Shown one piece after another: positions 1 to 64,000 of a stretch of DNA of 64,000 nucleotides. Every line of letters starts with the position of its first letter. The first letter of the stretch is position 1. Both the position numbers and the translations under genes were made by a program. Origin of the DNA: a virus; the IMG/VR virus record IMGVR_UViG_3300006916_000042, positions 1 to 64,000 of that record; one strand, given 5' to 3'. The notes beneath the pieces were generated by a model. It worked only from the letters and a program-made list of their open reading frames with translations. It was not told where the DNA came from and made no database searches.

Positions 1-1854
1 ATTAACACAGACCCAAAGAAATGGGTTGAATATCAGAAAGAGATAGTCAAAAAAACCAAGGTTAGTTCTTTGGTGGTAAACGACTATTTCCAGATATTGG
101 AAGATGTTCGAATCAACAATTTCATCAAGAGAATGTATCCCGGTACGAAGAAGGATTTCAATATCGGTGGTGCTGAATTGATGAGTTTGGAATTCTTTTC
201 TGCCCGTGTTGGATTTTCATACAACACCAAGAAGAAGCTGTTGATTGAACTGATCTTGTTCAAGGATAAGATTGGTGAGAAAAACATCCGTCTTGAGTTT
301 TCAGACGAAGAACTAGATATCGTTAATCGTGTTTGGAAAATGAGGACCATGGAAGATGTGAGGGATCGTGCTATTGAAATGATCCTTCGTGAGAAGAAGT
401 TGACCAAGAAACGGAAGAAACAAAATCCTCTTCCATCATTACCATCTGAAAAATTTGATGGTGAGAGCACTGAGCCTGAGAGCACTGAGCCTGATTTTCC
501 ATCTGATGGTGCAGGTCCAAGTGACACTGAAGAAGATGATGAAGAGCCTGAGAGCACTGAGCCTGATAGCACTGAGCCTGATCTTCCATCTATGTCAGAA
601 CCATCTGATGGTGCAGGTCCAAGTGACACTGAAGAAGATGAAGAAGATGATGAAGATGTTGAACTGGACCGACCAGAAGAGATGTCCATCTTTAATGATC
701 AGTTGGAATCAACAATCAATCAATCATCGACACAGAATAGAAAATTTTATAGGGTTCCATCCATCAAATCTGATTGGGAAAAATGTATTGTTGATGATGG
801 TTTCATGGAGCATGTTAATGGTTGCCCGGAATTGTCAAACTCTAAAAGTGCTGTTTTCGAGAAATGGAAGAAAACAGAGACCCATATTGTAAACTACATG
901 GTCAAGGAATTTACAGCCAAACAAGCTGCCCGGTCGTGGGTCAATTCCAAAATCTCCCAGAAGGGGACTCTGAACACCAAAAAGTTGCACAACTACAAGC
1001 ACAGTGATAAGATTTTCAATACCAAGAGGGTTTTCAAGAAGGGTAAAAATCACGGGTTTGTGATGATCCTAGACTGGTCTTCATCCATGAGTAGTATCCT
1101 GAAATCGGTTCTTGAGAAATCAATATCTCTTGCAATGTTCTGCCGTCAACTCAGGATACCGTTTGAGATTTACACCTTCAATAGTAAAAGAGGTGGTTAC
1201 CCGTTTTCCGAAAAAGAAGCTGATGATATGTTCAATATTGATCAAGGTGCCAAATTCCAGTTGTGGAAAATATTGTCGAGTGATATGAAAATTGAGGATT
1301 TCAACAAAGCCTGTGAGGTTGTTTACACCATGGGTGCAAACAGTGCATATAGACACACAAAGTTGTCTTCTACTCCATTGTTGGGTTCTACGTTAATCTC
1401 CCAGAATATTATGCAACGGTTTCAGAATAGGAACAGCACTGAGGTGAATAACCTGATATTCATAACCGATGGTTGTGCAACAGACAGTTTGAGGAATTCA
1501 GAGGGTGCCGTGTTGAAGAATTTTGTTACATATGATCCAGAGACCAATTATATGTTGAATAACAAATCGATCAGAACTGAAAATGATCTGATTTTGCTTC
1601 ATCTGAAAGAGAGACTGAAAAATGTCAATCTTATTCATATCGATTTGGTGAAAGACCTGAACTATCTGCCTATTGAAAAAAAAGCTCTTGCAACTGAGGA
1701 TTTCATAGTTCTCGACTCCGTGGGATATGACATTGAGTTTGTGGTCTCTCCACGTATCCACATCACATCACATAGTGATAAGATTTTTGATAAGCTGAAG
1801 AAGGAACGGATTTTCATCCGACAATATGTTGATTATATCTCCGATTTGATTTGA
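1..1854 (+). CDS. VWA-domain protein, CobT-like (5' partial)
   Basis: The frame is open from the first base of the window, so the gene begins upstream; the TTG at 70 is only an internal codon. About 617 codons are visible. A VWA domain in the C-terminal half carries the MIDAS motif DWSSSMS near codon 358, and FITDG about 120 residues later. Between the N-terminal part and the VWA domain lies an acidic Ser/Glu/Pro repeat region (codons about 155-225), like the acidic linker of cobaltochelatase CobT. The gene is followed 21 bases later by a MoxR/CobS-like AAA+ ATPase; AAA+/VWA pairs act as metal-dependent chaperone or remodelling machines. CobS/CobT-like genes are known in T4-like phages. A role in cobalamin synthesis is not shown; remodelling of a phage or host protein is equally possible. 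Confidence 0.75.
   Translation: MNTDPKKWVEYQKEIVKKTKVSSLVVNDYFQILEDVRINNFIKRMYPGTKKDFNIGGAELMSLEFFSARVGFSYNTKKKLLIELILFKDKIGEKNIRLEFSDEELDIVNRVWKMRTMEDVRDRAIEMILREKKLTKKRKKQNPLPSLPSEKFDGESTEPESTEPDFPSDGAGPSDTEEDDEEPESTEPDSTEPDLPSMSEPSDGAGPSDTEEDEEDDEDVELDRPEEMSIFNDQLESTINQSSTQNRKFYRVPSIKSDWEKCIVDDGFMEHVNGCPELSNSKSAVFEKWKKTETHIVNYMVKEFTAKQAARSWVNSKISQKGTLNTKKLHNYKHSDKIFNTKRVFKKGKNHGFVMILDWSSSMSSILKSVLEKSISLAMFCRQLRIPFEIYTFNSKRGGYPFSEKEADDMFNIDQGAKFQLWKILSSDMKIEDFNKACEVVYTMGANSAYRHTKLSSTPLLGSTLISQNIMQRFQNRNSTEVNNLIFITDGCATDSLRNSEGAVLKNFVTYDPETNYMLNNKSIRTENDLILLHLKERLKNVNLIHIDLVKDLNYLPIEKKALATEDFIVLDSVGYDIEFVVSPRIHITSHSDKIFDKLKKERIFIRQYVDYISDLI
469..640 (+). repeat. Acidic-linker coding repeat
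   Basis: The 14-base unit AGCACTGAGCCTGA recurs several times. A block of about 40 bases beginning CCATCTGATGGTGCAGG occurs twice, near 500 and 600. Both lie in frame inside the VWA gene and encode Ser-Thr-Glu-Pro and Gly-Pro-Ser-Asp-Thr-Glu-Glu segments, so the acidic linker has grown by slippage or duplication. Confidence 0.8.
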
Positions 1855-1875
1855 CAAACATAAGGACAATGTGCT

Positions 1876-2937
1876 ATGACACAAACCATGAGAAAAGAAA
1901 ACACAGTTGAAAAAATGAGTGCCATGATCGTAGATAAACCAGTCGTTACTATTGGTGAATTCGAAAAGGGGTCATTGATCCCAGTCAAGGTGAATGAATA
2001 TGTGCCGTTTGGTCACTTTCGTGATATTCGGACAATTCTGGAAAGTGGACAGTTCTCACCAATTTTCATATCAGGTGATTCCGGTAATGGGAAAACCATG
2101 ATGTGTGAACAGGTTTGTGCACAACTGAATCGTGAGTGTATCGTCACATCATTCGATGAGGAAACCGGTGAAGAAGATTTGATCGGTGGGTTCCGGTTGA
2201 TTGACGGTAGCACGGTGTGGGAAGATGGTGCTGCTGTTGTAGCCATGAAACGGGGTGCCGTACTGGTCCTTGATGAGGTTGACATGGGTATGATGAAAAT
2301 CATGTGCCTGCAACAGATGCTGGATGGTCGTCCTATCTACATCAAGAAAATCGGTCAGGTTGTCCAACCTGCTGATGGGTTCATGGTGATTGCCACTGCT
2401 AATACAAAGGGTCGTGGTTCCACTGATAACCGGTATGTTGGGAACAACTATATGAATGAAGCTTTCCTTGAACGGTTTGCTTTCTCATTCGAACAGGACT
2501 ATCCTAAACGGGTTATTGAACACCAGATCGTCATGAACATGATGGAGAAGTTGAAGTTTGTTGATGAGGAATTTGCCACAAACCTCACCATGTGGTCTGA
2601 GAAAACCAGAAACGATTTTAATGATGGTATCGTTAGTGACCTGATATCGACTCGTAGGTTGGTGCATATTGTCAAAGCATTCACTATTTTCCGTAACAGA
2701 CGGAAAGCCATAACAATTGGTATCAACCGGTTTGATGAGATTACTAAAAACTCATTCATTGAACTGTACTCCAAAATGGATGAACGGATTGATATGAATT
2801 ACAATAAACCATCTCCAGATGCTAAACCGGGTGTGGTGGAATATGTTAACACGGTTCAGGAAATCGAGCCTGAGACAACAGAAAGTAATTTCATATTGGG
2901 TGATCCACAAGATTTCAAATTTGTTGAATGGAATTAA
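1876..2937 (+). CDS. MoxR/CobS-like AAA+ ATPase
   Basis: 353 residues with Walker A GDSGNGKT at about 67-74 and Walker B VLVLDEVD at about 129-136. The segment EEDLIGGF after Walker A and the sensor-like ATANTKGRG region fit the MoxR/CobS clade of AAA+ proteins, which form hexameric rings and work with a VWA partner. That partner is encoded just upstream, so the two probably form one complex using ATP to remodel an unknown target. The start follows the motif AAGGACAATGTGCT. CobS-like proteins of T4-like phages have been annotated as cobalt chelatase subunits, but no chelatase large subunit is seen here. Confidence 0.8.
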   Translation: MTQTMRKENTVEKMSAMIVDKPVVTIGEFEKGSLIPVKVNEYVPFGHFRDIRTILESGQFSPIFISGDSGNGKTMMCEQVCAQLNRECIVTSFDEETGEEDLIGGFRLIDGSTVWEDGAAVVAMKRGAVLVLDEVDMGMMKIMCLQQMLDGRPIYIKKIGQVVQPADGFMVIATANTKGRGSTDNRYVGNNYMNEAFLERFAFSFEQDYPKRVIEHQIVMNMMEKLKFVDEEFATNLTMWSEKTRNDFNDGIVSDLISTRRLVHIVKAFTIFRNRRKAITIGINRFDEITKNSFIELYSKMDERIDMNYNKPSPDAKPGVVEYVNTVQEIEPETTESNFILGDPQDFKFVEWN

Positions 2938-2963
2938 TCACCCTCTTCCTGTGATGTGCCCAT

Positions 2964-3010
2964 AAATAGATGAGACAAGCCATGTTGGTCTGTCTCATTT
3001 ATTTTATTAA
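2964..3010 (+). terminator. Intrinsic terminator after the AAA+ gene
   Basis: A 14-base left arm AAATAGATGAGACA (2964-2977) pairs with TGTCTCATTTATTT (2991-3004) with a single G-U pair, followed by a T-rich run. It lies between the AAA+ gene and the next CDS, and an in-frame ATG at 2970 falls inside it, which argues for starting the next gene at 3024. Confidence 0.75.
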
Positions 3011-3023
3011 CTGGTGGATCATA

Positions 3024-3971
3024 ATGGAAGACAAAAAGACTCAATCCCTAAAACCAAAGATGCCTCTCAAGGCTGAAATCCCAAGCACCACTACCAACCT
3101 TAACCTACCACCCCTAAAGGCTCCCGGTGGCTCTCCCAAGCCCGTACAACAGCCACAAGGATTCAAGTTAGAAGTTCCAATAGAAGAACTTCGTAAACGT
3201 AAACTCTTTGTGGCCACTCCGATGTATGGTGGGATGTGCCATGGCCCTTACATGAAAGCATGTCTGGACCTACAGGGACTCTGTATGGCTAATGGTATTG
3301 AAATCAGGTTCAGTTTCCTTTTTAACGAGAGTCTGATTACACGTGCACGTAATTATGTGGTGGATGAATTTCTCCGGTCTGGTATGACACACATGATATT
3401 CATCGACTCTGATGTCCACTTCGATCCAAAGAATGTGTTAGAGTTGCTGGCTATGGATCGTGAGATTATAGGTGCTCCATATCCAAAGAAGTCGATCAAC
3501 TGGAATAACGTTGCTGCTGCATTTGCTGCTGCTGAAAAGAATGGTCATGATGCACCAAACCCAGCAATGTTGGAAACACTCGTTGGTGATTACGTGTTCA
3601 ACCCGGTCCCCGGCACTAAGTCGTTTTCCGTTGTTGAACCATTGGAAGTTCTTGAAATTGGAACTGGTTACATGATGATAAAACGTGAGGTGTTCTTGAA
3701 ATTCAAGGATGCATACCCACATTTGAGATACAAGCCAGATCATAAGGGACAGGCAAATTTTGATGGCTCACGATATATCCATGCATATTTCGACACAGTT
3801 ATTGATCCGGTGAGTCATAGGTATCTCAGTGAAGACTATATGTTCTGTCAATACTGGAGAAATATCGGTGGTGCCATCTGGCTATGTCCTTGGATGAAAA
3901 CCCAGCATATTGGAACATATGCATTCACTGGTGATATGAAATCTATTGCAGCAATGACCGGAAGGTTGTAG
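3024..3971 (+). CDS. GT-A-like glycosyltransferase
   Basis: 315 residues from the ATG at 3024, preceded by GGTGG; an earlier ATG at 2970 lies in the terminator hairpin. After a Pro/Lys-rich N-terminal 50 residues, the protein has a GT-A-like core: VATPMYGG, ESLITRARN, and the acidic DSD motif (about 128-130) expected to bind metal and nucleotide sugar, followed by a histidine-containing C-terminal region (TQHIGTYAF). It stands apart from the main glycan locus. Substrate unknown: capsid, tail fibre, DNA or host surface are all possible. Confidence 0.65.
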   Translation: MEDKKTQSLKPKMPLKAEIPSTTTNLNLPPLKAPGGSPKPVQQPQGFKLEVPIEELRKRKLFVATPMYGGMCHGPYMKACLDLQGLCMANGIEIRFSFLFNESLITRARNYVVDEFLRSGMTHMIFIDSDVHFDPKNVLELLAMDREIIGAPYPKKSINWNNVAAAFAAAEKNGHDAPNPAMLETLVGDYVFNPVPGTKSFSVVEPLEVLEIGTGYMMIKREVFLKFKDAYPHLRYKPDHKGQANFDGSRYIHAYFDTVIDPVSHRYLSEDYMFCQYWRNIGGAIWLCPWMKTQHIGTYAFTGDMKSIAAMTGRL

Positions 3972-4000
3972 CAATAAAAAAGAGAGAGAGATGATGAAAA

Positions 4001-4684
4001 ATGATTATTGGTATCATAGGATTTATTGGTTCCGGTAAGGGAACTGTGGGTGATATTCTCGTTGAACAGCACGGTTTTGAAAAGATAGCATTTGCAGATA
4101 CATTGAAAGATGCTACTGCTGCTATCTTTGGCTGGCCACGTGAAATGCTGGAAGGGGATACATCCCAATCCAGAGAGTGGAGAGAAGAGGTTGATGAGTT
4201 CTGGCAAAAAGAGCTTGATCTCCCGATTTATAAAGATCATGTGCCGGATTTCACTCCACGGCTTGCCCTACAACTAATGGGTACTGAAGCCGGTCGAAAC
4301 ATTTTCGGCCAGTCATTATGGACTTCGGCAACATTGTCACGGATGAAGAGAAATCCAAAACAGAAGGATTTCGTAATTACTGATGTACGATTCCCAAATG
4401 AAATAAACTGTATCAAGGAATGGGGTGGCCAGTGTTATAGGGTGAAACGTGGTGATGATCCAGAATGGTACAGAACTGCTGAAATCCAGAACACATCTAC
4501 ACTGAATAATGTTAACGTTAAAGTTGGCAAGACCATGGAAAATCTCTATCCGGATATCCATATATCTGAATGGGCATGGATTGGTCATGAATACACAGGG
4601 ACCATCTATAATGATGGTACTGTTGATGATCTGAAACATGTTGTAGACGGTGTGATTCGTAATTATTGTGAGACAAGTGAATGA
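4001..4684 (+). CDS. 1: Deoxynucleoside monophosphate kinase (T4 gp1-like)
   Basis: 227 residues with an N-terminal P-loop GFIGSGKGT (about 7-15) and the family-typical segment FADTLKDA, then an internal ALQLMGTEAGR stretch seen in phage dNMP kinases. The enzyme phosphorylates dNMPs to dNDPs to feed phage DNA synthesis. A purine-rich AAGAGAGAGAG lies upstream of the ATG. The stop overlaps the start of the sliding-clamp gene by 4 bases, placing it at the head of the replication run. Confidence 0.85.
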   Translation: MIIGIIGFIGSGKGTVGDILVEQHGFEKIAFADTLKDATAAIFGWPREMLEGDTSQSREWREEVDEFWQKELDLPIYKDHVPDFTPRLALQLMGTEAGRNIFGQSLWTSATLSRMKRNPKQKDFVITDVRFPNEINCIKEWGGQCYRVKRGDDPEWYRTAEIQNTSTLNNVNVKVGKTMENLYPDIHISEWAWIGHEYTGTIYNDGTVDDLKHVVDGVIRNYCETSE

Positions 4685-5355
4685 TATTATCTAAACGAAC
4701 AATATCCCTACTGAAAAATTTCCAATCAATTCAACCAAGCATCCTGCTGATGCCGGGTAACTATATAACCACCCAGTCCGTACAGGGTGACACTGGTGAT
4801 ATAATTGCTTGGGCAGAAGTTGAGGAAAACTTCCCTATAGAGTTTGGGATACATGATCTATCATCGTTCATTTCCACCATCTCATTGTTTGAAGGTGATC
4901 CGGAATTGACGTTTGAAGATAACTATGTGGAAATCTCTAAAGGAAGAATGAAGTTCAAATTCCACCGTACACCATCCAGCCTGATAAGTTCACCTAAAGA
5001 TAAACGGGTGAGACTGGAAGGTGAATATTCGTTCTCCATAACGAATGAGGACCTGAAACAGGCTGTTAGAATTTCGTCAACAAATAGCTTGCCGTTTCTG
5101 AAAATATTGGGGAAGGGTGGTAAGGTCTATATGGAATCAACATCAGAGTTTACCGATAATTCACTGTCCAGTGAATATGGTGAATATACTGGAGATGGTG
5201 ATTTTACAACAGCATTGAGGTGGGAGAACGTTAGAATACTTCCTATGTCTTATGAGGTGGATATCATCCCATCAAAGTTTGTCAGGTTTCAGACACCAGA
5301 CCAAAAATTGAACTACGTGATTTCTGTTGATGATATTGGAGATGATTATGAGTAA
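4681..5355 (+). CDS. 45: Sliding clamp (T4 gp45-like)
   Basis: 224 residues, the usual size of T4-type clamps. The segments NYITTQSVQGD, FGIHDLSSFIS and FLKILGKGGKV fit gp45 family layout. The clamp is a trimeric ring that tethers the polymerase and, in T4, also activates late transcription. It overlaps the dNMP kinase by ATGA and the clamp-loader gene by 8 bases, and lies in the T4 order 45-44-62-regA. Clamp-dependent late transcription would fit the CTAAATA-type late promoters proposed in this window. Confidence 0.85.
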   Translation: MILSKRTISLLKNFQSIQPSILLMPGNYITTQSVQGDTGDIIAWAEVEENFPIEFGIHDLSSFISTISLFEGDPELTFEDNYVEISKGRMKFKFHRTPSSLISSPKDKRVRLEGEYSFSITNEDLKQAVRISSTNSLPFLKILGKGGKVYMESTSEFTDNSLSSEYGEYTGDGDFTTALRWENVRILPMSYEVDIIPSKFVRFQTPDQKLNYVISVDDIGDDYE

Positions 5356-6289
5356 ATATATCTGGTCTGAAGAGAACCGGCCAACCACCATAGAGGATTG
5401 TATCCTACCGGCAAGATTGAAAAAGTCGTTTGAAGAACACGTAGCATCCGGTAATATCCCAAACATGATCCTGACCGGCTCACCCGGTATTGGTAAGACA
5501 ACAGTTGCACAAGCTATGTGCAAGGAATTGAATTTGCCGTTCCTGAAGCTGAATTCGTCAAAGGATCGGGGTATTGATATGACTCGTACCAAGATTCCCC
5601 AGTATGCATCCACTGTTCCATTACAGGGTGGTTACAAGGTCATCATCATGGATGAGGCTGATGGTATAACACCAGAGGCACAAGATTCACTCAGGGGTGT
5701 GATGGAAGAGTTTCCAAATAACTGCCGATTCATTTTCACATGTAATAACCCAAAGAGAATTATTGAGGCTCTTCATTCCAGATGCACACTGGTTGATTTT
5801 CGTCTCCAGAACGATGAGAAGCCAGAGATGGCCAAGCAGTTTTTCAAGCTGTGTGGGGGGCTGTTGGGTAAAAATGAGATAACGTATGATAAACAGGTTC
5901 TGGCTAGGGTCATAAAGAAATACTTCCCAGACTTCAGAAGGACCCTTAATGAGCTTCAGGCCATCACCAAAGGGGGTTCTTTGGATGTAGAGGCATACAA
6001 GCACCTTAAAGAAGTAAGGGACTTCACCGGGCTTGTAGAAGCCATGAAGAACAAGGATTTTCAGAGTATCAGAAGTTGGGCTGTTGACAATTCAGACATA
6101 GAAACCAAAGTTGTGTATCGAAAGATTTACGATGAATTGTCAAAGAACATGCCAGAGGATTCGATCCCCACTGCTGTTATCATCCTAGCCCGGTATCAGT
6201 ATCAGGATGCCTTTGTGGCTGATTCAGAAATGAACCTTGTAGCCTGCTTAACTGAGTTGATGATGGATTGTTCAATTGGGAAAAGTTAA
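5348..6289 (+). CDS. 44: Clamp loader large subunit (T4 gp44-like)
   Basis: 313 residues from ATG 5348, which follows GGAG at 5338-5341 and overlaps the end of the clamp gene. Walker A GSPGIGKT is at about 44-51, Walker B IIMDEAD near 100, and the arginine-finger motif HSRC near 144, as in replication factor C-type AAA+ clamp loaders. With gp62 it loads the gp45 clamp at primer ends. Confidence 0.9.
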   Translation: MSKYIWSEENRPTTIEDCILPARLKKSFEEHVASGNIPNMILTGSPGIGKTTVAQAMCKELNLPFLKLNSSKDRGIDMTRTKIPQYASTVPLQGGYKVIIMDEADGITPEAQDSLRGVMEEFPNNCRFIFTCNNPKRIIEALHSRCTLVDFRLQNDEKPEMAKQFFKLCGGLLGKNEITYDKQVLARVIKKYFPDFRRTLNELQAITKGGSLDVEAYKHLKEVRDFTGLVEAMKNKDFQSIRSWAVDNSDIETKVVYRKIYDELSKNMPEDSIPTAVIILARYQYQDAFVADSEMNLVACLTELMMDCSIGKS

Positions 6290-6818
6290 GAAGGAATATT
6301 TCAAGGCCCAGCAGTATGCAACCTACAAAGATGATGATTCACGTGTGAATTTCCTGAAGTTTGCCCATAAGCATTCTGACTTCAGGAAATATCTTGCTGA
6401 TGTTTTTAATCTTCATGGGAAGAATATAAGAATTATAGATGGTGTGGAGTTTGATGTGGATATGTATGTCGTGGACCCGGTTAATAATAGTCTGTATGGG
6501 TTGATTGAACTTGAGATGAAACGGCACTGGAAGAAGAGGTGGACGGAACATGAGTCATATATTCACCACCTTCCACGTAAGCTGAAATATCTCAGGGATG
6601 ATACTCCATATTTGCAGGTTGTGTCTAACTTGACATATGACAAAGTGTTTACATATACGGGTGATGTAGTTAGAAAATACTGTGATGAGGATATAGGGCC
6701 TATTGAGAAGAGGAACAGGGATGGTGTTTATGACAGCTACTATGAAATCCCATTGAAAGAGCTTAAGATTTTTGGCAACTGGGATGATTTGGATATCATG
6801 TATTTTAGGAGTCTGTGA
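6276..6818 (+). CDS. Uncharacterised protein with PD-(D/E)XK-like motif between gp44 and gp62
   Basis: 180 residues starting at TTG 6276, overlapping gp44 by 14 bases; no nearer ATG exists. It contains Asp60-Val-Asp62 followed 18 residues later by Glu80-Met-Lys82 in a beta-like context (DVDMYVV...GLIELEMK), which resembles the D...ExK core of PD-(D/E)XK nucleases. T4 has no gene between 44 and 62 of this type, so this is an insertion in an otherwise conserved run. It could be a nuclease acting on replication intermediates; no database evidence is available here. Confidence 0.6.
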   Translation: MGKVKKEYFKAQQYATYKDDDSRVNFLKFAHKHSDFRKYLADVFNLHGKNIRIIDGVEFDVDMYVVDPVNNSLYGLIELEMKRHWKKRWTEHESYIHHLPRKLKYLRDDTPYLQVVSNLTYDKVFTYTGDVVRKYCDEDIGPIEKRNRDGVYDSYYEIPLKELKIFGNWDDLDIMYFRSL

Positions 6819-7210
6819 TGGACCTGTTCAAGGACATAATTTATAGCATAACCACAAGTGGTGAAAACCTTCTCACATCAGAGAATGAGAAGGAATATAA
6901 ATCCTATGTAGTGAACATGGCTATGTCTATGCAACCAGACTGCCTTCTCTTCGGTAATGAGATGAATATCAACCATCACATTGATAATAAACTACAATAT
7001 GATTATCTTCTAAATACTATTCGTAAATACAAGAGACCACACTTTTGGGCTAAACGTAAAAAGAATGACACCAAGGATAATATTGATGTCATCATTGAAT
7101 ACTATGAGTGTGGTAAAGATCAAGCTAAAGACATACTCAACCTATTAACAGATGACCAGCTTGAAGATATAATAAGAACAATACAAAAAGGTGGATTGAA
7201 TAATGGATAA
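6818..7210 (+). CDS. 62: Clamp loader small subunit (T4 gp62-like)
   Basis: 130 residues from ATG 6818, which overlaps the previous TGA (TGATG) and follows AGGAG. The pattern YVVNMAMSMQPDCLLFGNEMN then YDYLLNTIRKYKR...FWAK matches the layout of T4 gp62 (ALSQFPECMPAVYAMN ... FNYLMAAVPRGKR). It is shorter than T4 gp62 (187 aa). Position directly before regA supports the call. It binds gp44 to form the clamp loader. Confidence 0.75.
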   Translation: MDLFKDIIYSITTSGENLLTSENEKEYKSYVVNMAMSMQPDCLLFGNEMNINHHIDNKLQYDYLLNTIRKYKRPHFWAKRKKNDTKDNIDVIIEYYECGKDQAKDILNLLTDDQLEDIIRTIQKGGLNNG

Positions 7211-7697
7211 TAACAATGATCTGGTGAACACTTTCATTGAAGTAAGACTACCGAAACCAGATGATTTTTTGAAGGTTAGAGAGACTCTTACACGTATCGG
7301 TATCTCATCACATGATGAAAAAACCCTATGGCAATCTTGTCACATCCTGAGTAAATATCAAAGAACGAAATATTACATAGTTCACTTCAAGGAACTTTTC
7401 ATGTTGGATGGGAAACCAACCAATTTCTCTGAAGATGATGTGGCTAGAAGGAACACCATTGCCAACATCTTGGCAGAGTGGGGTCTTGTCGAACTTGTTG
7501 ATCCGGATAAGTCGAAAGAACCGGTTGTAACCTTGAAGGACCTGAAAATTATCCCACATAGGGATAAAGCCACTTGGAGTCTCGTTCCAAAGTACAATAT
7601 AGGAAATGGTAATGACCATGGCAAAAAAGTTTCAAGTGCAGAAGATTTCCGTACCTTCACAGACCAAATCCAAGAAGATAAAGACGGGAATAGGTAG
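7203..7697 (+). CDS. regA: RegA translational repressor
   Basis: 164 residues. The region PDDFLKVRETLTRIGI, LWQSCHIL, YYIVHFKELF and LVPKYNIGN closely follows T4 RegA. RegA binds the start regions of many early mRNAs, including those of the clamp and clamp loader, and represses translation. T4 RegA has 122 residues and ends at the equivalent of KYTIGN; here about 28 further residues follow, and their coding sequence overlaps the next small gene in another frame. It starts 8 bases before the end of gp62. Confidence 0.9.
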   Translation: MDNNNDLVNTFIEVRLPKPDDFLKVRETLTRIGISSHDEKTLWQSCHILSKYQRTKYYIVHFKELFMLDGKPTNFSEDDVARRNTIANILAEWGLVELVDPDKSKEPVVTLKDLKIIPHRDKATWSLVPKYNIGNGNDHGKKVSSAEDFRTFTDQIQEDKDGNR

Positions 7698-7797
7698 TGA
7701 GCTTTCACCGGAAACGGTAGAGGCACTGAAAGAAGTTGATAGGATGATTGAAAACGGGTGGAAGCTTCTTCATCCCGGCCAAATTTTATTGAAATAA
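7618..7797 (+). CDS. Small basic protein overlapping regA 3' end
   Basis: 59 residues from ATG 7618, preceded by AGGAA near 7600; it overlaps the last 80 bases of regA in the +1 frame. The N-terminal half is Lys/Ser-rich, the C-terminal half (PETVEALKEVDRMIENGW) looks helical. Function unknown. Confidence 0.55.
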   Translation: MAKKFQVQKISVPSQTKSKKIKTGIGSELSPETVEALKEVDRMIENGWKLLHPGQILLK

Positions 7798-7810
7798 CAT
7801 TGAGGATATT

Positions 7811-8353
7811 ATGGAAAAAAATGCAAATCTCCCCAAATTGGGAATATATAAGCTTGACCAGTCTTTTGAAGGACCTAAAAAGTCTACACTGGGGGCTGCA
7901 TGTTTCGACGTGGCATTCCAGACAACAGATGGTGTAATACAGTATTACGATAAGCATAACTCACCCATGGAACGGGAACTTAGGGGTAATACCTTGAGGT
8001 TCATGCCCGGTGATCGAATTCTAGTGCCCACTGGTCTGATTTTTGATATCCCAGAAGGTTACCATCTCAAAGTACATGTCAGGTCCTCTACGGGGATCAA
8101 GAAGGGGTTGTGTCTAGCACACAGCACGGGGATTATTGACTGGGACTATACCGGCCAACTCTACATGCCACTGATGATGAATAGCTCAGATGATGTATCT
8201 GGTGTTGACATTGAACGTGGTGAACGGTTGTGTCAGATAGAACTGGTCAAGAGTGAAGATTATAAACTCAAACATTTGAAAGAACCACCGGGTCAGAAGA
8301 CTGATCGTGTGTTGGGTGATGCTGGTGGATTAGGATCAACAGGAGATAAATGA
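7811..8353 (+). CDS. dut: dUTP diphosphatase
   Basis: 180 residues with the five motifs of trimeric dUTPases: GAACFDV (motif 1), VRSSTGIKKGL (motif 2), GIIDWDYTGQL (motif 3), ERLCQIELV (motif 4) and the C-terminal RVLGDAGGLGSTG (motif 5). It hydrolyses dUTP to dUMP, preventing uracil incorporation and feeding dTMP synthesis. Motif 1 has Cys-Phe in place of the usual Gly/Ala-Ala-Gly. The stop overlaps the next start (ATGA). Confidence 0.9.
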   Translation: MEKNANLPKLGIYKLDQSFEGPKKSTLGAACFDVAFQTTDGVIQYYDKHNSPMERELRGNTLRFMPGDRILVPTGLIFDIPEGYHLKVHVRSSTGIKKGLCLAHSTGIIDWDYTGQLYMPLMMNSSDDVSGVDIERGERLCQIELVKSEDYKLKHLKEPPGQKTDRVLGDAGGLGSTGDK

Positions 8354-8949
8354 TCATGACAACAGGTAAAAAGACATTGATTGCAATTGGAGTTGGTCTG
8401 TTAATAGCCATTTGGAGTGTATACTACTTGGCAACCCTTGGGGGTGGACCAGATACTGAAGTTTCCAGCACAGCTATTCCAGCACCAGTAACAGAGCCGG
8501 TTGTACCCGGTCCTGAAGCCACACCAGAGCCGGTTCCAGTAGAACCTACACCAGCACCAGAGCCGGTTGTTGAAGGTGACTGGAAGGTAGAGAACTATTA
8601 TGGAACATGTGTGCTCTTCCACAAGAACAACACAAAGGTGACCATCAAGAATGGTAAGTTTGTTGTTGACATTATGGGTCACCCCGATCTTGACAGTGGT
8701 TGGTTGGTATTCCGGAAGGGTGATAAACAGGTTGTCATCTTTCTTAATTTGCAGGAAGGTCTCAGAAACTTGGTAGCTGATGCTACAGATGAACGTATCA
8801 GCCTTTTCAGAAATGCCGATGAACTGGAAGTTGAAGCTTGGGAATCCACCATCCCGTTTCTGGGTGCTACTAAACTCATGTGGAAGCTTCGGATGGATGG
8901 ATCAGCAGATGCATGGGACAGATACCAAGTATGTCTGGATAATAAATGA
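8350..8949 (+). CDS. Membrane-anchored protein with Pro/Glu-rich linker
   Basis: 199 residues: an N-terminal transmembrane segment (about 8-29, IAIGVGLLIAIWSVYYLA), a Pro-Val-Glu-rich linker (about 40-75), then a compact C-terminal domain with two cysteines. The layout resembles a signal-anchored periplasmic protein. AGGAG precedes the ATG, which overlaps the dUTPase stop. Function unknown; its stop overlaps the first gene of the glycan locus. Confidence 0.7.
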   Translation: MIMTTGKKTLIAIGVGLLIAIWSVYYLATLGGGPDTEVSSTAIPAPVTEPVVPGPEATPEPVPVEPTPAPEPVVEGDWKVENYYGTCVLFHKNNTKVTIKNGKFVVDIMGHPDLDSGWLVFRKGDKQVVIFLNLQEGLRNLVADATDERISLFRNADELEVEAWESTIPFLGATKLMWKLRMDGSADAWDRYQVCLDNK

Positions 8950-9668
8950 GTAGCCCGGTATTGGTGATAACCCCTACGGTTGTGGGGGATCACTTTGAGG
9001 ATTGTAGACGGTCGGTCAGAGAGCAGTCATATGGTCATGTGCACCATCTGATGGTTGTTGATGGTCAAGAGCATGTTGCCCGGTACAACAAACGAGCACT
9101 GGCACAGGGTTTTACCAATATGGATCATCTTCTCATGCTTCCATGGAATGTCGGTAAAGATGATGGAAACTGGTATGGTCATAGAGTGTATGCAGCAGTT
9201 CCAAAGTTGATACCCACATCACGATTCAAGTATGTGTTTTTTCTTGATGAGGATAATGAGTATGCACCGGACCATGTAGAAGAATGTGTCAAGGCTCTTG
9301 AGGCTGAACCTGATGCATGGATGTCACACTCCAAAAGACAGATCATTGATGAAGATGGTGATGAGGTTATTCTGGACTTATGTGAATCCATATATCCAGA
9401 ACCAATCTATGGTGATAAGAAAAACGGTTATCTGATCGATACATCATCATATTGTTTCAGGGTTGATTATATTCGTAGGTTCTCATATCTATGGGATGCT
9501 GAATGGGGTGGTGATCGGGAATTCTTACGGAACACTCTTGATCATAAGAGGGTTGCAACCAATCTACACACATTAAGATATAGATTAGCTGGCAATCAAA
9601 ATTCCGTGACAAAGAAATTCTTTGAAGTTGGAAATAGGATTATGAATCTTGGAGAAAATTTGACATGA
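8946..9668 (+). CDS. Family 2-like glycosyltransferase
   Basis: 240 residues. The N-terminal segment PVLVITPTVVGDHFEDCRRSV, the DxD-like FFLDEDNEY motif (near 98) and a C-terminal WGGDREF (acceptor/catalytic Asp region) fit GT-A fold family 2 enzymes. No membrane segment is seen, so it is likely cytoplasmic. First gene of a run of overlapping genes to 21.2 kb that looks like a single glycan operon. Confidence 0.75.
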   Translation: MSSPVLVITPTVVGDHFEDCRRSVREQSYGHVHHLMVVDGQEHVARYNKRALAQGFTNMDHLLMLPWNVGKDDGNWYGHRVYAAVPKLIPTSRFKYVFFLDEDNEYAPDHVEECVKALEAEPDAWMSHSKRQIIDEDGDEVILDLCESIYPEPIYGDKKNGYLIDTSSYCFRVDYIRRFSYLWDAEWGGDREFLRNTLDHKRVATNLHTLRYRLAGNQNSVTKKFFEVGNRIMNLGENLT

Positions 9669-10540
9669 AAAATCTAGTAATTGGAGCAATACATGGATAC
9701 GAGTGGAAGGATGTCGAGCCTTTTGTCGTATCATTGGAGAATACAGGGTTTGATGGCCACAAGTGCATGATAATCTATACAGCCAAGCAGGCTTTGATTG
9801 ACAAGCTTGAAGACCGGGGGTGGACCCTGTTTGGTCACCAGAAGGCTGAAGATGGTGATGGGGTGACCTATCAGAACGTAGACACCTTTAACATCTGTGT
9901 TGACCGTTTCTATCACTATTGGGCATTCCTGAAGGATATTCCTGTTGCAAACATTCTGGCATGTGATGTCAAGGATGTTGTATTCCAGTCTGATCCATTT
10001 GAACGAGCCAAGGAAATATATAACGATCCGGATGGTTTGCCGAAAGATACTAAAATCCTATCATCTGGTGAGGGTTTGTTGTATAAGGATGAGCCGTGGG
10101 GTTGGAATAATATCACACAATCATTTGGTCCACCCATTGCCGATAAATTTTCCAACAAGGAAATTATCAATGCTGGTGTGATCTATGGTGACGGTAGGAC
10201 AATGTTGGACTTGTTCCTTCATATCTTCCTAACATCTCGTGGTGCACCATATCATGTGCCGGGTGGGGGTGGCCCAGATCAGGCTGCTTATAACATTGTA
10301 GCACCACTGTTCAATAACTATATCGTTGCTGATGAGAATGCTTGGGCATGTCAGGCTGGAACAACGGCTGATCCATCCAAGATTGAAGAATTCAGAGATA
10401 ATCTTGTGTCTACTGAACCTGTGTGGGATGGTGAGCAGGTCATGAATACACAAGGCAAGCCATATGCAATCGTACACCAATATGATCGGGTGCCGGAATG
10501 GAACAAGGTCATGGATAAAAAATACAGGGAAACTGAGTAA
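9665..10540 (+). CDS. Putative GT-A nucleotide-sugar transferase
   Basis: 291 residues. The segment NILACDVKDVVFQSDPF contains the spaced acidic residues (DVKD) used by several GT-A transferases for metal binding, and GGGGPDQAAYNI with a downstream IVHQYDR fits acceptor-site loops of GT families such as GT77. It overlaps both neighbours by 1-4 bases. Acceptor and donor cannot be told from sequence. Confidence 0.6.
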   Translation: MKNLVIGAIHGYEWKDVEPFVVSLENTGFDGHKCMIIYTAKQALIDKLEDRGWTLFGHQKAEDGDGVTYQNVDTFNICVDRFYHYWAFLKDIPVANILACDVKDVVFQSDPFERAKEIYNDPDGLPKDTKILSSGEGLLYKDEPWGWNNITQSFGPPIADKFSNKEIINAGVIYGDGRTMLDLFLHIFLTSRGAPYHVPGGGGPDQAAYNIVAPLFNNYIVADENAWACQAGTTADPSKIEEFRDNLVSTEPVWDGEQVMNTQGKPYAIVHQYDRVPEWNKVMDKKYRETE

Positions 10541-11505
10541 TGAAAGAACTGGGTCAGGCATGGGTGTATATCGAAAGACAGAAGAAGCCCGTATTTAAGG
10601 TTCATAAGGATATTCTGAAACCGTATAAGCTGAAGAAGTTGAAGAAGCTTGAGGTCCAGCCTGATGTTGTTGGAGACCCTACAATATTGATCTGGAAGGG
10701 TGATCTGATGGATGAGGATTTCTCTGTTGAGTATGATCTGCTTCAACCGGGTGGGATGGTGTTTCTCTATGATGTAAACCATGAGAAAGTTTTTCAATGG
10801 AGAATGGAGAATTCACACACACCTCTGGTCCACACACTTGAGGGTGATATCTGGTTCTGGTACAAGCCAACCGATGATATGAATTTCGTTGATGAGGATA
10901 TTGCCATGCAGATGGAAGAAGCCCAGAAAAGAACCTATGAAAAAATCCCTGAACCTACTCCAGATTCATGTCATATCACTGTTGGTATGTTGAAAGAATA
11001 TGGCAGGGGTGATATTTTCATTGAGACTGGAACGTATTTCGGCCTTGGGATAAAGGTTGCCGTGGCTTCAGAAATGTTCAAGGAAATATACTCAATAGAA
11101 CTGGATGATGATCTGGCTGAACGTGCAGCAATCATGTTCGAAAGAGAGGCTATGGTCTATTGTGGTGACAGTCCAAAGTGGATTAAAGAGATTGCTATAT
11201 CTATGCCGGAAGATAATCCAAAGCCATTAGCCACGTTCTGGCTTGATGCACATGCATCTGGACCCCTGCCCGGTGGTGAGGATGGTGGGACACCTATTCT
11301 ATCAGAACTTCGTGCCATTAAAGAGCATTATGATCCAAACAGTACAATAATAATAGATGACAGAAGACTGTTTGGTTCTGCTGAATGGAACGGAGTCACG
11401 GAAGAACAGGCTCTTACCATCCTCAAGGAAATCAATCCGAATTTCACCTATGAGACAGTTGATGGTGAAATAAGTGCTGATATTCTGGTGGCTTATGTTA
11501 AGTAA
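10540..11505 (+). CDS. Two-domain protein with SAM methyltransferase-like domain
   Basis: 321 residues. The first about 135 residues hold a short domain with DPTILIWKGD and LLQPGGMVFLYD, itself resembling a partial Rossmann unit. The C-terminal domain has FIETGTYFGLGIKVA (SAM-binding loop, near 163), SIELDDD and FWLDAHASG, as in FkbM/class I methyltransferases. Probably methylates a sugar in the glycan made by this locus. Confidence 0.65.
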   Translation: MKELGQAWVYIERQKKPVFKVHKDILKPYKLKKLKKLEVQPDVVGDPTILIWKGDLMDEDFSVEYDLLQPGGMVFLYDVNHEKVFQWRMENSHTPLVHTLEGDIWFWYKPTDDMNFVDEDIAMQMEEAQKRTYEKIPEPTPDSCHITVGMLKEYGRGDIFIETGTYFGLGIKVAVASEMFKEIYSIELDDDLAERAAIMFEREAMVYCGDSPKWIKEIAISMPEDNPKPLATFWLDAHASGPLPGGEDGGTPILSELRAIKEHYDPNSTIIIDDRRLFGSAEWNGVTEEQALTILKEINPNFTYETVDGEISADILVAYVK

Positions 11506-11527
11506 TGATCGAACACCAAGGGGTTAT

Positions 11528-11683
11528 ATGATAAACCTCTATATTCTATTACTGTACTATTTCGGCTTTATCTATCAAGGATATTACAAGGTAAGTAAGT
11601 TTTCCAAGAAAATCTGGTTGAAATACTTCTACAAACATGATAAACGAGTGCTTGAATATTCAAAACATATGGATAGAAAATGA
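11528..11683 (+). CDS. Small membrane protein
   Basis: 51 residues from ATG 11528, which follows AAGGGG; the longer frame start at 11474 would overlap the preceding gene. One hydrophobic segment (LYILLLYYFGFIYQG) is followed by a strongly basic tail. It may anchor glycan enzymes to the membrane; function unknown. Confidence 0.5.
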   Translation: MINLYILLLYYFGFIYQGYYKVSKFSKKIWLKYFYKHDKRVLEYSKHMDRK

Positions 11684-11687
11684 AACT

Positions 11688-12557
11688 ATGAAAAAACTTA
11701 GACTTGGATTTTCGTCAACATTCGGCACGGCTGAAAAATTCTTCACTGGTGTGTTGGGTGAGAGATATCATGTTGAAGTAGTCAAACCCGAAGAGTGTGA
11801 CTATCTGATTTTCGGTGATCCGAATTTTGGTGAAGAACACTACAAGTATCAGAACTGTGTCCGTATCCTGTACACGGGTGAGAATTTCCGTCCAAATTAC
11901 TGGACCTATGACAGGGCCATAACGTTTGACCATGAGAACTCACCAAAGCATTACAGACTGCCTCTATACGTACCAGAGATGCATATGTACAAGGCAGAGG
12001 GTGTTACGAGTGATGTTCTACACCTGAATAGTTTGTTGAGCAAAACTGATGCTGATGTGCCGTCCGGGTTCTGTACGTTTGTCCAGTCCAACCCAAACCA
12101 GCCTATCCGGAATCATTTTGTTGAGACATTGAGTAAATACAAACAGGTTGATTGTGGTGGACCCTTGTTCAATAATATTGGATATGTCCTGCCACGTGAT
12201 GACCCACGTCACAAGATGGATTTCGTAAAGCAACGTAAATTCAATATAGCATTTGAGAATGGTACATATCCCGGTTATGTCACTGAGAAGATTCTGGATG
12301 CTCTATATGCAGGGGTGATTCCAATTTATTTCGGTAGCTCGTTTGTCCACCGTGACTTCAATCCAGACAGATTTATCAATGTCCATGACTACACCAATTT
12401 CAATGAGGTTGTTGAGGTGGTCAAGGAAATTGATTCCGATAGAAGCAAGTGGTTGAAGATGGTAAATCAACCCGTGTGGAAAAATAACGTCCCACCAGCT
12501 TGTGTGAATACCGATAACTTCCTAGATTGGTGGGAGACGTTTGTGCATTATGGATGA
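11688..12557 (+). CDS. GT10 fucosyltransferase-like protein
   Basis: 289 residues from ATG 11688. The hallmark of GT10 alpha-1,3-fucosyltransferases is present: FNIAFENGTYPGYVTEKILDAL followed by AGVIPIYFGSS (about 190-222), the GDP-fucose site. The N-terminal part (YLIFGDPN, ILYTGENFRPNY) also fits the family. It would transfer fucose or a related sugar from a GDP donor. An upstream frame start at 11637 exists but lacks a ribosome site. Confidence 0.8.
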   Translation: MKKLRLGFSSTFGTAEKFFTGVLGERYHVEVVKPEECDYLIFGDPNFGEEHYKYQNCVRILYTGENFRPNYWTYDRAITFDHENSPKHYRLPLYVPEMHMYKAEGVTSDVLHLNSLLSKTDADVPSGFCTFVQSNPNQPIRNHFVETLSKYKQVDCGGPLFNNIGYVLPRDDPRHKMDFVKQRKFNIAFENGTYPGYVTEKILDALYAGVIPIYFGSSFVHRDFNPDRFINVHDYTNFNEVVEVVKEIDSDRSKWLKMVNQPVWKNNVPPACVNTDNFLDWWETFVHYG

Positions 12558-12843
12558 GGATATGAAAATGGTTACCAAAGCAGAATTCGTTGATATGTGG
12601 CTTGATGATCTTCTAGTAGAGAAGGTCATATCCGTGTCACGGTTTATGACAGATGATGGTCGGGAGAAAATCCGTGAGGTTTACCTGATTAGAGGTCTGT
12701 TCTATGTTATGGAATGGACCAGTAGTGGTGTGCCGTCTGTGATGTCTGATCTTGTGAATCAGGGTGAGTTTACCTTTGCCCGTGTTGTTCCATACACAAA
12801 AACAACAACAGATTACAGGATGGTGGAGATTATCAATGACTGA
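12550..12843 (+). CDS. Uncharacterised small protein
   Basis: About 97 residues; ATG at 12550 overlaps the fucosyltransferase stop, but GAGGA at 12556-12560 points to ATG 12562 or 12568 as the true start. Content is mixed alpha/beta with no motif I recognise. It lies inside the glycan operon with two further small genes. Confidence 0.55.
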   Translation: MDEDMKMVTKAEFVDMWLDDLLVEKVISVSRFMTDDGREKIREVYLIRGLFYVMEWTSSGVPSVMSDLVNQGEFTFARVVPYTKTTTDYRMVEIIND

Positions 12844-13231
12844 ATTTCAGCTTGATCTTGTGGATTACATAAAAGCACTGCCTGATGAGGATAATGATTG
12901 TCCAAATCCATCTGAGAAATCCACTGTTCTCTTCCGGGTTCTTCATGAGGATCATAGGGATAGACCAACTGTCGATATCTATGCATATGAAGGTGGTGGT
13001 GCTGATTATGAAGATAATTATGGGCCGGGGCTTGACTATACAGTCGAAGGTGTGTTAGAAGACGGAATCAAGGAAGGCTTCTATGTGATAGAAGGTCTTT
13101 ATATGGTCTACTCAACCGATTATTGTGGTGATGTGGATGCCGACACAGAATTTGACAATATGAGACCGGCTGAACAGAAAGACTGGTATCATTTTGGTGT
13201 AAAACCAGAGGATGGTGGATATGAGCTATAG
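12836..13231 (+). CDS. Uncharacterised acidic protein
   Basis: 131 residues from ATG 12836 after GGTGGAG. Rich in Asp, Glu and Tyr, with no recognised motif. It overlaps its neighbours by 8 and 11 bases, so translation is probably coupled. Confidence 0.6.
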   Translation: MTEFQLDLVDYIKALPDEDNDCPNPSEKSTVLFRVLHEDHRDRPTVDIYAYEGGGADYEDNYGPGLDYTVEGVLEDGIKEGFYVIEGLYMVYSTDYCGDVDADTEFDNMRPAEQKDWYHFGVKPEDGGYEL

Positions 13232-13478
13232 AGAAACTGTTTCAGAAGCCCGTGAATTTTGGGGTGATGAGTTTGATAGCATGTTTATGACTATTGAAGA
13301 TTTCACAGATGCATGTGAAGAAGGTGCTTTCGTTGATTATGATGGACATGGACAGTGGGTAATTGGTGATCAATTGGTAGGTATGTCTGATGTCATCCAT
13401 GGTGCTGCCATGCCGTCGAAGGTCCTGACTGGACAGATTCCAGAGGGTACAACCCATGTGATGTGGTACAATAAATGA
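13221..13478 (+). CDS. Uncharacterised small protein
   Basis: 85 residues from ATG 13221 (another ATG at 13212 is possible); GGTGG precedes it. Acidic N-terminal half, then a short segment GQIPEGTTHVMWYNK. No known domain recognised. Ends with an ATGA overlap to the GT4 glycosyltransferase. Confidence 0.6.
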   Translation: MSYRETVSEAREFWGDEFDSMFMTIEDFTDACEEGAFVDYDGHGQWVIGDQLVGMSDVIHGAAMPSKVLTGQIPEGTTHVMWYNK

Positions 13479-14512
13479 ACACTCCAAAAAATATCCTGTT
13501 TGTAGTCCACCGGTATGCTCCATTTCCGGGTGGTTCTGAATATTACACACAACAAATGGCTGAAGAAGCTCTGGCACGTGGCCACACGGTTACAGTGCTC
13601 ACAGGAGAGCATAGGGCCGTTCAGGGTAAGCATAATGGTGTGTGGGTGGTGGATAACCCTACTGAGACGTTAAACCGTCAGTGGGACCTTATTGTGGTCC
13701 ATGGTGGTGATGTCCATATGCAGAACATTGTCCACCAACACTCATTCAACATCCGGTCACCAATCCTGTACATGATCATCAAGCCGTCAAACTCTGATAT
13801 ATGTATGCATGGGATGAGGTTTTCAGATTTCCTTGGATACTCCACCGTGGCTGATCTGAATCATATTGCCAATGCCGGGTATCTCGACAAGGCAAGAAGA
13901 GTCAGACATGGTATCAAAATGGGTGATGCTATATCAGCACCTGAAGCTTATATGAATCGTGATTTTGTGAAAGAGGATGTGCCATACTTCGTTTCGGCTG
14001 GTGGTTTTTATCCACACAAGGCTATGACGGAATTAGCTGATGCTTGGAACTTTTCTCCTATTGATGCTAAACTGGTACTCTATGGATATGGTATGCCTGA
14101 GAATGCACCACAACAAACTGATCAAGTACGGGTGATCACGGATGCAGAATTTGATGAAGTTCAGTGGGCCATCCACAAATCCAATGGTTATATACTAAAT
14201 TCCTATGAAGAAGGGTTTGGGTTGGTTCTGCTTGAGGCTATGTATCATAGTGTGCCATGGTTTGCTCGTAAAACACCGGGTGCTCTCAAACTTCAGAAGC
14301 ATGGATTCGTGTATGACTCAGAACCTGAGTTGATGGAATTTATTGAGTATGTATATCAGGATGATGACAGAGACTGGTGGAACTGTGTGGGTATGGATAA
14401 TTATTTCAACGAATATGAAGGTTATCGGTATGTGGTTCAGAACCATTCGATAGGTTGCACGGTTGATGATATCGAAGATGTCCTGATCGAACTTGACAAG
14501 AGGAAGTGGTGA
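13475..14512 (+). CDS. GT4-family glycosyltransferase
   Basis: 345 residues with the GT-B fold pattern: N-terminal HRYAPFPGGSEYYT (the Gly-Gly loop of GT4 enzymes), and in the C-terminal domain the signature NSYEEGFGLVLLEAM (near 245), the E-x7-E motif binding nucleotide sugar. Retaining glycosyltransferase, soluble, part of the glycan operon. Confidence 0.85.
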   Translation: MNTPKNILFVVHRYAPFPGGSEYYTQQMAEEALARGHTVTVLTGEHRAVQGKHNGVWVVDNPTETLNRQWDLIVVHGGDVHMQNIVHQHSFNIRSPILYMIIKPSNSDICMHGMRFSDFLGYSTVADLNHIANAGYLDKARRVRHGIKMGDAISAPEAYMNRDFVKEDVPYFVSAGGFYPHKAMTELADAWNFSPIDAKLVLYGYGMPENAPQQTDQVRVITDAEFDEVQWAIHKSNGYILNSYEEGFGLVLLEAMYHSVPWFARKTPGALKLQKHGFVYDSEPELMEFIEYVYQDDDRDWWNCVGMDNYFNEYEGYRYVVQNHSIGCTVDDIEDVLIELDKRKW

Positions 14513-14513
14513 T

Positions 14514-15314
14514 ATGTTTATTGGAATTTGTGCAGGTCCGACAACGGACATAGAGACACTTGATAAATGTATCGGGTCGGCTATTAGTCAATTTGATATG
14601 CCTCATGGTATGGTGGCTGTGATTGGTTATAGGGAACTGATCGATCAATCGAAGCATATGGGTTCGTTCTATCCATATTATTATGATGAACCACGAAAGG
14701 GTTGGATCACACAGAAGAAGAATCTTCTGGTCAACGTGGCCCATGAGTATGGATTTGACAAAGTGTGTCTGGTCCATGACTATTATGAATTTCAACCGGA
14801 TTGGGTTGATAAGATATTAAAATGGTGGGATGATAACGATCACATCCAAGTCGTGGTCAATCCAATATACACCATGGAAGGTGAGAGACATTCAGACTGG
14901 TTGTTGGATCAGAGATTCGTTACGGCTATGTTGGAACGTCAACCACAACTGAGAAACCTTTTCATGCAGGTTGCACCCAATGAAAATGATCCAAAGTATG
15001 TCTGTGGTGTGCCGTATGAAGTTCAAGACATGACAAACATGCAATACATCTCCGGTGGGATGATCACTGCAAACATAGAAGTTCTTCAAGCAATTCCATT
15101 GGATGAATCCAGATGTTGGGGTGATGAAGAGGATATCGAGTGGTCCCAGAGACTTCGTGGTGCCCGGATCAAGATAGGGTTGTGTATGGACACATACACG
15201 AAGTTGTTGAAACCCAATAAGTGGCACTTGTATGAAATGCCACAAGAAGGGTTGAATGCAATGAGGGATATGTTTATATGCATACCAGTTCCAGAAGGTA
15301 AAAAATACTCATGA
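14514..15314 (+). CDS. Family 2-like glycosyltransferase
   Basis: 266 residues from ATG 14514, which follows GAGGAAG. MFIGICAGPTTDIETLDKCIGSA opens like a GT2 enzyme, with KVCLVHDYYEF as the acidic motif and CWGDEEDIEWSQRLR as the likely acceptor/catalytic region. Overlaps the phosphatase gene by 4 bases. Confidence 0.65.
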   Translation: MFIGICAGPTTDIETLDKCIGSAISQFDMPHGMVAVIGYRELIDQSKHMGSFYPYYYDEPRKGWITQKKNLLVNVAHEYGFDKVCLVHDYYEFQPDWVDKILKWWDDNDHIQVVVNPIYTMEGERHSDWLLDQRFVTAMLERQPQLRNLFMQVAPNENDPKYVCGVPYEVQDMTNMQYISGGMITANIEVLQAIPLDESRCWGDEEDIEWSQRLRGARIKIGLCMDTYTKLLKPNKWHLYEMPQEGLNAMRDMFICIPVPEGKKYS

Positions 15315-16012
15315 AAATATTTGCTATAGGTGACATACACGGAATGTTTAACGTGTATATGAAAGCACGTGAATGGATAGAGACACAGATGGAGCCTGAA
15401 GACCATGTGGTGTTTCTGGGTGATCTGATTGATCGTGGTCCGGAATCTGCATTGGTTGTAAAGTCGGTACGTGAGTGGGAGCCGGTGGGAACCAAGCATG
15501 TCGTGATGGGTAATCATGAAATGTTCATGTGGGATAGTGGGTTGGAAGACTCATGGATGATGAATGGGGGTAGGGAAACTCTATTCTCATATCAGCAATT
15601 GTATACAGATTCTAAAGCTGAGAGGGAAGCTTTCCTATCGGATGTTGTATGGATGAAAAACCTTCCATACTATGTCACGTTTGGTGACAACCATGAAGTG
15701 ATCTGTGTTCATTCCAATTTCCTGCCAGTGTATCTTGAGGGTGAAAATACACCAGAACAGAAGGATACAATGCTGTGGTCCAGAAACTACATGAATGTGC
15801 CGGTTCCGGGTGCTGTTGTTGTCCATGGTCACACACCGATCAGCAAGGAGCCGTATCATCGTGTGATTATACAAACGTTTTTATCAAAGGATGGTGAGTT
15901 GAGGGTTGATGAGGGTCGTCTTAATATTGATGGGGGTGCTGTGTTTGGTGGTAAGCTTTGTGTTGCAGTTTTTGATGATCTGAGATGTGTAGAGGTGAAA
16001 ACATTTGATTAA
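15311..16012 (+). CDS. PPP-family serine/threonine phosphatase-like protein
   Basis: 233 residues with the three metal motifs of PPP phosphatases: GDIHG (7-11), GDLIDRG (near 36) and GNHE (near 66), plus VHGHTP. Similar in size to lambda phosphatase and diadenosine tetraphosphatase. In the middle of a glycan operon it may act on a phosphorylated sugar or glycan rather than a protein; this is inference. Confidence 0.8.
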   Translation: MKIFAIGDIHGMFNVYMKAREWIETQMEPEDHVVFLGDLIDRGPESALVVKSVREWEPVGTKHVVMGNHEMFMWDSGLEDSWMMNGGRETLFSYQQLYTDSKAEREAFLSDVVWMKNLPYYVTFGDNHEVICVHSNFLPVYLEGENTPEQKDTMLWSRNYMNVPVPGAVVVHGHTPISKEPYHRVIIQTFLSKDGELRVDEGRLNIDGGAVFGGKLCVAVFDDLRCVEVKTFD

Positions 16013-17390
16013 CACATACAACAAGCTTATCATATTCGATCTTGATGGGGTGTTGATAGACTCACGTGAAATCCACTACGAAACCCTGAACATGGCTCTA
16101 GCTGAGATAGCTGATGACTTTGTTATTACTCGTGAAGAGCATCTATCACGTTATGACGGTTTATCCACATCCAGAAAACTGAAGATGTTGACAGATGAGA
16201 AGAATCTGCCAGAACATTATCATGGTCATATATGGAGAAGTAAACAACATTACACCAAGGAATTTCTACTGAACAAGACCAAGAAGAACCTGTATCTGAT
16301 CGGGTTGTGTAGCTGGATAAAGCTGAACGGCTACAAACTGGCATGTGCTTCAAATGCAATCCGTGAAACGGTTGAAACTTCCCTGAAGTCTCTTGGAATT
16401 CTGGAATACTTTGACTATATGGTATCTAATCAGGATGTGGAAAGATCGAAGCCATATCCTGACATGTACTGGAAGTGTATGATAGAATGTAATGCAATTC
16501 CAGCATCTACAATTATCGTTGAGGATTCTCATATCGGTCGTGAAGGTGCAGTGGCTTCCGGTGCACATCTTCTGGAAGTTGAGGACCCACGTGATTTGAC
16601 ACGTGAGAAAATCATGAGTCAGATGGAATGGCTCGACATGAAGCAGAGTGGACAGATCAAAATGAAATGGAATGACAATAAGCTGAACGTGTTGATCCCC
16701 ATGGCCGGAGCCGGTTCCAGATTTGCTGATGCCGGTTACACGTTTCCAAAGCCATTGATTGAGGTCAAAGGTAAACCAATGATCCAGTTGGTTGTGGAGA
16801 ACCTTAACATTGAGGCCAATTTTATCTACATTGTCCAGAAGGAACACTACAAGAAATACAATCTCAAATACATGTTGGAATTGATCACACCGGGTTGTGA
16901 GATAATTCAGGTTGATGGGGTGACTGAGGGTGCTGCCTGCACGACTCTGTTGGCCAAGAACCTGATCAACAACTCAAATCCACTATTGATCTGTAACTCA
17001 GACCAGTATATAGAGTGGGATTCCAATGAATGTATGTATGCATTCAAGGCTGATGGGATTGATGCCGGGATACTGACATTCAAATCAACACATCCAAAAT
17101 GGTCATATGCCAAGGTGGGTGATGATGGATTCGTATCAGAGGTGGCTGAGAAGCAACCAATATCTGACAATGCAACAGTTGGTTTGTATTATTGGTCACA
17201 TGGTAAGGACTATGTGAAGTTTGCTGAACAGATGATTGAGAAGGATATCCGGACCAATGGTGAGTTCTATGTGTGCCCTGTCTTTAATCAAGCCATAGAA
17301 GCCGGTAAGAAGGTCCGTGTCAAGCAGATAGACCGTATGTGGGGGATTGGTACTCCGGAAGACCTAAACACGTTCTTGAGGGATAATTAG
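16005..17390 (+). CDS. HAD phosphatase fused to sugar-phosphate nucleotidyltransferase
   Basis: 461 residues starting at TTG 16005 after GAGGTGA. Residues 1 to about 210 form a HAD domain of the beta-phosphoglucomutase type (IIFDLDGVLIDS, SNAI, KPYPDMY, VEDSHIG). Residues about 225-461 form a nucleotidyltransferase with LIPMAGAGSRFADAGYTFPKPL and ICNSDQYIEW. Such fusions could remove or move a phosphate and then activate the sugar with a nucleotide, supplying donor for the glycosyltransferases nearby. Confidence 0.8.
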   Translation: MINTYNKLIIFDLDGVLIDSREIHYETLNMALAEIADDFVITREEHLSRYDGLSTSRKLKMLTDEKNLPEHYHGHIWRSKQHYTKEFLLNKTKKNLYLIGLCSWIKLNGYKLACASNAIRETVETSLKSLGILEYFDYMVSNQDVERSKPYPDMYWKCMIECNAIPASTIIVEDSHIGREGAVASGAHLLEVEDPRDLTREKIMSQMEWLDMKQSGQIKMKWNDNKLNVLIPMAGAGSRFADAGYTFPKPLIEVKGKPMIQLVVENLNIEANFIYIVQKEHYKKYNLKYMLELITPGCEIIQVDGVTEGAACTTLLAKNLINNSNPLLICNSDQYIEWDSNECMYAFKADGIDAGILTFKSTHPKWSYAKVGDDGFVSEVAEKQPISDNATVGLYYWSHGKDYVKFAEQMIEKDIRTNGEFYVCPVFNQAIEAGKKVRVKQIDRMWGIGTPEDLNTFLRDN

Positions 17391-17445
17391 ATGATGAAGC
17401 TATGATTGACGAAAACCCGGCCCACCTTTATGTATAGGATTGAAC

Positions 17446-17778
17446 ATGACTGAAAAATTTGTAACACCAGAACCACTACCAACACCATATGAACGTGAGC
17501 TTCTAACCATCCTTATTGAAGAAGCTGCTGAAGTGCAGCAACGTGCTACCAAGATGTTGAGATTTGGTATACACGAAGTTCAACCCGGCCAACCACATAC
17601 GAACCGGGAACGTCTGTCTATTGAATTGGGTGATTTGATGGCTGTTATCACAATGTCTCTGGAACCGGATGTGGATTTGATAAATGCAGCAATAGTAGAA
17701 AATCAGATTGAAAAGAAAATTATAAAGCTTGAGAAGTTTATGCAATCAAGTAAGCCAGAGGATGTCGTGGATGACTAA
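17446..17778 (+). CDS. MazG-like nucleotide pyrophosphohydrolase
   Basis: 110 residues from ATG 17446 with AGGAT upstream. ILIEEAAEVQQRATKMLRFG and ELGDLMAVITM give the ExxE...ExxD metal-binding pattern of all-alpha NTP pyrophosphatases (MazG/dUTPase-2 fold). May lower nucleotide alarmone levels or cleanse dNTPs; the substrate is not clear. Confidence 0.65.
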   Translation: MTEKFVTPEPLPTPYERELLTILIEEAAEVQQRATKMLRFGIHEVQPGQPHTNRERLSIELGDLMAVITMSLEPDVDLINAAIVENQIEKKIIKLEKFMQSSKPEDVVDD

Positions 17779-18373
17779 AAACATATTCGAGATTGGTGTT
17801 AACACCGGCTCAGACACACAGCCGTTACTGGACAAATACCCGACACACACATATTACGGATTTGAACCCACACGGGAATTGGTATCCCAAGCATTGTGGC
17901 CCAAATTCAATGACCCACGAGTCAATATCATCCCAATGGCTGTTGATATTGAGGATGGTTTCAAGACGTTCAATATTGCCGGTCAGGGTGACTGGGGCTG
18001 TTCTAGTCTTTATGAGTTTGATGAGAAAATCCACGAGAAGTGGGAAAACCGGTCAGACTTCAAGATGACTCATTCCTATCCTGTACCGTGTATGAGATTG
18101 GAGACGTTCATTGAAGTGTTCAAAATAGAGGGTGATATTGACTACATGTGGATTGATGCACAAGGTAATGATTACAATGTGCTGCTATCTATGGGCCATT
18201 ACATAAACGATCTAAAAGCCGGTCGGCTGGAATGTGCTTACACGGTTGAACTGTATCAGGGTACGGGCAACAATCTGTCTAATGTTACGAAATACTTGGA
18301 CTTCTGTGGGTTCAAGTATGATGTAAAACCGGATGACGTGGGTAAGGAATGTAATGTGGAGTTTTATAGATGA
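17771..18373 (+). CDS. FkbM-family methyltransferase
   Basis: 200 residues from ATG 17771. FEIGVNTGSDTQPLLDKYP is the SAM-binding loop, and YMWIDAQGNDYNVLLSMG fits the FkbM signature (D-x-Q/E-G-x-E). FkbM enzymes often O-methylate sugars, consistent with its place in the glycan operon. Overlaps the MazG-like gene by 8 bases and the next gene by 4. Confidence 0.75.
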   Translation: MTKNIFEIGVNTGSDTQPLLDKYPTHTYYGFEPTRELVSQALWPKFNDPRVNIIPMAVDIEDGFKTFNIAGQGDWGCSSLYEFDEKIHEKWENRSDFKMTHSYPVPCMRLETFIEVFKIEGDIDYMWIDAQGNDYNVLLSMGHYINDLKAGRLECAYTVELYQGTGNNLSNVTKYLDFCGFKYDVKPDDVGKECNVEFYR

Positions 18374-18843
18374 AGATATACAGCCATCGTGGAAATCTGG
18401 ATGGGTCAAACAGACAATGGGAAAATCATCCAAGCCAAATCAACAAAGCAATATCTGCTCAATTTAATGTAGAGATTGATTTTTGGTATGTAGAGGGTGA
18501 ATGTTGGCTTGGCCATGACTTTCCGGAACATAAGGTTTCTTGGGATTTCCTTGCCCAGATCAAGTATCAGGTGATTCTACATGCCAAGAATGTTGAAGCA
18601 TTGGGTTTCCTCTCAAACAAAGATGCCCACTATTTTTGGCATGATACTGATGATTACACCCTAACATCATGGGGTTGGGTATGGATGCATCCACTTGCCC
18701 ATTCTACGGGGAAGGGTTACACAAATATGACGATATTAGCACTGCCTGAAAACTCAGCTTCTGACTTTGATCAGGATTTTTACACAAATATTGGTGGTGT
18801 GTGCACAGATTACCCTGAACGTTGGAGAGAAAAAAGATTATGA
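18370..18843 (+). CDS. Glycerophosphodiester phosphodiesterase-like protein
   Basis: 157 residues. YSHRGNLDGSNRQWENHPSQINKAI and VEIDFWYVEGECWLGHD carry the HRG...EN...E-x-D...H pattern of the GDPD TIM-barrel active site. It is shorter than typical GDPDs (about 240 aa), so it may be a minimal or altered form. Could cleave phosphodiester-linked glycerol from a glycan or lipid. Confidence 0.7.
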   Translation: MKIYSHRGNLDGSNRQWENHPSQINKAISAQFNVEIDFWYVEGECWLGHDFPEHKVSWDFLAQIKYQVILHAKNVEALGFLSNKDAHYFWHDTDDYTLTSWGWVWMHPLAHSTGKGYTNMTILALPENSASDFDQDFYTNIGGVCTDYPERWREKRL

Positions 18844-20093
18844 TTGTATCTATAATTGGGGCTGGTGGTCATGTGGGGATTCCGTTCTCACTGGTGTGCT
18901 CACGTCCAGATAACATTGTGTATGGAATAGACCTGTCTCAGGAACGGGTCAGTCAGTTGAACCGGGGTGAGATGCCTTTCATTGAAGAAGGTGGTCAGGA
19001 ACAGCTTAAAAAGTATGTTGGAAGCAACCTGTTCTTCACAACCGAATACGACTCTCTCAAAAAGTCTGATATTATTGCTATCATGATCGGTACACCGGTT
19101 GATGATGAAGGTAACCCACGTATTGATGACATCATGGAGTTGGCCGACACAATTGGAACAGCCATTGCCGAAAACATCAAGTCTGGTGGGACCAAGGCCA
19201 TAATACTAAGATCGACAGTTGCACCCGGCACTACACGTCTTTTCAAAAAACGGCTGTTCAATAAGATCAACTACTATGGTGGTGTGCCAATGTTACAGAT
19301 CAAAAACCGGGTAGACGTTTACTTCATCCCAGAACGTGTTGCACAGGGTAAGGGGTTGGTGGAGACTACCAAACACCATTGGATGATTGGGGTCGATCCT
19401 GATGAAGAGGGTGTGGGTGTTCATGCCAAACTTTGGGAGTTCATCAAAACTCTTGGGGTTGTGTATAAATTCATGCCATATGAAGCTGCTGAAATCGGCA
19501 AGCTGATGACCAATATGTACCGTTATGTGAATTTTGCATTTGCCAACGAAATGTACATGGTGTGTAAGCAATATGACGTTGATGCATTTGAGATGATTGA
19601 GGACTTCAATGAGGGGTATGAAAGACTTGATGTTCCCAAGCCGGGACCAAACGTGGGTGGGCCGTGCCTATTCAAGGATGGTAAATTCCTTACTACAAAA
19701 TTTGCTTTCCCTGAACTGATAAGCACAGCTTTCCATATCAATGAGAGTATGCCGGAATTTGTTTATGATCAGATGATGATCAAGGCTGCACGTGTTGGAA
19801 AAACTATTGACCGGGTTTTGATTCTTGGTGCTGCTTTCAAGGCTGAGTCTGATGATATTCGAAACTCACTATCATACAAATTCAAGAAGATTTGTAAGAG
19901 GCACGGCTTGAAAGTGACCATGTATGACCCATATGTTGAAGGAATGATCCAAGCTCGTACACATCTTCTGGTGAGTGGTGTGGATGCTGTTGTGGTTATG
20001 ACACCACACAAGGTATTCGATAAAGAATGGTTCCAGTGGCACTTGCCGATGATGTCACCCGGTGTGATTACATACAATCCATGGAAAGAATAG
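18840..20093 (+). CDS. UDP-sugar 6-dehydrogenase family protein
   Basis: 417 residues from ATG 18840 after GGAGAG. N-terminal NAD-binding IIGAGGHVGIP, middle RSTVAPGTT, NMYRYVNFAFANE, and catalytic Cys in VGGPCLFKDG show a nucleotide-sugar dehydrogenase (UDP-glucose or UDP-ManNAc type), making uronic acids from nucleotide sugars by two NAD-dependent oxidations. Uronate would give the glycan negative charge. Confidence 0.85.
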   Translation: MIVSIIGAGGHVGIPFSLVCSRPDNIVYGIDLSQERVSQLNRGEMPFIEEGGQEQLKKYVGSNLFFTTEYDSLKKSDIIAIMIGTPVDDEGNPRIDDIMELADTIGTAIAENIKSGGTKAIILRSTVAPGTTRLFKKRLFNKINYYGGVPMLQIKNRVDVYFIPERVAQGKGLVETTKHHWMIGVDPDEEGVGVHAKLWEFIKTLGVVYKFMPYEAAEIGKLMTNMYRYVNFAFANEMYMVCKQYDVDAFEMIEDFNEGYERLDVPKPGPNVGGPCLFKDGKFLTTKFAFPELISTAFHINESMPEFVYDQMMIKAARVGKTIDRVLILGAAFKAESDDIRNSLSYKFKKICKRHGLKVTMYDPYVEGMIQARTHLLVSGVDAVVVMTPHKVFDKEWFQWHLPMMSPGVITYNPWKE

Positions 20094-20095
20094 AC

Positions 20096-21166
20096 ATGAA
20101 AAAAATTATAGTGTGTGGCTCTGATGGCAGTTTGATGAGTCACATCATCAAAACCCTTGGATGGTTCAAGACAGACTACCATATCATGGGGATCGACAAT
20201 CTGTCCCGGCACGGTAGACGTAATCAGAACCTGACAGATGATGACTGTTTGTTCATGGAAGCAGACCTGACAAATCGTAGAGTCGTTATGGACCTGTTCA
20301 CAGCATACCAGCCGGATGTTATCATTCAGGGTGCTGCAACCATTTACGGTGTTGGGGGCTTCAATAGATTTGCTGCTGATATTTTGGGTCGTGACACAGC
20401 TATCAATGCAAACTGTTTGGAAGCTGCTGCCACATGCACAGATGTTGAGAACTTCGTTTTCATCTCATCGTCTATGGTTTATGAGAGTGTATCTATTGGA
20501 CTCATTCCTTCACATGAATCCCACATGTATGATTACAAGGGCAGTAACATACATCCACCCATTCCAAAGACTGATTATGGTTTGAGTAAGGTGGTGAACG
20601 AAAGAATGGTCAGGGCATACAATAAGCAATATGCTTTACCGTATTCTATCTGGAGACCATTCAATATCATAACACCATATGAAACTGCTGGGGAATCATT
20701 GGGTGATTCCCACGTGTTTGCTGATTTCTTTAACACGATCTTGATGAATAGAGAGCACCGTCTTGACATTATAGGTGATGGAAATCAAGTCCGGTGCTTC
20801 ACATGGATTGATGATGTGATTGAACCAATTATCGATACTCTGGAGCATCCTACAAACACGGCCATGAATATTGGTAACCAAGAGCCAATCACCATGAGAG
20901 AATTGGCTATGATTATTCGTGAGGTTGGAATGGAGAAGGGTTATCTACCACCTAGTTTTCCACCACTAGAATTCAATACTTCAAAGTCCTATCCGGATGA
21001 TGTTAAATACAGAGTACCGGCTGTTGAGAATATCAAACATAAGCTTGGTTGGAAAGCCAAGGTGAAGGTTCGGGAATCTATAAGTAGATGTGCCGACTAT
21101 TTGATAAGTACATTACCCTTATATGAAGATAACTCACTGGGTATAGGAATAAGAGAAGTGGAATAA
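20096..21166 (+). CDS. NAD-dependent sugar epimerase/dehydratase
   Basis: 356 residues from ATG 20096. Extended SDR enzyme with SSSMVYES, catalytic YGLSKVV (Y-x3-K), WRPFNIITP, and GDGNQVRCFTWIDDV. The NAD loop reads VCGSDGSLMSHI rather than the usual G-x-x-G-x-x-G, with the third glycine missing, so cofactor binding may be altered. Closest in type to GDP-fucose synthase or UDP-glucose 4-epimerase. Last gene of the glycan run. Confidence 0.8.
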   Translation: MKKIIVCGSDGSLMSHIIKTLGWFKTDYHIMGIDNLSRHGRRNQNLTDDDCLFMEADLTNRRVVMDLFTAYQPDVIIQGAATIYGVGGFNRFAADILGRDTAINANCLEAAATCTDVENFVFISSSMVYESVSIGLIPSHESHMYDYKGSNIHPPIPKTDYGLSKVVNERMVRAYNKQYALPYSIWRPFNIITPYETAGESLGDSHVFADFFNTILMNREHRLDIIGDGNQVRCFTWIDDVIEPIIDTLEHPTNTAMNIGNQEPITMRELAMIIREVGMEKGYLPPSFPPLEFNTSKSYPDDVKYRVPAVENIKHKLGWKAKVKVRESISRCADYLISTLPLYEDNSLGIGIREVE

Positions 21167-21171
21167 TAAAG

Positions 21172-21636
21172 ATGACAAAATCTACAATATTCTTTGTATT
21201 GTTCAGTATTTCCAATCTTCTAGCAATCTTCTGGTTAGGTTATTTTGACATATACTCATGGATAGCTTCCAAAGACATCACTTATATTTCATTCCTTATC
21301 GGGGTTGTCTATATGGCAACCCTTCTATCTTTCTTTTTTGAGATTAGATCAGGGAAAAATAGTGATGATGTCTTTGAGTTGCAGATGTTCATTGCAAACC
21401 ATCTACCAGCACTTGGGTTGTTGGGGACGGTGATTGGGTTGATGATATCAGTGGAGTCCATATCCACAATCAAGATCGATCCAAATGAGCAGACAGAGAT
21501 TATTGAGATGATGCAGAATATCTTCCTAGCACTATCAACGGCTCTTCTGACAACTATTGTTGGGTTGATAACCAGTCTGTTACTCAAGGGGCAATTGGTA
21601 GTAATGAACATGGTGCATTCCCATGAAGTTGAGTAA
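21172..21636 (+). CDS. MotA/TolQ/ExbB-like proton channel protein
   Basis: 154 residues, four predicted membrane segments (about 5-27, 37-58, 81-98, 115-140). HLPALGLLGTVIGLMISVE and ALSTALLTTIVGLITSLL are the core segments of the MotA/TolQ/ExbB channel family, where Thr residues in the last helices line the proton path. It is shorter than TolQ/ExbB (about 230 aa). It overlaps the TolR-like gene by 14 bases. A phage-coded ion-motive-force channel is unusual. Confidence 0.75.
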   Translation: MTKSTIFFVLFSISNLLAIFWLGYFDIYSWIASKDITYISFLIGVVYMATLLSFFFEIRSGKNSDDVFELQMFIANHLPALGLLGTVIGLMISVESISTIKIDPNEQTEIIEMMQNIFLALSTALLTTIVGLITSLLLKGQLVVMNMVHSHEVE

Positions 21637-22270
21637 AGAGACTGGGGCCAGCAACATATTTTCAGACATGTTGTTCACTGTCCTGTTCATGGTCATTGTA
21701 TCGTTCGTTCTGGCTATTCTGTTGATCAATCCAATATCCAAAGATGAGGGCAACATCATCAAACGTGCTGAGTATTTCATTGAGATGGAATGGCCGGATG
21801 ATATCGATTGTGATGTTGACTTATGGGTGCAGGGTCCCGACAAAGGGAAGCCGATCCATTTCCTGTACCTCAACAACAAATACATGCATCTGGAACGGGA
21901 TGATCAGGGAATCAGAACTGATACGTTTAGTCCATCTGGAAGTAAAAGAAAAATTCAAGGTGAAGAAAATCGTGAGGTGTGGACACTGAGAGGGATGGTC
22001 CCCGGTGAATACATTGTTAATGGACATCTGTATAAATGTAACGGATCAAATGCCTATCAAACTGGTGTACCGATTACCGTGCCGGTTAAACTGAGAGTGG
22101 TTAAAATAAACCGGTATAGGATTGTCCATATGGTTAAAAAGGTTTTCGAGATGACATGGCAGGAAAAAACCTTTGTCAGGTTCAGGTTGGATAATGACGG
22201 ATTCTTTGTCAATCAGGGTGATGATTTCATACCAATAGTGAAGCTTGGAGCCGGGGAGACATTACGATGA
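21623..22270 (+). CDS. TolR/ExbD-like membrane protein with beta-rich domain
   Basis: 215 residues. The N-terminus FSDMLFTVLFMVIVSFVLAILL has one membrane segment with Asp15 at its cytoplasmic end, where TolR/ExbD have their essential proton-binding Asp. The periplasmic part (about 55-160) contains DCDVDLWVQGPDKG and YMHLERDD, resembling the DUF2135/YfaP type beta-sandwich more than the TolR domain. Directly coupled to the TolQ-like gene upstream and overlapping the next gene by ATGA. Confidence 0.65.
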   Translation: MKLSKETGASNIFSDMLFTVLFMVIVSFVLAILLINPISKDEGNIIKRAEYFIEMEWPDDIDCDVDLWVQGPDKGKPIHFLYLNNKYMHLERDDQGIRTDTFSPSGSKRKIQGEENREVWTLRGMVPGEYIVNGHLYKCNGSNAYQTGVPITVPVKLRVVKINRYRIVHMVKKVFEMTWQEKTFVRFRLDNDGFFVNQGDDFIPIVKLGAGETLR

Positions 22271-22767
22271 TCGATTTTTTGATGGTGATATTCTTCTCGT
22301 TCATAGCCTTGTTCATTCTTTGGATGATCATGGTGGGTAGGATGTCAACCCATGTTATCATGCTGGGTGTGCTGCTTATTGTGGCTGCTACGGGGAATTA
22401 CTGGTCACTGATGACATACAGGGGTTTCCCCACAACAGCCGTGATGGGTAAAGACAATTCAATGATATGGGCTTCTATCAAGGACCCTACACCCAAAAAC
22501 CCGGATGGGTTGATTTATGTGTGGGTCTATGATCCAGATCGTGAAACCACACGTGTAGAAGAACTGTTGCACCTGAATTTCAACAGTAAGCCACGGGCTT
22601 ATGAAATCCCATATACGAAAGAAAGTGCCAAGGAACTTAGGGAAGCCATGAAGAAGAAGATGAAGGGTTTTGGTGTCCTGTTGGGTTTGGAACTGGATGG
22701 GACGGGTGATAAAATACCGAAGCTGAAGATACAGACTATCGATCCCTATGAAATTTTGCCTAAATAG
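22267..22767 (+). CDS. Membrane protein, third gene of TolQR-like cassette
   Basis: 166 residues with two membrane segments at about 2-22 and 30-47, then a soluble C-terminal domain (about 60-166) with YVWVYDPDRETTRVEE and a Lys-rich helix. No family recognised. ATGA overlap with the TolR-like gene suggests the three proteins act together, perhaps with this one as the outward-facing effector or anchor. Confidence 0.6.
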   Translation: MIDFLMVIFFSFIALFILWMIMVGRMSTHVIMLGVLLIVAATGNYWSLMTYRGFPTTAVMGKDNSMIWASIKDPTPKNPDGLIYVWVYDPDRETTRVEELLHLNFNSKPRAYEIPYTKESAKELREAMKKKMKGFGVLLGLELDGTGDKIPKLKIQTIDPYEILPK

Positions 22768-22770
22768 TTC

Positions 22771-22799
22771 TTGACAAACATGTTGTGTCTCTATATATA
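22771..22799 (+). promoter_or_regulatory. sigma70-type promoter for the first tRNA block
   Basis: TTGACA at 22771-22776, 17-base spacer, TATATA at 22794-22799. It lies in the gap between the membrane cassette and tRNA-Leu(TAG). The strong match to the host consensus suggests early transcription by unmodified RNA polymerase. Confidence 0.8.
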
Positions 22800-22812
22800 G
22801 ATGAATAACAAT

Positions 22813-22888
22813 GCTCGTGTAGCCCAATGGCAGAGGCACTGGTTTTAGGAACCAGTCAGTGTGAGTTCGACTCTCTCCACGAGCACCA
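22813..22888 (+). tRNA. tRNA-Leu (TAG)
   Basis: 76 bases with encoded CCA. Acceptor GCTCGTG/CACGAGC, anticodon stem CTGGT/ACCAG, loop TTTAGGA with anticodon TAG. D-stem is the 3-bp GCC/GGC form. The variable loop is only 5 bases (TCAGT), whereas bacterial tRNA-Leu normally has a long variable arm. One T-stem mismatch. Confidence 0.85.
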
Positions 22889-22891
22889 ATT

Positions 22892-22977
22892 ATTTGGTTT
22901 GCATCTAGTTAACCGGTATTACTGAAAGATATCCCTAGAGGGTTGATCTGTTTTAACTGAGTTGGTGTTGACCAAAT
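22892..22977 (+). ncRNA. Structured non-coding element between tRNA-Leu and tRNA-Glu
   Basis: Outer stem ATTTGGT/ACCAAAT (22892-22898 with 22971-22977), middle stem AGTTAA/TTAACT (22907-22912 with 22953-22958), and an inner hairpin CCC-TAGA-GGG (22933-22942) flanked by AGAT/ATCT. There is no T-loop motif, so it is not a tRNA. It would be cut out between two tRNAs during processing, like the stable RNAs C and D in the T4 tRNA cluster. Confidence 0.5.
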
Positions 22978-22980
22978 TAT

Positions 22981-23058
22981 GCTACTGTCGTCTAACTGGA
23001 ATAGGATACTTGCCTTTCAAGCAGGGGAATGCCGGTTCGAATCCGGTCGGTAGTACCA
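22981..23058 (+). tRNA. tRNA-Glu (TTC)
   Basis: 78 bases with encoded CCA. Acceptor GCTACTG pairs with CGGTAGT (two G-U pairs); anticodon stem CTTGC/GCAGG, loop CTTTCAA with anticodon TTC; T-arm GCCGG/CCGGT with TTCGAAT-type loop. Confidence 0.9.
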
Positions 23059-23074
23059 ATTTATAGGATATATT

Positions 23075-23245
23075 ATGAAAACAGAATATGAAAAAAAATT
23101 AGCTATCATAGAAGATAGTTTTACTTCTGGATTTCATGGCACAGTGCCTTATGCTTCTGAGCTTCAAGCTTTATGGAAAGAATTTCCAGAAGAAGCCAAG
23201 AAAGGTCTTGCTCAAGTCACTGGAAAGGTAAAGTTCCCTAAATAA
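23075..23245 (+). CDS. Small protein between tRNA genes
   Basis: 56 residues, ATG 23075 preceded by TAGGA. Starts MKTEYEKKLAIIEDSF and contains SELQALWKEFPEEAKK, probably helical. Its end overlaps a CTAAATA motif (23239-23245). Function unknown. Confidence 0.6.
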   Translation: MKTEYEKKLAIIEDSFTSGFHGTVPYASELQALWKEFPEEAKKGLAQVTGKVKFPK

Positions 23246-23272
23246 CTGTATAACAGACAGTTAGGGTTAAAT

Positions 23273-23671
23273 ATGTTTGAAAGTAGTGTAAACACAAAAA
23301 AACAAGGTGATGTTGGTCTGGGTTATGCAATATCATATTTCAGTAGACTTGGTTGGGCTGTTTCCATACCATTAACAGATAGTCAAGATTATGACTTGGT
23401 TGTAGATGATCCTGATAGGGGGTTGAGAAGAGTGTCTATAAAAACAACAAGTCAGAGAAAATCAACCGGTGGTTATGAAGTTGGTTTAAGAGTTTTAGGT
23501 GGAAATAGTAAAAAAAACTATGTACATAAAACTGCTGATCTTGTACAATATGATGATTTATTCGTTTTAACTGAAGAAGGAACGATGTATTTCTTACCAA
23601 AACCAAATGTTAAAAGCAGTATTGTTGTTGGTAAGAAATATGAAAAATACAACATTGGGAACTGCAAGTAA
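23273..23671 (+). CDS. PD-(D/E)XK endonuclease-like protein next to tRNA-Tyr
   Basis: 132 residues. NTKKQGDVGLGYAISYFSRLGW, then YDLVV (Asp41) and VSIKTTS (Ser55-x-Lys57) fit the small PD-(D/E)XK endonuclease family that includes the homing enzyme I-Ssp6803I; the acidic residue of the D...ExK core is replaced by Ser, as other members carry Gln. Bases look more A/T-rich than the neighbours. The last codons lie inside the 5' end of tRNA-Tyr. A free-standing mobile endonuclease that targets tRNA genes is plausible. Confidence 0.65.
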   Translation: MFESSVNTKKQGDVGLGYAISYFSRLGWAVSIPLTDSQDYDLVVDDPDRGLRRVSIKTTSQRKSTGGYEVGLRVLGGNSKKNYVHKTADLVQYDDLFVLTEEGTMYFLPKPNVKSSIVVGKKYEKYNIGNCK

Positions 23672-23745
23672 GAGTGGATGGTCCACTGACCGGCTGTAAA
23701 CCGGTTCCTTAAGGCAAGAGGTTCGATTCCGTCCAGTTCCCACCA
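23657..23745 (+). tRNA. tRNA-Tyr (GTA), atypical or degenerate
   Basis: Acceptor GGGAACT/AGTTCCC (extendable to 8 bp), anticodon stem ACCGG/CCGGT with loop CTGTAAA and anticodon GTA, variable arm TCCTTAAGG as expected of class II tRNA-Tyr, encoded CCA. The T-stem is poor (AGAGG against CCGTC) and the D-region instead forms AGTGGA/TCCACT. The first 15 bases are also the 3' end of the endonuclease gene. Confidence 0.6.
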
Positions 23746-23751
23746 AATTCT

Positions 23752-23826
23752 GTCCCCATCGTCTAGTGGTCAGGATGTCGGCTTCTCAAGCCGGTGACAG
23801 GGGTTCAAATCCCCTTGGGGATACCA
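23752..23826 (+). tRNA. tRNA-Glu (CTC)
   Basis: 75 bases with CCA. Acceptor GTCCCCA/TGGGGAT, anticodon stem TCGGC/GCCGG, loop TTCTCAA with anticodon CTC, T-arm AGGGG/CCCCT. Second Glu isoacceptor of the cluster. Confidence 0.9.
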
Positions 23827-23829
23827 AGT

Positions 23830-23931
23830 TTAGATGGGTCTTGAGGGGCTAGTTGCATGGCAAATTCGAACAAAGTGCAACCCTCTGTGTAATAGTGATC
23901 ATACAGGAAAGACAGAGAGAGGCCCGTCTAA
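23830..23931 (+). ncRNA. Structured non-coding element, three-way junction
   Basis: Outer 11-bp stem TTAGATGGGTC/GGCCCGTCTAA (23830-23840 with 23921-23931, two G-U pairs). Inside are two hairpins: GTTGCA/TGCAAC flanked by GAGG/CCTC, and CTCTGT/ACAGAG. The compensating G-U pairs suggest a selected RNA. No open frame of note and no tRNA signature. Confidence 0.55.
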
Positions 23932-23940
23932 TTTAATTAG

Positions 23941-24014
23941 GCCGATATAGCTCAATGGTAGAGTGCTGCTGTGGTATTGCAGAAATCTGGGTTCAATTCC
24001 CTGTGTCGGCACCA
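23941..24014 (+). tRNA. tRNA-Thr (GGT)
   Basis: 74 bases with CCA. Acceptor GCCGATA/TGTCGGC, start GCCGATATAGCTCA is very like bacterial tRNA-Thr(GGT). Anticodon stem CTGC/GCAG with a T-T mismatch at 31-39, loop GTGGTAT, anticodon GGT. Confidence 0.85.
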
Positions 24015-24034
24015 TGAAAAAAGGAAAAATGGTA

Positions 24035-24304
24035 ATGGATAACGAAGTGCTTATAGAACAGTTGGATGATATTATTGAACAGACTCTCGTGGATTTGTTC
24101 TCCAGTATGGTTGTGAAACAGATGATGGAGAGGTGTGATGACAAGGACGTGGCCTTGCAGCAAATTGCTGAGTGGAAATCCAATACTGATATTGATGATA
24201 CTGAACTGAATAAACGGGTTAATGCATTGAAACAGGAAGTTGTGGACCTGTTGGAGAAGAATTCAAGACTGATTTCGGATATGTTTCGGGATAATTTGCA
24301 GTGA
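24035..24304 (+). CDS. Uncharacterised helical protein
   Basis: 89 residues from ATG 24035 (ATG 24029 also possible; AAGGA at 24021-24025). Mostly alpha-helical, acidic, with LNKRVNALKQEVVDLLEKNSR likely forming a coiled coil. Function unknown. Followed by a strong promoter. Confidence 0.6.
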   Translation: MDNEVLIEQLDDIIEQTLVDLFSSMVVKQMMERCDDKDVALQQIAEWKSNTDIDDTELNKRVNALKQEVVDLLEKNSRLISDMFRDNLQ

Positions 24305-24312
24305 TTTAGTGC

Positions 24313-24341
24313 TTGACACTCACTCACATTAAACCTATATA
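24313..24341 (+). promoter_or_regulatory. sigma70-type promoter
   Basis: TTGACA at 24313-24318, 17-base spacer, TATATA at 24336-24341, about 13 bases before the next start codon, so the leader is very short. Confidence 0.8.
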
Positions 24342-24353
24342 CGGGATTACAAG

Positions 24354-24581
24354 ATGCTTAACATATTCGTTCTATCGGCAATCGTGCTGGTATCAAATTC
24401 AGGTTGGGTAAGGGGTGAGAAAATTCACCCAAAGCTTACACCAGTGGTTTTTAACTCGTATCAGGAGTGTAGACTCGAAAGACGTAAAGCCCGTGCCTTG
24501 TATCGTGAGCACAAAGAATATCTGAAAGAGAATTACGGGGTTATCAGAATCTCGTTGAAGTGTACAAAAAAGACTAAATAG
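24354..24581 (+). CDS. Small exported protein
   Basis: 75 residues with an N-terminal signal-like segment (MLNIFVLSAIVLVSNSGWVRG) and a basic C-terminal half containing two cysteines that could pair. Likely periplasmic. Its end contains a CTAAATA motif (24575-24581). Function unknown. Confidence 0.6.
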   Translation: MLNIFVLSAIVLVSNSGWVRGEKIHPKLTPVVFNSYQECRLERRKARALYREHKEYLKENYGVIRISLKCTKKTK

Positions 24582-24596
24582 ATGTAGAAGAATTAT

Positions 24597-24671
24597 TGGA
24601 CTGTACTCAACTGGTAAGAGAGCAAGCTGTTAACTTGTTATATGTAGGTTCGAATCCTATCAGTCCAGCCA
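24597..24671 (+). tRNA. tRNA-Asn (GTT)
   Basis: 75 bases, acceptor TGGACTG/CAGTCCA with G73 and encoded CCA. Anticodon stem GCAAG/CTTGT, loop CTGTTAA, anticodon GTT. T-arm GTAGG/CCTAT with TTCGAAT loop. Confidence 0.9.
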
Positions 24672-24677
24672 ATTCAT

Positions 24678-24752
24678 GCAAGCATAGTGTAGTGGGTAAC
24701 ACATCAGTTTGTGGAACTGATATCACAGGTTCAAACCCTGTTGCTTGTACCA
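24678..24752 (+). tRNA. tRNA-His (GTG) with A73 and no G-1
   Basis: 75 bases. Acceptor GCAAGCA/TGCTTGT, anticodon stem TCAGT/ACTGA, loop TTGTGGA, anticodon GTG. The base before position 1 is T and position 73 is A, so the near-universal G-1:C73 pair is missing, as known for many alphaproteobacteria. Confidence 0.9.
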
Positions 24753-24780
24753 ATTTATTATGAACATGTGAGATATTCAA

Positions 24781-25029
24781 ATGCCCGTCAGTTACTGGGA
24801 CATCAAAGAAAATATCATAAAACGTATACATGATAGAATTCGTCGGTTGACTTATGTTCCAAATCCAGATATTATGGGTCGTGCAACCTATCTCAAGAAG
24901 ATAGCTCTTGAAAACTTCAATCTTCAATCTGATGTCAAAAATCTTATTGAAGCTGAAAACGTGTATTATGAAAAGGTGAAAGATTATGGACAAGAAGTGG
25001 TTGAAGAAATCCCTCAAAATCATTCCTGA
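24781..25029 (+). CDS. Uncharacterised basic helical protein
   Basis: 82 residues with a basic N-terminal half (IIKRIHDRIRRLTY) and an acidic C-terminal half. No clear ribosome site. The 3' end overlaps the next gene by 44 bases. Function unknown. Confidence 0.5.
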   Translation: MPVSYWDIKENIIKRIHDRIRRLTYVPNPDIMGRATYLKKIALENFNLQSDVKNLIEAENVYYEKVKDYGQEVVEEIPQNHS

Positions 25030-25243
25030 ATTGAACTTGCCGGTGGAATTCACTGGTGAGGACCTACGGTTTTTGATCAAAGCCCTTGTTGGTGATGCAG
25101 ATCACCCAAACAACTGGGGTACGATGATCAGCCTAGCCAAGAATGATGGTCTGATCCAACCTCTGAACGAGTGGGTTCCAATGAAATCCTACCGGTCACA
25201 TAACCGGAAAACCCCAAAATATATCCGTCTTGTTGAGAGATGA
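24986..25243 (+). CDS. Small conserved phage protein, possible DNA-binding
   Basis: 85 residues. GDADHPNNWGTMISLAKNDGLIQPLNEW followed by a basic SYRSHNRKTPKYIRL tail resembles a winged-helix-like pattern common in small phage proteins (HPNxWGxxxxxAxxxGLI...). This suggests nucleic-acid binding in replication or regulation, as inference. ATGA overlap with the next gene. Confidence 0.6.
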   Translation: MDKKWLKKSLKIIPELNLPVEFTGEDLRFLIKALVGDADHPNNWGTMISLAKNDGLIQPLNEWVPMKSYRSHNRKTPKYIRLVER

Positions 25244-25830
25244 TTGATCCACCATGCAGACTCATTGTGGTTGTTGGGATGCCGTCCGGTGGTACTAGCT
25301 GTGTTGCCGGGACTCTCACACACAATGGGTTCTATAACAGGGATACGGGTCCACGGGGGTCCTATCAGTCACCACTGCCATTATCATACTGTCAGGGTCT
25401 TTGGGGTCTCCCATCAAAAGCTCTGGATGAGGATGATATGGTAGTGGTTGGCCAATGGGCATTGGATCACAAACTAGAGGCTCTTGAACGTGGGTTTGAT
25501 AAAGCCGTCCAAAAAATGCCGGGTCCACCAATATGGATGCCTGAGATGTTTGGTCCGAATCCTCTTGGCATTAAGATTGAACCCCTGCTGGTATTCAGGG
25601 AGCCACGAGAGAATGCCGAATCCATAAAGAATGCTCCACATTTCCATTATGTGAGGGATGCTGAAAAACATGCAGCCCGTGGTCAGATCGAAATTCTGAA
25701 ATTGCACGAAAAATACAACTGGCCTATTTGGAAATTCGGTAAGGATTCTGATATCATAGAATTGGAACGGTTGTTGAATGTACCCTTACCAAACAAGATT
25801 TTTAATCCAGACAGAATAAAAACTGGTTGA
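25240..25830 (+). CDS. Sulfotransferase-like P-loop protein
   Basis: 196 residues. VVVGMPSGGTSCVAGTL near the N-terminus matches the 5'-phosphosulfate-binding loop of sulfotransferases, and LLVFREPRENAESI resembles the 3'-phosphate site. The length is short for the family. It could add sulfate to a glycan, linking it to the glycan locus, but this is inference. Confidence 0.6.
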   Translation: MIDPPCRLIVVVGMPSGGTSCVAGTLTHNGFYNRDTGPRGSYQSPLPLSYCQGLWGLPSKALDEDDMVVVGQWALDHKLEALERGFDKAVQKMPGPPIWMPEMFGPNPLGIKIEPLLVFREPRENAESIKNAPHFHYVRDAEKHAARGQIEILKLHEKYNWPIWKFGKDSDIIELERLLNVPLPNKIFNPDRIKTG

Positions 25831-25854
25831 CACAGATTCTCTCTATGCTATTAT
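25827..25854 (+). promoter_or_regulatory. sigma70-type promoter
   Basis: TTGACA at 25827-25832, 16-base spacer, TATTAT at 25849-25854, followed by a GTAGACATAGAGAG leader shared with other promoters in this region. Confidence 0.8.
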
Positions 25855-25879
25855 GTAGACATAGAGAGAAAGGAAAGTC

Positions 25880-26785
25880 ATGCAAAACGACAAGAAATTC
25901 AAGAAAGCATTGTCAATCTTCTGTAATGAACAGATTGACAATATGCTGCAATTCATGAATGACAAGATGGGTGCTGGTGGTTTTCTGCCGGTCTATCGTA
26001 GTGATGATGGTGAGAAGATCACCTACCACCTTGTTGAGTCCTATCCCAAGGGATATAGCCGGTCACCTTCACGTGCCGGTGTCCACTTTTCCAAAACCAA
26101 GGGAAAGCATCTCTGGATTCGGATGAACCTGAACCAGTTCTTGAGGAACATGAAGAAAGAGTTTGATACCGGTGAGTATGTGGAAACCTTTTTCACGGAA
26201 TATGAGCACATCAGAACTGATCCGGTAATCGGTCACTTCAATGGTCACTGGACCAAGGACCTGATGGGAACCCTAGCACATGAGGTTGCCCACATGGTTG
26301 AGCACGGGATCGTGCCATGGGGTGAGTGGTACAAAAAGGGTGTTTCCGAAAACTCATTCACTGAGAATTTCAACTGGGTCCCCGAAGAGCATATCAAAAA
26401 CCATAATCCGAAGGTTGGTAAGAAAACCATTAAGGGTCATGGAATTGCCTTCCAGACGATCTATGCAATTCTCCGTGAAGAGTTCGTCAACGGACACGAA
26501 TCATTCCAGATGCCTGCCCTTGAAGAGGTGAAGGTCCGGAAGTCAAAGTGGACAGTCAACAGACGTGGTGCTCTTGCCCGGTATTACCTGAATATGAAAG
26601 ATGGTTCAGTGATCCATGCCGGTCATATCCGGACACACAGGACCGGTTACAGTGTATACTCACGGGATGGTGAATTCATTGAAAATCAGGATACCATCAG
26701 TGGTGCACGGTTGATCCTTGAAGAGGATATCCGGTACAAGCTCTCCATCCGGAAAGAGCAGACTTACGAAACTAAGATTTTCTAA
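25880..26785 (+). CDS. SprT-like zinc metalloprotease
   Basis: 301 residues. HEVAH at 134-138 is followed about 50 residues later by KGHGIAFQTIYAIL, giving the HExxH...H zinc site of SprT/Spartan-type proteases. The C-terminal 80 residues may bind the substrate. Bacterial SprT function is poorly known; eukaryotic Spartan cuts DNA-protein crosslinks. Own promoter upstream, terminator-promoter element downstream. Confidence 0.75.
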   Translation: MQNDKKFKKALSIFCNEQIDNMLQFMNDKMGAGGFLPVYRSDDGEKITYHLVESYPKGYSRSPSRAGVHFSKTKGKHLWIRMNLNQFLRNMKKEFDTGEYVETFFTEYEHIRTDPVIGHFNGHWTKDLMGTLAHEVAHMVEHGIVPWGEWYKKGVSENSFTENFNWVPEEHIKNHNPKVGKKTIKGHGIAFQTIYAILREEFVNGHESFQMPALEEVKVRKSKWTVNRRGALARYYLNMKDGSVIHAGHIRTHRTGYSVYSRDGEFIENQDTISGARLILEEDIRYKLSIRKEQTYETKIF

Positions 26786-26790
26786 AATTA

Positions 26791-26823
26791 GGGGTTGACT
26801 TCGGTCAGCCCTTTTTGCATTAT
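26791..26823 (+). promoter_or_regulatory. Combined terminator hairpin and promoter
   Basis: GGGTTGAC-TTCG-GTCAGCCC (26792-26811) followed by TTTTT makes an intrinsic terminator with a TTCG tetraloop for the SprT-like gene. The -35 element TTGACT (26795-26800) is its left arm; with a 17-base spacer the -10 CATTAT is at 26818-26823. One element ends one unit and starts the next. Confidence 0.75.
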
Positions 26824-26857
26824 GTGGATATAGAGAAAAGCAGAAAAGGAACGAGAA

Positions 26858-27094
26858 ATGAATGACTATGGTGTAAAGACTTTCATGAATAAACTTTGGA
26901 GTAAAGCTGCTGGTAAAAAGATTACCGGACAGACTATTGGGGGTGAGTGGTTTACCGGTACAGTTACAAATGTCCGGACCATGTACGGTATTGATCTTCA
27001 GATTCAGGTTGAGAAGGATGATGGTGATATTGAACTGGTCTCTGGTCTGGATGCTGCCAAGGGTGAACGGTTCCTGACAATTGAGGGGTTGTAA
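26858..27094 (+). CDS. Uncharacterised small protein
   Basis: 78 residues. Basic N-terminal helix, then KKITGQTIGGEWFTGTVTNVR and IQVEKDDGDIELVSG, suggesting a small beta-barrel (SH3/KOW-like). One-gene unit between two promoters. Confidence 0.55.
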   Translation: MNDYGVKTFMNKLWSKAAGKKITGQTIGGEWFTGTVTNVRTMYGIDLQIQVEKDDGDIELVSGLDAAKGERFLTIEGL

Positions 27095-27103
27095 AAATAC
27101 CTG

Positions 27104-27131
27104 TTGACTCTCACCCATGATCTGCTATTAT
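27104..27131 (+). promoter_or_regulatory. sigma70-type promoter
   Basis: TTGACT at 27104-27109, 16-base spacer, TATTAT at 27126-27131. The spacer CTCACCCATGATCTGC is identical in the promoter at 27680. Confidence 0.75.
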
Positions 27132-27157
27132 GTAGATATAGAGAGAAGGAAAAAAAC

Positions 27158-27379
27158 ATGAACATCACAACACTGATCAACATTGCCGTAGCAACCCACA
27201 CAACCCGGTTTGCTGCACAGAAGGGTATTTTCATTGATAATATGGAACAGCTTGTTACCATGTTGACGGATGCCGGTCACAAGCTCCAGCAGAATTACGG
27301 TGACAGGGTTCTTGTGGACCACTCAGCATGGGTGACGAAACATGGGGTCATCTACCCGGTTTCCGGATGTAACCTCTAA
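27158..27379 (+). CDS. Uncharacterised small protein
   Basis: 73 residues from ATG 27158, preceded by GAGAAGGA. N-terminal helix, then GHKLQQNYGDRVLVDHSAWVTKHG. No family recognised. Confidence 0.55.
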   Translation: MNITTLINIAVATHTTRFAAQKGIFIDNMEQLVTMLTDAGHKLQQNYGDRVLVDHSAWVTKHGVIYPVSGCNL

Positions 27380-27396
27380 GAGAGAAAGGATTTTTG

Positions 27397-27669
27397 ATGC
27401 CACGTAAGACTTATGAAGTTGAGAAGCTGGTTAGTTATGTCAATGGGTTCTGTGCTGCCAAAGGTGGATCACAGGATGCTCGTCAAGCCCTGATGGGGAT
27501 GTTGGAAGATGTTCTTCGGTCCACTGGTAATTATGGTGGGTTCCGGTATCTGGTTCAGGAAGAACTGAGTGAGATTGACCTACCGGGTATTCACTGGGAT
27601 GGTAACAATCCAGATTTCGTGAACACAGATGGGACACGGGTCCGGTATCTGGGTTTTGCCCAAAATTGA
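27397..27669 (+). CDS. Conserved phage hypothetical protein
   Basis: 90 residues from ATG 27397 after AGAAAGGA. The pattern ARQALMGMLEDVLRSTGNYGGFRYL...GIHWDG...TRVRYLGF is one I associate with a widespread small phage protein of unknown function. Co-transcribed with the preceding gene. Confidence 0.65.
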   Translation: MPRKTYEVEKLVSYVNGFCAAKGGSQDARQALMGMLEDVLRSTGNYGGFRYLVQEELSEIDLPGIHWDGNNPDFVNTDGTRVRYLGFAQN

Positions 27670-27679
27670 AAATAAGGAG

Positions 27680-27707
27680 TTGACTCTCACCCATGATCTG
27701 CTATTAT
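27680..27707 (+). promoter_or_regulatory. sigma70-type promoter
   Basis: TTGACT at 27680-27685, 16-base spacer identical to that of the 27104 promoter, TATTAT at 27702-27707. Confidence 0.75.
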
Positions 27708-27732
27708 GTAGACATAGAGAGAGAGGAAAGAC

Positions 27733-27942
27733 ATGAAGTTCGAAGTTGGAGAAAAAATTCGGGTGACCGTGTATGAGAATGGTTACTACAAAAGGTCTGG
27801 TTATGGTATTGTAACCAAGATCAACGAAGAGACTCGTAGGGTTTCTGTTGACTCCAAGGAATTTGGGGGACGTATCCGGTCGTTCTATGAGTGGTCACTC
27901 AGTTTGAACAAGGTTACAAGAAAGCCTCTGCCACACTATTAA
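27733..27942 (+). CDS. Small KOW/SH3-like protein
   Basis: 69 residues. KFEVGEKIRVTVYENGYYKRSGYGIVTKINEETRRVSVDSK has the rhythm of a small beta-barrel such as KOW or Tudor-like folds. Ribosome site GAGGAAAG. Function unknown. Confidence 0.55.
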   Translation: MKFEVGEKIRVTVYENGYYKRSGYGIVTKINEETRRVSVDSKEFGGRIRSFYEWSLSLNKVTRKPLPHY

Positions 27943-27968
27943 ATCAACCCTTTGAGAAAGGAATTGCT

Positions 27969-28352
27969 ATGAAAGAGTTTGAAAACATTTTTGAAGCTGC
28001 TGATACAGCCGGTCGGGAAGCCGTGAGCAAACTGGATGTCCGTCCGATGGTGGTTGGTCATGCTGGGGTCTTCGACTCCAAGATCGATCAGACCAAGCCG
28101 GTCTACTATGTTGCTGATGGGGTGTGTGGGTTTGCATGGGTGAACATCAAGCCCGGTAACTCCAAGTTTGCCAACTGGTTGAAGAAGAAGGGTCTTGCCC
28201 GTTCAGACAGTTACTACGGTGGTGTCACGATCTGGGTGAGTGAGTTCAATCAGTCCATGCAGAAGAAGGAAGCTTATGCATATGCCTTTGCCAAGGTTGT
28301 TGACGAAGCCGGGGTTGTGAAGCAAGCATATGCATCCAGCCGGATGGACTAA
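27969..28352 (+). CDS. Uncharacterised protein
   Basis: 127 residues from ATG 27969 after GAGAAAGGA. VGHAGVFDSKIDQTKPVYYVADGVCGFAWVNIKPGNSKFANWLKKKG is a compact conserved-looking domain; I cannot assign it. A GC-rich hairpin follows the stop. Confidence 0.6.
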   Translation: MKEFENIFEAADTAGREAVSKLDVRPMVVGHAGVFDSKIDQTKPVYYVADGVCGFAWVNIKPGNSKFANWLKKKGLARSDSYYGGVTIWVSEFNQSMQKKEAYAYAFAKVVDEAGVVKQAYASSRMD

Positions 28353-28357
28353 CAAGT

Positions 28358-28379
28358 GTGGGGACTCCGGTCCCCATGG
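28358..28379 (+). repeat. GC-rich hairpin, copy 1
   Basis: GGGGAC-TCCG-GTCCCC (28360-28375) within TGGGGACTCCGG then TCCCCATGGC; the same 22 bases recur at 59749-59770. No T-run follows here, so it may shape the mRNA end or the next ribosome site rather than terminate. Confidence 0.7.
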
Positions 28380-28399
28380 CCATAGAAAGGAATTTGAAT

Positions 28400-28591
28400 A
28401 TGAGCAAAGTTGATCAAATAGCCCAAGACATTTATGTTGCTGCCATTTCACTGGGAACTGGACTTGCAGACGTTTCTGATGATGAGCTTCAAGAGCTTTT
28501 GAATGCTTGTGCTGAAATGTGCTACAAGTCTGCTGAAGCTTTCGTGAAATATCAAGATAAGAGAAGGTATAGTGATGCAGAAGATTCTTGA
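28400..28591 (+). CDS. Small acidic helical protein
   Basis: 63 residues from ATG 28400 (GAAAGGAATTTGAAT upstream). Helical, acidic: SKVDQIAQDIYVAAISL and SDDELQELLNACAEMCYKSAEAF. Overlaps the next small gene by 17 bases. Function unknown. Confidence 0.55.
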   Translation: MSKVDQIAQDIYVAAISLGTGLADVSDDELQELLNACAEMCYKSAEAFVKYQDKRRYSDAEDS

Positions 28592-28718
28592 AATTGCCGT
28601 GAAGGAACGTCTCAAAACCCTGATCACTGAACAGTCTATGGGTGAGTGGGATGATAAAACCATTGAAAAGGATGTGGAGTTCTTTTTTGAAGGTCTGAAA
28701 GATTTCTTTCCAACATGA
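28575..28718 (+). CDS. Very small acidic protein
   Basis: 47 residues from ATG 28575 (GAAGGTATAGTG upstream), starting MQKILEIAVKERLK. Helical and acidic; overlaps the preceding gene, so probably coupled. Function unknown. Confidence 0.5.
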   Translation: MQKILEIAVKERLKTLITEQSMGEWDDKTIEKDVEFFFEGLKDFFPT

Positions 28719-28723
28719 AATAA

Positions 28724-28756
28724 GGGGTTGACTTCGGTCAGCCCTTCTGGCATTAT
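28724..28756 (+). promoter_or_regulatory. Combined terminator hairpin and promoter
   Basis: GGGTTGAC-TTCG-GTCAGCCC (28725-28744) with TTGACT (28728-28733) in the left arm, 17-base spacer and CATTAT at 28751-28756. Same design as the 26791 element but the T-run is weaker (TTCTGG). Confidence 0.75.
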
Positions 28757-28793
28757 AAGGACATAAAGAGAAAACAGAGAAAGGAAACGAGTT

Positions 28794-29294
28794 ATGGGAA
28801 TGTATATGTACAAAGTGACTGGTAAGAAAGTCCTGCTCTCCGATGGTCGTTATGCCCATGTTGCCAAAGCTGCTTACAAACCATTCTTCTACAGCTACAG
28901 TGATGATTCTGAAAAGAAGAACACGAAAATGTACTACAAGACCGGGTGCTACTATGCCGATAAACGTGCCAAGGAAGGTCACATGACCGGTTTGGTCACA
29001 GTTGGTACGGATGCCGGTGATGCAGTGTTTGAGTGGTCTGAGGGGTCCTTCCACGAAGGTATGCTCAACAATGAAGACCGGATGGTCAAGGGTGTGACAG
29101 TTGCCGGGAAAAAGAGGGAATTTACTTGGTTCGACGTTAAGGTCGAGCACGAAGGTAAAACTTTCTACGAACAGATGCTGGGTCGGAATGCTGATGAAGC
29201 CTGCTCTGAAGTCAAGAAGTACCTCTCACGTGAGTTGATGGATGGTGTTGATTGGACCGGGGTTGAGTTCACTGCCCAGCCGATGGGAGCCTGA
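28794..29294 (+). CDS. Uncharacterised protein
   Basis: 166 residues. Tyr-rich N-terminal half (MGMYMYKVTGKKVLLSDGR) and a C-terminal half with FTWFDVKVEHEGKTFYEQM. No family recognised. Ends in an overlap with the next small gene. Confidence 0.6.
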   Translation: MGMYMYKVTGKKVLLSDGRYAHVAKAAYKPFFYSYSDDSEKKNTKMYYKTGCYYADKRAKEGHMTGLVTVGTDAGDAVFEWSEGSFHEGMLNNEDRMVKGVTVAGKKREFTWFDVKVEHEGKTFYEQMLGRNADEACSEVKKYLSRELMDGVDWTGVEFTAQPMGA

Positions 29295-29449
29295 TGAAAA
29301 ACACAGCCAAGGAATTGTTAAGGTATGCCATCTGGGTGATCAGAAATCCAGATGGACACACCAAAGACGAAGTAACCGATGCTGCATGTTCATATCTGGA
29401 TGATATGTATGAGACATACGGTATCCTGAATTATCCGGGAGATGACTGA
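29294..29449 (+). CDS. Very small protein
   Basis: 51 residues, ATG 29294 overlapping the previous stop (TGATG) and its own stop overlapping the next ATG. Starts MKNTAKELLRYAIWVIRN. Tight coupling on both sides supports a real gene. Function unknown. Confidence 0.55.
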   Translation: MKNTAKELLRYAIWVIRNPDGHTKDEVTDAACSYLDDMYETYGILNYPGDD

Positions 29450-29640
29450 TGAGGATCAAGTATGGGATTGAAACCAATGTGGGTAATCACCATCTGATGT
29501 TGACTAACAGAGGTTGGAGTCGAAAAACCGATGGGTTGTTTTTGACAAGGTTCAAATGGATTGCCGAAAACATCCACAAGAACATGTCCAAAAAGGTTTC
29601 ATGTGAATTGAAGATCATGGAGATTATTGAAAATGAATGA
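29449..29640 (+). CDS. Small basic protein
   Basis: 63 residues starting MRIKYGIETNVGNHHLML, basic throughout; no recognised motif. Coupled to its neighbours by short overlaps. Confidence 0.55.
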   Translation: MRIKYGIETNVGNHHLMLTNRGWSRKTDGLFLTRFKWIAENIHKNMSKKVSCELKIMEIIENE

Positions 29641-29938
29641 AGCTAAATTCGACACCTATCATATGCTGGAACTGAGAGAGAAATTTGCCGGGAAGGTCTG
29701 GTGCTTTGTTCCGGTAATCAGTTCAAAATATGCAATATGTCATCTTGGAATTGCCATTGCAAATGAGCCGGGATATTCCCCGGTTCCGATAAGTTGGTGT
29801 AACTCAGAGGATTATGTAGAGGTCTCTGAGATTGCTGATGACCTGAACAAGGTCCAGCTTCGTTTGGGTGAGGATGAAGCCATGAGGATTGAAGTTTCAA
29901 CCCATGTAGCTCAACGGGAAAAGAATGAAGCTGCTTAA
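29633..29938 (+). CDS. Uncharacterised protein
   Basis: 101 residues from ATG 29633 (TTG 29627 possible). LREKFAGKVWCFVPVISSKYAICHLGIAIANEPGYSPVP is mixed alpha/beta. Function unknown; overlaps the next gene by 14 bases. Confidence 0.55.
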   Translation: MNEAKFDTYHMLELREKFAGKVWCFVPVISSKYAICHLGIAIANEPGYSPVPISWCNSEDYVEVSEIADDLNKVQLRLGEDEAMRIEVSTHVAQREKNEAA

Positions 29939-30110
29939 GACAGATTGGATGTATTATCCAGCAAAGAGTTTCAGGGGTGGAAAATACAAAATCCACCTCT
30001 TGGAAAAGCAACCGGGTGTTTGGAAGCAACGGTTTGAATATGGCTCCGGTCATGTGACAGAGTGGTGTGCTTCCGGTAAGCCCAATGAAAATAGAATGGA
30101 GTTCATATAA
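29925..30110 (+). CDS. Small basic protein
   Basis: 61 residues, beta-rich look (GGKYKIHLLEKQPGVWKQRFEYGSGHVTEW). Overlaps both neighbours. Function unknown. Confidence 0.5.
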   Translation: MKLLKTDWMYYPAKSFRGGKYKIHLLEKQPGVWKQRFEYGSGHVTEWCASGKPNENRMEFI

Positions 30111-30706
30111 TGGTTAAATCACGATTTCTGAAAAGCTTTGCCATTGGTCTGGGTTTGTTGATGACCACTTTTGCCAGTGTCGGTGCAGAAGGTGTGCCAA
30201 CATTTCACAACGAGAGCCATGGTGCTTTTGATGTTGTTGGTTACTGGGGTACTACAACCAAACAGCCAACATGCCAGATCAATACACACTATGCTGATAA
30301 GAGCTATGTGAGTTTCGTCAAGAACGTTATTGATGCTGAGTTCTGGATTGAAATCAATAACAAGGAATGGGATTTCACTGGTGGTGGTATTGGGTTTGAG
30401 TTTACAACCGATGTTGAATTCTACAACTATGACAAGACGTTGGTTCACACAATCCAGAGTGCTCCGTCTATCATAGCCACAAAAGATACTGTGCAACTCC
30501 GGAAGATGAATGATTGGAACGAAAAAGCACAGGACACTTTCGTAAACTTGTTCCAGTCATCATTTTACCTGAATTTCCGGGATGGTGAGAATGTCTTTAT
30601 GAAGGGTATGAACTTGAAAGGTTCTCGAAAAGCTGCATCCAGCTTGTGGGATTGTTTGAAAAAATCAACAGATATTATTTTCCCATACCAGACTGGGAAT
30701 ATGTAA
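30110..30706 (+). CDS. Exported protein with signal peptide
   Basis: 198 residues. Residues 1-26 form a clear signal peptide (MVKSRFLKSFAIGLGLLMTT...SVGAEG, cleavage after VGA). The mature part (about 172 aa) has two cysteines that could pair and beta-rich segments. Periplasmic role likely; family not recognised. Confidence 0.65.
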   Translation: MVKSRFLKSFAIGLGLLMTTFASVGAEGVPTFHNESHGAFDVVGYWGTTTKQPTCQINTHYADKSYVSFVKNVIDAEFWIEINNKEWDFTGGGIGFEFTTDVEFYNYDKTLVHTIQSAPSIIATKDTVQLRKMNDWNEKAQDTFVNLFQSSFYLNFRDGENVFMKGMNLKGSRKAASSLWDCLKKSTDIIFPYQTGNM

Positions 30707-30711
30707 AGTCA

Positions 30712-30718
30712 CTAAATA
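30712..30718 (+). promoter_or_regulatory. Candidate late promoter CTAAATA
   Basis: CTAAATA in an intergenic gap, 8 bases before tRNA-Ser(TGA). CTAAATA is the reported late-promoter core of T4-like cyanophages (T4 itself: TATAAATA). Confidence 0.4.
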
Positions 30719-30725
30719 TAGACAT

Positions 30726-30815
30726 GGAAGATTAATCCGGACGGCTCCGGGCACTGCCTTGAAAACAGATGGCACCTTTGTAGGGTGTGGGGTTCGACAC
30801 CTCAGTCTTCCACCA
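30726..30815 (+). tRNA. tRNA-Ser (TGA)
   Basis: 90 bases, class II. Acceptor GGAAGAT/GTCTTCC, loop CTTGAAA with anticodon TGA, long variable arm around CACCTTTGTAGGGTG, encoded CCA. Anticodon stem has mismatches at both ends. Confidence 0.8.
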
Positions 30816-30821
30816 AGTTTT

Positions 30822-30908
30822 GGAGAGTAAACTACCAAGGTTGGTAGGCTGACCTGCTAAGTCAAGTGCACCGAAAGGTGTGGGCTTCGATTGCTCTGCT
30901 CTCCACCA
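30822..30908 (+). tRNA. tRNA-Ser (GCT)
   Basis: 87 bases, class II. Acceptor GGAGAGT/GCTCTCC, anticodon stem CTGAC/GTCAA, loop CTGCTAA, anticodon GCT, variable arm CACC-GAAA-GGTG, encoded CCA. Confidence 0.9.
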
Positions 30909-30927
30909 TTATCATGAGGATTAGATT

Positions 30928-31191
30928 ATGATAGCAAAACACTACACAGTTGAACACATGGTATGGGAACATTGGTGGGAAGAAACAGTGGTTACTGGAC
31001 TCTGCCATATTGAAGTTTTTTATCACGGTGGTGGAAGTTTGAAGCATATTGCTGAAGGTACTTTCACATTTTCTGATGATGGTAGAAATAAATTTCATAC
31101 AGTGTTTGGTGAGATATCATGTGATACATCAGGTGTGAGTGGTATTCATTTGCTTCGTGTTGGGAGTTTTGCTAATGACCAAGAAGCTTAA
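30928..31191 (+). CDS. Uncharacterised small protein
   Basis: 87 residues, rich in aromatic and His residues (VWEHWWEETVVTGLCHIEVFYHGGG). ATGAGGA upstream. Function unknown; overlaps the next gene. Confidence 0.5.
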   Translation: MIAKHYTVEHMVWEHWWEETVVTGLCHIEVFYHGGGSLKHIAEGTFTFSDDGRNKFHTVFGEISCDTSGVSGIHLLRVGSFANDQEA

Positions 31192-31420
31192 GACATTTGG
31201 GTGGGGTGATGGTCGGAAAGAGTGGATAGTTGCAGCCACTACAAAGAAGAGTGCTGCCGAATCCTTCGGGATAACGATGCATGAGTTTCGGAACTATGCC
31301 AGTGAAACTGGTAATGATGCTGAAATTGAGTTAGCCACGTCTGAGCCGGGTAAGGTTTTCAGATCACCAATTTGCCTATTCAAAGGTAAAGAATACAACT
31401 CACGATTCGATAAAGAATAA
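31175..31420 (+). CDS. Uncharacterised small basic protein
   Basis: 81 residues from ATG 31175 after GGGAG. FGWGDGRKEWIVAATTKKSAAESFGITMHEFRNYASETGN recalls a short phage domain in which a residue patch (ATTKKSAAESFG) precedes a helix; no function assigned. Confidence 0.55.
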   Translation: MTKKLKTFGWGDGRKEWIVAATTKKSAAESFGITMHEFRNYASETGNDAEIELATSEPGKVFRSPICLFKGKEYNSRFDKE

Positions 31421-31432
31421 GGTCAAGGAAAA

Positions 31433-32305
31433 ATGCTCCCTTTCAAAAAATGGAATTCTCTACAAGAGGCCCGTGCCTCTGATGATGTTCTATATCATGC
31501 TACCAGTGAGTATGTTGTAATCCAGATACTAAAATCGAATTCGTTCAAGCTAGTTCCAGACATTGCAGTTGGTGCAGATGCTGGGCTTGGTAATAGCTCC
31601 AAACGTAAAATCTGGTATCTAAGCACAACACGTCATAAGCTTGGGGGTTACCACAAAGATAATACATGGGGGGTCATGCTGAATCTTGATGGCAACAGAA
31701 TATCACATAACAACAAGATTGTGGCTGTTGATTATTGGGGGGCCAGTTTTGCAGCCGTGGACAGGTCAAAAATGGAAGCAGAAGATAGAGTGCTTTCAGC
31801 CAAACCAGAATTAAAACCGGCAACAAAATTCATCAGGTCTATACATGTCTTGCCTAAATCGAACTGGGTTTCTGATGATCATGAGAAGCAGAGACTCCGT
31901 GACATTATGATGTTAGCAAAGAAAAAAGGTATTCCTCTTTTTCATTATGACGACAGAGAAAATTGGTTGGTACAAAAAAATCCAATTAAGTTGGATATGA
32001 ACGATTTGAAAAAGCAAGATAAATCGATTAATACCTCTACTAGACTTGGAAGAAAAGATAAGGGTATTGGTGGCTTGATGGAATTGTTAGTTGCACCTAA
32101 GACCACTAAGAACTTTTCTGACTATGCTAAAAAATGGTTGGATAGAATGAAATATTATGCACATGATTACGAGACTCAGATGTCTGCCGATTTTCATAAT
32201 GCAAAAACGTCTGATGAACTGAAAAGACTCATTCAGGTAATGCACAAAAAGAAGCTGTATTCCCAAAAAGACCTACAAGATTATCTGAAAAAAAAGTGGA
32301 CGTAA
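31433..32305 (+). CDS. ADP-ribosyltransferase-like protein with head-targeting-like N-terminus
   Basis: 290 residues. The N-terminus MLPFKKWNSLQEA ends in L-Q-E-A, like the capsid-targeting peptides of T4 internal proteins that gp21 protease cuts after (L/I)xE. The following domain has VLYHATS (His near 22), IWYLSTTRHKLGGYH and AEDRVLSAKPEL, an arrangement of His, Ser/Thr and Glu that fits an ADP-ribosyltransferase (H-Y/S-E) fold. T4 Alt is a packaged ADP-ribosyltransferase. The C-terminal 90 residues are lysine-rich and helical. ART assignment is inferred, not proven. Confidence 0.5.
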   Translation: MLPFKKWNSLQEARASDDVLYHATSEYVVIQILKSNSFKLVPDIAVGADAGLGNSSKRKIWYLSTTRHKLGGYHKDNTWGVMLNLDGNRISHNNKIVAVDYWGASFAAVDRSKMEAEDRVLSAKPELKPATKFIRSIHVLPKSNWVSDDHEKQRLRDIMMLAKKKGIPLFHYDDRENWLVQKNPIKLDMNDLKKQDKSINTSTRLGRKDKGIGGLMELLVAPKTTKNFSDYAKKWLDRMKYYAHDYETQMSADFHNAKTSDELKRLIQVMHKKKLYSQKDLQDYLKKKWT

Positions 32306-32310
32306 AATAA

Positions 32311-32399
32311 GGAAGGTAAACCAGCCGGGGTGCTGGCACTGCTTGGAAAGCAGTTGGTACGGGTAACCGTATGTGGATCGGGACCACTGCCTTCCACCA
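32311..32399 (+). tRNA. tRNA-Ser (GGA)
   Basis: 89 bases, class II. Acceptor GGAAGGT/GCCTTCC, anticodon stem ACTGC/GCAGT, loop TTGGAAA, anticodon GGA, variable arm TACGG-GTAA-CCGTA, encoded CCA. With TGA and GCT this gives three Ser isoacceptors. Confidence 0.9.
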
Positions 32400-32409
32400 A
32401 AAATAATGC

Positions 32410-32437
32410 TTGACTCCATCCCCTAATCTGCTATTAT
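32410..32437 (+). promoter_or_regulatory. sigma70-type promoter
   Basis: TTGACT at 32410-32415, 16-base spacer, TATTAT at 32432-32437, then the common ATAGAGAG leader. Confidence 0.75.
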
Positions 32438-32474
32438 CTGTATATAGAGAGAAAACAGAGAAAGGAAATCAGTC

Positions 32475-32939
32475 ATGAAAGCCACAGTTTATTTCATCCA
32501 GTTGTCGGATGCACAGGTTGCCAAGATCAACGGTCCAGTTGGTTGTGGTGGTGGTTGGGGTGGTGCAGTTGGTCGGACATATTGGAAAGCCCAGAACAAG
32601 GGTGAGTATAAGAATGCAGCCCTTCTGGGGATGATCCAGCCAGCAGCCAAGCTGGAAGCATACGATGCAGAAAATGTGTTTCACATGATCCAGAACCATC
32701 AAACTCCATGGACTGCTTCAGAGCACGTTGAAGTTCTCACAGACAAGCCACGGTCGATGATGGTTGGTGACGTGATCGTCTGGGAAGACGGAACTACTGA
32801 GGTTGTTGCCAGATTCGGGTTTGAGAAGTACGAAGGTGACTTCAAAAAGATGCTGAAGGAACAGTCGGAACTGGGTGCTTACTTCTTCCAGACAACTCTG
32901 GATAAAGCCCTTGAATATGTTGAGAAGGAAACTGCTTAA
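32475..32939 (+). CDS. Uncharacterised conserved-looking protein
   Basis: 154 residues. Gly-rich stretch GPVGCGGGWGGAVGRTYW near 23-40, then HVEVLTDKPRSMMVGDVIVWEDGTTEVVARFGF, a pattern typical of short phage proteins of unknown function. AGAAAGGAAA upstream of the ATG. Confidence 0.6.
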   Translation: MKATVYFIQLSDAQVAKINGPVGCGGGWGGAVGRTYWKAQNKGEYKNAALLGMIQPAAKLEAYDAENVFHMIQNHQTPWTASEHVEVLTDKPRSMMVGDVIVWEDGTTEVVARFGFEKYEGDFKKMLKEQSELGAYFFQTTLDKALEYVEKETA

Positions 32940-32942
32940 CCC

Positions 32943-32970
32943 TTGACTCTCCCCATGAATGTGATAATAT
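32943..32970 (+). promoter_or_regulatory. sigma70-type promoter
   Basis: TTGACT at 32943-32948, 16-base spacer, TAATAT at 32965-32970, starting three bases after the previous stop codon. Confidence 0.75.
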
Positions 32971-33000
32971 GTTCATGGGGGTTGGCAAAGGAGAGAAAAA

Positions 33001-33183
33001 ATGATGAACAATATTCTGCATGGATTTCTGTTGAGTGGTATGCCCATCAGCCAGTATTTCCCAGAGACGATGATGTACTGGGGTGTGACCTTTATTGTCA
33101 TGATGATGGGAACCATGATCTACAATGCCCTGCCAGAGCCTGCACCTGAGTTTATCCGGATAGAGCCGTATATGGAGTTTTAA
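33001..33183 (+). CDS. Small membrane protein
   Basis: 60 residues with one membrane segment (about 25-43, YWGVTFIVMMMGTMIYNAL) and a short acidic tail. AGGAGAG upstream. A longer frame starting at 32943 in another phase overlaps the promoter and is rejected. Confidence 0.6.
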   Translation: MMNNILHGFLLSGMPISQYFPETMMYWGVTFIVMMMGTMIYNALPEPAPEFIRIEPYMEF

Positions 33184-33186
33184 AAG

Positions 33187-33313
33187 TTTGGGTTCGTCTA
33201 ATGAATTCTGGGAATGATCACCTAGAATAGGATACCGGTAGTTTTCCGGAGATGGTAGTACCGATTAGAATTTCTAGATAATTCGAAAGGTTAGCCTTGT
33301 GCAGCCACCCAAA
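33187..33313 (+). ncRNA. Structured non-coding element
   Basis: Outer stem TTTGGGT/ACCCAAA (33187-33193 with 33307-33313), inner TCTAAT/ATTAGA pairing, an ATTCT..GG/CC..AGAAT hairpin at about 33205-33229, and a CCGG-TAGTTTT-CCGG hairpin near 33236. Same overall idea as the 22892 element (long-range 7-bp outer stem). It sits between two genes with no coding frame of its own. Confidence 0.5.
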
Positions 33314-33334
33314 ACCAATTATGGAGTTTTGATC

Positions 33335-33505
33335 GTGAGAAAAATAACAGCAAAGTGTATGGGAGACTTGTTAGCAAAAGTCTATGAAAAAAACGGCTGG
33401 GTTCGTACCGTGGGTGAGAGTCGTACAAAACGAGTTCTGGAATATTACGATCTTGCCATGGATCAGAAGAAGAATGTATTTACTGCTATTGAGAAGGGAA
33501 GTTGA
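33335..33505 (+). CDS. Small basic protein, start uncertain
   Basis: About 56 residues from GTG 33335, the start best placed behind GGAG (33321-33324); the frame is open from GTG 33299. Basic, helical (GDLLAKVYEKNGWVRTVGESRTKRVLEYY). Function unknown. Confidence 0.5.
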   Translation: MRKITAKCMGDLLAKVYEKNGWVRTVGESRTKRVLEYYDLAMDQKKNVFTAIEKGS

Positions 33506-33507
33506 TT

Positions 33508-33957
33508 ATGACACACCTTTACCTTGAACTGGATTCATACACTGAGGTAACACGGGAACGTGATTACTCTGATGATTATTCCGGTGAAGATACATACACA
33601 GATTGGACAATTCAGGGTATCTACTTGGGTAAACCACTGGGTACATCTGGAAGACAGATACCATATGATTTTGATGTCAGTGTGGGTGACACGGTTTACC
33701 TGCTATATTCAATCAATTCCGAAGGTGATAGCTTCTCCCGGAACGATGGAGAGCATTTTGAAGACATTCTGGTGTTCAAGACCCTTGAAAAAGCCCAAGC
33801 TGCCAAGAAGGTTCTTGAGGGGTTTGATAAATCCGGTAATGATCAGATGATAAATCTGACCACCGAATCGGGTGAGACATACAAGTTTTATCCACCATGG
33901 TGGGGGTATTTTGAACGACTCGATACTCTTGATATTGAAACCATGAGTGTGAAATAG
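33508..33957 (+). CDS. Uncharacterised acidic protein
   Basis: 149 residues from ATG 33508 after GGGAAG (TTG 33502 possible). FDVSVGDTVYLLYSINSEGDSFSRNDGEHFEDILVFKTLEKAQAAKKVLE is a recurring pattern in phage proteins of unknown function. Confidence 0.6.
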   Translation: MTHLYLELDSYTEVTRERDYSDDYSGEDTYTDWTIQGIYLGKPLGTSGRQIPYDFDVSVGDTVYLLYSINSEGDSFSRNDGEHFEDILVFKTLEKAQAAKKVLEGFDKSGNDQMINLTTESGETYKFYPPWWGYFERLDTLDIETMSVK

Positions 33958-34000
33958 TATATAACCTATCAACAATGAAAAAGTGAACAGGAATTAAAAA

Positions 34001-34492
34001 ATGAAGAAAATTTTGCTATGCTCCGTTATTGCTACATCTGTATCAATTTTTTCAATGACTGCTATTGCTGGTAATTTCAGTGATGGTGTTGATTGCAATC
34101 TCAGCCAATCTGTAGAAGATCGTTATTGTAATCCAAGAACAGGAGCCAATTACGATCTTGGTGGTGGTAATTCCGGTGGGAATGGTAATTCCGGTGGGAA
34201 TGGTAATTCCGGTGGGAATGGTAATTCCGGTGGGAATGGTAACGGAAACGGTAACGGAAACGGTAACGGAAACGGTAATTCCGGTGGGAATGGTAATTCC
34301 GGTAATTCCGGTGGTTCAGGTCCCGGTAACGGAAACGGTAATGCCGGAAATTCTGGAAACGGTGGTGGAAATAACGGTGGTTCAGGTCCCGGTACTGGAA
34401 ACGGTGGTGGAAACAATGGACAGGGTGCCGGAGCCGGAAACGGTAACGGTGGTTCTGGAAACGGTGGTGGAAACGGTAACGGTCGTAAGTAA
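34001..34492 (+). CDS. Exported Gly/Asn-repeat protein
   Basis: 163 residues. Signal peptide MKKILLCSVIATSVSIF...AIAG (cleavage after about residue 24), a short Cys-containing segment (DCNLSQSVEDRYCN), then about 105 residues of almost pure Gly/Asn/Ser (GNSGGN and GNGN repeats). Likely secreted or periplasmic and unstructured or forming a polyglycine-II-like fibre. Role unknown. Confidence 0.65.
   Translation: MKKILLCSVIATSVSIFSMTAIAGNFSDGVDCNLSQSVEDRYCNPRTGANYDLGGGNSGGNGNSGGNGNSGGNGNSGGNGNGNGNGNGNGNGNSGGNGNSGNSGGSGPGNGNGNAGNSGNGGGNNGGSGPGTGNGGGNNGQGAGAGNGNGGSGNGGGNGNGRK
34166..34291 (+). repeat. Tandem coding repeats in the Gly/Asn protein
   Basis: Four perfect copies of GGTAATTCCGGTGGGAAT (18 bases, 34166-34237), then three copies of GGTAACGGAAAC (12 bases), then a fifth 18-base copy. 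Perfect DNA identity means recent slippage, so length probably varies among isolates. Confidence 0.9.
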
Positions 34493-34504
34493 ATAAACAA
34501 CAAA

Positions 34505-34580
34505 GTCCCTATAGCCCAATGGCAGAGGCCACAGCTTTAAACCCTGTTCAGTGTCGGTTCGAATCCGACTAGGGACACCA
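34505..34580 (+). tRNA. tRNA-Leu (TAA)
   Basis: 76 bases. Acceptor GTCCCTA/TAGGGAC, 3-bp D-stem, anticodon stem ACAG/CTGT with loop TTTAAAC and anticodon TAA, 5-base variable loop TCAGT, T-arm GTCGG/CCGAC, encoded CCA. Same truncated variable arm as the other two Leu tRNAs. Confidence 0.85.
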
Positions 34581-34603
34581 CAAACATGAGAGTATGAGTT
34601 ATG
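34577..34603 (+). repeat. Post-tRNA direct repeat, copy 1
   Basis: ACCACAAACATGAGAG then TATGAGTTATG after tRNA-Leu(TAA) recurs with one change after tRNA-Thr(TGT) at 39678-39704. Each copy links a tRNA 3' end to the start codon of a small gene. Confidence 0.7.
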
Positions 34604-34792
34604 AGCAAATTTCGAATTAAGTCTGAATGGGATTTTGGTTGGGAAGATATGATCTTTGATAGCAAGGAAGCTGCCTTGGAACATATGAAACAGGATGAAA
34701 ATCTCAAGGAATTGTGTGATGATTATCAGATGTCTGTTGATGAAATTATGGCCAAAAATCTGATCAGCTTTGTTGAATTGAAAGAGATGTAA
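34601..34792 (+). CDS. Small acidic protein
   Basis: 63 residues, helical and acidic (SKEAALEHMKQDENLKELCDDYQMSVDEIMAKN). TATGAG upstream; the stop overlaps the next start. Function unknown. Confidence 0.55.
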   Translation: MSKFRIKSEWDFGWEDMIFDSKEAALEHMKQDENLKELCDDYQMSVDEIMAKNLISFVELKEM

Positions 34793-35448
34793 TGAAGATA
34801 GCTATCATAGCAGACCTTCACTGTGAATTCAGTGAGTGGGTCTGGCCAGATGAAACTGAGTGTGATGTGATCATTAATGCCGGTGATACCCATCCATGGC
34901 CACTCCAGAGAGACCTGAAACGGAAGTCTTTTCCAGACAAACCTTACATTGAGGTTTTGGGAAACCATGACTATTATGGGCAACAGGAACTGGCCTATTG
35001 TTCTTCTGCATACCGGGTTGATGATACCAAGTTTTTCGGAACAACCCTCTGGACAGATTTGGACCTTGCCCAGTTTGAACTGGTTAAAAATTCTCTGGCA
35101 GATAGCAGACAGATTGTGAACTACACATATGAGAAGATGGGTGAACTATTCACCAGAGGGTTGGATGACATATTGAAATCCAATGCTGATGTTATTGTCA
35201 CTCACCACGGCCCTTCATTCAAATCATGTAGCATAAAATATCAGGGATCACCTTTGAATTGTGGATTTTATTCCTCTCTGGATGATTTTATTCTTGACAT
35301 GGAGAAACCACCCGTGTTATGGGTCCACGGACATACACATGATTCTTCTGATTACATGATTGGTAAGACAAGAGTCGTGTGTCACCCAAGGGGATATCCC
35401 CATGAGGTCAATCACAGAAACTACAAACCGAAAGTGATAGAGATATGA
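34792..35448 (+). CDS. Calcineurin-like metallophosphoesterase
   Basis: 218 residues with DLH (9), GDT, GNHD (near 57), THH and GHTH motifs of the metallophosphoesterase fold. Could act on nucleic acid ends or small phosphoesters. Its stop overlaps a small membrane-protein gene by 4 bases. Confidence 0.75.
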   Translation: MKIAIIADLHCEFSEWVWPDETECDVIINAGDTHPWPLQRDLKRKSFPDKPYIEVLGNHDYYGQQELAYCSSAYRVDDTKFFGTTLWTDLDLAQFELVKNSLADSRQIVNYTYEKMGELFTRGLDDILKSNADVIVTHHGPSFKSCSIKYQGSPLNCGFYSSLDDFILDMEKPPVLWVHGHTHDSSDYMIGKTRVVCHPRGYPHEVNHRNYKPKVIEI

Positions 35449-35582
35449 AAACATTTATGTTGGTTGGGTTGCTTACTGTATCCTTGATACTATATCTTGG
35501 TTTGAAGTGGTTATGGGATAATATCGAAGTGAAGGGTGATGACCCCAAACCACCAATTGGAAAGGAAGATCGTGATAGCTGA
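35445..35582 (+). CDS. Very small membrane protein
   Basis: 45 residues with one membrane segment (MKTFMLVGLLTVSLILYLGL) and a charged tail. ATGA overlap with the phosphoesterase supports it. It overlaps the next small gene by 11 bases. Confidence 0.55.
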   Translation: MKTFMLVGLLTVSLILYLGLKWLWDNIEVKGDDPKPPIGKEDRDS

Positions 35583-35697
35583 TTTCACATATCTTCAATG
35601 GATATTTGTTACCGTGGGTATTTACGGTGCATATATAGCAATTCGGCAAATAATTTGGAAACTGGAAAAGAAGGAATATGATAATGAATCCGATTAA
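35572..35697 (+). CDS. Very small membrane protein, GTG start
   Basis: 41 residues from GTG 35572, preceded by GGAAAGGAAG. One membrane segment (LQWIFVTVGIYGAYIAI) and a charged C-terminus. Overlaps the SPFH gene start. Function unknown. Confidence 0.5.
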   Translation: MIADFTYLQWIFVTVGIYGAYIAIRQIIWKLEKKEYDNESD

Positions 35698-36589
35698 AAC
35701 AGCACTAGGTGGTATTGTGGGGATGTTTGCATTCCTTGCCGTCATTACCGTGGTCTTTGGATCGTGGTATACGATTGATGAAACTGAACGGGGAGTCGTT
35801 CTCCGAAATGGAGCATTCCAGACAATTGCAGAACCGGGTCTAGGTTTCAAGACTCCGTGGATTGAGGATGTGAACGTTATTTCACTCCAGACACTTTCAC
35901 GAGAGTGGGAGAAGATGCAAGCATACAGCCGGGATCAACAGCCTGCTGATCTTGTTGTATCCGTCACATACAGGGTTCCACCCGGTGATGTCGAAGAGTT
36001 GTATCGTCAGTTCATCAGCATTGATGGGATGACATCACGTTTGCTGGATCGTAAGATACCGGAAGTTGTGAAGACCGTGTTTGGTCAGTACACAGCAGTA
36101 TCAGCCGTCCAGAACCGTGAAGCCATGGGTGCCCGTATTACGGAGCAAGCAAATGCACGTATTAAGGGTCCGATTGAAATTGTGTCAATCCAGATTGAGA
36201 ATATTGATTTCTCTGATGCATACGAAGAATCCATCGAGTCACGTATGAAGGAAGAGGTTGAGGTTGAACGGGTTCGTCAAACAGCAGAACGTCAGAAGAT
36301 TGAAGCCGAAATCACGGTGATCAAAGCTGATGCTGAAGCCAAAGCTGTTATTGCCCGTGCCACTGCTGAAGCCGATGCTATCAGACTCCGTGGTGTTGCC
36401 GAAGCATCTGCCATTGATGCAAAAGGTAAAGCTATCCAACAGAACCCACAAATCGTGGAACTGACAAAAGCTGAAAAGTGGAATGGTGTTACACCAACAA
36501 CAGTCCTTCCGAATGGTACAATCCCATTCTTGGATGTTGCCAAGCCACGTGCTGATGTTATGACACTGGACCGTTTGCTGAAGCAGTAA
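35684..36589 (+). CDS. SPFH/prohibitin-family protein
   Basis: 301 residues from ATG 35684 (AAGGA 8 bases upstream; ATG 35678 is too close). One N-terminal membrane segment (about 8-28), the band-7 domain (ETERGVVLRNGAFQTIAEPGLGFKTPW), and a long charged coiled coil (about 180-250, Glu/Ala/Arg-rich). Like HflC/HflK and prohibitin, probably forms membrane rings; phage members may guard or remodel the host membrane or modulate FtsH. Confidence 0.85.
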   Translation: MNPIKTALGGIVGMFAFLAVITVVFGSWYTIDETERGVVLRNGAFQTIAEPGLGFKTPWIEDVNVISLQTLSREWEKMQAYSRDQQPADLVVSVTYRVPPGDVEELYRQFISIDGMTSRLLDRKIPEVVKTVFGQYTAVSAVQNREAMGARITEQANARIKGPIEIVSIQIENIDFSDAYEESIESRMKEEVEVERVRQTAERQKIEAEITVIKADAEAKAVIARATAEADAIRLRGVAEASAIDAKGKAIQQNPQIVELTKAEKWNGVTPTTVLPNGTIPFLDVAKPRADVMTLDRLLKQ

Positions 36590-36609
36590 AATATCTACAT
36601 GTCAACAAA

Positions 36610-36637
36610 GGGTGGGATTTCGGTCCCACCTTTTTTT
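36610..36637 (+). terminator. Intrinsic terminator after SPFH gene
   Basis: GGTGGGA (36611-36617) pairs with TCCCACC (36624-36630), loop TTTCGG, followed by seven T. Confidence 0.9.
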
Positions 36638-36643
36638 ATTGCC

Positions 36644-36651
36644 TATAAATA
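36644..36651 (+). promoter_or_regulatory. T4-type late promoter TATAAATA
   Basis: Exact T4 late-promoter core TATAAATA, followed by CA, 19 bases before the endolysin-like gene and just after a terminator. Position and downstream gene fit a late promoter. Confidence 0.65.
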
Positions 36652-36669
36652 CAGGAAGGGAGTGGTTAG

Positions 36670-37098
36670 ATGTCGGACATAGAGGGTTTTAAGGGGTACT
36701 GGGACGTGTTTGAGGCTTCTGAGACACTGGGAGACCCATATCCCCAGTTAACGGCTGCACAGTGGGCCTTAGAGAGTTCTTGGGGTAAGAGAATGTCAGG
36801 GAATAACAACCCGTTTGGCCAGAAGGGCCGGGTTGGTGAGGATGATGTCACGTTCAGGATGACATGGGAGATTATCGACGGTGAACGGGTTGAACGGGAA
36901 GAGCCGTTCATGAACTACCCATCTTTGTATGATGCCATGCTTGACCGGTACAATAGGTGGATAGTTTTATATAGCCGTGCAGAAAGTGTTGAAGAAGCTA
37001 TTGACATACTTCTGGAAAACTGGTATGCAACAGATACAGATTACAAAGAGAAGATTCTTGCAGTGATTGAGACTGCCAAGAAAAACACAGGACCATGA
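36670..37098 (+). CDS. Glucosaminidase-type endolysin candidate
   Basis: 142 residues. LTAAQWALESSWGKRMSGNNNPFGQKG is the catalytic region of FlgJ/LytG-type beta-N-acetylglucosaminidases (catalytic Glu in ALES). GGAAGGGAG lies upstream. No signal peptide or membrane segment, so a holin would be needed; the late promoter fits a lysis gene. A tail-associated peptidoglycan hydrolase is the alternative. Confidence 0.75.
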   Translation: MSDIEGFKGYWDVFEASETLGDPYPQLTAAQWALESSWGKRMSGNNNPFGQKGRVGEDDVTFRMTWEIIDGERVEREEPFMNYPSLYDAMLDRYNRWIVLYSRAESVEEAIDILLENWYATDTDYKEKILAVIETAKKNTGP

Positions 37099-37121
37099 AC
37101 CAATGAATCATTACCACGAGC

Positions 37122-37152
37122 TTGACAACCTGTAAGTACAATTCCGTACTTA
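37122..37152 (+). promoter_or_regulatory. Promoter-like -35 with overlapping palindrome
   Basis: TTGACA at 37122-37127 is followed by the inverted repeat TAAGTAC-AATTCC-GTACTTA (37133-37152), 7 bp per arm. The -10 is weak. The palindrome is in operator position for a dimeric repressor, or could form a hairpin in the leader of the next gene. Confidence 0.45.
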
Positions 37153-37164
37153 TAGGAGACAGAA

Positions 37165-37452
37165 ATGTCTAAAACATATCGTCGAATGGGTAACTGTGAC
37201 AGGTGGTATAACCGTCCGTTTACTTATGGTGGTCTTGTCAGAGAAGACCCGGAATTTGATGAAAAGCAGAAACGGGAATTCCATAACGACAAGTTGACTC
37301 ATTCCAGTGGGAACAAGACTTACAAAGCTCTTTGCAAAAAGACTCGTCGTAGCCGGTGGAGATATGATGCAGCCATGATCATGAAAGATGTGGACCATGA
37401 CTGGATCGAAACAAAGAAGCTTGAGAAGAAACATATCTGGTCTGTCTGGTGA
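37165..37452 (+). CDS. Small basic protein
   Basis: 95 residues, rich in Lys, Arg, Trp and Tyr (KALCKKTRRSRWRYDAAMIM). ATAGGAGAC ribosome site. Nucleic-acid binding is possible. Precedes an HNH endonuclease. Confidence 0.5.
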   Translation: MSKTYRRMGNCDRWYNRPFTYGGLVREDPEFDEKQKREFHNDKLTHSSGNKTYKALCKKTRRSRWRYDAAMIMKDVDHDWIETKKLEKKHIWSVW

Positions 37453-37459
37453 GTGAGGA

Positions 37460-38059
37460 ATGAATGTGAACCCTTTTGATTTGAAAACATTGGTGTTGAA
37501 TGCAAACTACCAGCCGGTAGACTTGTTTCCACTGATGGTGATACCAGTACAGGATGCCGTGGGTAGATGCTACTCCGGTGAGCCGACATGCCGGGTTGAG
37601 GTTGAGTATCCAATAGAGATTGCCAACCGGAATGCACGGTGGAGCCTTAAGTGGCCGTCCATCATTGTCCGATTTAATACCAACATCTATCATAAAGATC
37701 ACGTTCATATGAACCACACGACTCTGTTCTACAGGGACATGGGGTTATGTGCATATTGTTCAAACCATGTTCCCATCCGGAAGGGTACGATTGATCACGT
37801 TCAGCCTATCTCAAAGGGTGGTAAGAACGTCTGGACAAACGTTGTCTGGTCGTGTGGGACTTGTAATGCCAAGAAAGATAACCATCTTCCAAAGGGTGAG
37901 TGGACACCACGAAACAGGTTGTGGGTGCCCACATACTGGGACTTGGTGAGACATTGTAAGAAGTTTCCACTAACGGTTTATGACATTAGGTGGATGGATT
38001 ATCTTCCGGATTGGGAAGGTGAAATTAGATTATGGGAGAATTATGATGTCAGAGGTTGA
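37460..38059 (+). CDS. HNH endonuclease
   Basis: 199 residues. CAYC...TIDHVQPISKGGKNVWTNVVWSCGTCNAKKDNHLP holds both CxxC zinc pairs and the DH...N...H core of HNH enzymes. The N-terminal 90 residues could recognise DNA. It may be a stand-alone homing endonuclease or a nicking enzyme. Confidence 0.85.
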   Translation: MNVNPFDLKTLVLNANYQPVDLFPLMVIPVQDAVGRCYSGEPTCRVEVEYPIEIANRNARWSLKWPSIIVRFNTNIYHKDHVHMNHTTLFYRDMGLCAYCSNHVPIRKGTIDHVQPISKGGKNVWTNVVWSCGTCNAKKDNHLPKGEWTPRNRLWVPTYWDLVRHCKKFPLTVYDIRWMDYLPDWEGEIRLWENYDVRG

Positions 38060-38687
38060 TCGTAGAGGTTTCCTTGGTTTGCTGAGTGCTGTTGGTCTTG
38101 CACCGGAAGCCCTGAAAAATATTGTTGCAGAGAATAGTGTCAAGACCTTTGGCAACACAGTTGCTGGTGGTGCTTCTGGTCTTATTCGATCTATGAGTAG
38201 CCAAGAAAAAAACAGATTCAATCTCCGGAATCTCATCAGAAACAGCAAGGAACAGAATAGTGGGTATGAATTTGATGATAGTTACATACATGATCAAGCA
38301 GAGAAGATAGTGATTGCACAAAACCCCGGATTATATGAGAAAACATTTGACAAGTACAAAGATAGTGATATGGACTCTATGAAATCATTCTCATCTTCTG
38401 TGAAAGACCATTACAATAGACAAAAAATATTGGAATCCTCAGAGAAGTTTGAAAGAATGAAGATCACGAAGATGATTGAAATTCTGACTAAAAATGTTAA
38501 AAATATCCCATTTCTGAATTTTGACAATCACTCAGCCTATAGTATTATCAATTGCTATTATTGTATCAGGGCCAGAAGGCCGGATATTTTTGATGAGGTG
38601 GTAGCAGGTAATAAGACACTGCAATTCATCTCAGATTTGAGATACATGGATGAAAAGATGTATGACGATAGTAAAGGTGATTTTTGA
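38046..38687 (+). CDS. Protein with twin-arginine-like N-terminus
   Basis: 213 residues from ATG 38046. The N-terminus VDRRGFLGLLSAVGLAPEAL has the RRxFL pattern of Tat signal peptides with a moderately hydrophobic stretch; the rest is charged and helical (KFERMKITKMIEILTKNVKN). If genuine, the phage sends a folded protein through the host Tat system. Overlaps the HNH gene by 14 bases. Confidence 0.55.
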   Translation: MSEVDRRGFLGLLSAVGLAPEALKNIVAENSVKTFGNTVAGGASGLIRSMSSQEKNRFNLRNLIRNSKEQNSGYEFDDSYIHDQAEKIVIAQNPGLYEKTFDKYKDSDMDSMKSFSSSVKDHYNRQKILESSEKFERMKITKMIEILTKNVKNIPFLNFDNHSAYSIINCYYCIRARRPDIFDEVVAGNKTLQFISDLRYMDEKMYDDSKGDF

Positions 38688-38689
38688 TA

Positions 38690-39100
38690 ATGAGGAAATA
38701 TCATAAAGATGGATCATTACCAGAGAGTGGTGAGATTTGGGTCTTTGGGTCTAATCTTGCTGGTATTCACGGTGCTGGTGCTGCTAAAGTAGCCCGGTTC
38801 AAATTCGATGCCAAGATGCACATGGGTGTGGGTCTGACAGGCCATTCATATGCAATCCCCACCAAAGATCAGACGGTGATGCATACGTTGCCATCGAATG
38901 TTATTGAGGGTTATGTCAATCAGTTCTGCCAATTCACACAATTGGTTTCTGATGTTACATTGGTTCGGGGGTTCGAACGTTTTTTCGTAACCCGTGTGGG
39001 TTGTGGTCTTGCAGGGTTGCCGGATTATGTTATTGCCCCTATGTTTAAAGAAGCAATGAATTGTTCATTTGCAGAAGAATGGAGAGAATACCTTGAGTAA
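38690..39100 (+). CDS. Macro-domain-like phage protein
   Basis: 136 residues from ATG 38690 after AAAGGTGA. IWVFGSNLAGIHGAGAAKVARF, GLTGHSYAIPTKD and FFVTRVGCGLAGL follow the loop pattern of a phage family related to macro domains, which bind ADP-ribose. T4 has a related protein (tk.4). Could remove or sense ADP-ribose. Fold not confirmed. Confidence 0.6.
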   Translation: MRKYHKDGSLPESGEIWVFGSNLAGIHGAGAAKVARFKFDAKMHMGVGLTGHSYAIPTKDQTVMHTLPSNVIEGYVNQFCQFTQLVSDVTLVRGFERFFVTRVGCGLAGLPDYVIAPMFKEAMNCSFAEEWREYLE

Positions 39101-39368
39101 AATTATGGATGGACTTGTGAAAATTTCTATTGGTACACACTCACGTGATTGCCATGATGTCGGGTTTGAGTTCAATGATCAAATGCAGAATTTTGATCAT
39201 TCAGGGTATGCACCGGATATCTGTGGTGTGTCTGAGTATGGTGATGATATGATTTTTTTGGTTGATGTGGAGACTGGTAAGATTCTCAACTGGGATACCA
39301 AAAAGATCAAAGAATCACTCCAGAACTGGTATGAAGATAATATAGATGGAGATTATGAGGATGAATAA
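39093..39368 (+). CDS. Uncharacterised acidic protein
   Basis: 91 residues from TTG 39093, six bases after GGAGAG (39081-39086); ATG 39105 is the alternative. Acidic, with VDVETGKILNWDTKKIKESLQNWYED at the C-terminus. Overlaps its neighbours by a few bases. Confidence 0.5.
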   Translation: MSKIMDGLVKISIGTHSRDCHDVGFEFNDQMQNFDHSGYAPDICGVSEYGDDMIFLVDVETGKILNWDTKKIKESLQNWYEDNIDGDYEDE

Positions 39369-39561
39369 GCAGGTAAAAATGTTTCTGGAATTTGTTCTGG
39401 ACCTTGGTTTCGGGCTGGGTTGGTTTCTTGCAATCCTGTTTTCCGTGATCTGGGGTGAAACTTCTGGTGTGATGAGTATTCTGACCATAATTTACAGTGT
39501 TCTTTGGGTTGTCATTGTACCAGATATTTACGTATTAGCACGAAAAAAGCTTGACACATAA
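39361..39561 (+). CDS. Small membrane protein, two segments
   Basis: 66 residues from ATG 39361 (ATG 39355 possible). Two membrane segments (about 12-30 and 36-58) joined by a short loop. A holin is possible by topology, but its location in the early-type region argues against it. Confidence 0.5.
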   Translation: MNKQVKMFLEFVLDLGFGLGWFLAILFSVIWGETSGVMSILTIIYSVLWVVIVPDIYVLARKKLDT

Positions 39562-39579
39562 GCAATAGTGGTATATATG
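39551..39579 (+). promoter_or_regulatory. sigma70-type promoter
   Basis: TTGACA at 39551-39556, 17-base spacer, TATATG at 39574-39579, just before the second tRNA block. Confidence 0.65.
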
Positions 39580-39587
39580 TTGTGTCA

Positions 39588-39594
39588 CTAAATA
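39588..39594 (+). promoter_or_regulatory. Candidate late promoter CTAAATA
   Basis: CTAAATA 13 bases before tRNA-Thr(TGT), inside the leader of the sigma70-type promoter, so the tRNA could be made both early and late. Confidence 0.4.
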
Positions 39595-39606
39595 AATAGA
39601 AACAAT

Positions 39607-39681
39607 GCCAGTGTGGCCGAATGGTAAGGCAACACCTTTGTAACGTGAAGATTAGGGGTTCGATTCCTCTCACTGGCACCA
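39607..39681 (+). tRNA. tRNA-Thr (TGT)
   Basis: 75 bases. Acceptor GCCAGTG/CACTGGC, loop TTTGTAA with anticodon TGT, T-arm AGGGG/CCTCT, encoded CCA. Anticodon stem has a 3-bp core (CAC/GTG) with mismatches at both ends. Confidence 0.8.
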
Positions 39682-39704
39682 CAAACATGAAAGTATGAGT
39701 TATG
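39678..39704 (+). repeat. Post-tRNA direct repeat, copy 2
   Basis: Differs by one base from the copy at 34577-34603. The pair suggests that a tRNA plus its downstream junction was duplicated or moved as a unit. Confidence 0.7.
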
Positions 39705-39872
39705 GGTGAACAAGTATCAATGAAGAATATGAAGCCGTACCGGACCAAGAAGCAGAAGCTGGAAGCCAAGAAGAATGCAACCAAGTCCAAGGATGGGACG
39801 TTTCGGTCATTCTCTGCTGTTTCTTATCATACGGATAAGTGTGGTCCACACCTCTGTGTGTGCCCACGGTAA
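39702..39872 (+). CDS. Small basic protein with Cys-rich tail
   Basis: 56 residues from ATG 39702, highly basic (KPYRTKKQKLEAKKNATKSK), ending HTDKCGPHLCVCPR, which could bind a metal. Probably nucleic-acid binding. Lies between two tRNAs. Confidence 0.55.
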   Translation: MGEQVSMKNMKPYRTKKQKLEAKKNATKSKDGTFRSFSAVSYHTDKCGPHLCVCPR

Positions 39873-39881
39873 AACAATAAC

Positions 39882-39958
39882 GGTCACGTAGCTCAACTGG
39901 ACAGAGCAAAAAGCTTCTACCTTTTAGGTTGAGGGTTCGAATCCTTCCGTGATCACCA
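39882..39958 (+). tRNA. tRNA-Arg (TCT)
   Basis: 77 bases. Acceptor GGTCACG/CGTGATC, anticodon stem AAAAG/CTTTT, loop CTTCTAC, anticodon TCT, T-arm GAGGG/CCTTC with TTCGAAT, encoded CCA. Confidence 0.9.
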
Positions 39959-39963
39959 ATAAC

Positions 39964-40039
39964 GTTGCCGTGCCCGGAATGGTTACGGGCCTGTCTGCAA
40001 AGCAGGGATATGTCGGTTCGATTCCGACCGGCAACTCCA
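39964..40039 (+). tRNA. tRNA-Cys (GCA)
   Basis: 76 bases. Acceptor GTTGCCG/CGGCAAC with T73, anticodon stem CCTGT/GCAGG, loop CTGCAAA, anticodon GCA, T-arm GTCGG/CCGAC, encoded CCA. Confidence 0.9.
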
Positions 40040-40065
40040 ATCATTATAATGATCAGGTGAAATCA

Positions 40066-40311
40066 ATGAAATTTGAAGTTTTCCTAACACCAGACCAAGC
40101 CGATGAGGTGACACGTGATAATCTCATGTCAACTATAACATCATCCATATCTCTTCTTGGTCATTTTAGTGATGAAGATGATGCAGAGTCCCGTGAATTT
40201 GTCTATTATTTCATCAAAACACTTGAGTTTTTCACAACCGAATCAGAATGGAATGAGTTCGTTGAGGAAAACAAGGTGAAGGAATATCTTGGTGAGGGGT
40301 ATAAGCTGTGA
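40066..40311 (+). CDS. Uncharacterised acidic protein
   Basis: 81 residues from ATG 40066 after AGGTGA. Acidic and helical, LTPDQADEVTRDNLMSTITSSISLLGHFSDEDD. ATG/GTG overlap with the next gene. Function unknown. Confidence 0.6.
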   Translation: MKFEVFLTPDQADEVTRDNLMSTITSSISLLGHFSDEDDAESREFVYYFIKTLEFFTTESEWNEFVEENKVKEYLGEGYKL

Positions 40312-40472
40312 AAAAGGTGATTAACAGTGACCTACCAGTACCATTGGGTCAGGATATATACATCAAGCTGTTGGTGATTGCAAAACATCAGGGTGTCTCA
40401 CCAGAAGAGCTTGCCAGAGCCGTTCTCACGGATTATGTCCTTGATTATGAAAGACTGTCTTATGAAGTTTGA
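40308..40472 (+). CDS. Small ribbon-helix-helix-like protein
   Basis: 54 residues from GTG 40308 after GAGGGG. QDIYIKLLVIAKHQGVSPEELARAVLTDYVLDYE resembles the strand-helix-helix of CopG/Arc-type DNA-binding proteins. A candidate transcription regulator for the small-gene units nearby. Confidence 0.5.
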   Translation: MKKVINSDLPVPLGQDIYIKLLVIAKHQGVSPEELARAVLTDYVLDYERLSYEV

Positions 40473-40492
40473 TTTTACAGTGGAGTTGAAAG

Positions 40493-40858
40493 ATGTCTCA
40501 CAATAGACCAGAGCACCCAATGAGTTTCGATGGTAACACAACATATTGGGATAAGTTCAAGAAAACAGCAGACCCCACCAAACCCATTAAACACAGATAC
40601 ATCATCCACGTGAACCGGCAACACATTGCCAAGAATGCCAAGGATGGTGGAAACCGTCCAGTGTACACCATCAAGGAGCACATCTCCCCATCCAATATCA
40701 AGGTCAGGTATGCCCGTGAGATTGAGATAGATGGTTTCACAAGGTTGGTATATGATGGGACCCAGTTGAAATGTGGTGCCCGTGCATGGATCGAAACCTC
40801 TGGTTCATTAACTCTGATAGATGAGATGACATTCCAAGAAGCCAAAAATAGTCCTTGA
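40493..40858 (+). CDS. Uncharacterised basic protein
   Basis: 121 residues. Basic centre (HVNRQHIAKNAKDGGNRPVYTIKE) and SNIKVRYAREIEIDGFTRLVYDG. GTGGAG upstream. No family recognised. Its last codons contain the -35 region of the next promoter. Confidence 0.55.
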   Translation: MSHNRPEHPMSFDGNTTYWDKFKKTADPTKPIKHRYIIHVNRQHIAKNAKDGGNRPVYTIKEHISPSNIKVRYAREIEIDGFTRLVYDGTQLKCGARAWIETSGSLTLIDEMTFQEAKNSP

Positions 40859-40882
40859 CTCCAGTCTCCTGTGTGCTATTAT
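40855..40882 (+). promoter_or_regulatory. sigma70-type promoter
   Basis: TTGACT at 40855-40860 (overlapping the previous stop codon), 16-base spacer, TATTAT at 40877-40882. Confidence 0.75.
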
Positions 40883-40919
40883 CTAGCCATAGGAACTGAG
40901 AAAGAAAGGAAAATTTGAT

Positions 40920-41600
40920 ATGGCTCTCGTGAAAAAAGACGGAACTTTGGAGTTCGTTGGTCGGGTAGTGACCATTTATGGTAATTCCCCTCAGATTATG
41001 TCAGACATTTGGGGTAGTGGAATGGTTGCCGAAGTTGTAACAGACTCTGGACACATCAACAAGGTCCAGTTGGTGACTTGGGACATGGGTTCTGAGTATG
41101 CCGACTACGACTATAAAGCCTGTGTTGCTGATCTGGATGAGGATGCAATCACCATCTACCGGAACAAGATCACGGAAGACAAGACTGCTGATGTCCGGTG
41201 GAAGATCGAAACCTCTGCCAAGGAAATCCGGAAGGGTGACCGGGTTGAGGTTGCACGGGGTCGGACTTCCAAGGGTGCAATTGGTGTGGTCTTCTGGATT
41301 GGTGATGGGACCTACGGTTCAGGGTACTACAACTCAAGAACTGAACCAAAGTACGGGATTGCCCTCTCTCCTGAGAAAAAGACCATTGAAAAGAATGGTC
41401 GGACTTTCGAGACCTATGCAGACGTAGCTTGGGTGTGGGGTCGGAATGTTGACAAGCTGGACTGGGAGAGTGAAATCGATTACTCCACGGTTGAGCAGAC
41501 GGTCAAGGACCATGCAGACTACATGGAAGAGAACATCCGGGAACGGTATGCTGATCATGTCTCATACACTGAAAAGCAAAATGCCCGTAAGGTAGCATGA
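40920..41600 (+). CDS. Uncharacterised protein with KOW-like segment
   Basis: 226 residues. KEIRKGDRVEVARGRTSKGAIGVVFWIGDG (about 99-128) resembles a KOW/SH3-like barrel; N-terminal TLEFVGRVVTIYGNSP may be a second one. Function unknown, possibly RNA or RNA polymerase binding. Single-gene unit with own promoter and terminator. Confidence 0.6.
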   Translation: MALVKKDGTLEFVGRVVTIYGNSPQIMSDIWGSGMVAEVVTDSGHINKVQLVTWDMGSEYADYDYKACVADLDEDAITIYRNKITEDKTADVRWKIETSAKEIRKGDRVEVARGRTSKGAIGVVFWIGDGTYGSGYYNSRTEPKYGIALSPEKKTIEKNGRTFETYADVAWVWGRNVDKLDWESEIDYSTVEQTVKDHADYMEENIRERYADHVSYTEKQNARKVA

Positions 41601-41605
41601 AAGAA

Positions 41606-41639
41606 AAGGGTTGACTCCGGTCAGCCCTTCTGGCATTAT
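41606..41639 (+). promoter_or_regulatory. Combined terminator hairpin and promoter
   Basis: AAGGGTTGAC-TCCG-GTCAGCCCTT (41606-41629), TTGACT at 41611-41616 in the left arm, 17-base spacer, CATTAT at 41634-41639. Confidence 0.75.
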
Positions 41640-41664
41640 GTATGTGTATAGAGAAAGGAACTCC

Positions 41665-41829
41665 ATGTACTACATCAAGCAAATTGCAAAAATTCTCAAC
41701 GTCAATGAAATGGTTGCCCGTAAGGTTTTCGAGAGGATGGTCCTTGATTTCTCCGAAGCAAGTCAGGAAGCATTTGAACGTGAAGCCCGGTTCATATATA
41801 ATCGTTATTTTACCTTCGACAGTCGGTAA
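41665..41829 (+). CDS. Very small protein
   Basis: 54 residues from ATG 41665 after GAAAGGA. MYYIKQIAKILNVNEMVARKVFERMV is a helix-turn-helix-like start, suggesting a small regulator. Sits alone between two terminator-promoter elements. Confidence 0.55.
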   Translation: MYYIKQIAKILNVNEMVARKVFERMVLDFSEASQEAFEREARFIYNRYFTFDSR

Positions 41830-41833
41830 AAAA

Positions 41834-41866
41834 AGGGTTGACTCCGGTCAGCCCTTCTGGCATTAT
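41834..41866 (+). promoter_or_regulatory. Combined terminator hairpin and promoter
   Basis: AAGGGTTGAC-TCCG-GTCAGCCCTT with TTGACT at 41838-41843, 17-base spacer and CATTAT at 41861-41866. Virtually identical to the element at 41606. Confidence 0.75.
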
Positions 41867-41904
41867 GTATGTGTAGAGAGAAAACAGAGAAAAGGAAATC
41901 AGAC

Positions 41905-42396
41905 ATGGCCTATATTAGCCAAGACAAAAAGAAAGAGCTTGCCCCCAATATCAAAGCCGTACTCAAGAAGTACAACATGAAGGGTTCAATTCGGATTGAA
42001 CATCATTCCGTCTTGCATGTGAATATCAAGTCCGGTGATCTGGATGTTATCGGTAACTACCGGAACACCCTTGCTAACCGGGGACATTCTTGGGATGATC
42101 ATCACCGGAACCGGTGGATCACCAACCCCGATACTTATCATCAGGGGGTTCATTACCACCTCAATGAGAACTATTCGGGTGAGGTCCTGAACTTCATGGA
42201 AGAACTGCTTGCAGCCATGATGGAAGGTAACCACGACAACTCAGACAGCATGACCGATTATTTTGATGTGGGTTGGTATGCCTACATAAATGTGGGAAAT
42301 TGGGAAAAGCCATACATCCTGACCGGTGAGCCGGAAGCCAAGAGTGAACGGTTGCTGGACCTTGAAGCCCGGTTTTCTGAGAAAGTTGTTGCATAG
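41905..42396 (+). CDS. Conserved phage hypothetical protein
   Basis: 163 residues from ATG 41905. MAYISQDKKKELAPNIKAVLKKYNMKGSIRIEHHSVLHVNIKSGDLDVI recalls a protein widespread in phages of many hosts, function unknown. The C-terminal part has DVGWYAYINVGNWEKPY. Own promoter. Confidence 0.7.
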   Translation: MAYISQDKKKELAPNIKAVLKKYNMKGSIRIEHHSVLHVNIKSGDLDVIGNYRNTLANRGHSWDDHHRNRWITNPDTYHQGVHYHLNENYSGEVLNFMEELLAAMMEGNHDNSDSMTDYFDVGWYAYINVGNWEKPYILTGEPEAKSERLLDLEARFSEKVVA

Positions 42397-42419
42397 GTTG
42401 ATAAACCCTAGAGGTGACA

Positions 42420-42426
42420 CTAAATA
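42420..42426 (+). promoter_or_regulatory. Candidate late promoter CTAAATA
   Basis: CTAAATA in the gap between the preceding gene and tRNA-Gln(CTG), just before a hairpin. Confidence 0.35.
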
Positions 42427-42429
42427 ATG

Positions 42430-42465
42430 TTGGTGCAGTCCTAAACAGATTGCACCAATTATATT
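42430..42465 (+). terminator. Hairpin before tRNA-Gln, possible terminator
   Basis: TTGGTGCA (42430-42437) pairs perfectly with TGCACCAA (42451-42458), followed by TTATATTATT. It could stop early transcripts or protect the tRNA precursor. Confidence 0.5.
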
Positions 42466-42467
42466 AT

Positions 42468-42541
42468 TCACCTGTGGTGCAACGGTAGCATCTTTGACTC
42501 TGAATCAAAAGATATAGGTTCGAATCCTATCGGGTGATCCA
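42468..42541 (+). tRNA. tRNA-Gln (CTG)
   Basis: 74 bases. Acceptor TCACCTG/CGGGTGA with T73, anticodon stem TTTGA/TCAAA, loop CTCTGAA, anticodon CTG, T-arm ATAGG/CCTAT, encoded CCA. Confidence 0.9.
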
Positions 42542-42544
42542 AAC

Positions 42545-42826
42545 ATGGAATTGATTATGGACTATCTAACAGAGAGTTTTCACAGCCTGAAAGACCGTGG
42601 CTTTTTCCATGCACTTGTATGTGTGAGAAAACTGAACAATGAGCAAATACAGGTCATGCATATTTGTGGATATTCCACCAAACCGTCTGAGATAGATCGG
42701 GCTGCACTGATTGAAGAATTGTCAGAAGACAAAGAGCTTGATATGGTTGGTGAGGTTTATGGTCTTGATTATTACATGGTTGAGTTTGATATAATGGAAG
42801 AACTGAACAATTCCCTTGTCGTCTAA
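42545..42826 (+). CDS. Small protein whose end overlaps tRNA-Gln(TTG)
   Basis: 93 residues (ATG 42545 or 42557). Mixed alpha/beta, acidic C-terminal half. The last 15 bases, including the stop, lie within the next tRNA gene. Function unknown. Confidence 0.55.
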   Translation: MELIMDYLTESFHSLKDRGFFHALVCVRKLNNEQIQVMHICGYSTKPSEIDRAALIEELSEDKELDMVGEVYGLDYYMVEFDIMEELNNSLVV

Positions 42827-42885
42827 TGGTAGGATAATAGCCTTTGACTCTATAGATGTTGGTTCGAATCCAGCCGGGGGAGCCA
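42812..42885 (+). tRNA. tRNA-Gln (TTG)
   Basis: 74 bases. Acceptor TCCCTTG/CGGGGGA with G73, anticodon stem ATAG/CTAT, loop CTTTGAC, anticodon TTG, T-arm GTTGG/CCAGC, encoded CCA. Overlaps the upstream CDS. Confidence 0.85.
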
Positions 42886-42896
42886 TTCTGGATAAT

Positions 42897-42995
42897 ATGA
42901 TGAAATTCTATAAAAAATATATACCATTCACACCATTTCAACTCTTGGTTGTTATCGGTGGTCTGTACGGTTATTATGTGTTTTTCACACAATGA
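42897..42995 (+). CDS. Very small membrane protein
   Basis: 32 residues, MMKFYKKYIP then one membrane segment (FQLLVVIGGLYGYYVFF). Weak ribosome site. Existence is uncertain. Confidence 0.4.
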   Translation: MMKFYKKYIPFTPFQLLVVIGGLYGYYVFFTQ

Positions 42996-43137
42996 TTGCA
43001 TAGGACCCTTAAGGATCGTTCAGCTTGATCCGGATGTTGATATGTTTATTGTGGAATGGTTGCACACAAGCAAGGACCCCATATTCAGTGGATCGAAGTC
43101 AGAGGTTTGTGCTTGGTTAAGGATGACAAGAAGATGA
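42976..43137 (+). CDS. Small protein, start uncertain
   Basis: At most 53 residues from ATG 42976. Its stop overlaps the J-domain start (ATGA), which supports translation, but no ribosome site is evident. IVEWLHTSKDPIFSGSKSEVCAWLR is the most gene-like part. Function unknown. Confidence 0.45.
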   Translation: MCFSHNDCIGPLRIVQLDPDVDMFIVEWLHTSKDPIFSGSKSEVCAWLRMTRR

Positions 43138-43574
43138 AATGGAATCTCCAATCAAACTTCACCAAGACGGAATTGAAAACAGAGTACAGGAGACTTTGTA
43201 AGGTTCATCATCCGGATCAGGGTGGAACTTCTGAGAATTTCAGACTGGTGCAGGAAGAATATCAAAGATTGAAACCAAAAGCCAAGGCTGGTGAACGTAC
43301 CCAGCCGGGAACAGACAATAAAATTTACAGGGTCACAGAAGGTAAACCAGATGGTGATGTGACACTATATGTGCCGGGTGTGTTTCTTGAAGAAGGTGGA
43401 GTCATCATGCATACATTCACAGAATTTTTTTATGTGGGTATTGATGAAACTGTACAGAGACTTTCTATACCAAAGGGTGCTGTATCGGGCTGTAGGGCTG
43501 CTGTGACGTTCAAAGACAACTCGACGGTAGTCTTTACCATCAGAGAAGAAATGGCCCCTCAAGGGCCTTACTAG
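43134..43574 (+). CDS. J-domain (DnaJ-like) protein
   Basis: 146 residues from ATG 43134. FTKTELKTEYRRLCKVHHPDQGGTSENFRLVQEEYQRLK contains the HPD motif of J-domains (about 23-25). The C-terminal 80 residues form a separate beta-rich domain (YRVTEGKPDGDVTLYVPG). Probably recruits host DnaK to a phage-specific substrate. Confidence 0.75.
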   Translation: MKWNLQSNFTKTELKTEYRRLCKVHHPDQGGTSENFRLVQEEYQRLKPKAKAGERTQPGTDNKIYRVTEGKPDGDVTLYVPGVFLEEGGVIMHTFTEFFYVGIDETVQRLSIPKGAVSGCRAAVTFKDNSTVVFTIREEMAPQGPY

Positions 43575-43586
43575 AGGATATGTGAG

Positions 43587-43772
43587 ATGTTGCTATTGAA
43601 GAAAAATGAGTGGGTGTGTTTCGAACCACATGAGCTTGCAACTGTGTGTCTGGCTCTCAAGACATTGATTGGAGATACGAGTGATGAAGCAACAAGAGAT
43701 GTGAGTAATAATATATGGAAAGCCCTAAGTCCCTTGTTGACGGATGATTATGCACAGTTTGGAGTTGAGTGA
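43587..43772 (+). CDS. Small protein
   Basis: 61 residues, helical (EPHELATVCLALKTLIGDTSDEATRDVSNNIWKAL). GAGGATATGTGAG upstream. Function unknown. Confidence 0.5.
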   Translation: MLLLKKNEWVCFEPHELATVCLALKTLIGDTSDEATRDVSNNIWKALSPLLTDDYAQFGVE

Positions 43773-43798
43773 AAATCATTTGACTCCAACCATTTTTT
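43759..43798 (+). terminator. Terminator-like hairpin at end of small gene
   Basis: TTGGAGT (43759-43765) pairs with ACTCCAA (43783-43789), then CCATTTTTT. The right arm includes TTGACT (43780-43785), repeating the terminator-promoter overlap in mirror form, though no good -10 follows. Confidence 0.5.
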
Positions 43799-43815
43799 GT
43801 GATACAGGTGAGTAG

Positions 43816-44385
43816 ATGACAGATATTATTTACATACATGGATTCGGTTCCAGCCCAAAGTCAAAGAAAGTTGCCATATTGAAGGATCATTTCAATGTAG
43901 CAACCCCTACTCTGGGTGTTGAATACGATAAGGTAATGAGAGCCTTAGAGACTTTCATACTGGATTATATCTATACATATGAAGTTGAACCCATACTCGT
44001 TGGAACAAGTATGGGTGGTACTCTTGCCACTATTATGGGTCGTAGACATGGACTGAGTTTTGTTGCATTAAATCCTTCGACACAACCTAGCATCACATTG
44101 CAACGTCCTGTGTTCAAGACGTTTGTTCCCGGTTGGACGGATGAAAAAGCAATGAAGTGGAAACCGTTGGAAGATCAGCTATCCGATGCACTATCTAAAC
44201 CAGTCGAGTATCCAAGCTGTGTGATGGTCGAGAAGGGTGATGAGGAATTGGATTACAGTCTTGCAGTTGCTAAATATAAGGATGCATGTGAAGTTGTTGT
44301 GTTGGAAGGTGGTTCACACCGTTTTAATGATGTTGAAGCAGTAATCAATAAAATCAAAGAAATAGAGAACACGATAGTGCTATGA
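43816..44385 (+). CDS. YqiA-like alpha/beta hydrolase
   Basis: 189 residues. IIYIHGFGSSPKS, nucleophile elbow GTSMGG (near 57-62), and GGSHRF for the catalytic His fit the YqiA/UPF0227 esterase family. Soluble esterase of unknown substrate. ATGA overlap with the next gene. Confidence 0.75.
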   Translation: MTDIIYIHGFGSSPKSKKVAILKDHFNVATPTLGVEYDKVMRALETFILDYIYTYEVEPILVGTSMGGTLATIMGRRHGLSFVALNPSTQPSITLQRPVFKTFVPGWTDEKAMKWKPLEDQLSDALSKPVEYPSCVMVEKGDEELDYSLAVAKYKDACEVVVLEGGSHRFNDVEAVINKIKEIENTIVL

Positions 44386-44969
44386 AAACATTCAAAGAAC
44401 ATCTTATAACAGAACGTTATGTTAATCTGATAGCCAAAGATAAGAGAAAAGAGGAATATGCCGATCAGATTTATGATCTGTTACAAAAGGCATATGCCAA
44501 GATTGGTGGTATACACGGCAACGGCTTCAAAAGTCGTGAAGATATGATTAAAAATATTCCTTTCTGGAAATTTGAAGTCAAAGACAACAAAATTCTAGCC
44601 GTTATTATGTACAAGGATAAAGGTGGCCGTAAAAGTGTTGCAGTAGCTACCAACGGCACACCAGCAGGCAAGGTCAGTTTGGCTCGTATGATGAGAGATG
44701 ATGTGATGCAAGGTAGATCATATTCAGAAAAATCTGGTGCAGCATTAGGTTTTATTAAGAAAAACCTCAGTCCGGACGTATTTGATGCTACTGTCATGTC
44801 ATATAAGGATGCACAAAAAATACTTGATGATCCTATCCGGCCAGCACCAAAGGATGATGAAGAGTATAAACGGCACCCTGAGTTGAGAGGCCGTCTATAT
44901 CAGAGAGAAATTGGTGGTGCTTGGCATACGAAAGCATTGTTAGGTGAAGTTGGCAAGAGCATAAAATAG
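44382..44969 (+). CDS. Candidate injected head protein, unknown function
   Basis: 195 residues. The N-terminus MKTFKEHLITER closely resembles the T4 capsid-targeting peptide (MKTYQEF...) and has I-T-E at 9-11 as a likely protease site. The body (FWKFEVKDNKILAVIMYKDKGGRKSVAVATNG) might be an acetyltransferase-like fold, but this is weak. Followed at once by tRNA-Leu(CAA). Confidence 0.55.
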   Translation: MKTFKEHLITERYVNLIAKDKRKEEYADQIYDLLQKAYAKIGGIHGNGFKSREDMIKNIPFWKFEVKDNKILAVIMYKDKGGRKSVAVATNGTPAGKVSLARMMRDDVMQGRSYSEKSGAALGFIKKNLSPDVFDATVMSYKDAQKILDDPIRPAPKDDEEYKRHPELRGRLYQREIGGAWHTKALLGEVGKSIK

Positions 44970-44975
44970 TGAAAT

Positions 44976-45052
44976 GCCCGTGTAGCCCAATTGGCAGAGG
45001 CAACAGATTCAAACCCTGTTCAGTGTTGGTTCAAGTCCAACCACGGGCACCA
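44976..45052 (+). tRNA. tRNA-Leu (CAA)
   Basis: 77 bases. Acceptor GCCCGTG/CACGGGC, 3-bp D-stem, loop TTCAAAC with anticodon CAA, 5-base variable loop TCAGT, T-arm GTTGG/CCAAC, encoded CCA. Near-copy of the other two Leu tRNAs in its D-arm and variable loop. Confidence 0.85.
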
Positions 45053-45073
45053 TTTTTATAGGATGATTAAGTG

Positions 45074-45349
45074 ATGACGGATGAAATTGAAAAAGTATGT
45101 GTGACTTGTAAATATTTCAAACCCACTTATTATGACCCAATATGTACTAATTACCGAACCAAGAGAATAACCTATGATAAGGTGTATGGAACCAAACATA
45201 TAGAACGAACAGTGGGTGAAGCTGTTAAGTTGTGTGATCACTGGCATTGGGAGCCGAAGACTTTTTACCAAAATCATTCACACCATATAAGTCCAATCAT
45301 TACTACTGTTGCTTTTCTTCTGCTGTTTGCTTGGTTTATTTGTGTATAA
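45074..45349 (+). CDS. Zinc-ribbon-like membrane protein
   Basis: 91 residues from ATG 45074 after AGGATG. CVTCKYF near the start and further Cys/His residues (CTNY, LCDHWHW) suggest metal binding; the C-terminus has one membrane segment (PIITTVAFLLLFAWFICV), giving a tail-anchored protein. Confidence 0.6.
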   Translation: MTDEIEKVCVTCKYFKPTYYDPICTNYRTKRITYDKVYGTKHIERTVGEAVKLCDHWHWEPKTFYQNHSHHISPIITTVAFLLLFAWFICV

Positions 45350-45387
45350 AGATGTTGATCGAAACTCTAAGATGGAAATGAAATATA

Positions 45388-45909
45388 ATGACACGTCAGA
45401 TATGGTTGATAAGTGACACACATCTTGGTCATGAAAATGTCCTGAACTTCGAAGATGAATCCGGTGTGAAAATCCGTACAGGGTTCGATCATCTGGATCA
45501 CATGAACGAAAAGATCATGGACAATCTCAATGACAATGTGAAAACCGGTGATATCCTCTATCACCTTGGGGATGTGTACTTCTCCAAGATTCGTGCCCAG
45601 AAAGCTCTGGGTCACTTCAAAGCACTCCCATTCAAGAAGAGACTCATTCTGGGTAACCATGATGATGCCCTTGATCCTAATCTCCATGATATTTTTGGGA
45701 AGATCATGCTCTGGAGAATTTTCAAAGAGTTCAACTGTGTGTGCTCACACATCCCACTTCGTGAGGAATCGTTCCGGAAGGTGGAATATAATGTCCATGG
45801 TCACATCCATGAGAAGGAATCTCCAAGTCCGTTTCATATCAACGTGTGTGTGGAGAGGACAAACTACATGCCGGTGCCGATTGAAGAGGTTATGAAGGGA
45901 AAATTCTGA
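45388..45909 (+). CDS. Calcineurin-like phosphoesterase
   Basis: 173 residues with SDTHLGHENV, YHLGDVY, ILGNHDD, CSHIPL and VHGHIHEK, the complete metal-site set of the small phosphoesterase family common in phages. Third phosphoesterase of the window. Overlaps the next gene (TGATGG). Confidence 0.85.
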   Translation: MTRQIWLISDTHLGHENVLNFEDESGVKIRTGFDHLDHMNEKIMDNLNDNVKTGDILYHLGDVYFSKIRAQKALGHFKALPFKKRLILGNHDDALDPNLHDIFGKIMLWRIFKEFNCVCSHIPLREESFRKVEYNVHGHIHEKESPSPFHINVCVERTNYMPVPIEEVMKGKF

Positions 45910-46130
45910 TGGACAAGCAAACTCTTCTGGACCTGTTTATAAAGACCAGAGAGTGGAGACTTCATTATAGACAGTCTCGTAAGACAGATATTGAAACAGC
46001 CTACTGTGCTTGCCGGGAAGCTGCCATAAAGGATTGTATGCTTGCACTGGGTATGTTAACCCAAGATGAATCATTGGAAATGGAGAAGCTAAAATGGACG
46101 TGGACGGACAAAGTGAAACAGATATGGTAA
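45909..46130 (+). CDS. Small helical protein
   Basis: 73 residues, basic N-terminal half, acidic centre (MLTQDESLEMEKLKW). Coupled to neighbours by overlaps. Function unknown. Confidence 0.5.
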   Translation: MDKQTLLDLFIKTREWRLHYRQSRKTDIETAYCACREAAIKDCMLALGMLTQDESLEMEKLKWTWTDKVKQIW

Positions 46131-46513
46131 CCCATGGATACCTCAAAGGTGAGTGGTGCCCGAAACCCGGTTATACGGAATTCAAACCTGAACAGGTGTT
46201 TAAGCATCTCAAGCAGTGGGCAGACTCCAGTCATCCATATGGAATGGTGGGAGTCCATGATGCTTCCGGATCACTTTCTCTTGAGAGGATTGCTGTTGCA
46301 TATTCGAATGTCACCTTCAAGGATGATGTGGTGTATTTTGATGTTAGGATTCTGGATACAGCAGAGGGTAATATATTGACACACATGCTGAAATTTCATT
46401 CGGTGTTGAAATTTGACTATCTCGTGTCTGCTATCGGTACGGTAGAGGATGATGGGACTCGTAATATTCACACATTCAGGGGTATGAACATTATGCCAAG
46501 ATTGGATAACTGA
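46094..46513 (+). CDS. Uncharacterised protein
   Basis: 139 residues from ATG 46094 after GGAGAAG (ATG 46124 possible). Contains VAYSNVTFKDDVVYFDVRILD and HMLKFHSVLKFDYLVSAIG, beta-rich. No family recognised. Confidence 0.55.
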   Translation: MDVDGQSETDMVTHGYLKGEWCPKPGYTEFKPEQVFKHLKQWADSSHPYGMVGVHDASGSLSLERIAVAYSNVTFKDDVVYFDVRILDTAEGNILTHMLKFHSVLKFDYLVSAIGTVEDDGTRNIHTFRGMNIMPRLDN

Positions 46514-46900
46514 ATGAAGATGAAACTGATAGTGGCAGGTTCCAGAGTGTTGGATGATATGCTACCCATATTCAGTGATCCAATAGTTGAATGGCTTGAT
46601 AACAACATCAAACCGGATACTGTTGAGTGTCTGGTGTCTGGCCATGCCAAAGGTCCCGACAGGATTGGTGAGATATGGGCAAGAAAACACAGCATCCAGA
46701 TAGTTGAGTTCATCCCGGATTGGGATAAGCACGGCAACAAGGCTGGACCATTACGTAACAAGCTGATGGGTGATTATGCAACCCATGGTGTGGTGTTCTG
46801 GGATGGTGTGTCCAGAGGCTCACAGCATATGCATACGTACATGTTAAGCCTGAAGAAGCCATGTATCATAAAACGGGTAAGTGTGGTTGTTGATGCATGA
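46514..46900 (+). CDS. SLOG-family (DUF2493-like) nucleotide-binding protein
   Basis: 128 residues. IVAGSRVLDD, VSGHAKGPDRIGEIWARKH and PDWDKHGNKAGPLRN are the loops of the SLOG Rossmann family of the DUF2493 type, which binds nucleotide derivatives such as NAD or ADP-ribose. The exact ligand is unknown. Confidence 0.75.
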   Translation: MKMKLIVAGSRVLDDMLPIFSDPIVEWLDNNIKPDTVECLVSGHAKGPDRIGEIWARKHSIQIVEFIPDWDKHGNKAGPLRNKLMGDYATHGVVFWDGVSRGSQHMHTYMLSLKKPCIIKRVSVVVDA

Positions 46901-47306
46901 TAAAATACACAACCATAGGGGGATGGGTCCACATGTTATCATACCTGAACCAGAGTATGAGTATCTGAAGATGTGTTCAAGTAAAGAAATGTTCAAACAT
47001 AAAACACTTGAACCCTTTTTGAAGGAAGCTGTGTCAGTATGGGCAGGTTACAATAATCTCCCGGAACGTGATAGTTTTAAGGTTGGGTTGAATAAGAAGA
47101 GTGATGATGTTTTTTGGCAATTAACTATGAGAGTTGAAATCAATTCTAACAGGGTATATTTACCGGATGATAACCTATATAGAAGTTCAGAAAAACTTCG
47201 TACACTTGCCGAAGAGCAAGCAACACCTGATAGTGTTTTTGATCCACCACCCACAAAGCCGGATAATGTGTTTGATGTTTCCATAAACACTGGTGTGAAG
47301 TTGTGA
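46893..47306 (+). CDS. Uncharacterised protein
   Basis: 137 residues from ATG 46893, overlapping the SLOG gene by 8 bases. Ends in a Pro-rich segment (ATPDSVFDPPPTKPDNVFD) that looks flexible. Function unknown. Confidence 0.5.
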   Translation: MHDKIHNHRGMGPHVIIPEPEYEYLKMCSSKEMFKHKTLEPFLKEAVSVWAGYNNLPERDSFKVGLNKKSDDVFWQLTMRVEINSNRVYLPDDNLYRSSEKLRTLAEEQATPDSVFDPPPTKPDNVFDVSINTGVKL

Positions 47307-47310
47307 TGCC

Positions 47311-47335
47311 CTAAATATATAAAACGTATATATTT
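47311..47335 (+). promoter_or_regulatory. Late promoter CTAAATA with leader hairpin
   Basis: CTAAATA at 47311-47317, overlapping a perfect 9-bp hairpin AAATATATA/TATATATTT (47313-47335, loop AAACG). It lies 15 bases before the ribosome site of the RelA/SpoT-like gene. A similar promoter plus hairpin precedes the 60832 gene. Confidence 0.5.
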
Positions 47336-47349
47336 CAGGGTAATTGAAA

Positions 47350-48123
47350 ATGCTACACAGTTTCAAGACATATAATTTCCTCAGAAAACTTGAAGAGGCC
47401 GTTGAATCTCCAGCATTAAAGAGTTTGAAGGGTAGTAAAGACCCATCAAAACTGGAAAAAGCATACAATGATATGATTCCGTTCTTCAAAAAGATTGAAG
47501 GTTTGCTGAAAAAGGCAATCAAAGGGTCTGTCCCAAAAAGAAAACTTGGCAACATAAGAGTGTATACCAACATCAAGCCATTGGAATCATTCAAAGATAA
47601 AGTTCTGAACCGTGGTAAAAATCCTGCTGAGATTGGTGATTTGGTCCGTGGTGCCGTGCTGTTTGATGATCAATCTGATGCTGAAGAGTTTGTTAAACGT
47701 CTGACCCGTCGAGAAGGTTCGAAGGTGGTTGAAGTTGACAGGAAAACAAAAGCCGGTAAGGACCCTGTGTATGGTTATTATGGTGGAATACATATAGACA
47801 TGCAGTTTGATGGTCTCACAACAGAGCTTCAGGTCATGACCAAACGTCTGTGGAAATTCAAGGCCGTGGCTCATAAAATTTACACAGCTACTCGTAGTAA
47901 TAAGGGTGGTCCTGATGTTTCAACTCAAATGCAATCACAAAACGTATTCAAACATGGCAACAAGCCAAGCTATAAAGGTGGCCATAGAAGCAGACAGTAT
48001 GAAGGGTATATTGTCGAAGATAACAGCCTGACTGACGGTTGTGTCATCGTAGAGGGTATTTCGTTTGCCATAGAAGAGCTTGAAGATTTTGGAAACTGGA
48101 AAGAGGTTGATATATTTGCTTAA
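47350..48123 (+). CDS. RelA/SpoT-like protein with head-targeting-like N-terminus
   Basis: 257 residues from ATG 47350 (AGGGTAA upstream). The N-terminus MLHSFKTYNFLRKLEEA contains L-E-E-A at 14-17, a T4 gp21-type cleavage site. The body has IGDLVRGAVLF, YYGGIHIDMQFDGLTTELQVMT and WKFKAVAHKIYTATR, matching the D-x-x-G/R, GYxxxH and E-x-Q-x-x-T elements of RelA/SpoT nucleotidyltransferase domains. May synthesise (p)ppGpp-like alarmones or transfer pyrophosphate to tRNA, or be an inactive relative. Confidence 0.65.
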   Translation: MLHSFKTYNFLRKLEEAVESPALKSLKGSKDPSKLEKAYNDMIPFFKKIEGLLKKAIKGSVPKRKLGNIRVYTNIKPLESFKDKVLNRGKNPAEIGDLVRGAVLFDDQSDAEEFVKRLTRREGSKVVEVDRKTKAGKDPVYGYYGGIHIDMQFDGLTTELQVMTKRLWKFKAVAHKIYTATRSNKGGPDVSTQMQSQNVFKHGNKPSYKGGHRSRQYEGYIVEDNSLTDGCVIVEGISFAIEELEDFGNWKEVDIFA

Positions 48124-48162
48124 AATACCATATTGTCATTGACAGAGGTTTGTTAGTATGCT

Positions 48163-48552
48163 ATGAAATATGTAGAGATGAGAAAAGAGTTTGACATAGA
48201 AGGTGTTGGTTTTGAGGTTAATATCTCAAACACTGGAGATGTAAATTTCCATCCAATCTCTGGTATGACGGAGAAGGGAAGCTTGCCTTTCCATTTCCTG
48301 TTTGAGGATGATCCAATCTTCTCAGACATAAATCTGTTCAGGAATCCAATAAAGATATTTCTCAAGGTTGGTGATATCATTCTGGATTGGGTTAAGATCA
48401 ACAAGCCATATACCTTTGCCTTCAACAGTTCAACGAATAGGAAGAATAAGGTTTACGGTTATTTTGCTAAGAAGCTGGGGAAGAAGCTGCCAAACTACAA
48501 CATGGTAGAGCATCCAGTCGGTACGTTCAGGTTTTACAGGATAAATGACTGA
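48163..48552 (+). CDS. Uncharacterised protein
   Basis: 129 residues, beta-rich with GDIILDWVKINKPYTFAF and a basic C-terminus (RKNKVYGYFAKKLGKKL). TTGACA at 48138 may be a promoter but its -10 would overlap the start. Function unknown. Confidence 0.55.
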   Translation: MKYVEMRKEFDIEGVGFEVNISNTGDVNFHPISGMTEKGSLPFHFLFEDDPIFSDINLFRNPIKIFLKVGDIILDWVKINKPYTFAFNSSTNRKNKVYGYFAKKLGKKLPNYNMVEHPVGTFRFYRIND

Positions 48553-49088
48553 TGACAAATCAAACAAGTCCGGATCAGAGTAAAGCTTTCATCATGTGTG
48601 TTGGATTACCCGGTACTGGTAAGACCACATTCTGTATGAATATGGTGGAAAAGTTCAAAATAGACATGCAGCCGTGTGTCTATGCATCATCAGATCATTA
48701 TATCGAAAAGTTCACCAAGAGGTTTAACCAACCCTATGTGGACGTGTATCCAAAATTCATAAAGGATGCAGAGAATTTCATGATGGGGGATATCAGGTGT
48801 GCCGTTATAGGTGGTATTCCAATCATCCATGATGGTTTGAATATCACGGTAGAACGAAGAAGAGATATTCTTGATGCCATTCCGGCAGGTTATCATAAAA
48901 TTGCACTACTGTTCGATGTTCCATTTGATCAAACCGATCAGTGGGCACACAGAGTGGTGAATCATAAGTTTAAACCTCTTAGTCAAAAGACTCTGGGTGA
49001 ACTGCAATCTATGTATGTGGAGCCGGTTGTCGAAGAGGGTTTTGATCACGTTGTTGATGTTGCACATTCAGTTAGGATTATGAAATGA
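48552..49088 (+). CDS. P-loop kinase, polynucleotide kinase-like
   Basis: 178 residues. Walker A GLPGTGKTT (about 18-26), DHYIEKF and HDGLNITVERR resemble the kinase domain of T4 PseT (5'-polynucleotide kinase) and related AAA_33 kinases. The PseT phosphatase domain is absent. Could act in RNA repair with tRNA genes as targets, but no RNA ligase is seen in the window. Confidence 0.7.
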   Translation: MTNQTSPDQSKAFIMCVGLPGTGKTTFCMNMVEKFKIDMQPCVYASSDHYIEKFTKRFNQPYVDVYPKFIKDAENFMMGDIRCAVIGGIPIIHDGLNITVERRRDILDAIPAGYHKIALLFDVPFDQTDQWAHRVVNHKFKPLSQKTLGELQSMYVEPVVEEGFDHVVDVAHSVRIMK

Positions 49089-49426
49089 GATTATATGTAG
49101 TGAAAAAGGGGACCACTGGTATATTGTTGACACATAATGGTGAGAGAGTGTTGATAAATACCTGTGAGTTCAATAATGAGCAGGTTCTGGATGAGACGGA
49201 TGTTCTCGACAGTCCGTCCATGGAACAGCTTGGAACCTCAAAAGAGATTGACGATCCAGACTTCTCCATTGTTCGTGAATTTGCCAAGCATGGTTATTAT
49301 GTGTTTCAAAAGTGGGCTGGTGATGGCTCAAAGAAGAACGTAAACAGGATGGTTGTTGTGGTGCTGCAAAACGATGTGAAGACCGTCATGGAAGATAGCA
49401 TAGAGGAAGATGACCATAATGCCTAA
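49085..49426 (+). CDS. Uncharacterised acidic protein
   Basis: 113 residues, ATGA overlap with the kinase. N-terminal beta strands (YVVKKGTTGILLTHNGERVLI) and an acidic tail. Function unknown. Confidence 0.5.
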   Translation: MRLYVVKKGTTGILLTHNGERVLINTCEFNNEQVLDETDVLDSPSMEQLGTSKEIDDPDFSIVREFAKHGYYVFQKWAGDGSKKNVNRMVVVVLQNDVKTVMEDSIEEDDHNA

Positions 49427-49679
49427 CAGTAACACTAATAATATGCTCACACTTGAAAAACCGTTTCCAGTGAACGATATGAAAGAATTAATCATCATAA
49501 ACAACTCAAAGGTTTATGATGGGTTCACCGTGCAAGGTCCAAATTCTGCCTATGGAAAGATCGTGATGGAGATGAAAGTCTTCAATGATGAGCATCTGAT
49601 TCCAGTTGTTTTGTATCAGGAGAAGACTTCTTCTGTTATTGTGACCTCACAGGAATATATGAATAACAGGTTCAATTGA
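49419..49679 (+). CDS. Small protein
   Basis: 86 residues from ATG 49419, nine bases after GAGGAAG (ATG 49410 is too close). Beta-rich centre. Function unknown. Confidence 0.5.
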   Translation: MPNSNTNNMLTLEKPFPVNDMKELIIINNSKVYDGFTVQGPNSAYGKIVMEMKVFNDEHLIPVVLYQEKTSSVIVTSQEYMNNRFN

Positions 49680-49680
49680 C

Positions 49681-49890
49681 ATGTCCTTCATCAGAAATTT
49701 TCACAAGCATAGAAAAATGTACCATAACCAGACCTTGGGTGAAGCTTTCTGTAACTATCACTGGCATGGGCCACTCCATCCAACACAGCAAAAACTATTT
49801 GATGAAAAAGATGATGACAAGGCTCGTAAACTGATCATAAAATACTATATTGAAATGGACCGTGAATTTGATGGAGAAGTCTATGACTAA
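49681..49890 (+). CDS. Small His-rich protein
   Basis: 69 residues with many His and Tyr (FHKHRKMYHNQTLGEAFCNYHWHGPLHP). Possible metal binding. Overlaps the SpeD-like gene by 8 bases. Confidence 0.5.
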   Translation: MSFIRNFHKHRKMYHNQTLGEAFCNYHWHGPLHPTQQKLFDEKDDDKARKLIIKYYIEMDREFDGEVYD

Positions 49891-50269
49891 GCTTTTAAAA
49901 CATGAGCATCTTTTGATATCTGCTCATGTTAATCGACCACCGGTTGATGGCCAACAGGAAGAATTGAAAAACTGGATTATCGGTCTTGTTAATCTTATAG
50001 GCATGAACATTCTGGCTGGACCAATTGTAGCATATGTTGACAAAGCCGGGAACCGTGGTCTCACGGCAGTTACAATCATTGAAACATCACACATAGCAAT
50101 ACATATATGGGATGAGCCTGAACCGGCTCTGATACAGCTTGATGTTTATTCATGTGATGAGCTTGACCCATCACTGGTTATTGAACATCTTGCATTGTTT
50201 GATATTGTTGATATTGAGTTTAAATTCCTAGACAGGGAAAATGGTTTTGTGGAGAAGAAACTGAAATGA
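49883..50269 (+). CDS. speD: S-adenosylmethionine decarboxylase-like protein
   Basis: 128 residues from ATG 49883 after GGAGAAG. HEHLLISAHV near the start and IIETSHIAIHIWDEPEPALIQLDVYSC match the class 1 AdoMet decarboxylase core, where cleavage at a Ser before His (here T-S-H) creates the pyruvoyl cofactor. The enzyme supplies aminopropyl groups for spermidine. speD is known as a host-derived gene in T4-like cyanophages. Confidence 0.7.
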   Translation: MTKLLKHEHLLISAHVNRPPVDGQQEELKNWIIGLVNLIGMNILAGPIVAYVDKAGNRGLTAVTIIETSHIAIHIWDEPEPALIQLDVYSCDELDPSLVIEHLALFDIVDIEFKFLDRENGFVEKKLK

Positions 50270-50457
50270 CAAAAATACTTGAGACTGAATTTAAGCAGAG
50301 GGCTTATGATGGCAAATGGGAACGGATCAGCAAGATCATGGACCATGACAACTCATATTCGTATGAGACCGACTCAGGACAGAAAATCACTCTGATCCCT
50401 GAGAAGTGGGTCACTACTGGGGTATTCGATTTCCTTTGTGAAGCCAAAGGTTACTGA
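50266..50457 (+). CDS. Small protein
   Basis: 63 residues, ATGA overlap with speD. Contains KWERISKIMDHDNSYSYETDSGQKITLIPEKWV. Function unknown. Confidence 0.5.
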   Translation: MTKILETEFKQRAYDGKWERISKIMDHDNSYSYETDSGQKITLIPEKWVTTGVFDFLCEAKGY

Positions 50458-50493
50458 AATTAAGAAAATCAAAACCATGAAGGATAATGAAAA

Positions 50494-50844
50494 ATGGAAC
50501 TGAGTAAATCATTTACAAATAAGAACGTCAAGCTCGTTAAGCTTAATTATGGTGAGGAAGTGATTGGCTTCACGGATGGGGTGGCAGAGGATGGCTCTAT
50601 AACCCTTGAGAAGATCATCAGGGTGGTAGTCATGCCCGGTAACCGTGCAACTGGTGCACAGCCTTCTATTGGCTTTGCAGACTTTGTTCCATGGGTGAAG
50701 GAAGAACGTATGACCTTCAAGGAAAAAGATATCATGCTTCTGCTCACTCCGAAGGATGAGATTGTGAAGGAATACAAGGCTATGTTCTCTGGTATTATCA
50801 CACCAGATTCCCAAACAATTAAGTTGCCCGGTCTTGGCTCCTAG
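50494..50844 (+). CDS. Conserved-looking protein, LSm-like pattern
   Basis: 116 residues. VKLVKLNYGEEVIGFTDGVAEDGSITLEKIIRVVVMP has the strand pattern of an LSm/Hfq-type barrel; KDIMLLLTPKDEIVKEYKAMFSGIITP follows. Such genes occur beside polymerase genes in T4-like cyanophages, as far as I recall. RNA binding is inference. Confidence 0.55.
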   Translation: MELSKSFTNKNVKLVKLNYGEEVIGFTDGVAEDGSITLEKIIRVVVMPGNRATGAQPSIGFADFVPWVKEERMTFKEKDIMLLLTPKDEIVKEYKAMFSGIITPDSQTIKLPGLGS

Positions 50845-50858
50845 CCTATATACCACAC

Positions 50859-52412
50859 ATGACCAAAAACTTTTACACCAATGTACGTCAGTACAAGGGA
50901 CACATTCTTTATAGGGGTGTCCACTTTGATGAGAATGGTAAGCCAAAACGGGTCCGTGAAAAGATCAAATATGAGCCTACCATATATTTGAAGAGTAAAG
51001 AAGTGACCGGCTTGACCAATATTGATGGCAAGCCGGTTATACCTGTCAAGCCCGGTGATATATGGGACGTTTGGAAATACATCAAACAGTACAAGGACGT
51101 TGAGGGTTTTGACGTATATGGAAACCTGAAACATGAATATTCTTATATCTATGAGAATTACCCTGACATGGTGCCATATGACAAGAAGTTCATTCTTGTT
51201 GTAAACCTTGACATTGAGGTCATGTCTGAAAATGGATTTCCAGACCCATGGGAGTGCACGGAAGAAATGACGGCAATCTCCATGACGTTTAATGATGACA
51301 AGATCATCGTGTTAGGTCATGACAAGTTTGGACTGATGCCGGATGGTTACAAGACAGACCGTAAAAATCTCAAATACATAGAATGTGAATCTGAAGAGCA
51401 TCTGTTGAGGATGTTCCTTGAAATCTGGATCAAGAACTGGCCAGATGTTATCACCGGCTGGAATTCACTGATGTTCGATATGCCATATATCGTCAACCGG
51501 ATCGGTAAGATTCTTGGTGAGTCCTACATAGACATGTTGTCACCTTGGGGTGTTGTGGAGTATCAGGAACGTGTGAACGTGGAATGGAATACCCGTGATA
51601 AGTTCTATAGCATTTATGGGGTTGACCAGATCGATTACATGCTGGCATATAAGAAGTTTGCACCAAGCTCCAAACAGCAGGAAAATCTAAAGCTGGACAC
51701 GGTTGGGTTCAATGAGTTGGGGATGTCGAAGCTGGACTATTCAGAAGTCAAGAATCTCCACTCATTGTACAAGATAGATTACCAGAAATATCTTGACTAC
51801 AACGTAAGAGATATTGATATCGTATCTGGTCTTGACCGGAAGCTGAGTCTGTTTGACCTGATGTTTGCACTGGCATATACGGCCAAGGTAAACTATGAAG
51901 ATGTGTTTGCACAGGTTAGGATGTGGGATGCCATTATGACCAATCACCTTATGTCAAAGGGTGTTGTGGTTAATCCCATGAAAGATAGTTCAAAGGATTC
52001 ACGTTACAAGGGTGCCTATGTGAAGCCGGTTCTGGTTGGTATGCATGATTATGTTGCATCATTTGACTTGGACGGCCTGTATCCCCATTTGATGATGGGT
52101 TATAATATTTCACCTGAGACGTTCATTCCTGTTGAAAATTATAATGACCAGATGAAAGAGTTTTCACGTGAGAACCCGATCATAACACCAGACAAATTAG
52201 TGAATAGGGAATTCGATCTGTCAACACTATATCCATGGAAGGTTAACCTGACCCCAAATGGTGAGTTTTTCAGCACCAACAATGAAAGCTTTCTTGGTGA
52301 GGTGATGAGAATTCTCTATGATGATCGGAAGAAATATAAGAGTATGATGATCGAAGAATTGAAGATGCTTGAGAGTATCAAGGCTGAGAAGGTCAGAAGA
52401 GGGTTGGAATGA
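50859..52412 (+). CDS. 43: DNA polymerase, N-terminal part (gp43A)
   Basis: 517 residues of a family B polymerase. The 3'-5' exonuclease motifs are complete: DIE (118-120), WNSLMFDMPY (near 203) and YNVRDID (near 313). Polymerase motif A, DLDGLYPHLM, is near 405-414. The protein ends in the fingers region (DDRKKYKSMMIEELK). The rest is encoded by the next gene, starting in the ATGA overlap. Confidence 0.9.
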   Translation: MTKNFYTNVRQYKGHILYRGVHFDENGKPKRVREKIKYEPTIYLKSKEVTGLTNIDGKPVIPVKPGDIWDVWKYIKQYKDVEGFDVYGNLKHEYSYIYENYPDMVPYDKKFILVVNLDIEVMSENGFPDPWECTEEMTAISMTFNDDKIIVLGHDKFGLMPDGYKTDRKNLKYIECESEEHLLRMFLEIWIKNWPDVITGWNSLMFDMPYIVNRIGKILGESYIDMLSPWGVVEYQERVNVEWNTRDKFYSIYGVDQIDYMLAYKKFAPSSKQQENLKLDTVGFNELGMSKLDYSEVKNLHSLYKIDYQKYLDYNVRDIDIVSGLDRKLSLFDLMFALAYTAKVNYEDVFAQVRMWDAIMTNHLMSKGVVVNPMKDSSKDSRYKGAYVKPVLVGMHDYVASFDLDGLYPHLMMGYNISPETFIPVENYNDQMKEFSRENPIITPDKLVNREFDLSTLYPWKVNLTPNGEFFSTNNESFLGEVMRILYDDRKKYKSMMIEELKMLESIKAEKVRRGLE

Positions 52413-53509
52413 ATCTCGAATCCCTTAGTGATGCTGAGTTGTTGAAGCTTGAAGAGACCACAAACAATCTGGCAACCACATACAACAATCTCCAATTAGC
52501 CAAGAAGGTTACATTGAATAGTGCATACGGTGCTCTGGGTAACCGGTTCTATAGGTGGTTTGATGTACGTCTGGCTTCTGCTATTACTGGTGCTGGTGAA
52601 CTGGCCATCAAGTGGATCATCAAGGATATGAACAAGTTCATGAATGATTATGTGGGCACAAAGGATGAGGATTACATTATTGCAGCAGACACGGACTCCA
52701 TGTATATCCATCTGGAAAAAGTGTTGAAGAAGGACCTACAGGATATAACAGACAAAAATGTTCTTCTGGACCATATGAACAAATTCTGTGACGAAACGAT
52801 TCAACCGGTTATCAACAAGTCGTTTGAAAACCTGTCGAAATATATGAATTCATTCGAACAGAAGATGGTGATGAAACGTGAGGTTCTGGCTGATCGTGGG
52901 ATATGGACAGCCAAGAAGAACTATGTTCTGAACGTCATGGATGATGAGGGTGTCAGACTTAACGAACCAAAGATCAAGATCAAGGGTTTGGCTGTTATCA
53001 AATCGTCAACGGCTCCAGCCTGTAAGGATAGCATCAAGGAAGCCATCAGGTTGATGATGACGGCTGATAATGATGCCATGATACGGTTCATCAAGAAATT
53101 CAAAAAAGAGTATGATCAGAGACCCTATGATGAACTGGCAGACATATCATCAGTGAACGGCCTTGAGAAATACCATGATAATAGGACCATATGGGGTAAG
53201 AAGTGTCCGAAACACACAAAGGGTGCACTGATCTATAACCACCTATTGAAAAAGCATGGCCTTGAGAACACATATGAAGCCATAAAGGATGGTGAGAAGA
53301 TCAAGTACATCCACTTGAAGGAACCGAATCCATATGGATTTGAGATTATTTCATTCCATGACCGGATACCTGAAGAGTTTGGGTTGGAAGAATATGTGGA
53401 TTACACTCTCCAATTTCACAAAACATTCTTGAAAAAACTCAAGATCATCACGGATGCAATAGGGTGGCAACATGAAAAATCGTCTGATATTAAAAGCTTA
53501 TTGGAGTAA
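52409..53509 (+). CDS. 43: DNA polymerase, C-terminal part (gp43B)
   Basis: 366 residues. It begins with a short helical lead, then motif B KVTLNSAYGALG (33-44) and motif C ADTDSMYI (near 95-98), the second catalytic Asp pair, then the thumb. With gp43A all catalytic residues of a gp43-type enzyme are present. Translation is probably coupled through the ATGA overlap; the two chains should assemble into one enzyme. Confidence 0.9.
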   Translation: MNLESLSDAELLKLEETTNNLATTYNNLQLAKKVTLNSAYGALGNRFYRWFDVRLASAITGAGELAIKWIIKDMNKFMNDYVGTKDEDYIIAADTDSMYIHLEKVLKKDLQDITDKNVLLDHMNKFCDETIQPVINKSFENLSKYMNSFEQKMVMKREVLADRGIWTAKKNYVLNVMDDEGVRLNEPKIKIKGLAVIKSSTAPACKDSIKEAIRLMMTADNDAMIRFIKKFKKEYDQRPYDELADISSVNGLEKYHDNRTIWGKKCPKHTKGALIYNHLLKKHGLENTYEAIKDGEKIKYIHLKEPNPYGFEIISFHDRIPEEFGLEEYVDYTLQFHKTFLKKLKIITDAIGWQHEKSSDIKSLLE

Positions 53510-53511
53510 TT

Positions 53512-54042
53512 ATGGGTAAACGATCTGATTTCAAGAGGAATGCACGGGACAAGTATGACACACCATATTCATGTGTTGTGCCACTCATACCACATCTGAA
53601 ATATACCAACTATATTGAGCCGTGTGCCGGTAAGGGTTGGCTTATGGACCATCTTGAAAAGCATGGTATGAACTGTGTGATGGCCAGTGATATTGAGCCG
53701 GAACGTGATGACATTTATGAGGCTGATTATCTGGCATATACATTATGTGCTTCCCATTCATATGGGGCCGACTGTTTCATCACCAACCCACCATGGGACC
53801 GGAAGATTCTTCATCCAATGATCTTGGCTCTTTCAGAAATCAAACCCACATGGTTGTTGTTTGATACAGACTGGATGCACACCAAGCAGGCTATTCCATA
53901 CTTGGAGTATTGTGAGAAGATCGTGTCGGTTGGCCGGGTGTGTTGGATGCCGGAAACGAAACAGACTGGTAAAGACAATGTGGCTTGGTATCTTTTCCAG
54001 AAGAACACATCAGGCCCAACAAAATTCTTTGGAAGGACTTGA
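53512..54042 (+). CDS. DNA adenine methylase-like protein
   Basis: 176 residues. NYIEPCAGKGWL (SAM loop) and FITNPPWDRK (the catalytic NPPW) identify an N6-adenine DNA methyltransferase-like enzyme. It is small for a Dam-type methylase and has no clear target recognition domain. Could protect phage DNA from host restriction. Confidence 0.75.
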   Translation: MGKRSDFKRNARDKYDTPYSCVVPLIPHLKYTNYIEPCAGKGWLMDHLEKHGMNCVMASDIEPERDDIYEADYLAYTLCASHSYGADCFITNPPWDRKILHPMILALSEIKPTWLLFDTDWMHTKQAIPYLEYCEKIVSVGRVCWMPETKQTGKDNVAWYLFQKNTSGPTKFFGRT

Positions 54043-54046
54043 TACA

Positions 54047-54394
54047 ATGGAACCGACAAAAACACGGTGGGGTTACTGGCAGGAGCTTCTTGTTGAAGAA
54101 GGCTTCAGGGTCAAGAAGCTGGTTATCAATTCAGAGAAGCACATATCTCTCCAGTACCACAACCACCGGGCAGAGTGCTGGTCCATTATATCAGGCTCTG
54201 GTGAACTAAAGATAATTGAGGATGGTGCTGAATATATGATGTTCGTCACAGAACTGGACGTTGTGACGATCCACCGTGGGTGTATTCACAAAGTCACATG
54301 TGTGTCTGAGGAACCTCTAGTAATTATTGAAACACAGGTCGGACATATATGTACAGAAGAGGATATTGTCAGGCTTGAATCAATTGAAGAATAA
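54047..54394 (+). CDS. Mannose-6-phosphate isomerase type II cupin
   Basis: 115 residues from ATG 54047. TRWGYWQELLVEEGFRVKKLVINSEKHISLQYHNHRAECW through QVGHICTEEDIVRLE follows the C-terminal cupin of GDP-mannose pyrophosphorylase/phosphomannose isomerase (ManC/AlgA) proteins. It would make mannose-6-phosphate, a precursor of GDP-mannose and GDP-fucose, and so ties to the fucosyltransferase in the glycan locus. Confidence 0.8.
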   Translation: MEPTKTRWGYWQELLVEEGFRVKKLVINSEKHISLQYHNHRAECWSIISGSGELKIIEDGAEYMMFVTELDVVTIHRGCIHKVTCVSEEPLVIIETQVGHICTEEDIVRLESIEE

Positions 54395-54459
54395 GCTTGA
54401 CAAGACACATAAATTGTGAGATTGTAGATAGATACAACACTTGAATAGAGACAGGTAAC

Positions 54460-55569
54460 ATGAAAAATAAAGACCTTTTGGCAAAACTCAAGAAGAACAG
54501 CACCATCAAGGATACGGCTATTCTTTCAGATTCAAAAATCTATGGCAAGAAAGATATGATTGCCACAATGTGTCCTATGATCAATCTGGCATTGTCTGCA
54601 CGGCTTGACGGGGGTTTGACACCCGGCCACACAATGATTGCCGGTCCTTCCAAACACTTCAAGAGCATGTTTGCTCTTATGATGGCTGGTGCATATCTGG
54701 ATAAGTATGAAGATGCCATCCTGCTATTTTACGACTCAGAATTTGGAACACCGGAAGAGTATTTCAAGATATTCAACATTGACACATCTCGTGTCATCCA
54801 CACACCAATTACTGACATTGAAATGCTGAGAACCGATATGGCCAATCAGCTTCACACACTTGAACGTGGTGATAAAGTGGTTATTGTCATTGACTCAATC
54901 GGCAATCTTGCTTCTGGCAAGGAAGTTGCTGATGCTTTGTCGGGTTCTGATAAAGCCGATATGACACGGGCCAAGGTGATGAAGTCATTGTTCCGGATCG
55001 TAACACCACACCTGACCATCAAAGACATTCCTCTGATCACAGTCAACCACTCATACAAAACCATGGAAATGTTCTCCAAGGATGTTGTAGCTGGTGGTAC
55101 TGGTGCATACTATTCTGCTGATAATGTATGGATCATTGGTCGTAGACAGAACAAGAATAAAGCATCCGATAAAGAAATTGCCGGTTGGGATTTCGTGATC
55201 GTTGTGGATAAGTCTCGTTATGTTCGTGAGAAGGCCAAAATTCCCATCACCGTGACGTTTGAACGGGGTATCAACAAATACTCAGGGTTGTTCGATCTTG
55301 GTCTGGAAATGGGGGTTGTTCAGAAAGCTGAGAAACGAATCAACAAACAGGATGCTTTTGAGTTTATCGATTCAGATGGGGTTGTGATATCTGAACCCAT
55401 GAATATGATTGAAGCTCGTGAATCTGATGTATGGGAAAAGCTTCTGGCAGATAAAAATTTCAAAAGCCTTGTCGAAGAGATGTATTCTATTGGATCGAAG
55501 GAACAGATACTGTTTCTTGATGAGGATGTTGATTTGTCAAATGAGGTGATTGAAAATGAAGACATATGA
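54460..55569 (+). CDS. uvsX: UvsX recombinase (RecA-like)
   Basis: 369 residues. Walker A GPSKHFKS (about 62-69), LLFYDSEFGTP, VIVIDSIGNL (Walker B) and VAGGTGAYYSADNVWII match UvsX. It forms presynaptic filaments for recombination-dependent replication. TTGACA at 54397 may be its -35 but the -10 is poor. Confidence 0.9.
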   Translation: MKNKDLLAKLKKNSTIKDTAILSDSKIYGKKDMIATMCPMINLALSARLDGGLTPGHTMIAGPSKHFKSMFALMMAGAYLDKYEDAILLFYDSEFGTPEEYFKIFNIDTSRVIHTPITDIEMLRTDMANQLHTLERGDKVVIVIDSIGNLASGKEVADALSGSDKADMTRAKVMKSLFRIVTPHLTIKDIPLITVNHSYKTMEMFSKDVVAGGTGAYYSADNVWIIGRRQNKNKASDKEIAGWDFVIVVDKSRYVREKAKIPITVTFERGINKYSGLFDLGLEMGVVQKAEKRINKQDAFEFIDSDGVVISEPMNMIEARESDVWEKLLADKNFKSLVEEMYSIGSKEQILFLDEDVDLSNEVIENEDI

Positions 55570-55834
55570 TGAGGAAACCCTCTCAATAGCCATCTCTGAA
55601 ACAGCACACTCATGGAAGCAACGTTGTTACAACATATGTGCTGCCATAGGTGTTGATATTGGGGAGTATGAGCTAAGTGATGAGCTTGGTGATTACAAGG
55701 ATGCACTGGCAAACTTCTATGCTGATCCGGAAGTTTATGACAAGGTGAGTGATGCAATATCACCAGCCCAAGTGGATCGTGGTAATATAGCAAAAAACGT
55801 TCTTGAAAAACATATGGATAAATCGGAGTCATAA
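55556..55834 (+). CDS. Small acidic protein
   Basis: 92 residues from ATG 55556 after GAGGTGA, overlapping uvsX by 14 bases. Helical, acidic (ISETAHSWKQRCYNICAAIG). Could be a UvsX accessory by position; unknown. Confidence 0.55.
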   Translation: MKTYDEETLSIAISETAHSWKQRCYNICAAIGVDIGEYELSDELGDYKDALANFYADPEVYDKVSDAISPAQVDRGNIAKNVLEKHMDKSES

Positions 55835-55835
55835 G

Positions 55836-56522
55836 ATGAAATGTTATTGTGTAGAATGTCGGAAGGCACGGCTAGAAGCATTTGGTTTTGCAAAAGCAAG
55901 TGTAGAAGAAGAGGTTGAAGAGCTTAGAACATATCTGGATTCTGATACCAAGATTCAAAGACCACCTTCCCCATATCTGGAGAAAGCATTAAAGAAAATG
56001 TATTTTCCAGACCCAATCCAGTCTGAGCATTTTCAAGAGTGGGATGAGTATTACATGGCCATGGCCTATATGACGGCTATGAGGTCCAAGGACAACTCAA
56101 CATGGATTGGAGCCGTGATAGTGGGTCCTGATGGAGAAATCCGTTCCACGGGCTACAATGGCTTTCCTAGAGGGGTTAAATACACGGAAGAACGTCTTCA
56201 AAGACCAGTGAAGTATGACTTCACAGAACATGGAGAAAGAAATGCTATCTATAATGCAGCACGGGCTGGTGTCTCAACGAATGGTTGTACTCTATACACA
56301 CATGGCCTTCCTTGTTTTGATTGTGCTAGAGCAGTTATTCAATCAGGCATAAAGCAGGTTGTTGGCACCAAACACGGCCTTGTAGAATCATATAGTGAGA
56401 GTGAAGCCGGAAGAAAGGCTATGCTTGATGAAGCTGGAATTGTGTTCAGGGAAATGGATTACAACCCATCCGGTAAGAAAATTGTGTCAAAAGTCAGTGG
56501 AGAGTATCACGGTAATGATTAA
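55836..56522 (+). CDS. Deoxycytidylate deaminase-family protein
   Basis: 228 residues from ATG 55836. The catalytic HGERNAIYNAA (H-x-E) and LPCFDCARAV (PCxxC) are intact. The extra N-terminal about 70 residues begin CYCVECRKARLEAFGFA, a CxC/CxxC knuckle not usual in dCMP deaminase. Produces dUMP for dTMP synthesis alongside the dUTPase. Confidence 0.85.
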   Translation: MKCYCVECRKARLEAFGFAKASVEEEVEELRTYLDSDTKIQRPPSPYLEKALKKMYFPDPIQSEHFQEWDEYYMAMAYMTAMRSKDNSTWIGAVIVGPDGEIRSTGYNGFPRGVKYTEERLQRPVKYDFTEHGERNAIYNAARAGVSTNGCTLYTHGLPCFDCARAVIQSGIKQVVGTKHGLVESYSESEAGRKAMLDEAGIVFREMDYNPSGKKIVSKVSGEYHGND

Positions 56523-56790
56523 ATATACATGTTTTGAAGTGCCAATTGTTGGTGAGGTTGCCACATTTTATGAATTCAAAGAGAGTCCATGGTATGGAAT
56601 CAAGTTTTATTTCACCAACATTAAACCTGAAAACCCTGACGATATGAAAAATCTGAAAGGTAGTGTCAAGTTGAAATTCTCATATGTCGTTCTGGATGAT
56701 CAGGGTAGGGGTGATCTGGAAAACAATGAAGAACTGGACAGACAGGTTGGTGTTGTTCTGCAAGATTTGATGACTATAGATGAAGATTGA
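56515..56790 (+). CDS. Uncharacterised protein
   Basis: 91 residues from ATG 56515, overlapping the deaminase by 8 bases. Beta-rich start (YTCFEVPIVGEVATFYEF), acidic end. Function unknown. Confidence 0.5.
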   Translation: MIKYTCFEVPIVGEVATFYEFKESPWYGIKFYFTNIKPENPDDMKNLKGSVKLKFSYVVLDDQGRGDLENNEELDRQVGVVLQDLMTIDED

Positions 56791-57088
56791 CCCAGACCTT
56801 ATCAATGCCTTCTTTGAATTTGGTGGGTCCATCGTCATAGTTATGTCAATCCTACAAGTGTATAGGGATAAGATGGTCCGTGGTGTTTCATGGGTCATGC
56901 TGGCATTCTTCACCACATGGGGTGGGTGGAACCTGTATTTCTATCCACATGTGGGTGCAATATGGTCATTCTATGCTGGGATATTGTTATTCATCACAAA
57001 CTTCATATATGTGTCACTCATAGTATTTTACATCCGGAAAGAGAAGTATGAGAATCGAGCAGAAAATACTCCAAGGTCTGATACATGA
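56780..57088 (+). CDS. Membrane protein with three segments
   Basis: 102 residues, membrane segments at about 8-27, 35-54 and 58-85. YRDKMVRGVSWVMLAFFTTWGGWNLYFYPHVGAIWSFYAGIL resembles small phage membrane proteins. Its end overlaps the helicase gene by 41 bases. Function unknown. Confidence 0.6.
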   Translation: MKIDPDLINAFFEFGGSIVIVMSILQVYRDKMVRGVSWVMLAFFTTWGGWNLYFYPHVGAIWSFYAGILLFITNFIYVSLIVFYIRKEKYENRAENTPRSDT

Positions 57089-58463
57089 TAATGATTTCAC
57101 CACCAAGGCTATCCCCCATCTGAAACCAGAATACTTTTCCGAAAATACAGACCAGCTTCTCTTCACTCTAGTATCCGGATTCATCGACAAATACGATGAA
57201 TTACCTAAGATAGACAGTCTGAGAGTCGAGCTAGGTCAGTTGGCTGGAATAAGTAATGACGATGAGCATGAAATCCAGCAGACCATAGACGAAATAGAAA
57301 AGCTTTCAACCGATTTCAACAGGGATTGGTTGATCGATTCCACTGAGTCTTTCTGTAAGGAACGGGCACTATATCTGGCCATGACCAAATCAATCTCCGT
57401 CATGAACGGGGATGAGAAGGATGTGGGGACCGGTTCCATCCCAGATATCCTCTCTGAGGCTCTGGCCATCACGTTTGATGATCGTATCGGTTTGGACTAT
57501 CTGGAAGACTGGGAAGACCGGTTTGACTATTACCACCAGACATTCAACAAGATTCCATTCGACCTTGAGATGTTCAACAAGATCACAAAGAATGGTGTGA
57601 TCAAGAAAACTATGAATCTGGTCATGGGTCCGTCCGGTGGTGGTAAGTCTATCCTGTTCTGTCATCTGGCTGCTGCATACATGAACATGGGTCACAATGT
57701 CCTGTACATATCCATGGAAATGTCTGGTGAGGAAATCCAGAGACGTATCGATGCCAATCTGTTCAATGTGGATATAGGCAAGGTTGAGAATATATCCAAA
57801 GAGGTGTTTGCCAAGAAGGTGGACACACTCAAGAGCAAGATCAAGGGAAAGCTGATCGTCGAACAGTTTCCAACATCTGAAGCCAATGTGAATCACTTCA
57901 AGGCTCTGATGAAGGACCTCAAACTGAAACGTGGGTTCGTGCCTGATGTGGTGATCATTGACTATCTCAACATCTGTTCATCTGCCCGTATCAAGATGGG
58001 TGGTTCGATCAATTCATATACCTATGTGTTGAAGATTGCCGAAGAGGTACGATCACTGGCACAAAAAGAAGATGTTATCATGTGGACAGGAACACAGACA
58101 AACCGTGAGGGGTATAAGTCTACTGATCCGGGTGCTGAGAACGTGGCTGAATCATTTGGCTTGATGTACACAACGGATTTCTTCATTGCACTGGTGCCCA
58201 CTGAAGAGCTTGAAGAGCTTGGGCAGATCATGGTCAAACAGATCAAGAACCGATATAATGCCGTTGACAACCCCAGACGATTCTGTATTGGGCTTGACAA
58301 GGCCAAGATGAGGTTTTATGATCTGGAAGATTCAGCACAGGAAGATATCATTGATAATGAAACTGGTGAAATAACAAGGGGTCCAGCAAACAGACCGGTA
58401 AAAGCATTACGTGATGATGATAAACCCATCATGGATGACAGGTTTGGGGACTTCATGTTTTAA
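57048..58463 (+). CDS. 41: Replicative DNA helicase (T4 gp41-like)
   Basis: 471 residues. N-terminal DnaB-like domain, Walker A GPSGGGKS (194-201), LYISMEMSGEEI, Walker B VVIIDYLN, and WTGTQTNREG, all typical of DnaB/gp41. The hexameric 5'-3' helicase unwinds DNA at the fork. No primase (gp61) is in the window. Confidence 0.9.
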   Translation: MRIEQKILQGLIHDNDFTTKAIPHLKPEYFSENTDQLLFTLVSGFIDKYDELPKIDSLRVELGQLAGISNDDEHEIQQTIDEIEKLSTDFNRDWLIDSTESFCKERALYLAMTKSISVMNGDEKDVGTGSIPDILSEALAITFDDRIGLDYLEDWEDRFDYYHQTFNKIPFDLEMFNKITKNGVIKKTMNLVMGPSGGGKSILFCHLAAAYMNMGHNVLYISMEMSGEEIQRRIDANLFNVDIGKVENISKEVFAKKVDTLKSKIKGKLIVEQFPTSEANVNHFKALMKDLKLKRGFVPDVVIIDYLNICSSARIKMGGSINSYTYVLKIAEEVRSLAQKEDVIMWTGTQTNREGYKSTDPGAENVAESFGLMYTTDFFIALVPTEELEELGQIMVKQIKNRYNAVDNPRRFCIGLDKAKMRFYDLEDSAQEDIIDNETGEITRGPANRPVKALRDDDKPIMDDRFGDFMF

Positions 58464-59076
58464 AGAAGGTTCTTTTATCATACTCTTTTTTGAGTATACC
58501 ACGATTTGGTATTCTGTTCATGTCTGGAACATTATCAGAAAACTGTCCAACTTTGAATTTTGTTTCAGGACTCTGAACTTCACGTGGCACACCAAGGCAA
58601 CTGTATTTTACCACCTTCCAGACATATATGGTATCACCCACGGATGCTTCAGTTGGTATTGTATGAATGATCTGAAATCTTTTTGGGTCTGCCGATTTGT
58701 TATACCCAAATGGTTCGGGTTGAGGAATGATCTGAATAACCAAACCGTCAGTGGTTCTTACCCTACCTTCCATTCTTGCACCGGTTGCCTTACAGAAGAG
58801 AAGAGAGGTCCATGGTTTAATTGATCTGCTTTCAAGCACGAATGGTGAGTTTATGGGAACAATATCTCTGGGAACGGTCAGAGAACGTATTATGAGAGGG
58901 TCTGCAACAGCAACAACATGAAACCACAATGCAGCAATTCCTATAATACTCCATTTTATAATAGATTCGAGATATGGGACAGTTCTAACTGTTGCCTGAA
59001 TATCTTTAAGCACACATACTAGGCATATATGATTTTCTCTTAGTTTTCCATGACCTTCGGTGCATATGTATTTCAA
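58453..59076 (-). CDS. Membrane protein on the minus strand
   Basis: 207 residues. The N-terminal C-x4-H...CLVC pattern (about 5-21) could bind zinc; one membrane segment at about 40-58 (IIKWSIIGIAALWFHVVAV); the C-terminal 145 residues look periplasmic, beta-rich. Convergent with the helicase (11-base overlap) and coupled by ATGA to the next minus-strand gene. No family recognised. Confidence 0.65.
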   Translation of the reverse strand: MKYICTEGHGKLRENHICLVCVLKDIQATVRTVPYLESIIKWSIIGIAALWFHVVAVADPLIIRSLTVPRDIVPINSPFVLESRSIKPWTSLLFCKATGARMEGRVRTTDGLVIQIIPQPEPFGYNKSADPKRFQIIHTIPTEASVGDTIYVWKVVKYSCLGVPREVQSPETKFKVGQFSDNVPDMNRIPNRGILKKEYDKRTFFKT

Positions 59077-59381
59077 TTTCCCGTTACCTTTTTGACAGTT
59101 TCAGATATGACCCTCACCCACAATTCATATATTCCATACAGTGTAGCAGACACGGCAAGGAATAATGTTGCTGTGTCTCGTGCACTTTTTTTCAACCATA
59201 TGTAATTACGTTCTTTTTGGGCCATTTCACTGATAAGGTCCAAATCATTCAACAATTTGAAGATTTCATCCTCATACTCTATCAATGTGATGAATTTTAA
59301 CAACTTTTCATCACTATCGAGTGAATTGGCAAGTCGTCTTACAGTGTCATACTGTTTTTCTGTAAGTTTTGGGGATGCCAT
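59073..59381 (-). CDS. Small membrane protein on the minus strand
   Basis: 102 residues. About 70 residues of charged helix (LTEKQYDTVRRLANSLDSDEKLLKFITL) followed by one C-terminal membrane segment (TATLFLAVSATLYGIYELWV). First gene of the minus-strand pair; a late-type promoter is upstream. Holin or spanin-like roles are possible by shape only. Confidence 0.65.
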   Translation of the reverse strand: MASPKLTEKQYDTVRRLANSLDSDEKLLKFITLIEYEDEIFKLLNDLDLISEMAQKERNYIWLKKSARDTATLFLAVSATLYGIYELWVRVISETVKKVTGN

Positions 59382-59393
59382 GTGATTTGTCTC

Positions 59394-59422
59394 TTGACTC
59401 TACTGATGGGTGCAGGTATATT
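59394..59422 (+). promoter_or_regulatory. sigma70-type promoter (rightward)
   Basis: TTGACT at 59394-59399, 17-base spacer, TATATT at 59417-59422, then a leader with AGAGAGAAAAGGAAA before the 59461 gene. Confidence 0.75.
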
Positions 59423-59425
59423 TAG
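59419..59425 (-). promoter_or_regulatory. Candidate late promoter CTAAATA (leftward)
   Basis: On the minus strand CTAAATA (followed by TACC), 38 bases before the first minus-strand gene. It overlaps the -10 of the rightward promoter. Confidence 0.5.
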
Positions 59426-59460
59426 GTCATAGAGTGATTAGAGAGAAAAGGAAATAAGAC

Positions 59461-59742
59461 ATGACAGCTTATGTGGTTTACAACTTGGAAACAACCTACT
59501 TGGTCAAAGCCAAGTCCGGAAGAACACACTTTGAAAGTAAGGGTGCTGCTACCCGTGCCAAGAACGAAGCAGAACGGAAAGAGCCTGAGTATGGGTTTGG
59601 TATTACTGATGTGAAGAACTTCTACAACAACATTGAACTGACCGTGACCCGTTACAATGCCCTGACCGGTGCTCCCTTCGAAGAGACGGTAAACACCCCA
59701 TACTACTGCTCACCATCGTCAGAACATTACCACTGCTCGTAA
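59461..59742 (+). CDS. Uncharacterised small protein
   Basis: 93 residues. YVVYNLETTYLVKAKSGRTHFESKGAATRAKNEAERK and a C-terminus YYCSPSSEHYHCS with Cys and His. Typical of promoter-driven single-gene units in the accessory region. Function unknown. Confidence 0.6.
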   Translation: MTAYVVYNLETTYLVKAKSGRTHFESKGAATRAKNEAERKEPEYGFGITDVKNFYNNIELTVTRYNALTGAPFEETVNTPYYCSPSSEHYHCS

Positions 59743-59748
59743 CAGGGG

Positions 59749-59770
59749 TGGGGACTCCGGTCCCCATGGC
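59749..59770 (+). repeat. GC-rich hairpin, copy 2
   Basis: Exact 22-base copy of the hairpin at 28358, here followed by TTTT. GGGGAC-TCCG-GTCCCC stem. It stands in the same place, between a promoter-driven small gene and the next ribosome site. Confidence 0.7.
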
Positions 59771-59791
59771 TTTTAAGAAAGAGAAACATAG

Positions 59792-60388
59792 ATGGATAAC
59801 AGAGTCATTTTAACAGACTGTGACGGGGTACTCCTGAACTGGGAGTATTCCTTCTATATCTGGATGGAACGTTTTGGATTCAAACCGGTGGTTGATGATC
59901 CGGGAATGTTCTATGATGCCGGTCATGTGCTTGGTATCGAAAAGCCTGATCTGATCAAGTACATCAGACAGTTTAACGAGTCTGCTGCAATAGGGTTTCT
60001 TCCACCATTCAGGGATGCCATGGAGTACGTCAAAAAGCTCCATAGAGAGCATGGTTACGTGTTTCATGTGATAACATCCCTCTCAACAGATAAAGCTGCT
60101 GGTGAGCTTCGTAAGAGGAACCTGTGTAAGTTATTTGGTGATACAGTGTTCGATGATTACATCTTTCTGGACACTGGAGCCGATAAACATGAGGCATTAG
60201 CTAAATACCAAGACAAGGACTATTATTTCATTGAAGATAAGCCGGAAAATGCATTGCTTGCATACGACTATGGTCTGAAGGGTGTTCTGGTGGAGCATGG
60301 ACACAACATGCATATCACAGACATTCCAGTATTCAAGAACTGGAAGAGCATCTATAAACATATAACGAAAGATAATGAATATGGATAA
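59792..60388 (+). CDS. HAD-family phosphatase
   Basis: 198 residues. TDCDGVLLNWEYSF (catalytic Asp pair), HVITSLS and YFIEDKPENALLA match HAD hydrolases of the 5'-nucleotidase/phosphatase type. Could remove 5'-phosphates from nucleotides. GAAAGAGAAAC upstream. Confidence 0.75.
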   Translation: MDNRVILTDCDGVLLNWEYSFYIWMERFGFKPVVDDPGMFYDAGHVLGIEKPDLIKYIRQFNESAAIGFLPPFRDAMEYVKKLHREHGYVFHVITSLSTDKAAGELRKRNLCKLFGDTVFDDYIFLDTGADKHEALAKYQDKDYYFIEDKPENALLAYDYGLKGVLVEHGHNMHITDIPVFKNWKSIYKHITKDNEYG

Positions 60389-60599
60389 TTTTGTAATAAT
60401 TGCTATCATAATATCTGGTGGTGCACTACTTTACTGGTTGGGTTATAATAGAGCAATTCAAACAAGAACCGATGATATGGAAAAATTTCTGGATGGTATG
60501 ATCGATGATGGTATCGTTGAACGAGAAGAAGTGATTAAACACTTGCAAAAAGTTAGGGAAGCACTTGAACAAGAAGACTCCACGGAAGCAAAATCCTAG
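60375..60599 (+). CDS. Small membrane-anchored protein
   Basis: 74 residues, one N-terminal membrane segment (VIIAIIISGGALLYWLGY), then a charged helix. ATG 60375 or 60381. Overlaps both neighbours. Function unknown. Confidence 0.55.
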   Translation: MNMDNFVIIAIIISGGALLYWLGYNRAIQTRTDDMEKFLDGMIDDGIVEREEVIKHLQKVREALEQEDSTEAKS

Positions 60600-60762
60600 A
60601 GACTATGATAAAGCTGCTGAAGAAGCTATAAAAAAGATGCTCGACAGAAGATCACAGATTTTCTTGGAAGAGGCCGTTGGTATGGCTCTTGACCAACTGG
60701 GGGGATCAGAAACCAAGAAAATTCTCCTGAGTTATGTCGAACTCGTTGAAGAGTTTAGATAA
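60565..60762 (+). CDS. Small helical protein, TTG start
   Basis: 65 residues from TTG 60565 behind AGGGAAG. Basic first 15 residues, then amphipathic helices (YDKAAEEAIKKMLDRRSQIFLEEAVGMAL). Function unknown. Confidence 0.5.
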   Translation: MNKKTPRKQNPRDYDKAAEEAIKKMLDRRSQIFLEEAVGMALDQLGGSETKKILLSYVELVEEFR

Positions 60763-60785
60763 TACACCCTAAAAGCCAAAGACTT

Positions 60786-60816
60786 CTAAATACTGGATAT
60801 AGTGATAATATCCAGT
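60786..60816 (+). promoter_or_regulatory. Late promoter CTAAATA with leader hairpin
   Basis: CTAAATA at 60786-60792, overlapping by one base the perfect 9-bp hairpin ACTGGATAT/ATATCCAGT (60792-60816, loop AGTGATA). The ribosome site of the next gene follows at about 60820. Confidence 0.55.
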
Positions 60817-60831
60817 AGGGAAGAGGTCAAA

Positions 60832-63273
60832 ATGGCTAAAAAACTTTCATATTTTACAAAACCACCATTGGTGGAAGAAGTCCGTATTGAAGAAACCTTC
60901 GATATGGATGATTTCCTGTTGTATGAAAAGTCAATGTTCCCAAATATGATCAGGGATATAAAGGATAAGGTTATGGGTCGTAGAGGCCCAGAGGTTATGT
61001 CAAAGGCCCTGTTTGATTATGTCAAGCTGATCGACAAGACATCAAAAGGTCCAGCAACAAGCAGAACATCAAACGGTTCTATCAAGGTTAACACCAAGAG
61101 CAGACATGCCGTTTCCATAGCCAACCTTTATCACCTTCCCCCACGTAAATTCATAGAATTCCTCAACAAATCCCTGAAACAGCAGGGGTTTACAGATTAC
61201 ATCGTGGAATCTCTTGATGAAGATATCTTCATGATGAACGAAGCTGTAGCTCCAATGGTCAACGATGCCAAGAGAGTTTTCTGCACAACCAACATCAAAG
61301 AGAAGCAGGCACTTGTCTCCACCATGGTCGATGAGTATGCCGAAGAGCATATGAAAGGCTCTCTCAAGGCCCATGTGGAGAATATGGCAGACCCTGAGAC
61401 CCTGAACAAGGTTGCATATAACCTGATGTTCAGAAGCAATGAACCACTGATAAATTGTGGTCTGGCTGAAGAAATCCTTTACGAAATGCCGACTGTTTCA
61501 GACAGTGATATGAGAGAAGTCCTGACAGACCTGTCCAGAAAATGGGCTGCTAAAGGTGTCAATTTCGACTTCTCCAAACACTTCAAGGAACGTGTGAATG
61601 ATGCAAGAAATTCAAACCAGCCTATCTCAGTGGATGATCTGAAGACATTTTTCGACAAGATTTATGAAAAGATGGGTACGAAGATCGGTAAAATCCGTAT
61701 GAGACCCGGTGAAGACATGGAAGGTGTGTTCAGTTTCCGTGCCAAGAGTCTCCATGTTCCATTTGTTATCCGTTATGAGAAAGACAACGGTAAGGGTCTT
61801 GTACTGCTTGCCCAGTCTATCATCCGGAAGAAGAAGTTTGCACTTGGTAGAATGGGTGGAAAGCACTTTGTCGTGGAAGATTTCGACAACGGTATCACAA
61901 TGCAGCTTGGCAACACCGACAAGATCACAGAAGACCATGGTGCCGGGTTCATGGGGACATCTGACCTGACCAAGAAATACATGAATGCCACACCGGGACA
62001 GGATGAGAACGGGGAATGGAAGATTGCCTATAATGATTATGAGGAAGAATGGGCTGAGTTTGATGGTAATCCGGGTGTTCACACAGACAACAAAGAAAAG
62101 AAGAAGATGACCATGAAGACACTCAAGCAGAAGATCACCGAAGCTAACGTCAGGGGTAGATCACCACGTAGTGTTGGTTTGAAGGTTGGTGCTGATGGAG
62201 TGTTAGATGGTGGAACAGTCAGACCTGTGAGTAAGACCAGAACCCGTGGCAACATGGGTCGGAAGAATGATCCTGCACGTTCAAAGAAGGTTGATGATGG
62301 CTCCACAAGAACACAGGTTAATAGGGCTGCAAAATCCAATCCAAGGCAACCACGGGTGAACTCGACTGCAAAAGGTGGCCAGCCAACTGATAGTGTCCAG
62401 TCTCGTACATCAAGATCAAACAACACAACCGTAGCCAAGGCCCGTGAGAGAATTGCAAGACGGCAGGAGAGACAGGCTGCTTCAAAAGCTCGTTCTGCTG
62501 GTGTTAAGCTAAAACCAACAACAGGTGGTAGAGACAGTCCGGAAACCAACAATACTGCAACTAAACCACAGGCAGGACCGGCAAGGAATCCAAGGTTCAG
62601 ACAGGTTGGCCAGAAAACCAATCCACGGGCTGCTACAGCACCAAGCACTGTTAGAACACGTGGCAATATAGGTCGGAAGACTGACCCGGCTCGTGCTGTT
62701 GGTAAGCCAACAACTGGCAGAGACAGTCCTGAGACCAATAACACTGCAACTAAACCTAAAGTCTCAAGACAGCAGGCCCAGAAGAGAAATGGTGCTACAG
62801 CTAAAACCACAACAAAATTGGCTCAAGCAACAAGTGTGGGATCAAATTCGAAGAGACCGGATCGTGCTAGACCCGGTGCTACAGCTAAAACTACAACAAA
62901 ATTGGCTCAAGCAACCATGGTTGGCTCAAATTCAAGAAGAACAGGTGCCCAAGGGCAGGGAAATCAGGTAAATAGAGCTAGGAAGGCTGGGGATCAACAT
63001 CCACCGTCTGTTGGGGTGGCTAAAAAGCCGGGTGATCAACATCCAGTCAACAAGCCAAGCATTGCTAATGCACCAAAGCCAAGAAGCAAGCCAGCAGTGC
63101 CGAAGCCAGCAGTGGCAAAGAGAACAACAACCATCTCCAAGCAGAAGCCTAAGTCTGGTGGGCAGACCACATACAAAGCCAATTACAAAGGTGGACAAGG
63201 CCAAAAGGCTGTTTCACTGAGTCGAATTAACCAAAACACAAGAACCAGAGCACCAAAGGACAGAGTACGATGA
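60832..63273 (+). CDS. Large two-part protein with basic tail, likely internal head protein
   Basis: 813 residues from ATG 60832 after GAGG. Residues 1 to about 420 are a folded, acidic-to-neutral region (e.g. GKIRMRPGEDMEGVFSFRAK, FALGRMGGKHFVVEDF). At 428 comes MKTLKQKITEA, a capsid-targeting-like peptide with ITE-A, and the remaining about 376 residues are a highly basic Lys/Arg/Thr/Ala/Pro low-complexity tail with repeats (GATAKTTTKLAQAT twice, GRDSPETNNTATKP twice). An internal start at ATG 62113 could make the tail alone. Likely DNA-binding within the head. Confidence 0.6.
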   Translation: MAKKLSYFTKPPLVEEVRIEETFDMDDFLLYEKSMFPNMIRDIKDKVMGRRGPEVMSKALFDYVKLIDKTSKGPATSRTSNGSIKVNTKSRHAVSIANLYHLPPRKFIEFLNKSLKQQGFTDYIVESLDEDIFMMNEAVAPMVNDAKRVFCTTNIKEKQALVSTMVDEYAEEHMKGSLKAHVENMADPETLNKVAYNLMFRSNEPLINCGLAEEILYEMPTVSDSDMREVLTDLSRKWAAKGVNFDFSKHFKERVNDARNSNQPISVDDLKTFFDKIYEKMGTKIGKIRMRPGEDMEGVFSFRAKSLHVPFVIRYEKDNGKGLVLLAQSIIRKKKFALGRMGGKHFVVEDFDNGITMQLGNTDKITEDHGAGFMGTSDLTKKYMNATPGQDENGEWKIAYNDYEEEWAEFDGNPGVHTDNKEKKKMTMKTLKQKITEANVRGRSPRSVGLKVGADGVLDGGTVRPVSKTRTRGNMGRKNDPARSKKVDDGSTRTQVNRAAKSNPRQPRVNSTAKGGQPTDSVQSRTSRSNNTTVAKARERIARRQERQAASKARSAGVKLKPTTGGRDSPETNNTATKPQAGPARNPRFRQVGQKTNPRAATAPSTVRTRGNIGRKTDPARAVGKPTTGRDSPETNNTATKPKVSRQQAQKRNGATAKTTTKLAQATSVGSNSKRPDRARPGATAKTTTKLAQATMVGSNSRRTGAQGQGNQVNRARKAGDQHPPSVGVAKKPGDQHPVNKPSIANAPKPRSKPAVPKPAVAKRTTTISKQKPKSGGQTTYKANYKGGQGQKAVSLSRINQNTRTRAPKDRVR
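62113..63273 (+). other. Possible internal start or protease-released basic protein
   Basis: ATG 62113 opens with MKTLKQKITEA inside the 60832 frame and would give a 386-residue strongly basic protein resembling T4 internal proteins in its N-terminus and charge. A purine-rich stretch (AAAGAAAAGAAGAAG) lies upstream. Whether it is made by internal initiation or cut from the long protein is not shown. Confidence 0.35.
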
Positions 63274-64000
63274 GAAATCATTACAACCAATTCAGAACAG
63301 ATGACAAACTGACTGAGGCAACACGTAAAATCTATAATGGAACACGTGATGATCAGACAGATCAGTTTACCATGACTGAGGAAGCTCTCACAGAGATGTC
63401 CGGTAAGGTCAAGGGTGATTTCACACCGGCTATGCTAAAACAGCTTAAGAGTGGCTTTGCAGCTATCAAGAGCCTGAAGCCGGGTACAGAGCACCACAAG
63501 AAGCTTGTAGGGATGCTGAACACACTTGACAAGAAGCAGATGGCTGCACTGGCTGATGCTGAAATCAAGTGGGTGTCTGATATTGCCGGTGCTCGTTTGA
63601 ATGAAAATGCAGACAGTCTCGTGTCCAGAGCATCTGCTGCCATGACTTCAATGACCAAGGTTGGATTCGGGAGCACTGCACCTAAAGTATCCGGAATGTC
63701 CCCATCAGGGCCGTTTGGAATGATCAGTGAAGGTAAGAAAGATTCGTGGAAAAACATGGATATGTCACACATGTCACCTAAAGCTGGTAAGAAAGCTTGG
63801 GCTAAAACTGAGAAAAAGGGACTTAAACGTGATCAGCAGGATGAAGCATATAATAAGGATGCTGTTGATAAAGAAATCAAGAAAGATACACGTATCAAAG
63901 GTAAAGAAGCCAAGAAAATTCATGGTCTTTTGAAGGGTTGGAGAGGTTCCAAGAAATCTGTTGATGAAGGTAAGGGTGATGAGCCACGTTCAGATTACAA
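63270..64000 (+). CDS. Candidate internal or core protein (3' partial)
   Basis: Starts at ATG 63270 (overlapping the previous stop) and stays open to the window end, 243 codons. MRNHYNQFRTDDKLTEA has L-T-E-A at 14-17; FGMISEGKK later adds an I-S-E-G site. Lys-rich C-terminal half. A head core or precursor protein is likely. Confidence 0.5.
   Translation, partial: MRNHYNQFRTDDKLTEATRKIYNGTRDDQTDQFTMTEEALTEMSGKVKGDFTPAMLKQLKSGFAAIKSLKPGTEHHKKLVGMLNTLDKKQMAALADAEIKWVSDIAGARLNENADSLVSRASAAMTSMTKVGFGSTAPKVSGMSPSGPFGMISEGKKDSWKNMDMSHMSPKAGKKAWAKTEKKGLKRDQQDEAYNKDAVDKEIKKDTRIKGKEAKKIHGLLKGWRGSKKSVDEGKGDEPRSDY

Follow-up and report, generated by a model that had tools for sequence, protein, structure and literature searches.

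A late, leader-tagged RelA/SpoT-type enzyme of T4-like phages and its conserved neighbor as a candidate effector-antidote module

The internal proteins IPI to IPIII of phage T4 and the injected enzyme Alt carry a capsid-targeting leader, are processed by the prohead protease, and enter the host by injection. To our knowledge, the T4 internal proteins include no RelA/SpoT enzyme, and none has been described with a conserved partner under an early-type promoter. The capsid-targeting sequence is a conserved portion of the internal proteins of T-even phages (PMC3012670). According to the parts of the sources that were available, export of alarmone-type toxins is known or proposed through type III, VI, and VII secretion, contractile injection systems, and MuF capsid proteins (PMC12691689, PMC12226406); the MuF-Apk2 polymorphic toxins of temperate phages are (p)ppApp synthetases with the immunity proteins IapK and Aph1 (PMC12226406); and RelA/SpoT domains have been proposed to be virion delivered in phage polyvalent proteins (PMC5512222). 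Neither T4-type leader delivery nor the partner family described below was found in the accessible parts of these three papers, and among the further search hits that were read, no title or abstract bears on the presence of the phage phiM12 RelA/SpoT protein in virions. As far as we found, delivered RelA/SpoT effectors as such are already known, and the T4 internal-protein route for such an enzyme is apparently undescribed.

The locus lies in a window of 64,000 bases (bases 1 to 64000 of a 161,858-base virus record) from a T4-like phage. The record encodes a T4-type sheath, tube, portal, prohead protease, scaffold, and major head protein, the protease (phrog_207, E = 3e-79) and scaffold (phrog_237, E = 6e-77) being features of the packaged-head-protein route identified here by PHROG match. 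The nearest annotated relatives of its major head protein are in the Methylophilales phages Melnitz (68.5% identity). The 257-amino-acid protein encoded from an ATG start at 47350 to 48123 on the plus strand is a well-supported member of the RelA/SpoT nucleotidyltransferase superfamily, as a first-pass annotation had proposed, and the evidence comes from profile, fold, and individual residues. The window protein itself matches Pfam RelA_SpoT (PF04607) below the cut-off (E = 0.001; 19.8 bits versus a cut-off of 27) and PHROG 37685, of unknown function, at E = 7e-42; a PDB search with the single window sequence gave no match. Two relatives, L018 (33.1 bits) and L023 (42.8 bits), exceed the Pfam cut-off, and the family profile retrieved small alarmone synthetases from the PDB first (3l9d, E = 1.8e-6; 2be3; 6fgk), followed by Rel enzymes. 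The AlphaFold2 model has a core at residues ~31 to 205, with block pLDDT mostly >80, and residues 1 to 21 are unstructured and of low confidence. Structure comparison, one of the checks that the annotation had recommended, matched this model in Foldseek to SAS1, SAS2, CapRel, an exported SAS, and Tas1 in the PDB (E values of ~1e-5 to 1e-4; probability 1.00). The window protein shares its fold with these enzymes at 12 to 20% identity over the structural alignment, and it differs from them in that they have no head leader.

The GYxxxH-like and ExQxxT-like elements that the annotation had named proved to be conserved family motifs. In an alignment of 11 sequences, with members 27 to 41% identical to the window protein, K76, K84, R88, D97, K132, Y143, G145, H148, E159, Q161, K171, Y178, and R182 are invariant, and D97, Y143, H148, E159, and Q161 line up with 3l9d and 6fgk in the profile alignment. 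Asp97 (codon at 47638 to 47640, plus strand) is the predicted Mg2+/catalytic Asp of Syn2. The Syn3 motif, G142-YYGGI-H148 (47773 to 47793, plus strand), contains the predicted acceptor-stacking Tyr143 and His148, with G142 conserved in at least 90% of sequences, and in profile alignments it exceeds the GYxSxH of RelA and SAS by one residue. The Syn4 motif, E159-LQVM-T164 (47824 to 47841, plus strand), reads ELQVMT in place of EIQIRT and carries the predicted catalytic Glu, with T164 conserved in at least 90%. Both catalytic acidic residues, Asp97 and Glu159, are thus among the positions kept in all 11 sequences. On sequence alone, the acceptor of the predicted pyrophosphokinase may be GTP/GDP, ATP/ADP, or tRNA.

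The likeness to MuF-Apk2, as far as the available part of that paper describes it, is that a phage RelA/SpoT-type domain is tied to the virion head with a candidate immunity gene adjacent, here read from the sequence. The two differ in that Apk2 is fused to a MuF capsid protein in temperate phages, whereas the window enzyme would use a short, cleavable-type leader in a T4-like phage; in that the enzyme family keeps His148 where Apk2 has Asn, so that the Apk2 Syn3 signature GxN (PMC12226406) is absent; and in that neither fold nor family searches give any sign that the partner here is an HD hydrolase. A Pfam search at E ≤ 1 gave only RelA_SpoT and a weak CHASE8 match and no MuF domain in the window protein. 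The window enzyme falls outside MuF-Apk2, since it has neither a MuF domain nor GxN. The polyvalent proteins share with the present locus the idea of a virion-delivered alarmone synthetase, but in the accessible part of PMC5512222 they are large and multidomain or MuF fused, unlike the leader-tagged enzyme here.

Relatives in phage records include the "RelA/SpoT family protein" of Sinorhizobium phages phiN3, phiM12, and phiM19 (PHROG 37685), with an orthologous core of 43 to 45% identity, and proteins of Desulfovibrio phage SRB7757 and Variovorax phage V45v66; additional relatives, L018 and L023 among them, come from IMG/VR. The Sinorhizobium phage proteins also share the leader-like N terminus and the downstream partner family, but their annotation extends only to the RelA/SpoT family, with leader, late hairpin, and partner left unannotated. 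A search of genome contigs found no bacterial relatives of the enzyme family, and recent transfer from a host gene was set aside on that account. Frameshifts interrupt the enzyme gene in phage phiM7 (L003:2765-3516) and in L024 (L024:3887-4641), and the partner is intact in both; it looks as though the enzyme is dispensable or the frameshifts are sequencing errors. For leader and late-motif counts, 16 relatives with a readable N terminus were compared with 469 other open reading frames (ORFs) as controls. Seven loci from a later search took no part in setting the patterns; two of them (L041 and L042) are closely related, and the features of all seven were counted from printed sequences.

The enzyme begins with MLHSFKTYNFLRKLEE^A, a putative capsid-targeting leader (47350 to 47397, plus strand) with a predicted prohead-protease site, L-E-E^A. 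It resembles the cleavable capsid-targeting leader of the T4 internal proteins, of which II and III start MKTYQEFIAE^A (read from NC_000866), and late expression, here based on a motif, is a further likeness to IPI to IPIII. What the first-pass annotation had called a head-targeting-like peptide is one of seven leader-like N termini in the genome, versus 0.2 expected from internal 20-mers; the six other ORFs begin at 31433, 44382, 65729, 66157, 104511, and 105422. A first leader pattern, which required Phe, was set after some sequences had been seen, and misses T4's own internal proteins, was found in 11 of 16 relatives versus 16 of 469 control ORFs (P = 6e-12). The window protein fits a second pattern, modeled on T4 IPI to IPIII with an [LI]xE cleavage site, which has 10 matches among the 16 family members versus 13/469 in controls (P = 4e-11) and none among 15 partner proteins. 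The control rate is an upper bound, since several control matches are themselves likely packaged proteins. Strict leader matches were present in three of the seven later-search loci. The leader is degenerate (5 to 6 of the 16 relatives fall outside the patterns), and the rule for capsid targeting in T4 is a short one. A single leader precedes a fusion of the enzyme with a ParB-like domain in L018 and L023, and the homologue of that domain in the window phage genome (G000:65729-66157; E = 3e-18) has a leader of its own.

The textbook T4 late promoter is TATAAATA. A late promoter of the -10 type, CTAAATA, lies at 47311 to 47317 on the plus strand, 39 nt upstream of the enzyme start codon. Genome-wide, this motif has 32 plus-strand and 3 minus-strand copies, and copies stand ahead of the genes for the sheath, tube, scaffold, and major head protein. 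The form [TAC][ATC]TAAATA, picked after some sequences had been viewed, is found upstream of 12 of 16 relatives versus 34 of 469 controls, and the late motif is present in four of the seven later-search loci. These counts point to late transcription of the enzyme gene. The promoter overlaps the 5' arm of an inverted repeat (47309 to 47340, plus strand) that is predicted to form an RNA hairpin of 13 bp with one bulge and a 5-nt loop, and the Shine-Dalgarno (SD) sequence AGGG (47337 to 47340, plus strand) lies within the 3' arm, where it would be paired in read-through transcripts. The annotation had reported a late promoter with a leader hairpin upstream of the gene, and folding of the 63-nt upstream region bears this out (minimum free energy [MFE] of -13.6; z = -2.7 versus dinucleotide shuffles). 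The predicted probability that the SD sequence is unpaired is ≤0.017 in read-through RNA versus 0.23 to 0.68 in RNA from an assumed +1 at ~47323, and of the 15 late-promoter genes compared in the genome, the enzyme gene has the least accessible SD (0.004, rising to 0.462 upon release). Significant upstream hairpins were also predicted by folding in L001, L022, and L025. The same hairpin arrangement blocks early synthesis of T4 e, soc, 49, and I-TevI, and T4 lysozyme made early could cause premature lysis (PMC3014915); the enzyme gene resembles these in the predicted masking of its SD in read-through RNA. At the scaffold gene late promoter (G000:141598-141631), the SD is likewise predicted to be inaccessible on read-through transcripts and open on late ones (0.012 to 0.506). 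Taken with the leaders that recur in divergent relatives, the late promoter and the SD-hiding hairpin suggest that the enzyme is packaged in the phage head, a possibility that the annotation had raised.

Next to the enzyme lies a conserved partner gene with an early-type promoter, which the annotation had overlooked. It spans 48178 to 48552 on the plus strand (124 amino acids, ATG 48178) or 48163 to 48552 (129 amino acids, ATG 48163), and its product is phrog_24699-like and distantly related to DUF6934; two family members match DUF6934 (best, 8e-8), and no paper mentioning that domain was found. The gene that follows the enzyme gene in phiN3 is a homologue of the partner (E = 7e-9), and by profile the family lies directly downstream of the enzyme on the same strand in L001, L003, L004, L015, L016, L018, L024, L025, L027, L028, and L029. 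It is upstream of the enzyme in L021, adjacent on the opposite strand in L017 and L023, and 1.2 kb away in L005; L026 has no partner by profile, and L022 ends too soon to tell. The partner thus adjoins the enzyme in nearly all relatives with enough flank, changes of strand or side included. It is adjacent in four of the seven later-search loci and absent from the adjacent position in L050 and L052, and the L038 contig ends at the gene.

A sigma70-type promoter precedes the partner (48139 to 48167, plus strand), with TTGACA at 48139 to 48144, a 17-nt spacer, and TATGAA at 48162. Of 15 partner genes, 11 have the -35 element TTGAC[AG] upstream, versus 42 of 329 other ORFs (P = 4e-7); all 16 enzyme genes lack it. 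TTGACA stands ahead of three of the four adjacent partners in the later-search loci. In the window, the late transcript would also allow the partner to be read, and transcription from the partner's own promoter would leave almost no 5' leader before ATG 48178. The AlphaFold2 model of the partner (pLDDT 82.9) gave no significant match to solved structures, only weak GNAT-like scores, so that neither an acetyltransferase nor an HD-hydrolase reading is claimed. Profile comparison gave no sign of kinship between partner and enzyme, tblastn of partners against plasmids gave a chance match only, and a search of phages with one divergent partner found nothing. The partner is a candidate immunity or antidote protein of the enzyme, and the two genes together are a candidate effector-antidote module rather than a lone injected enzyme.

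With moderate confidence, we read the locus as a two-gene module of a T4-like phage that couples a late-made, packaged, and injected RelA/SpoT-type enzyme to an early-made antidote partner. The first gene would encode a pyrophosphokinase of the small-alarmone-synthetase type with a short N-terminal capsid-targeting leader, synthesized late only, from the late promoter, with the hairpin masking the ribosome site on earlier read-through RNA. The leader would draw the enzyme into the prohead core, where the prohead protease would trim it after L-E-E, and the enzyme would be injected along with the DNA. Late, hairpin-guarded synthesis and a head leader would together keep the enzyme from the producing cell until heads form and then carry it to the next host. 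There it may move pyrophosphate from ATP to the 3'-OH of a nucleotide or tRNA, which would slow host growth or translation; the MuF-Apk2 toxins offer an analogy that makes it plausible for host growth to be shut down as soon as infection begins. The second gene would give a small leaderless protein from its own sigma70-type promoter, an early-type promoter implying that the partner is present soon after DNA entry. The partner would turn the injected enzyme off, leaving a brief pulse, and would shield the producing cell once the enzyme is made again. A broader version is conceivable but doubtful: T4-like phages would use the internal-protein route to deliver a RelA/SpoT-type pyrophosphokinase in a timed pulse, active as soon as infection starts and then ended by an antidote from an early promoter of the entering genome, and proteins of the partner-domain family would serve head-delivered enzymes in general, Alt among them, as antidotes.

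The partner could have another role. An unlikely alternative is that the enzyme is a packaged effector and the partner a packaging chaperone or co-injected cofactor. Genes of the partner domain adjoin the gene of Alt, the packaged and injected ADP-ribosyltransferase family, in the KVP40-like Vibrio phages VH7D, QD01, and VS1. This link to a packaged enzyme also speaks for the effector-antidote reading, but we know of no antidote that Alt needs, which counts in favor of a cofactor. The partner-domain proteins of KVP40 themselves have leader-like N termini, which would suit a packaged cofactor rather than an antidote. The partners of the present family, however, lack a leader (0/15) and usually have an early-type promoter, features more in keeping with an antidote than with a factor for late assembly. 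In QD01 (L033:2426-4984), the partner-domain gene is convergent with the Alt ADP-ribosyltransferase gene, as it is in VH7D (L031) and VS1 (L034).

It is also possible, with a rather low probability, that the enzyme is not packaged and tunes the nucleotide or tRNA pool of the infected cell late, before lysis, the N-terminal peptide being no packaging signal. The late promoter alone would fit this and the leader is degenerate, but divergent relatives carry the leader pattern ~20 times as often as controls do, and it is also found on fusions with another leader-tagged domain. A toxin-like enzyme beside a small protein likewise recalls a phage toxin-antitoxin pair of type II, or one for competitor exclusion, that would work within the infected cell and involve no injection, and toxSAS enzymes are known toxin-antitoxin toxins (PMC11559606). 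The two genes have separate late-type and early-type promoters and sometimes lie on opposite strands, unlike the usual toxin-antitoxin operon, and the leaders would be left unexplained, which makes such a pair improbable. That the gene is a degenerate, inactive RelA/SpoT relic is highly improbable: the Pfam score is below the cut-off and the gene is broken in phiM7 and L024, but the window frame is intact and the catalytic and binding residues are invariant across the divergent alignment.

If the effector-antidote reading is true, the T4-type capsid leader would be another export route for alarmone-type enzymes, one that lytic phages exploit as infection begins, and phages taking over a cell could act directly on its nucleotide or tRNA state. 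The paired early gene would make the timing testable. The reading also offers function hypotheses for PHROGs 37685 and 24699, which are of unknown function and present in cultured phages.

Other leader-tagged loci were seen in the genome and in relatives. Leader-like N termini occur near the partner gene in SRB7757 (L004:5971-7044), where the protein has a DnaJ-like segment, and in V45v66 (L005:3649-4677, minus strand). At 31433 to 32305 of the window, a 290-amino-acid ORF starts MLPFKKWNSLQEARASDDVLYHATSE, a leader-like N terminus followed, by eye, by an ADP-ribosyltransferase-like "YHATS" start; it has no convincing Pfam or PHROG match and is a candidate second packaged effector. The ParB-like domain protein (L008:1729-2154 on its contig) is encoded downstream of a 705-amino-acid ORF and is followed consecutively by a leader-tagged 508-amino-acid protein without assigned function (G000:66157-67683; L008:2157-3680); both products are likely internal head proteins. 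Among late genes, a leader-tagged SprT-like metalloprotease (G000:104511-105425; L010:511-1422; Pfam E = 5e-8) is a candidate packaged protease.
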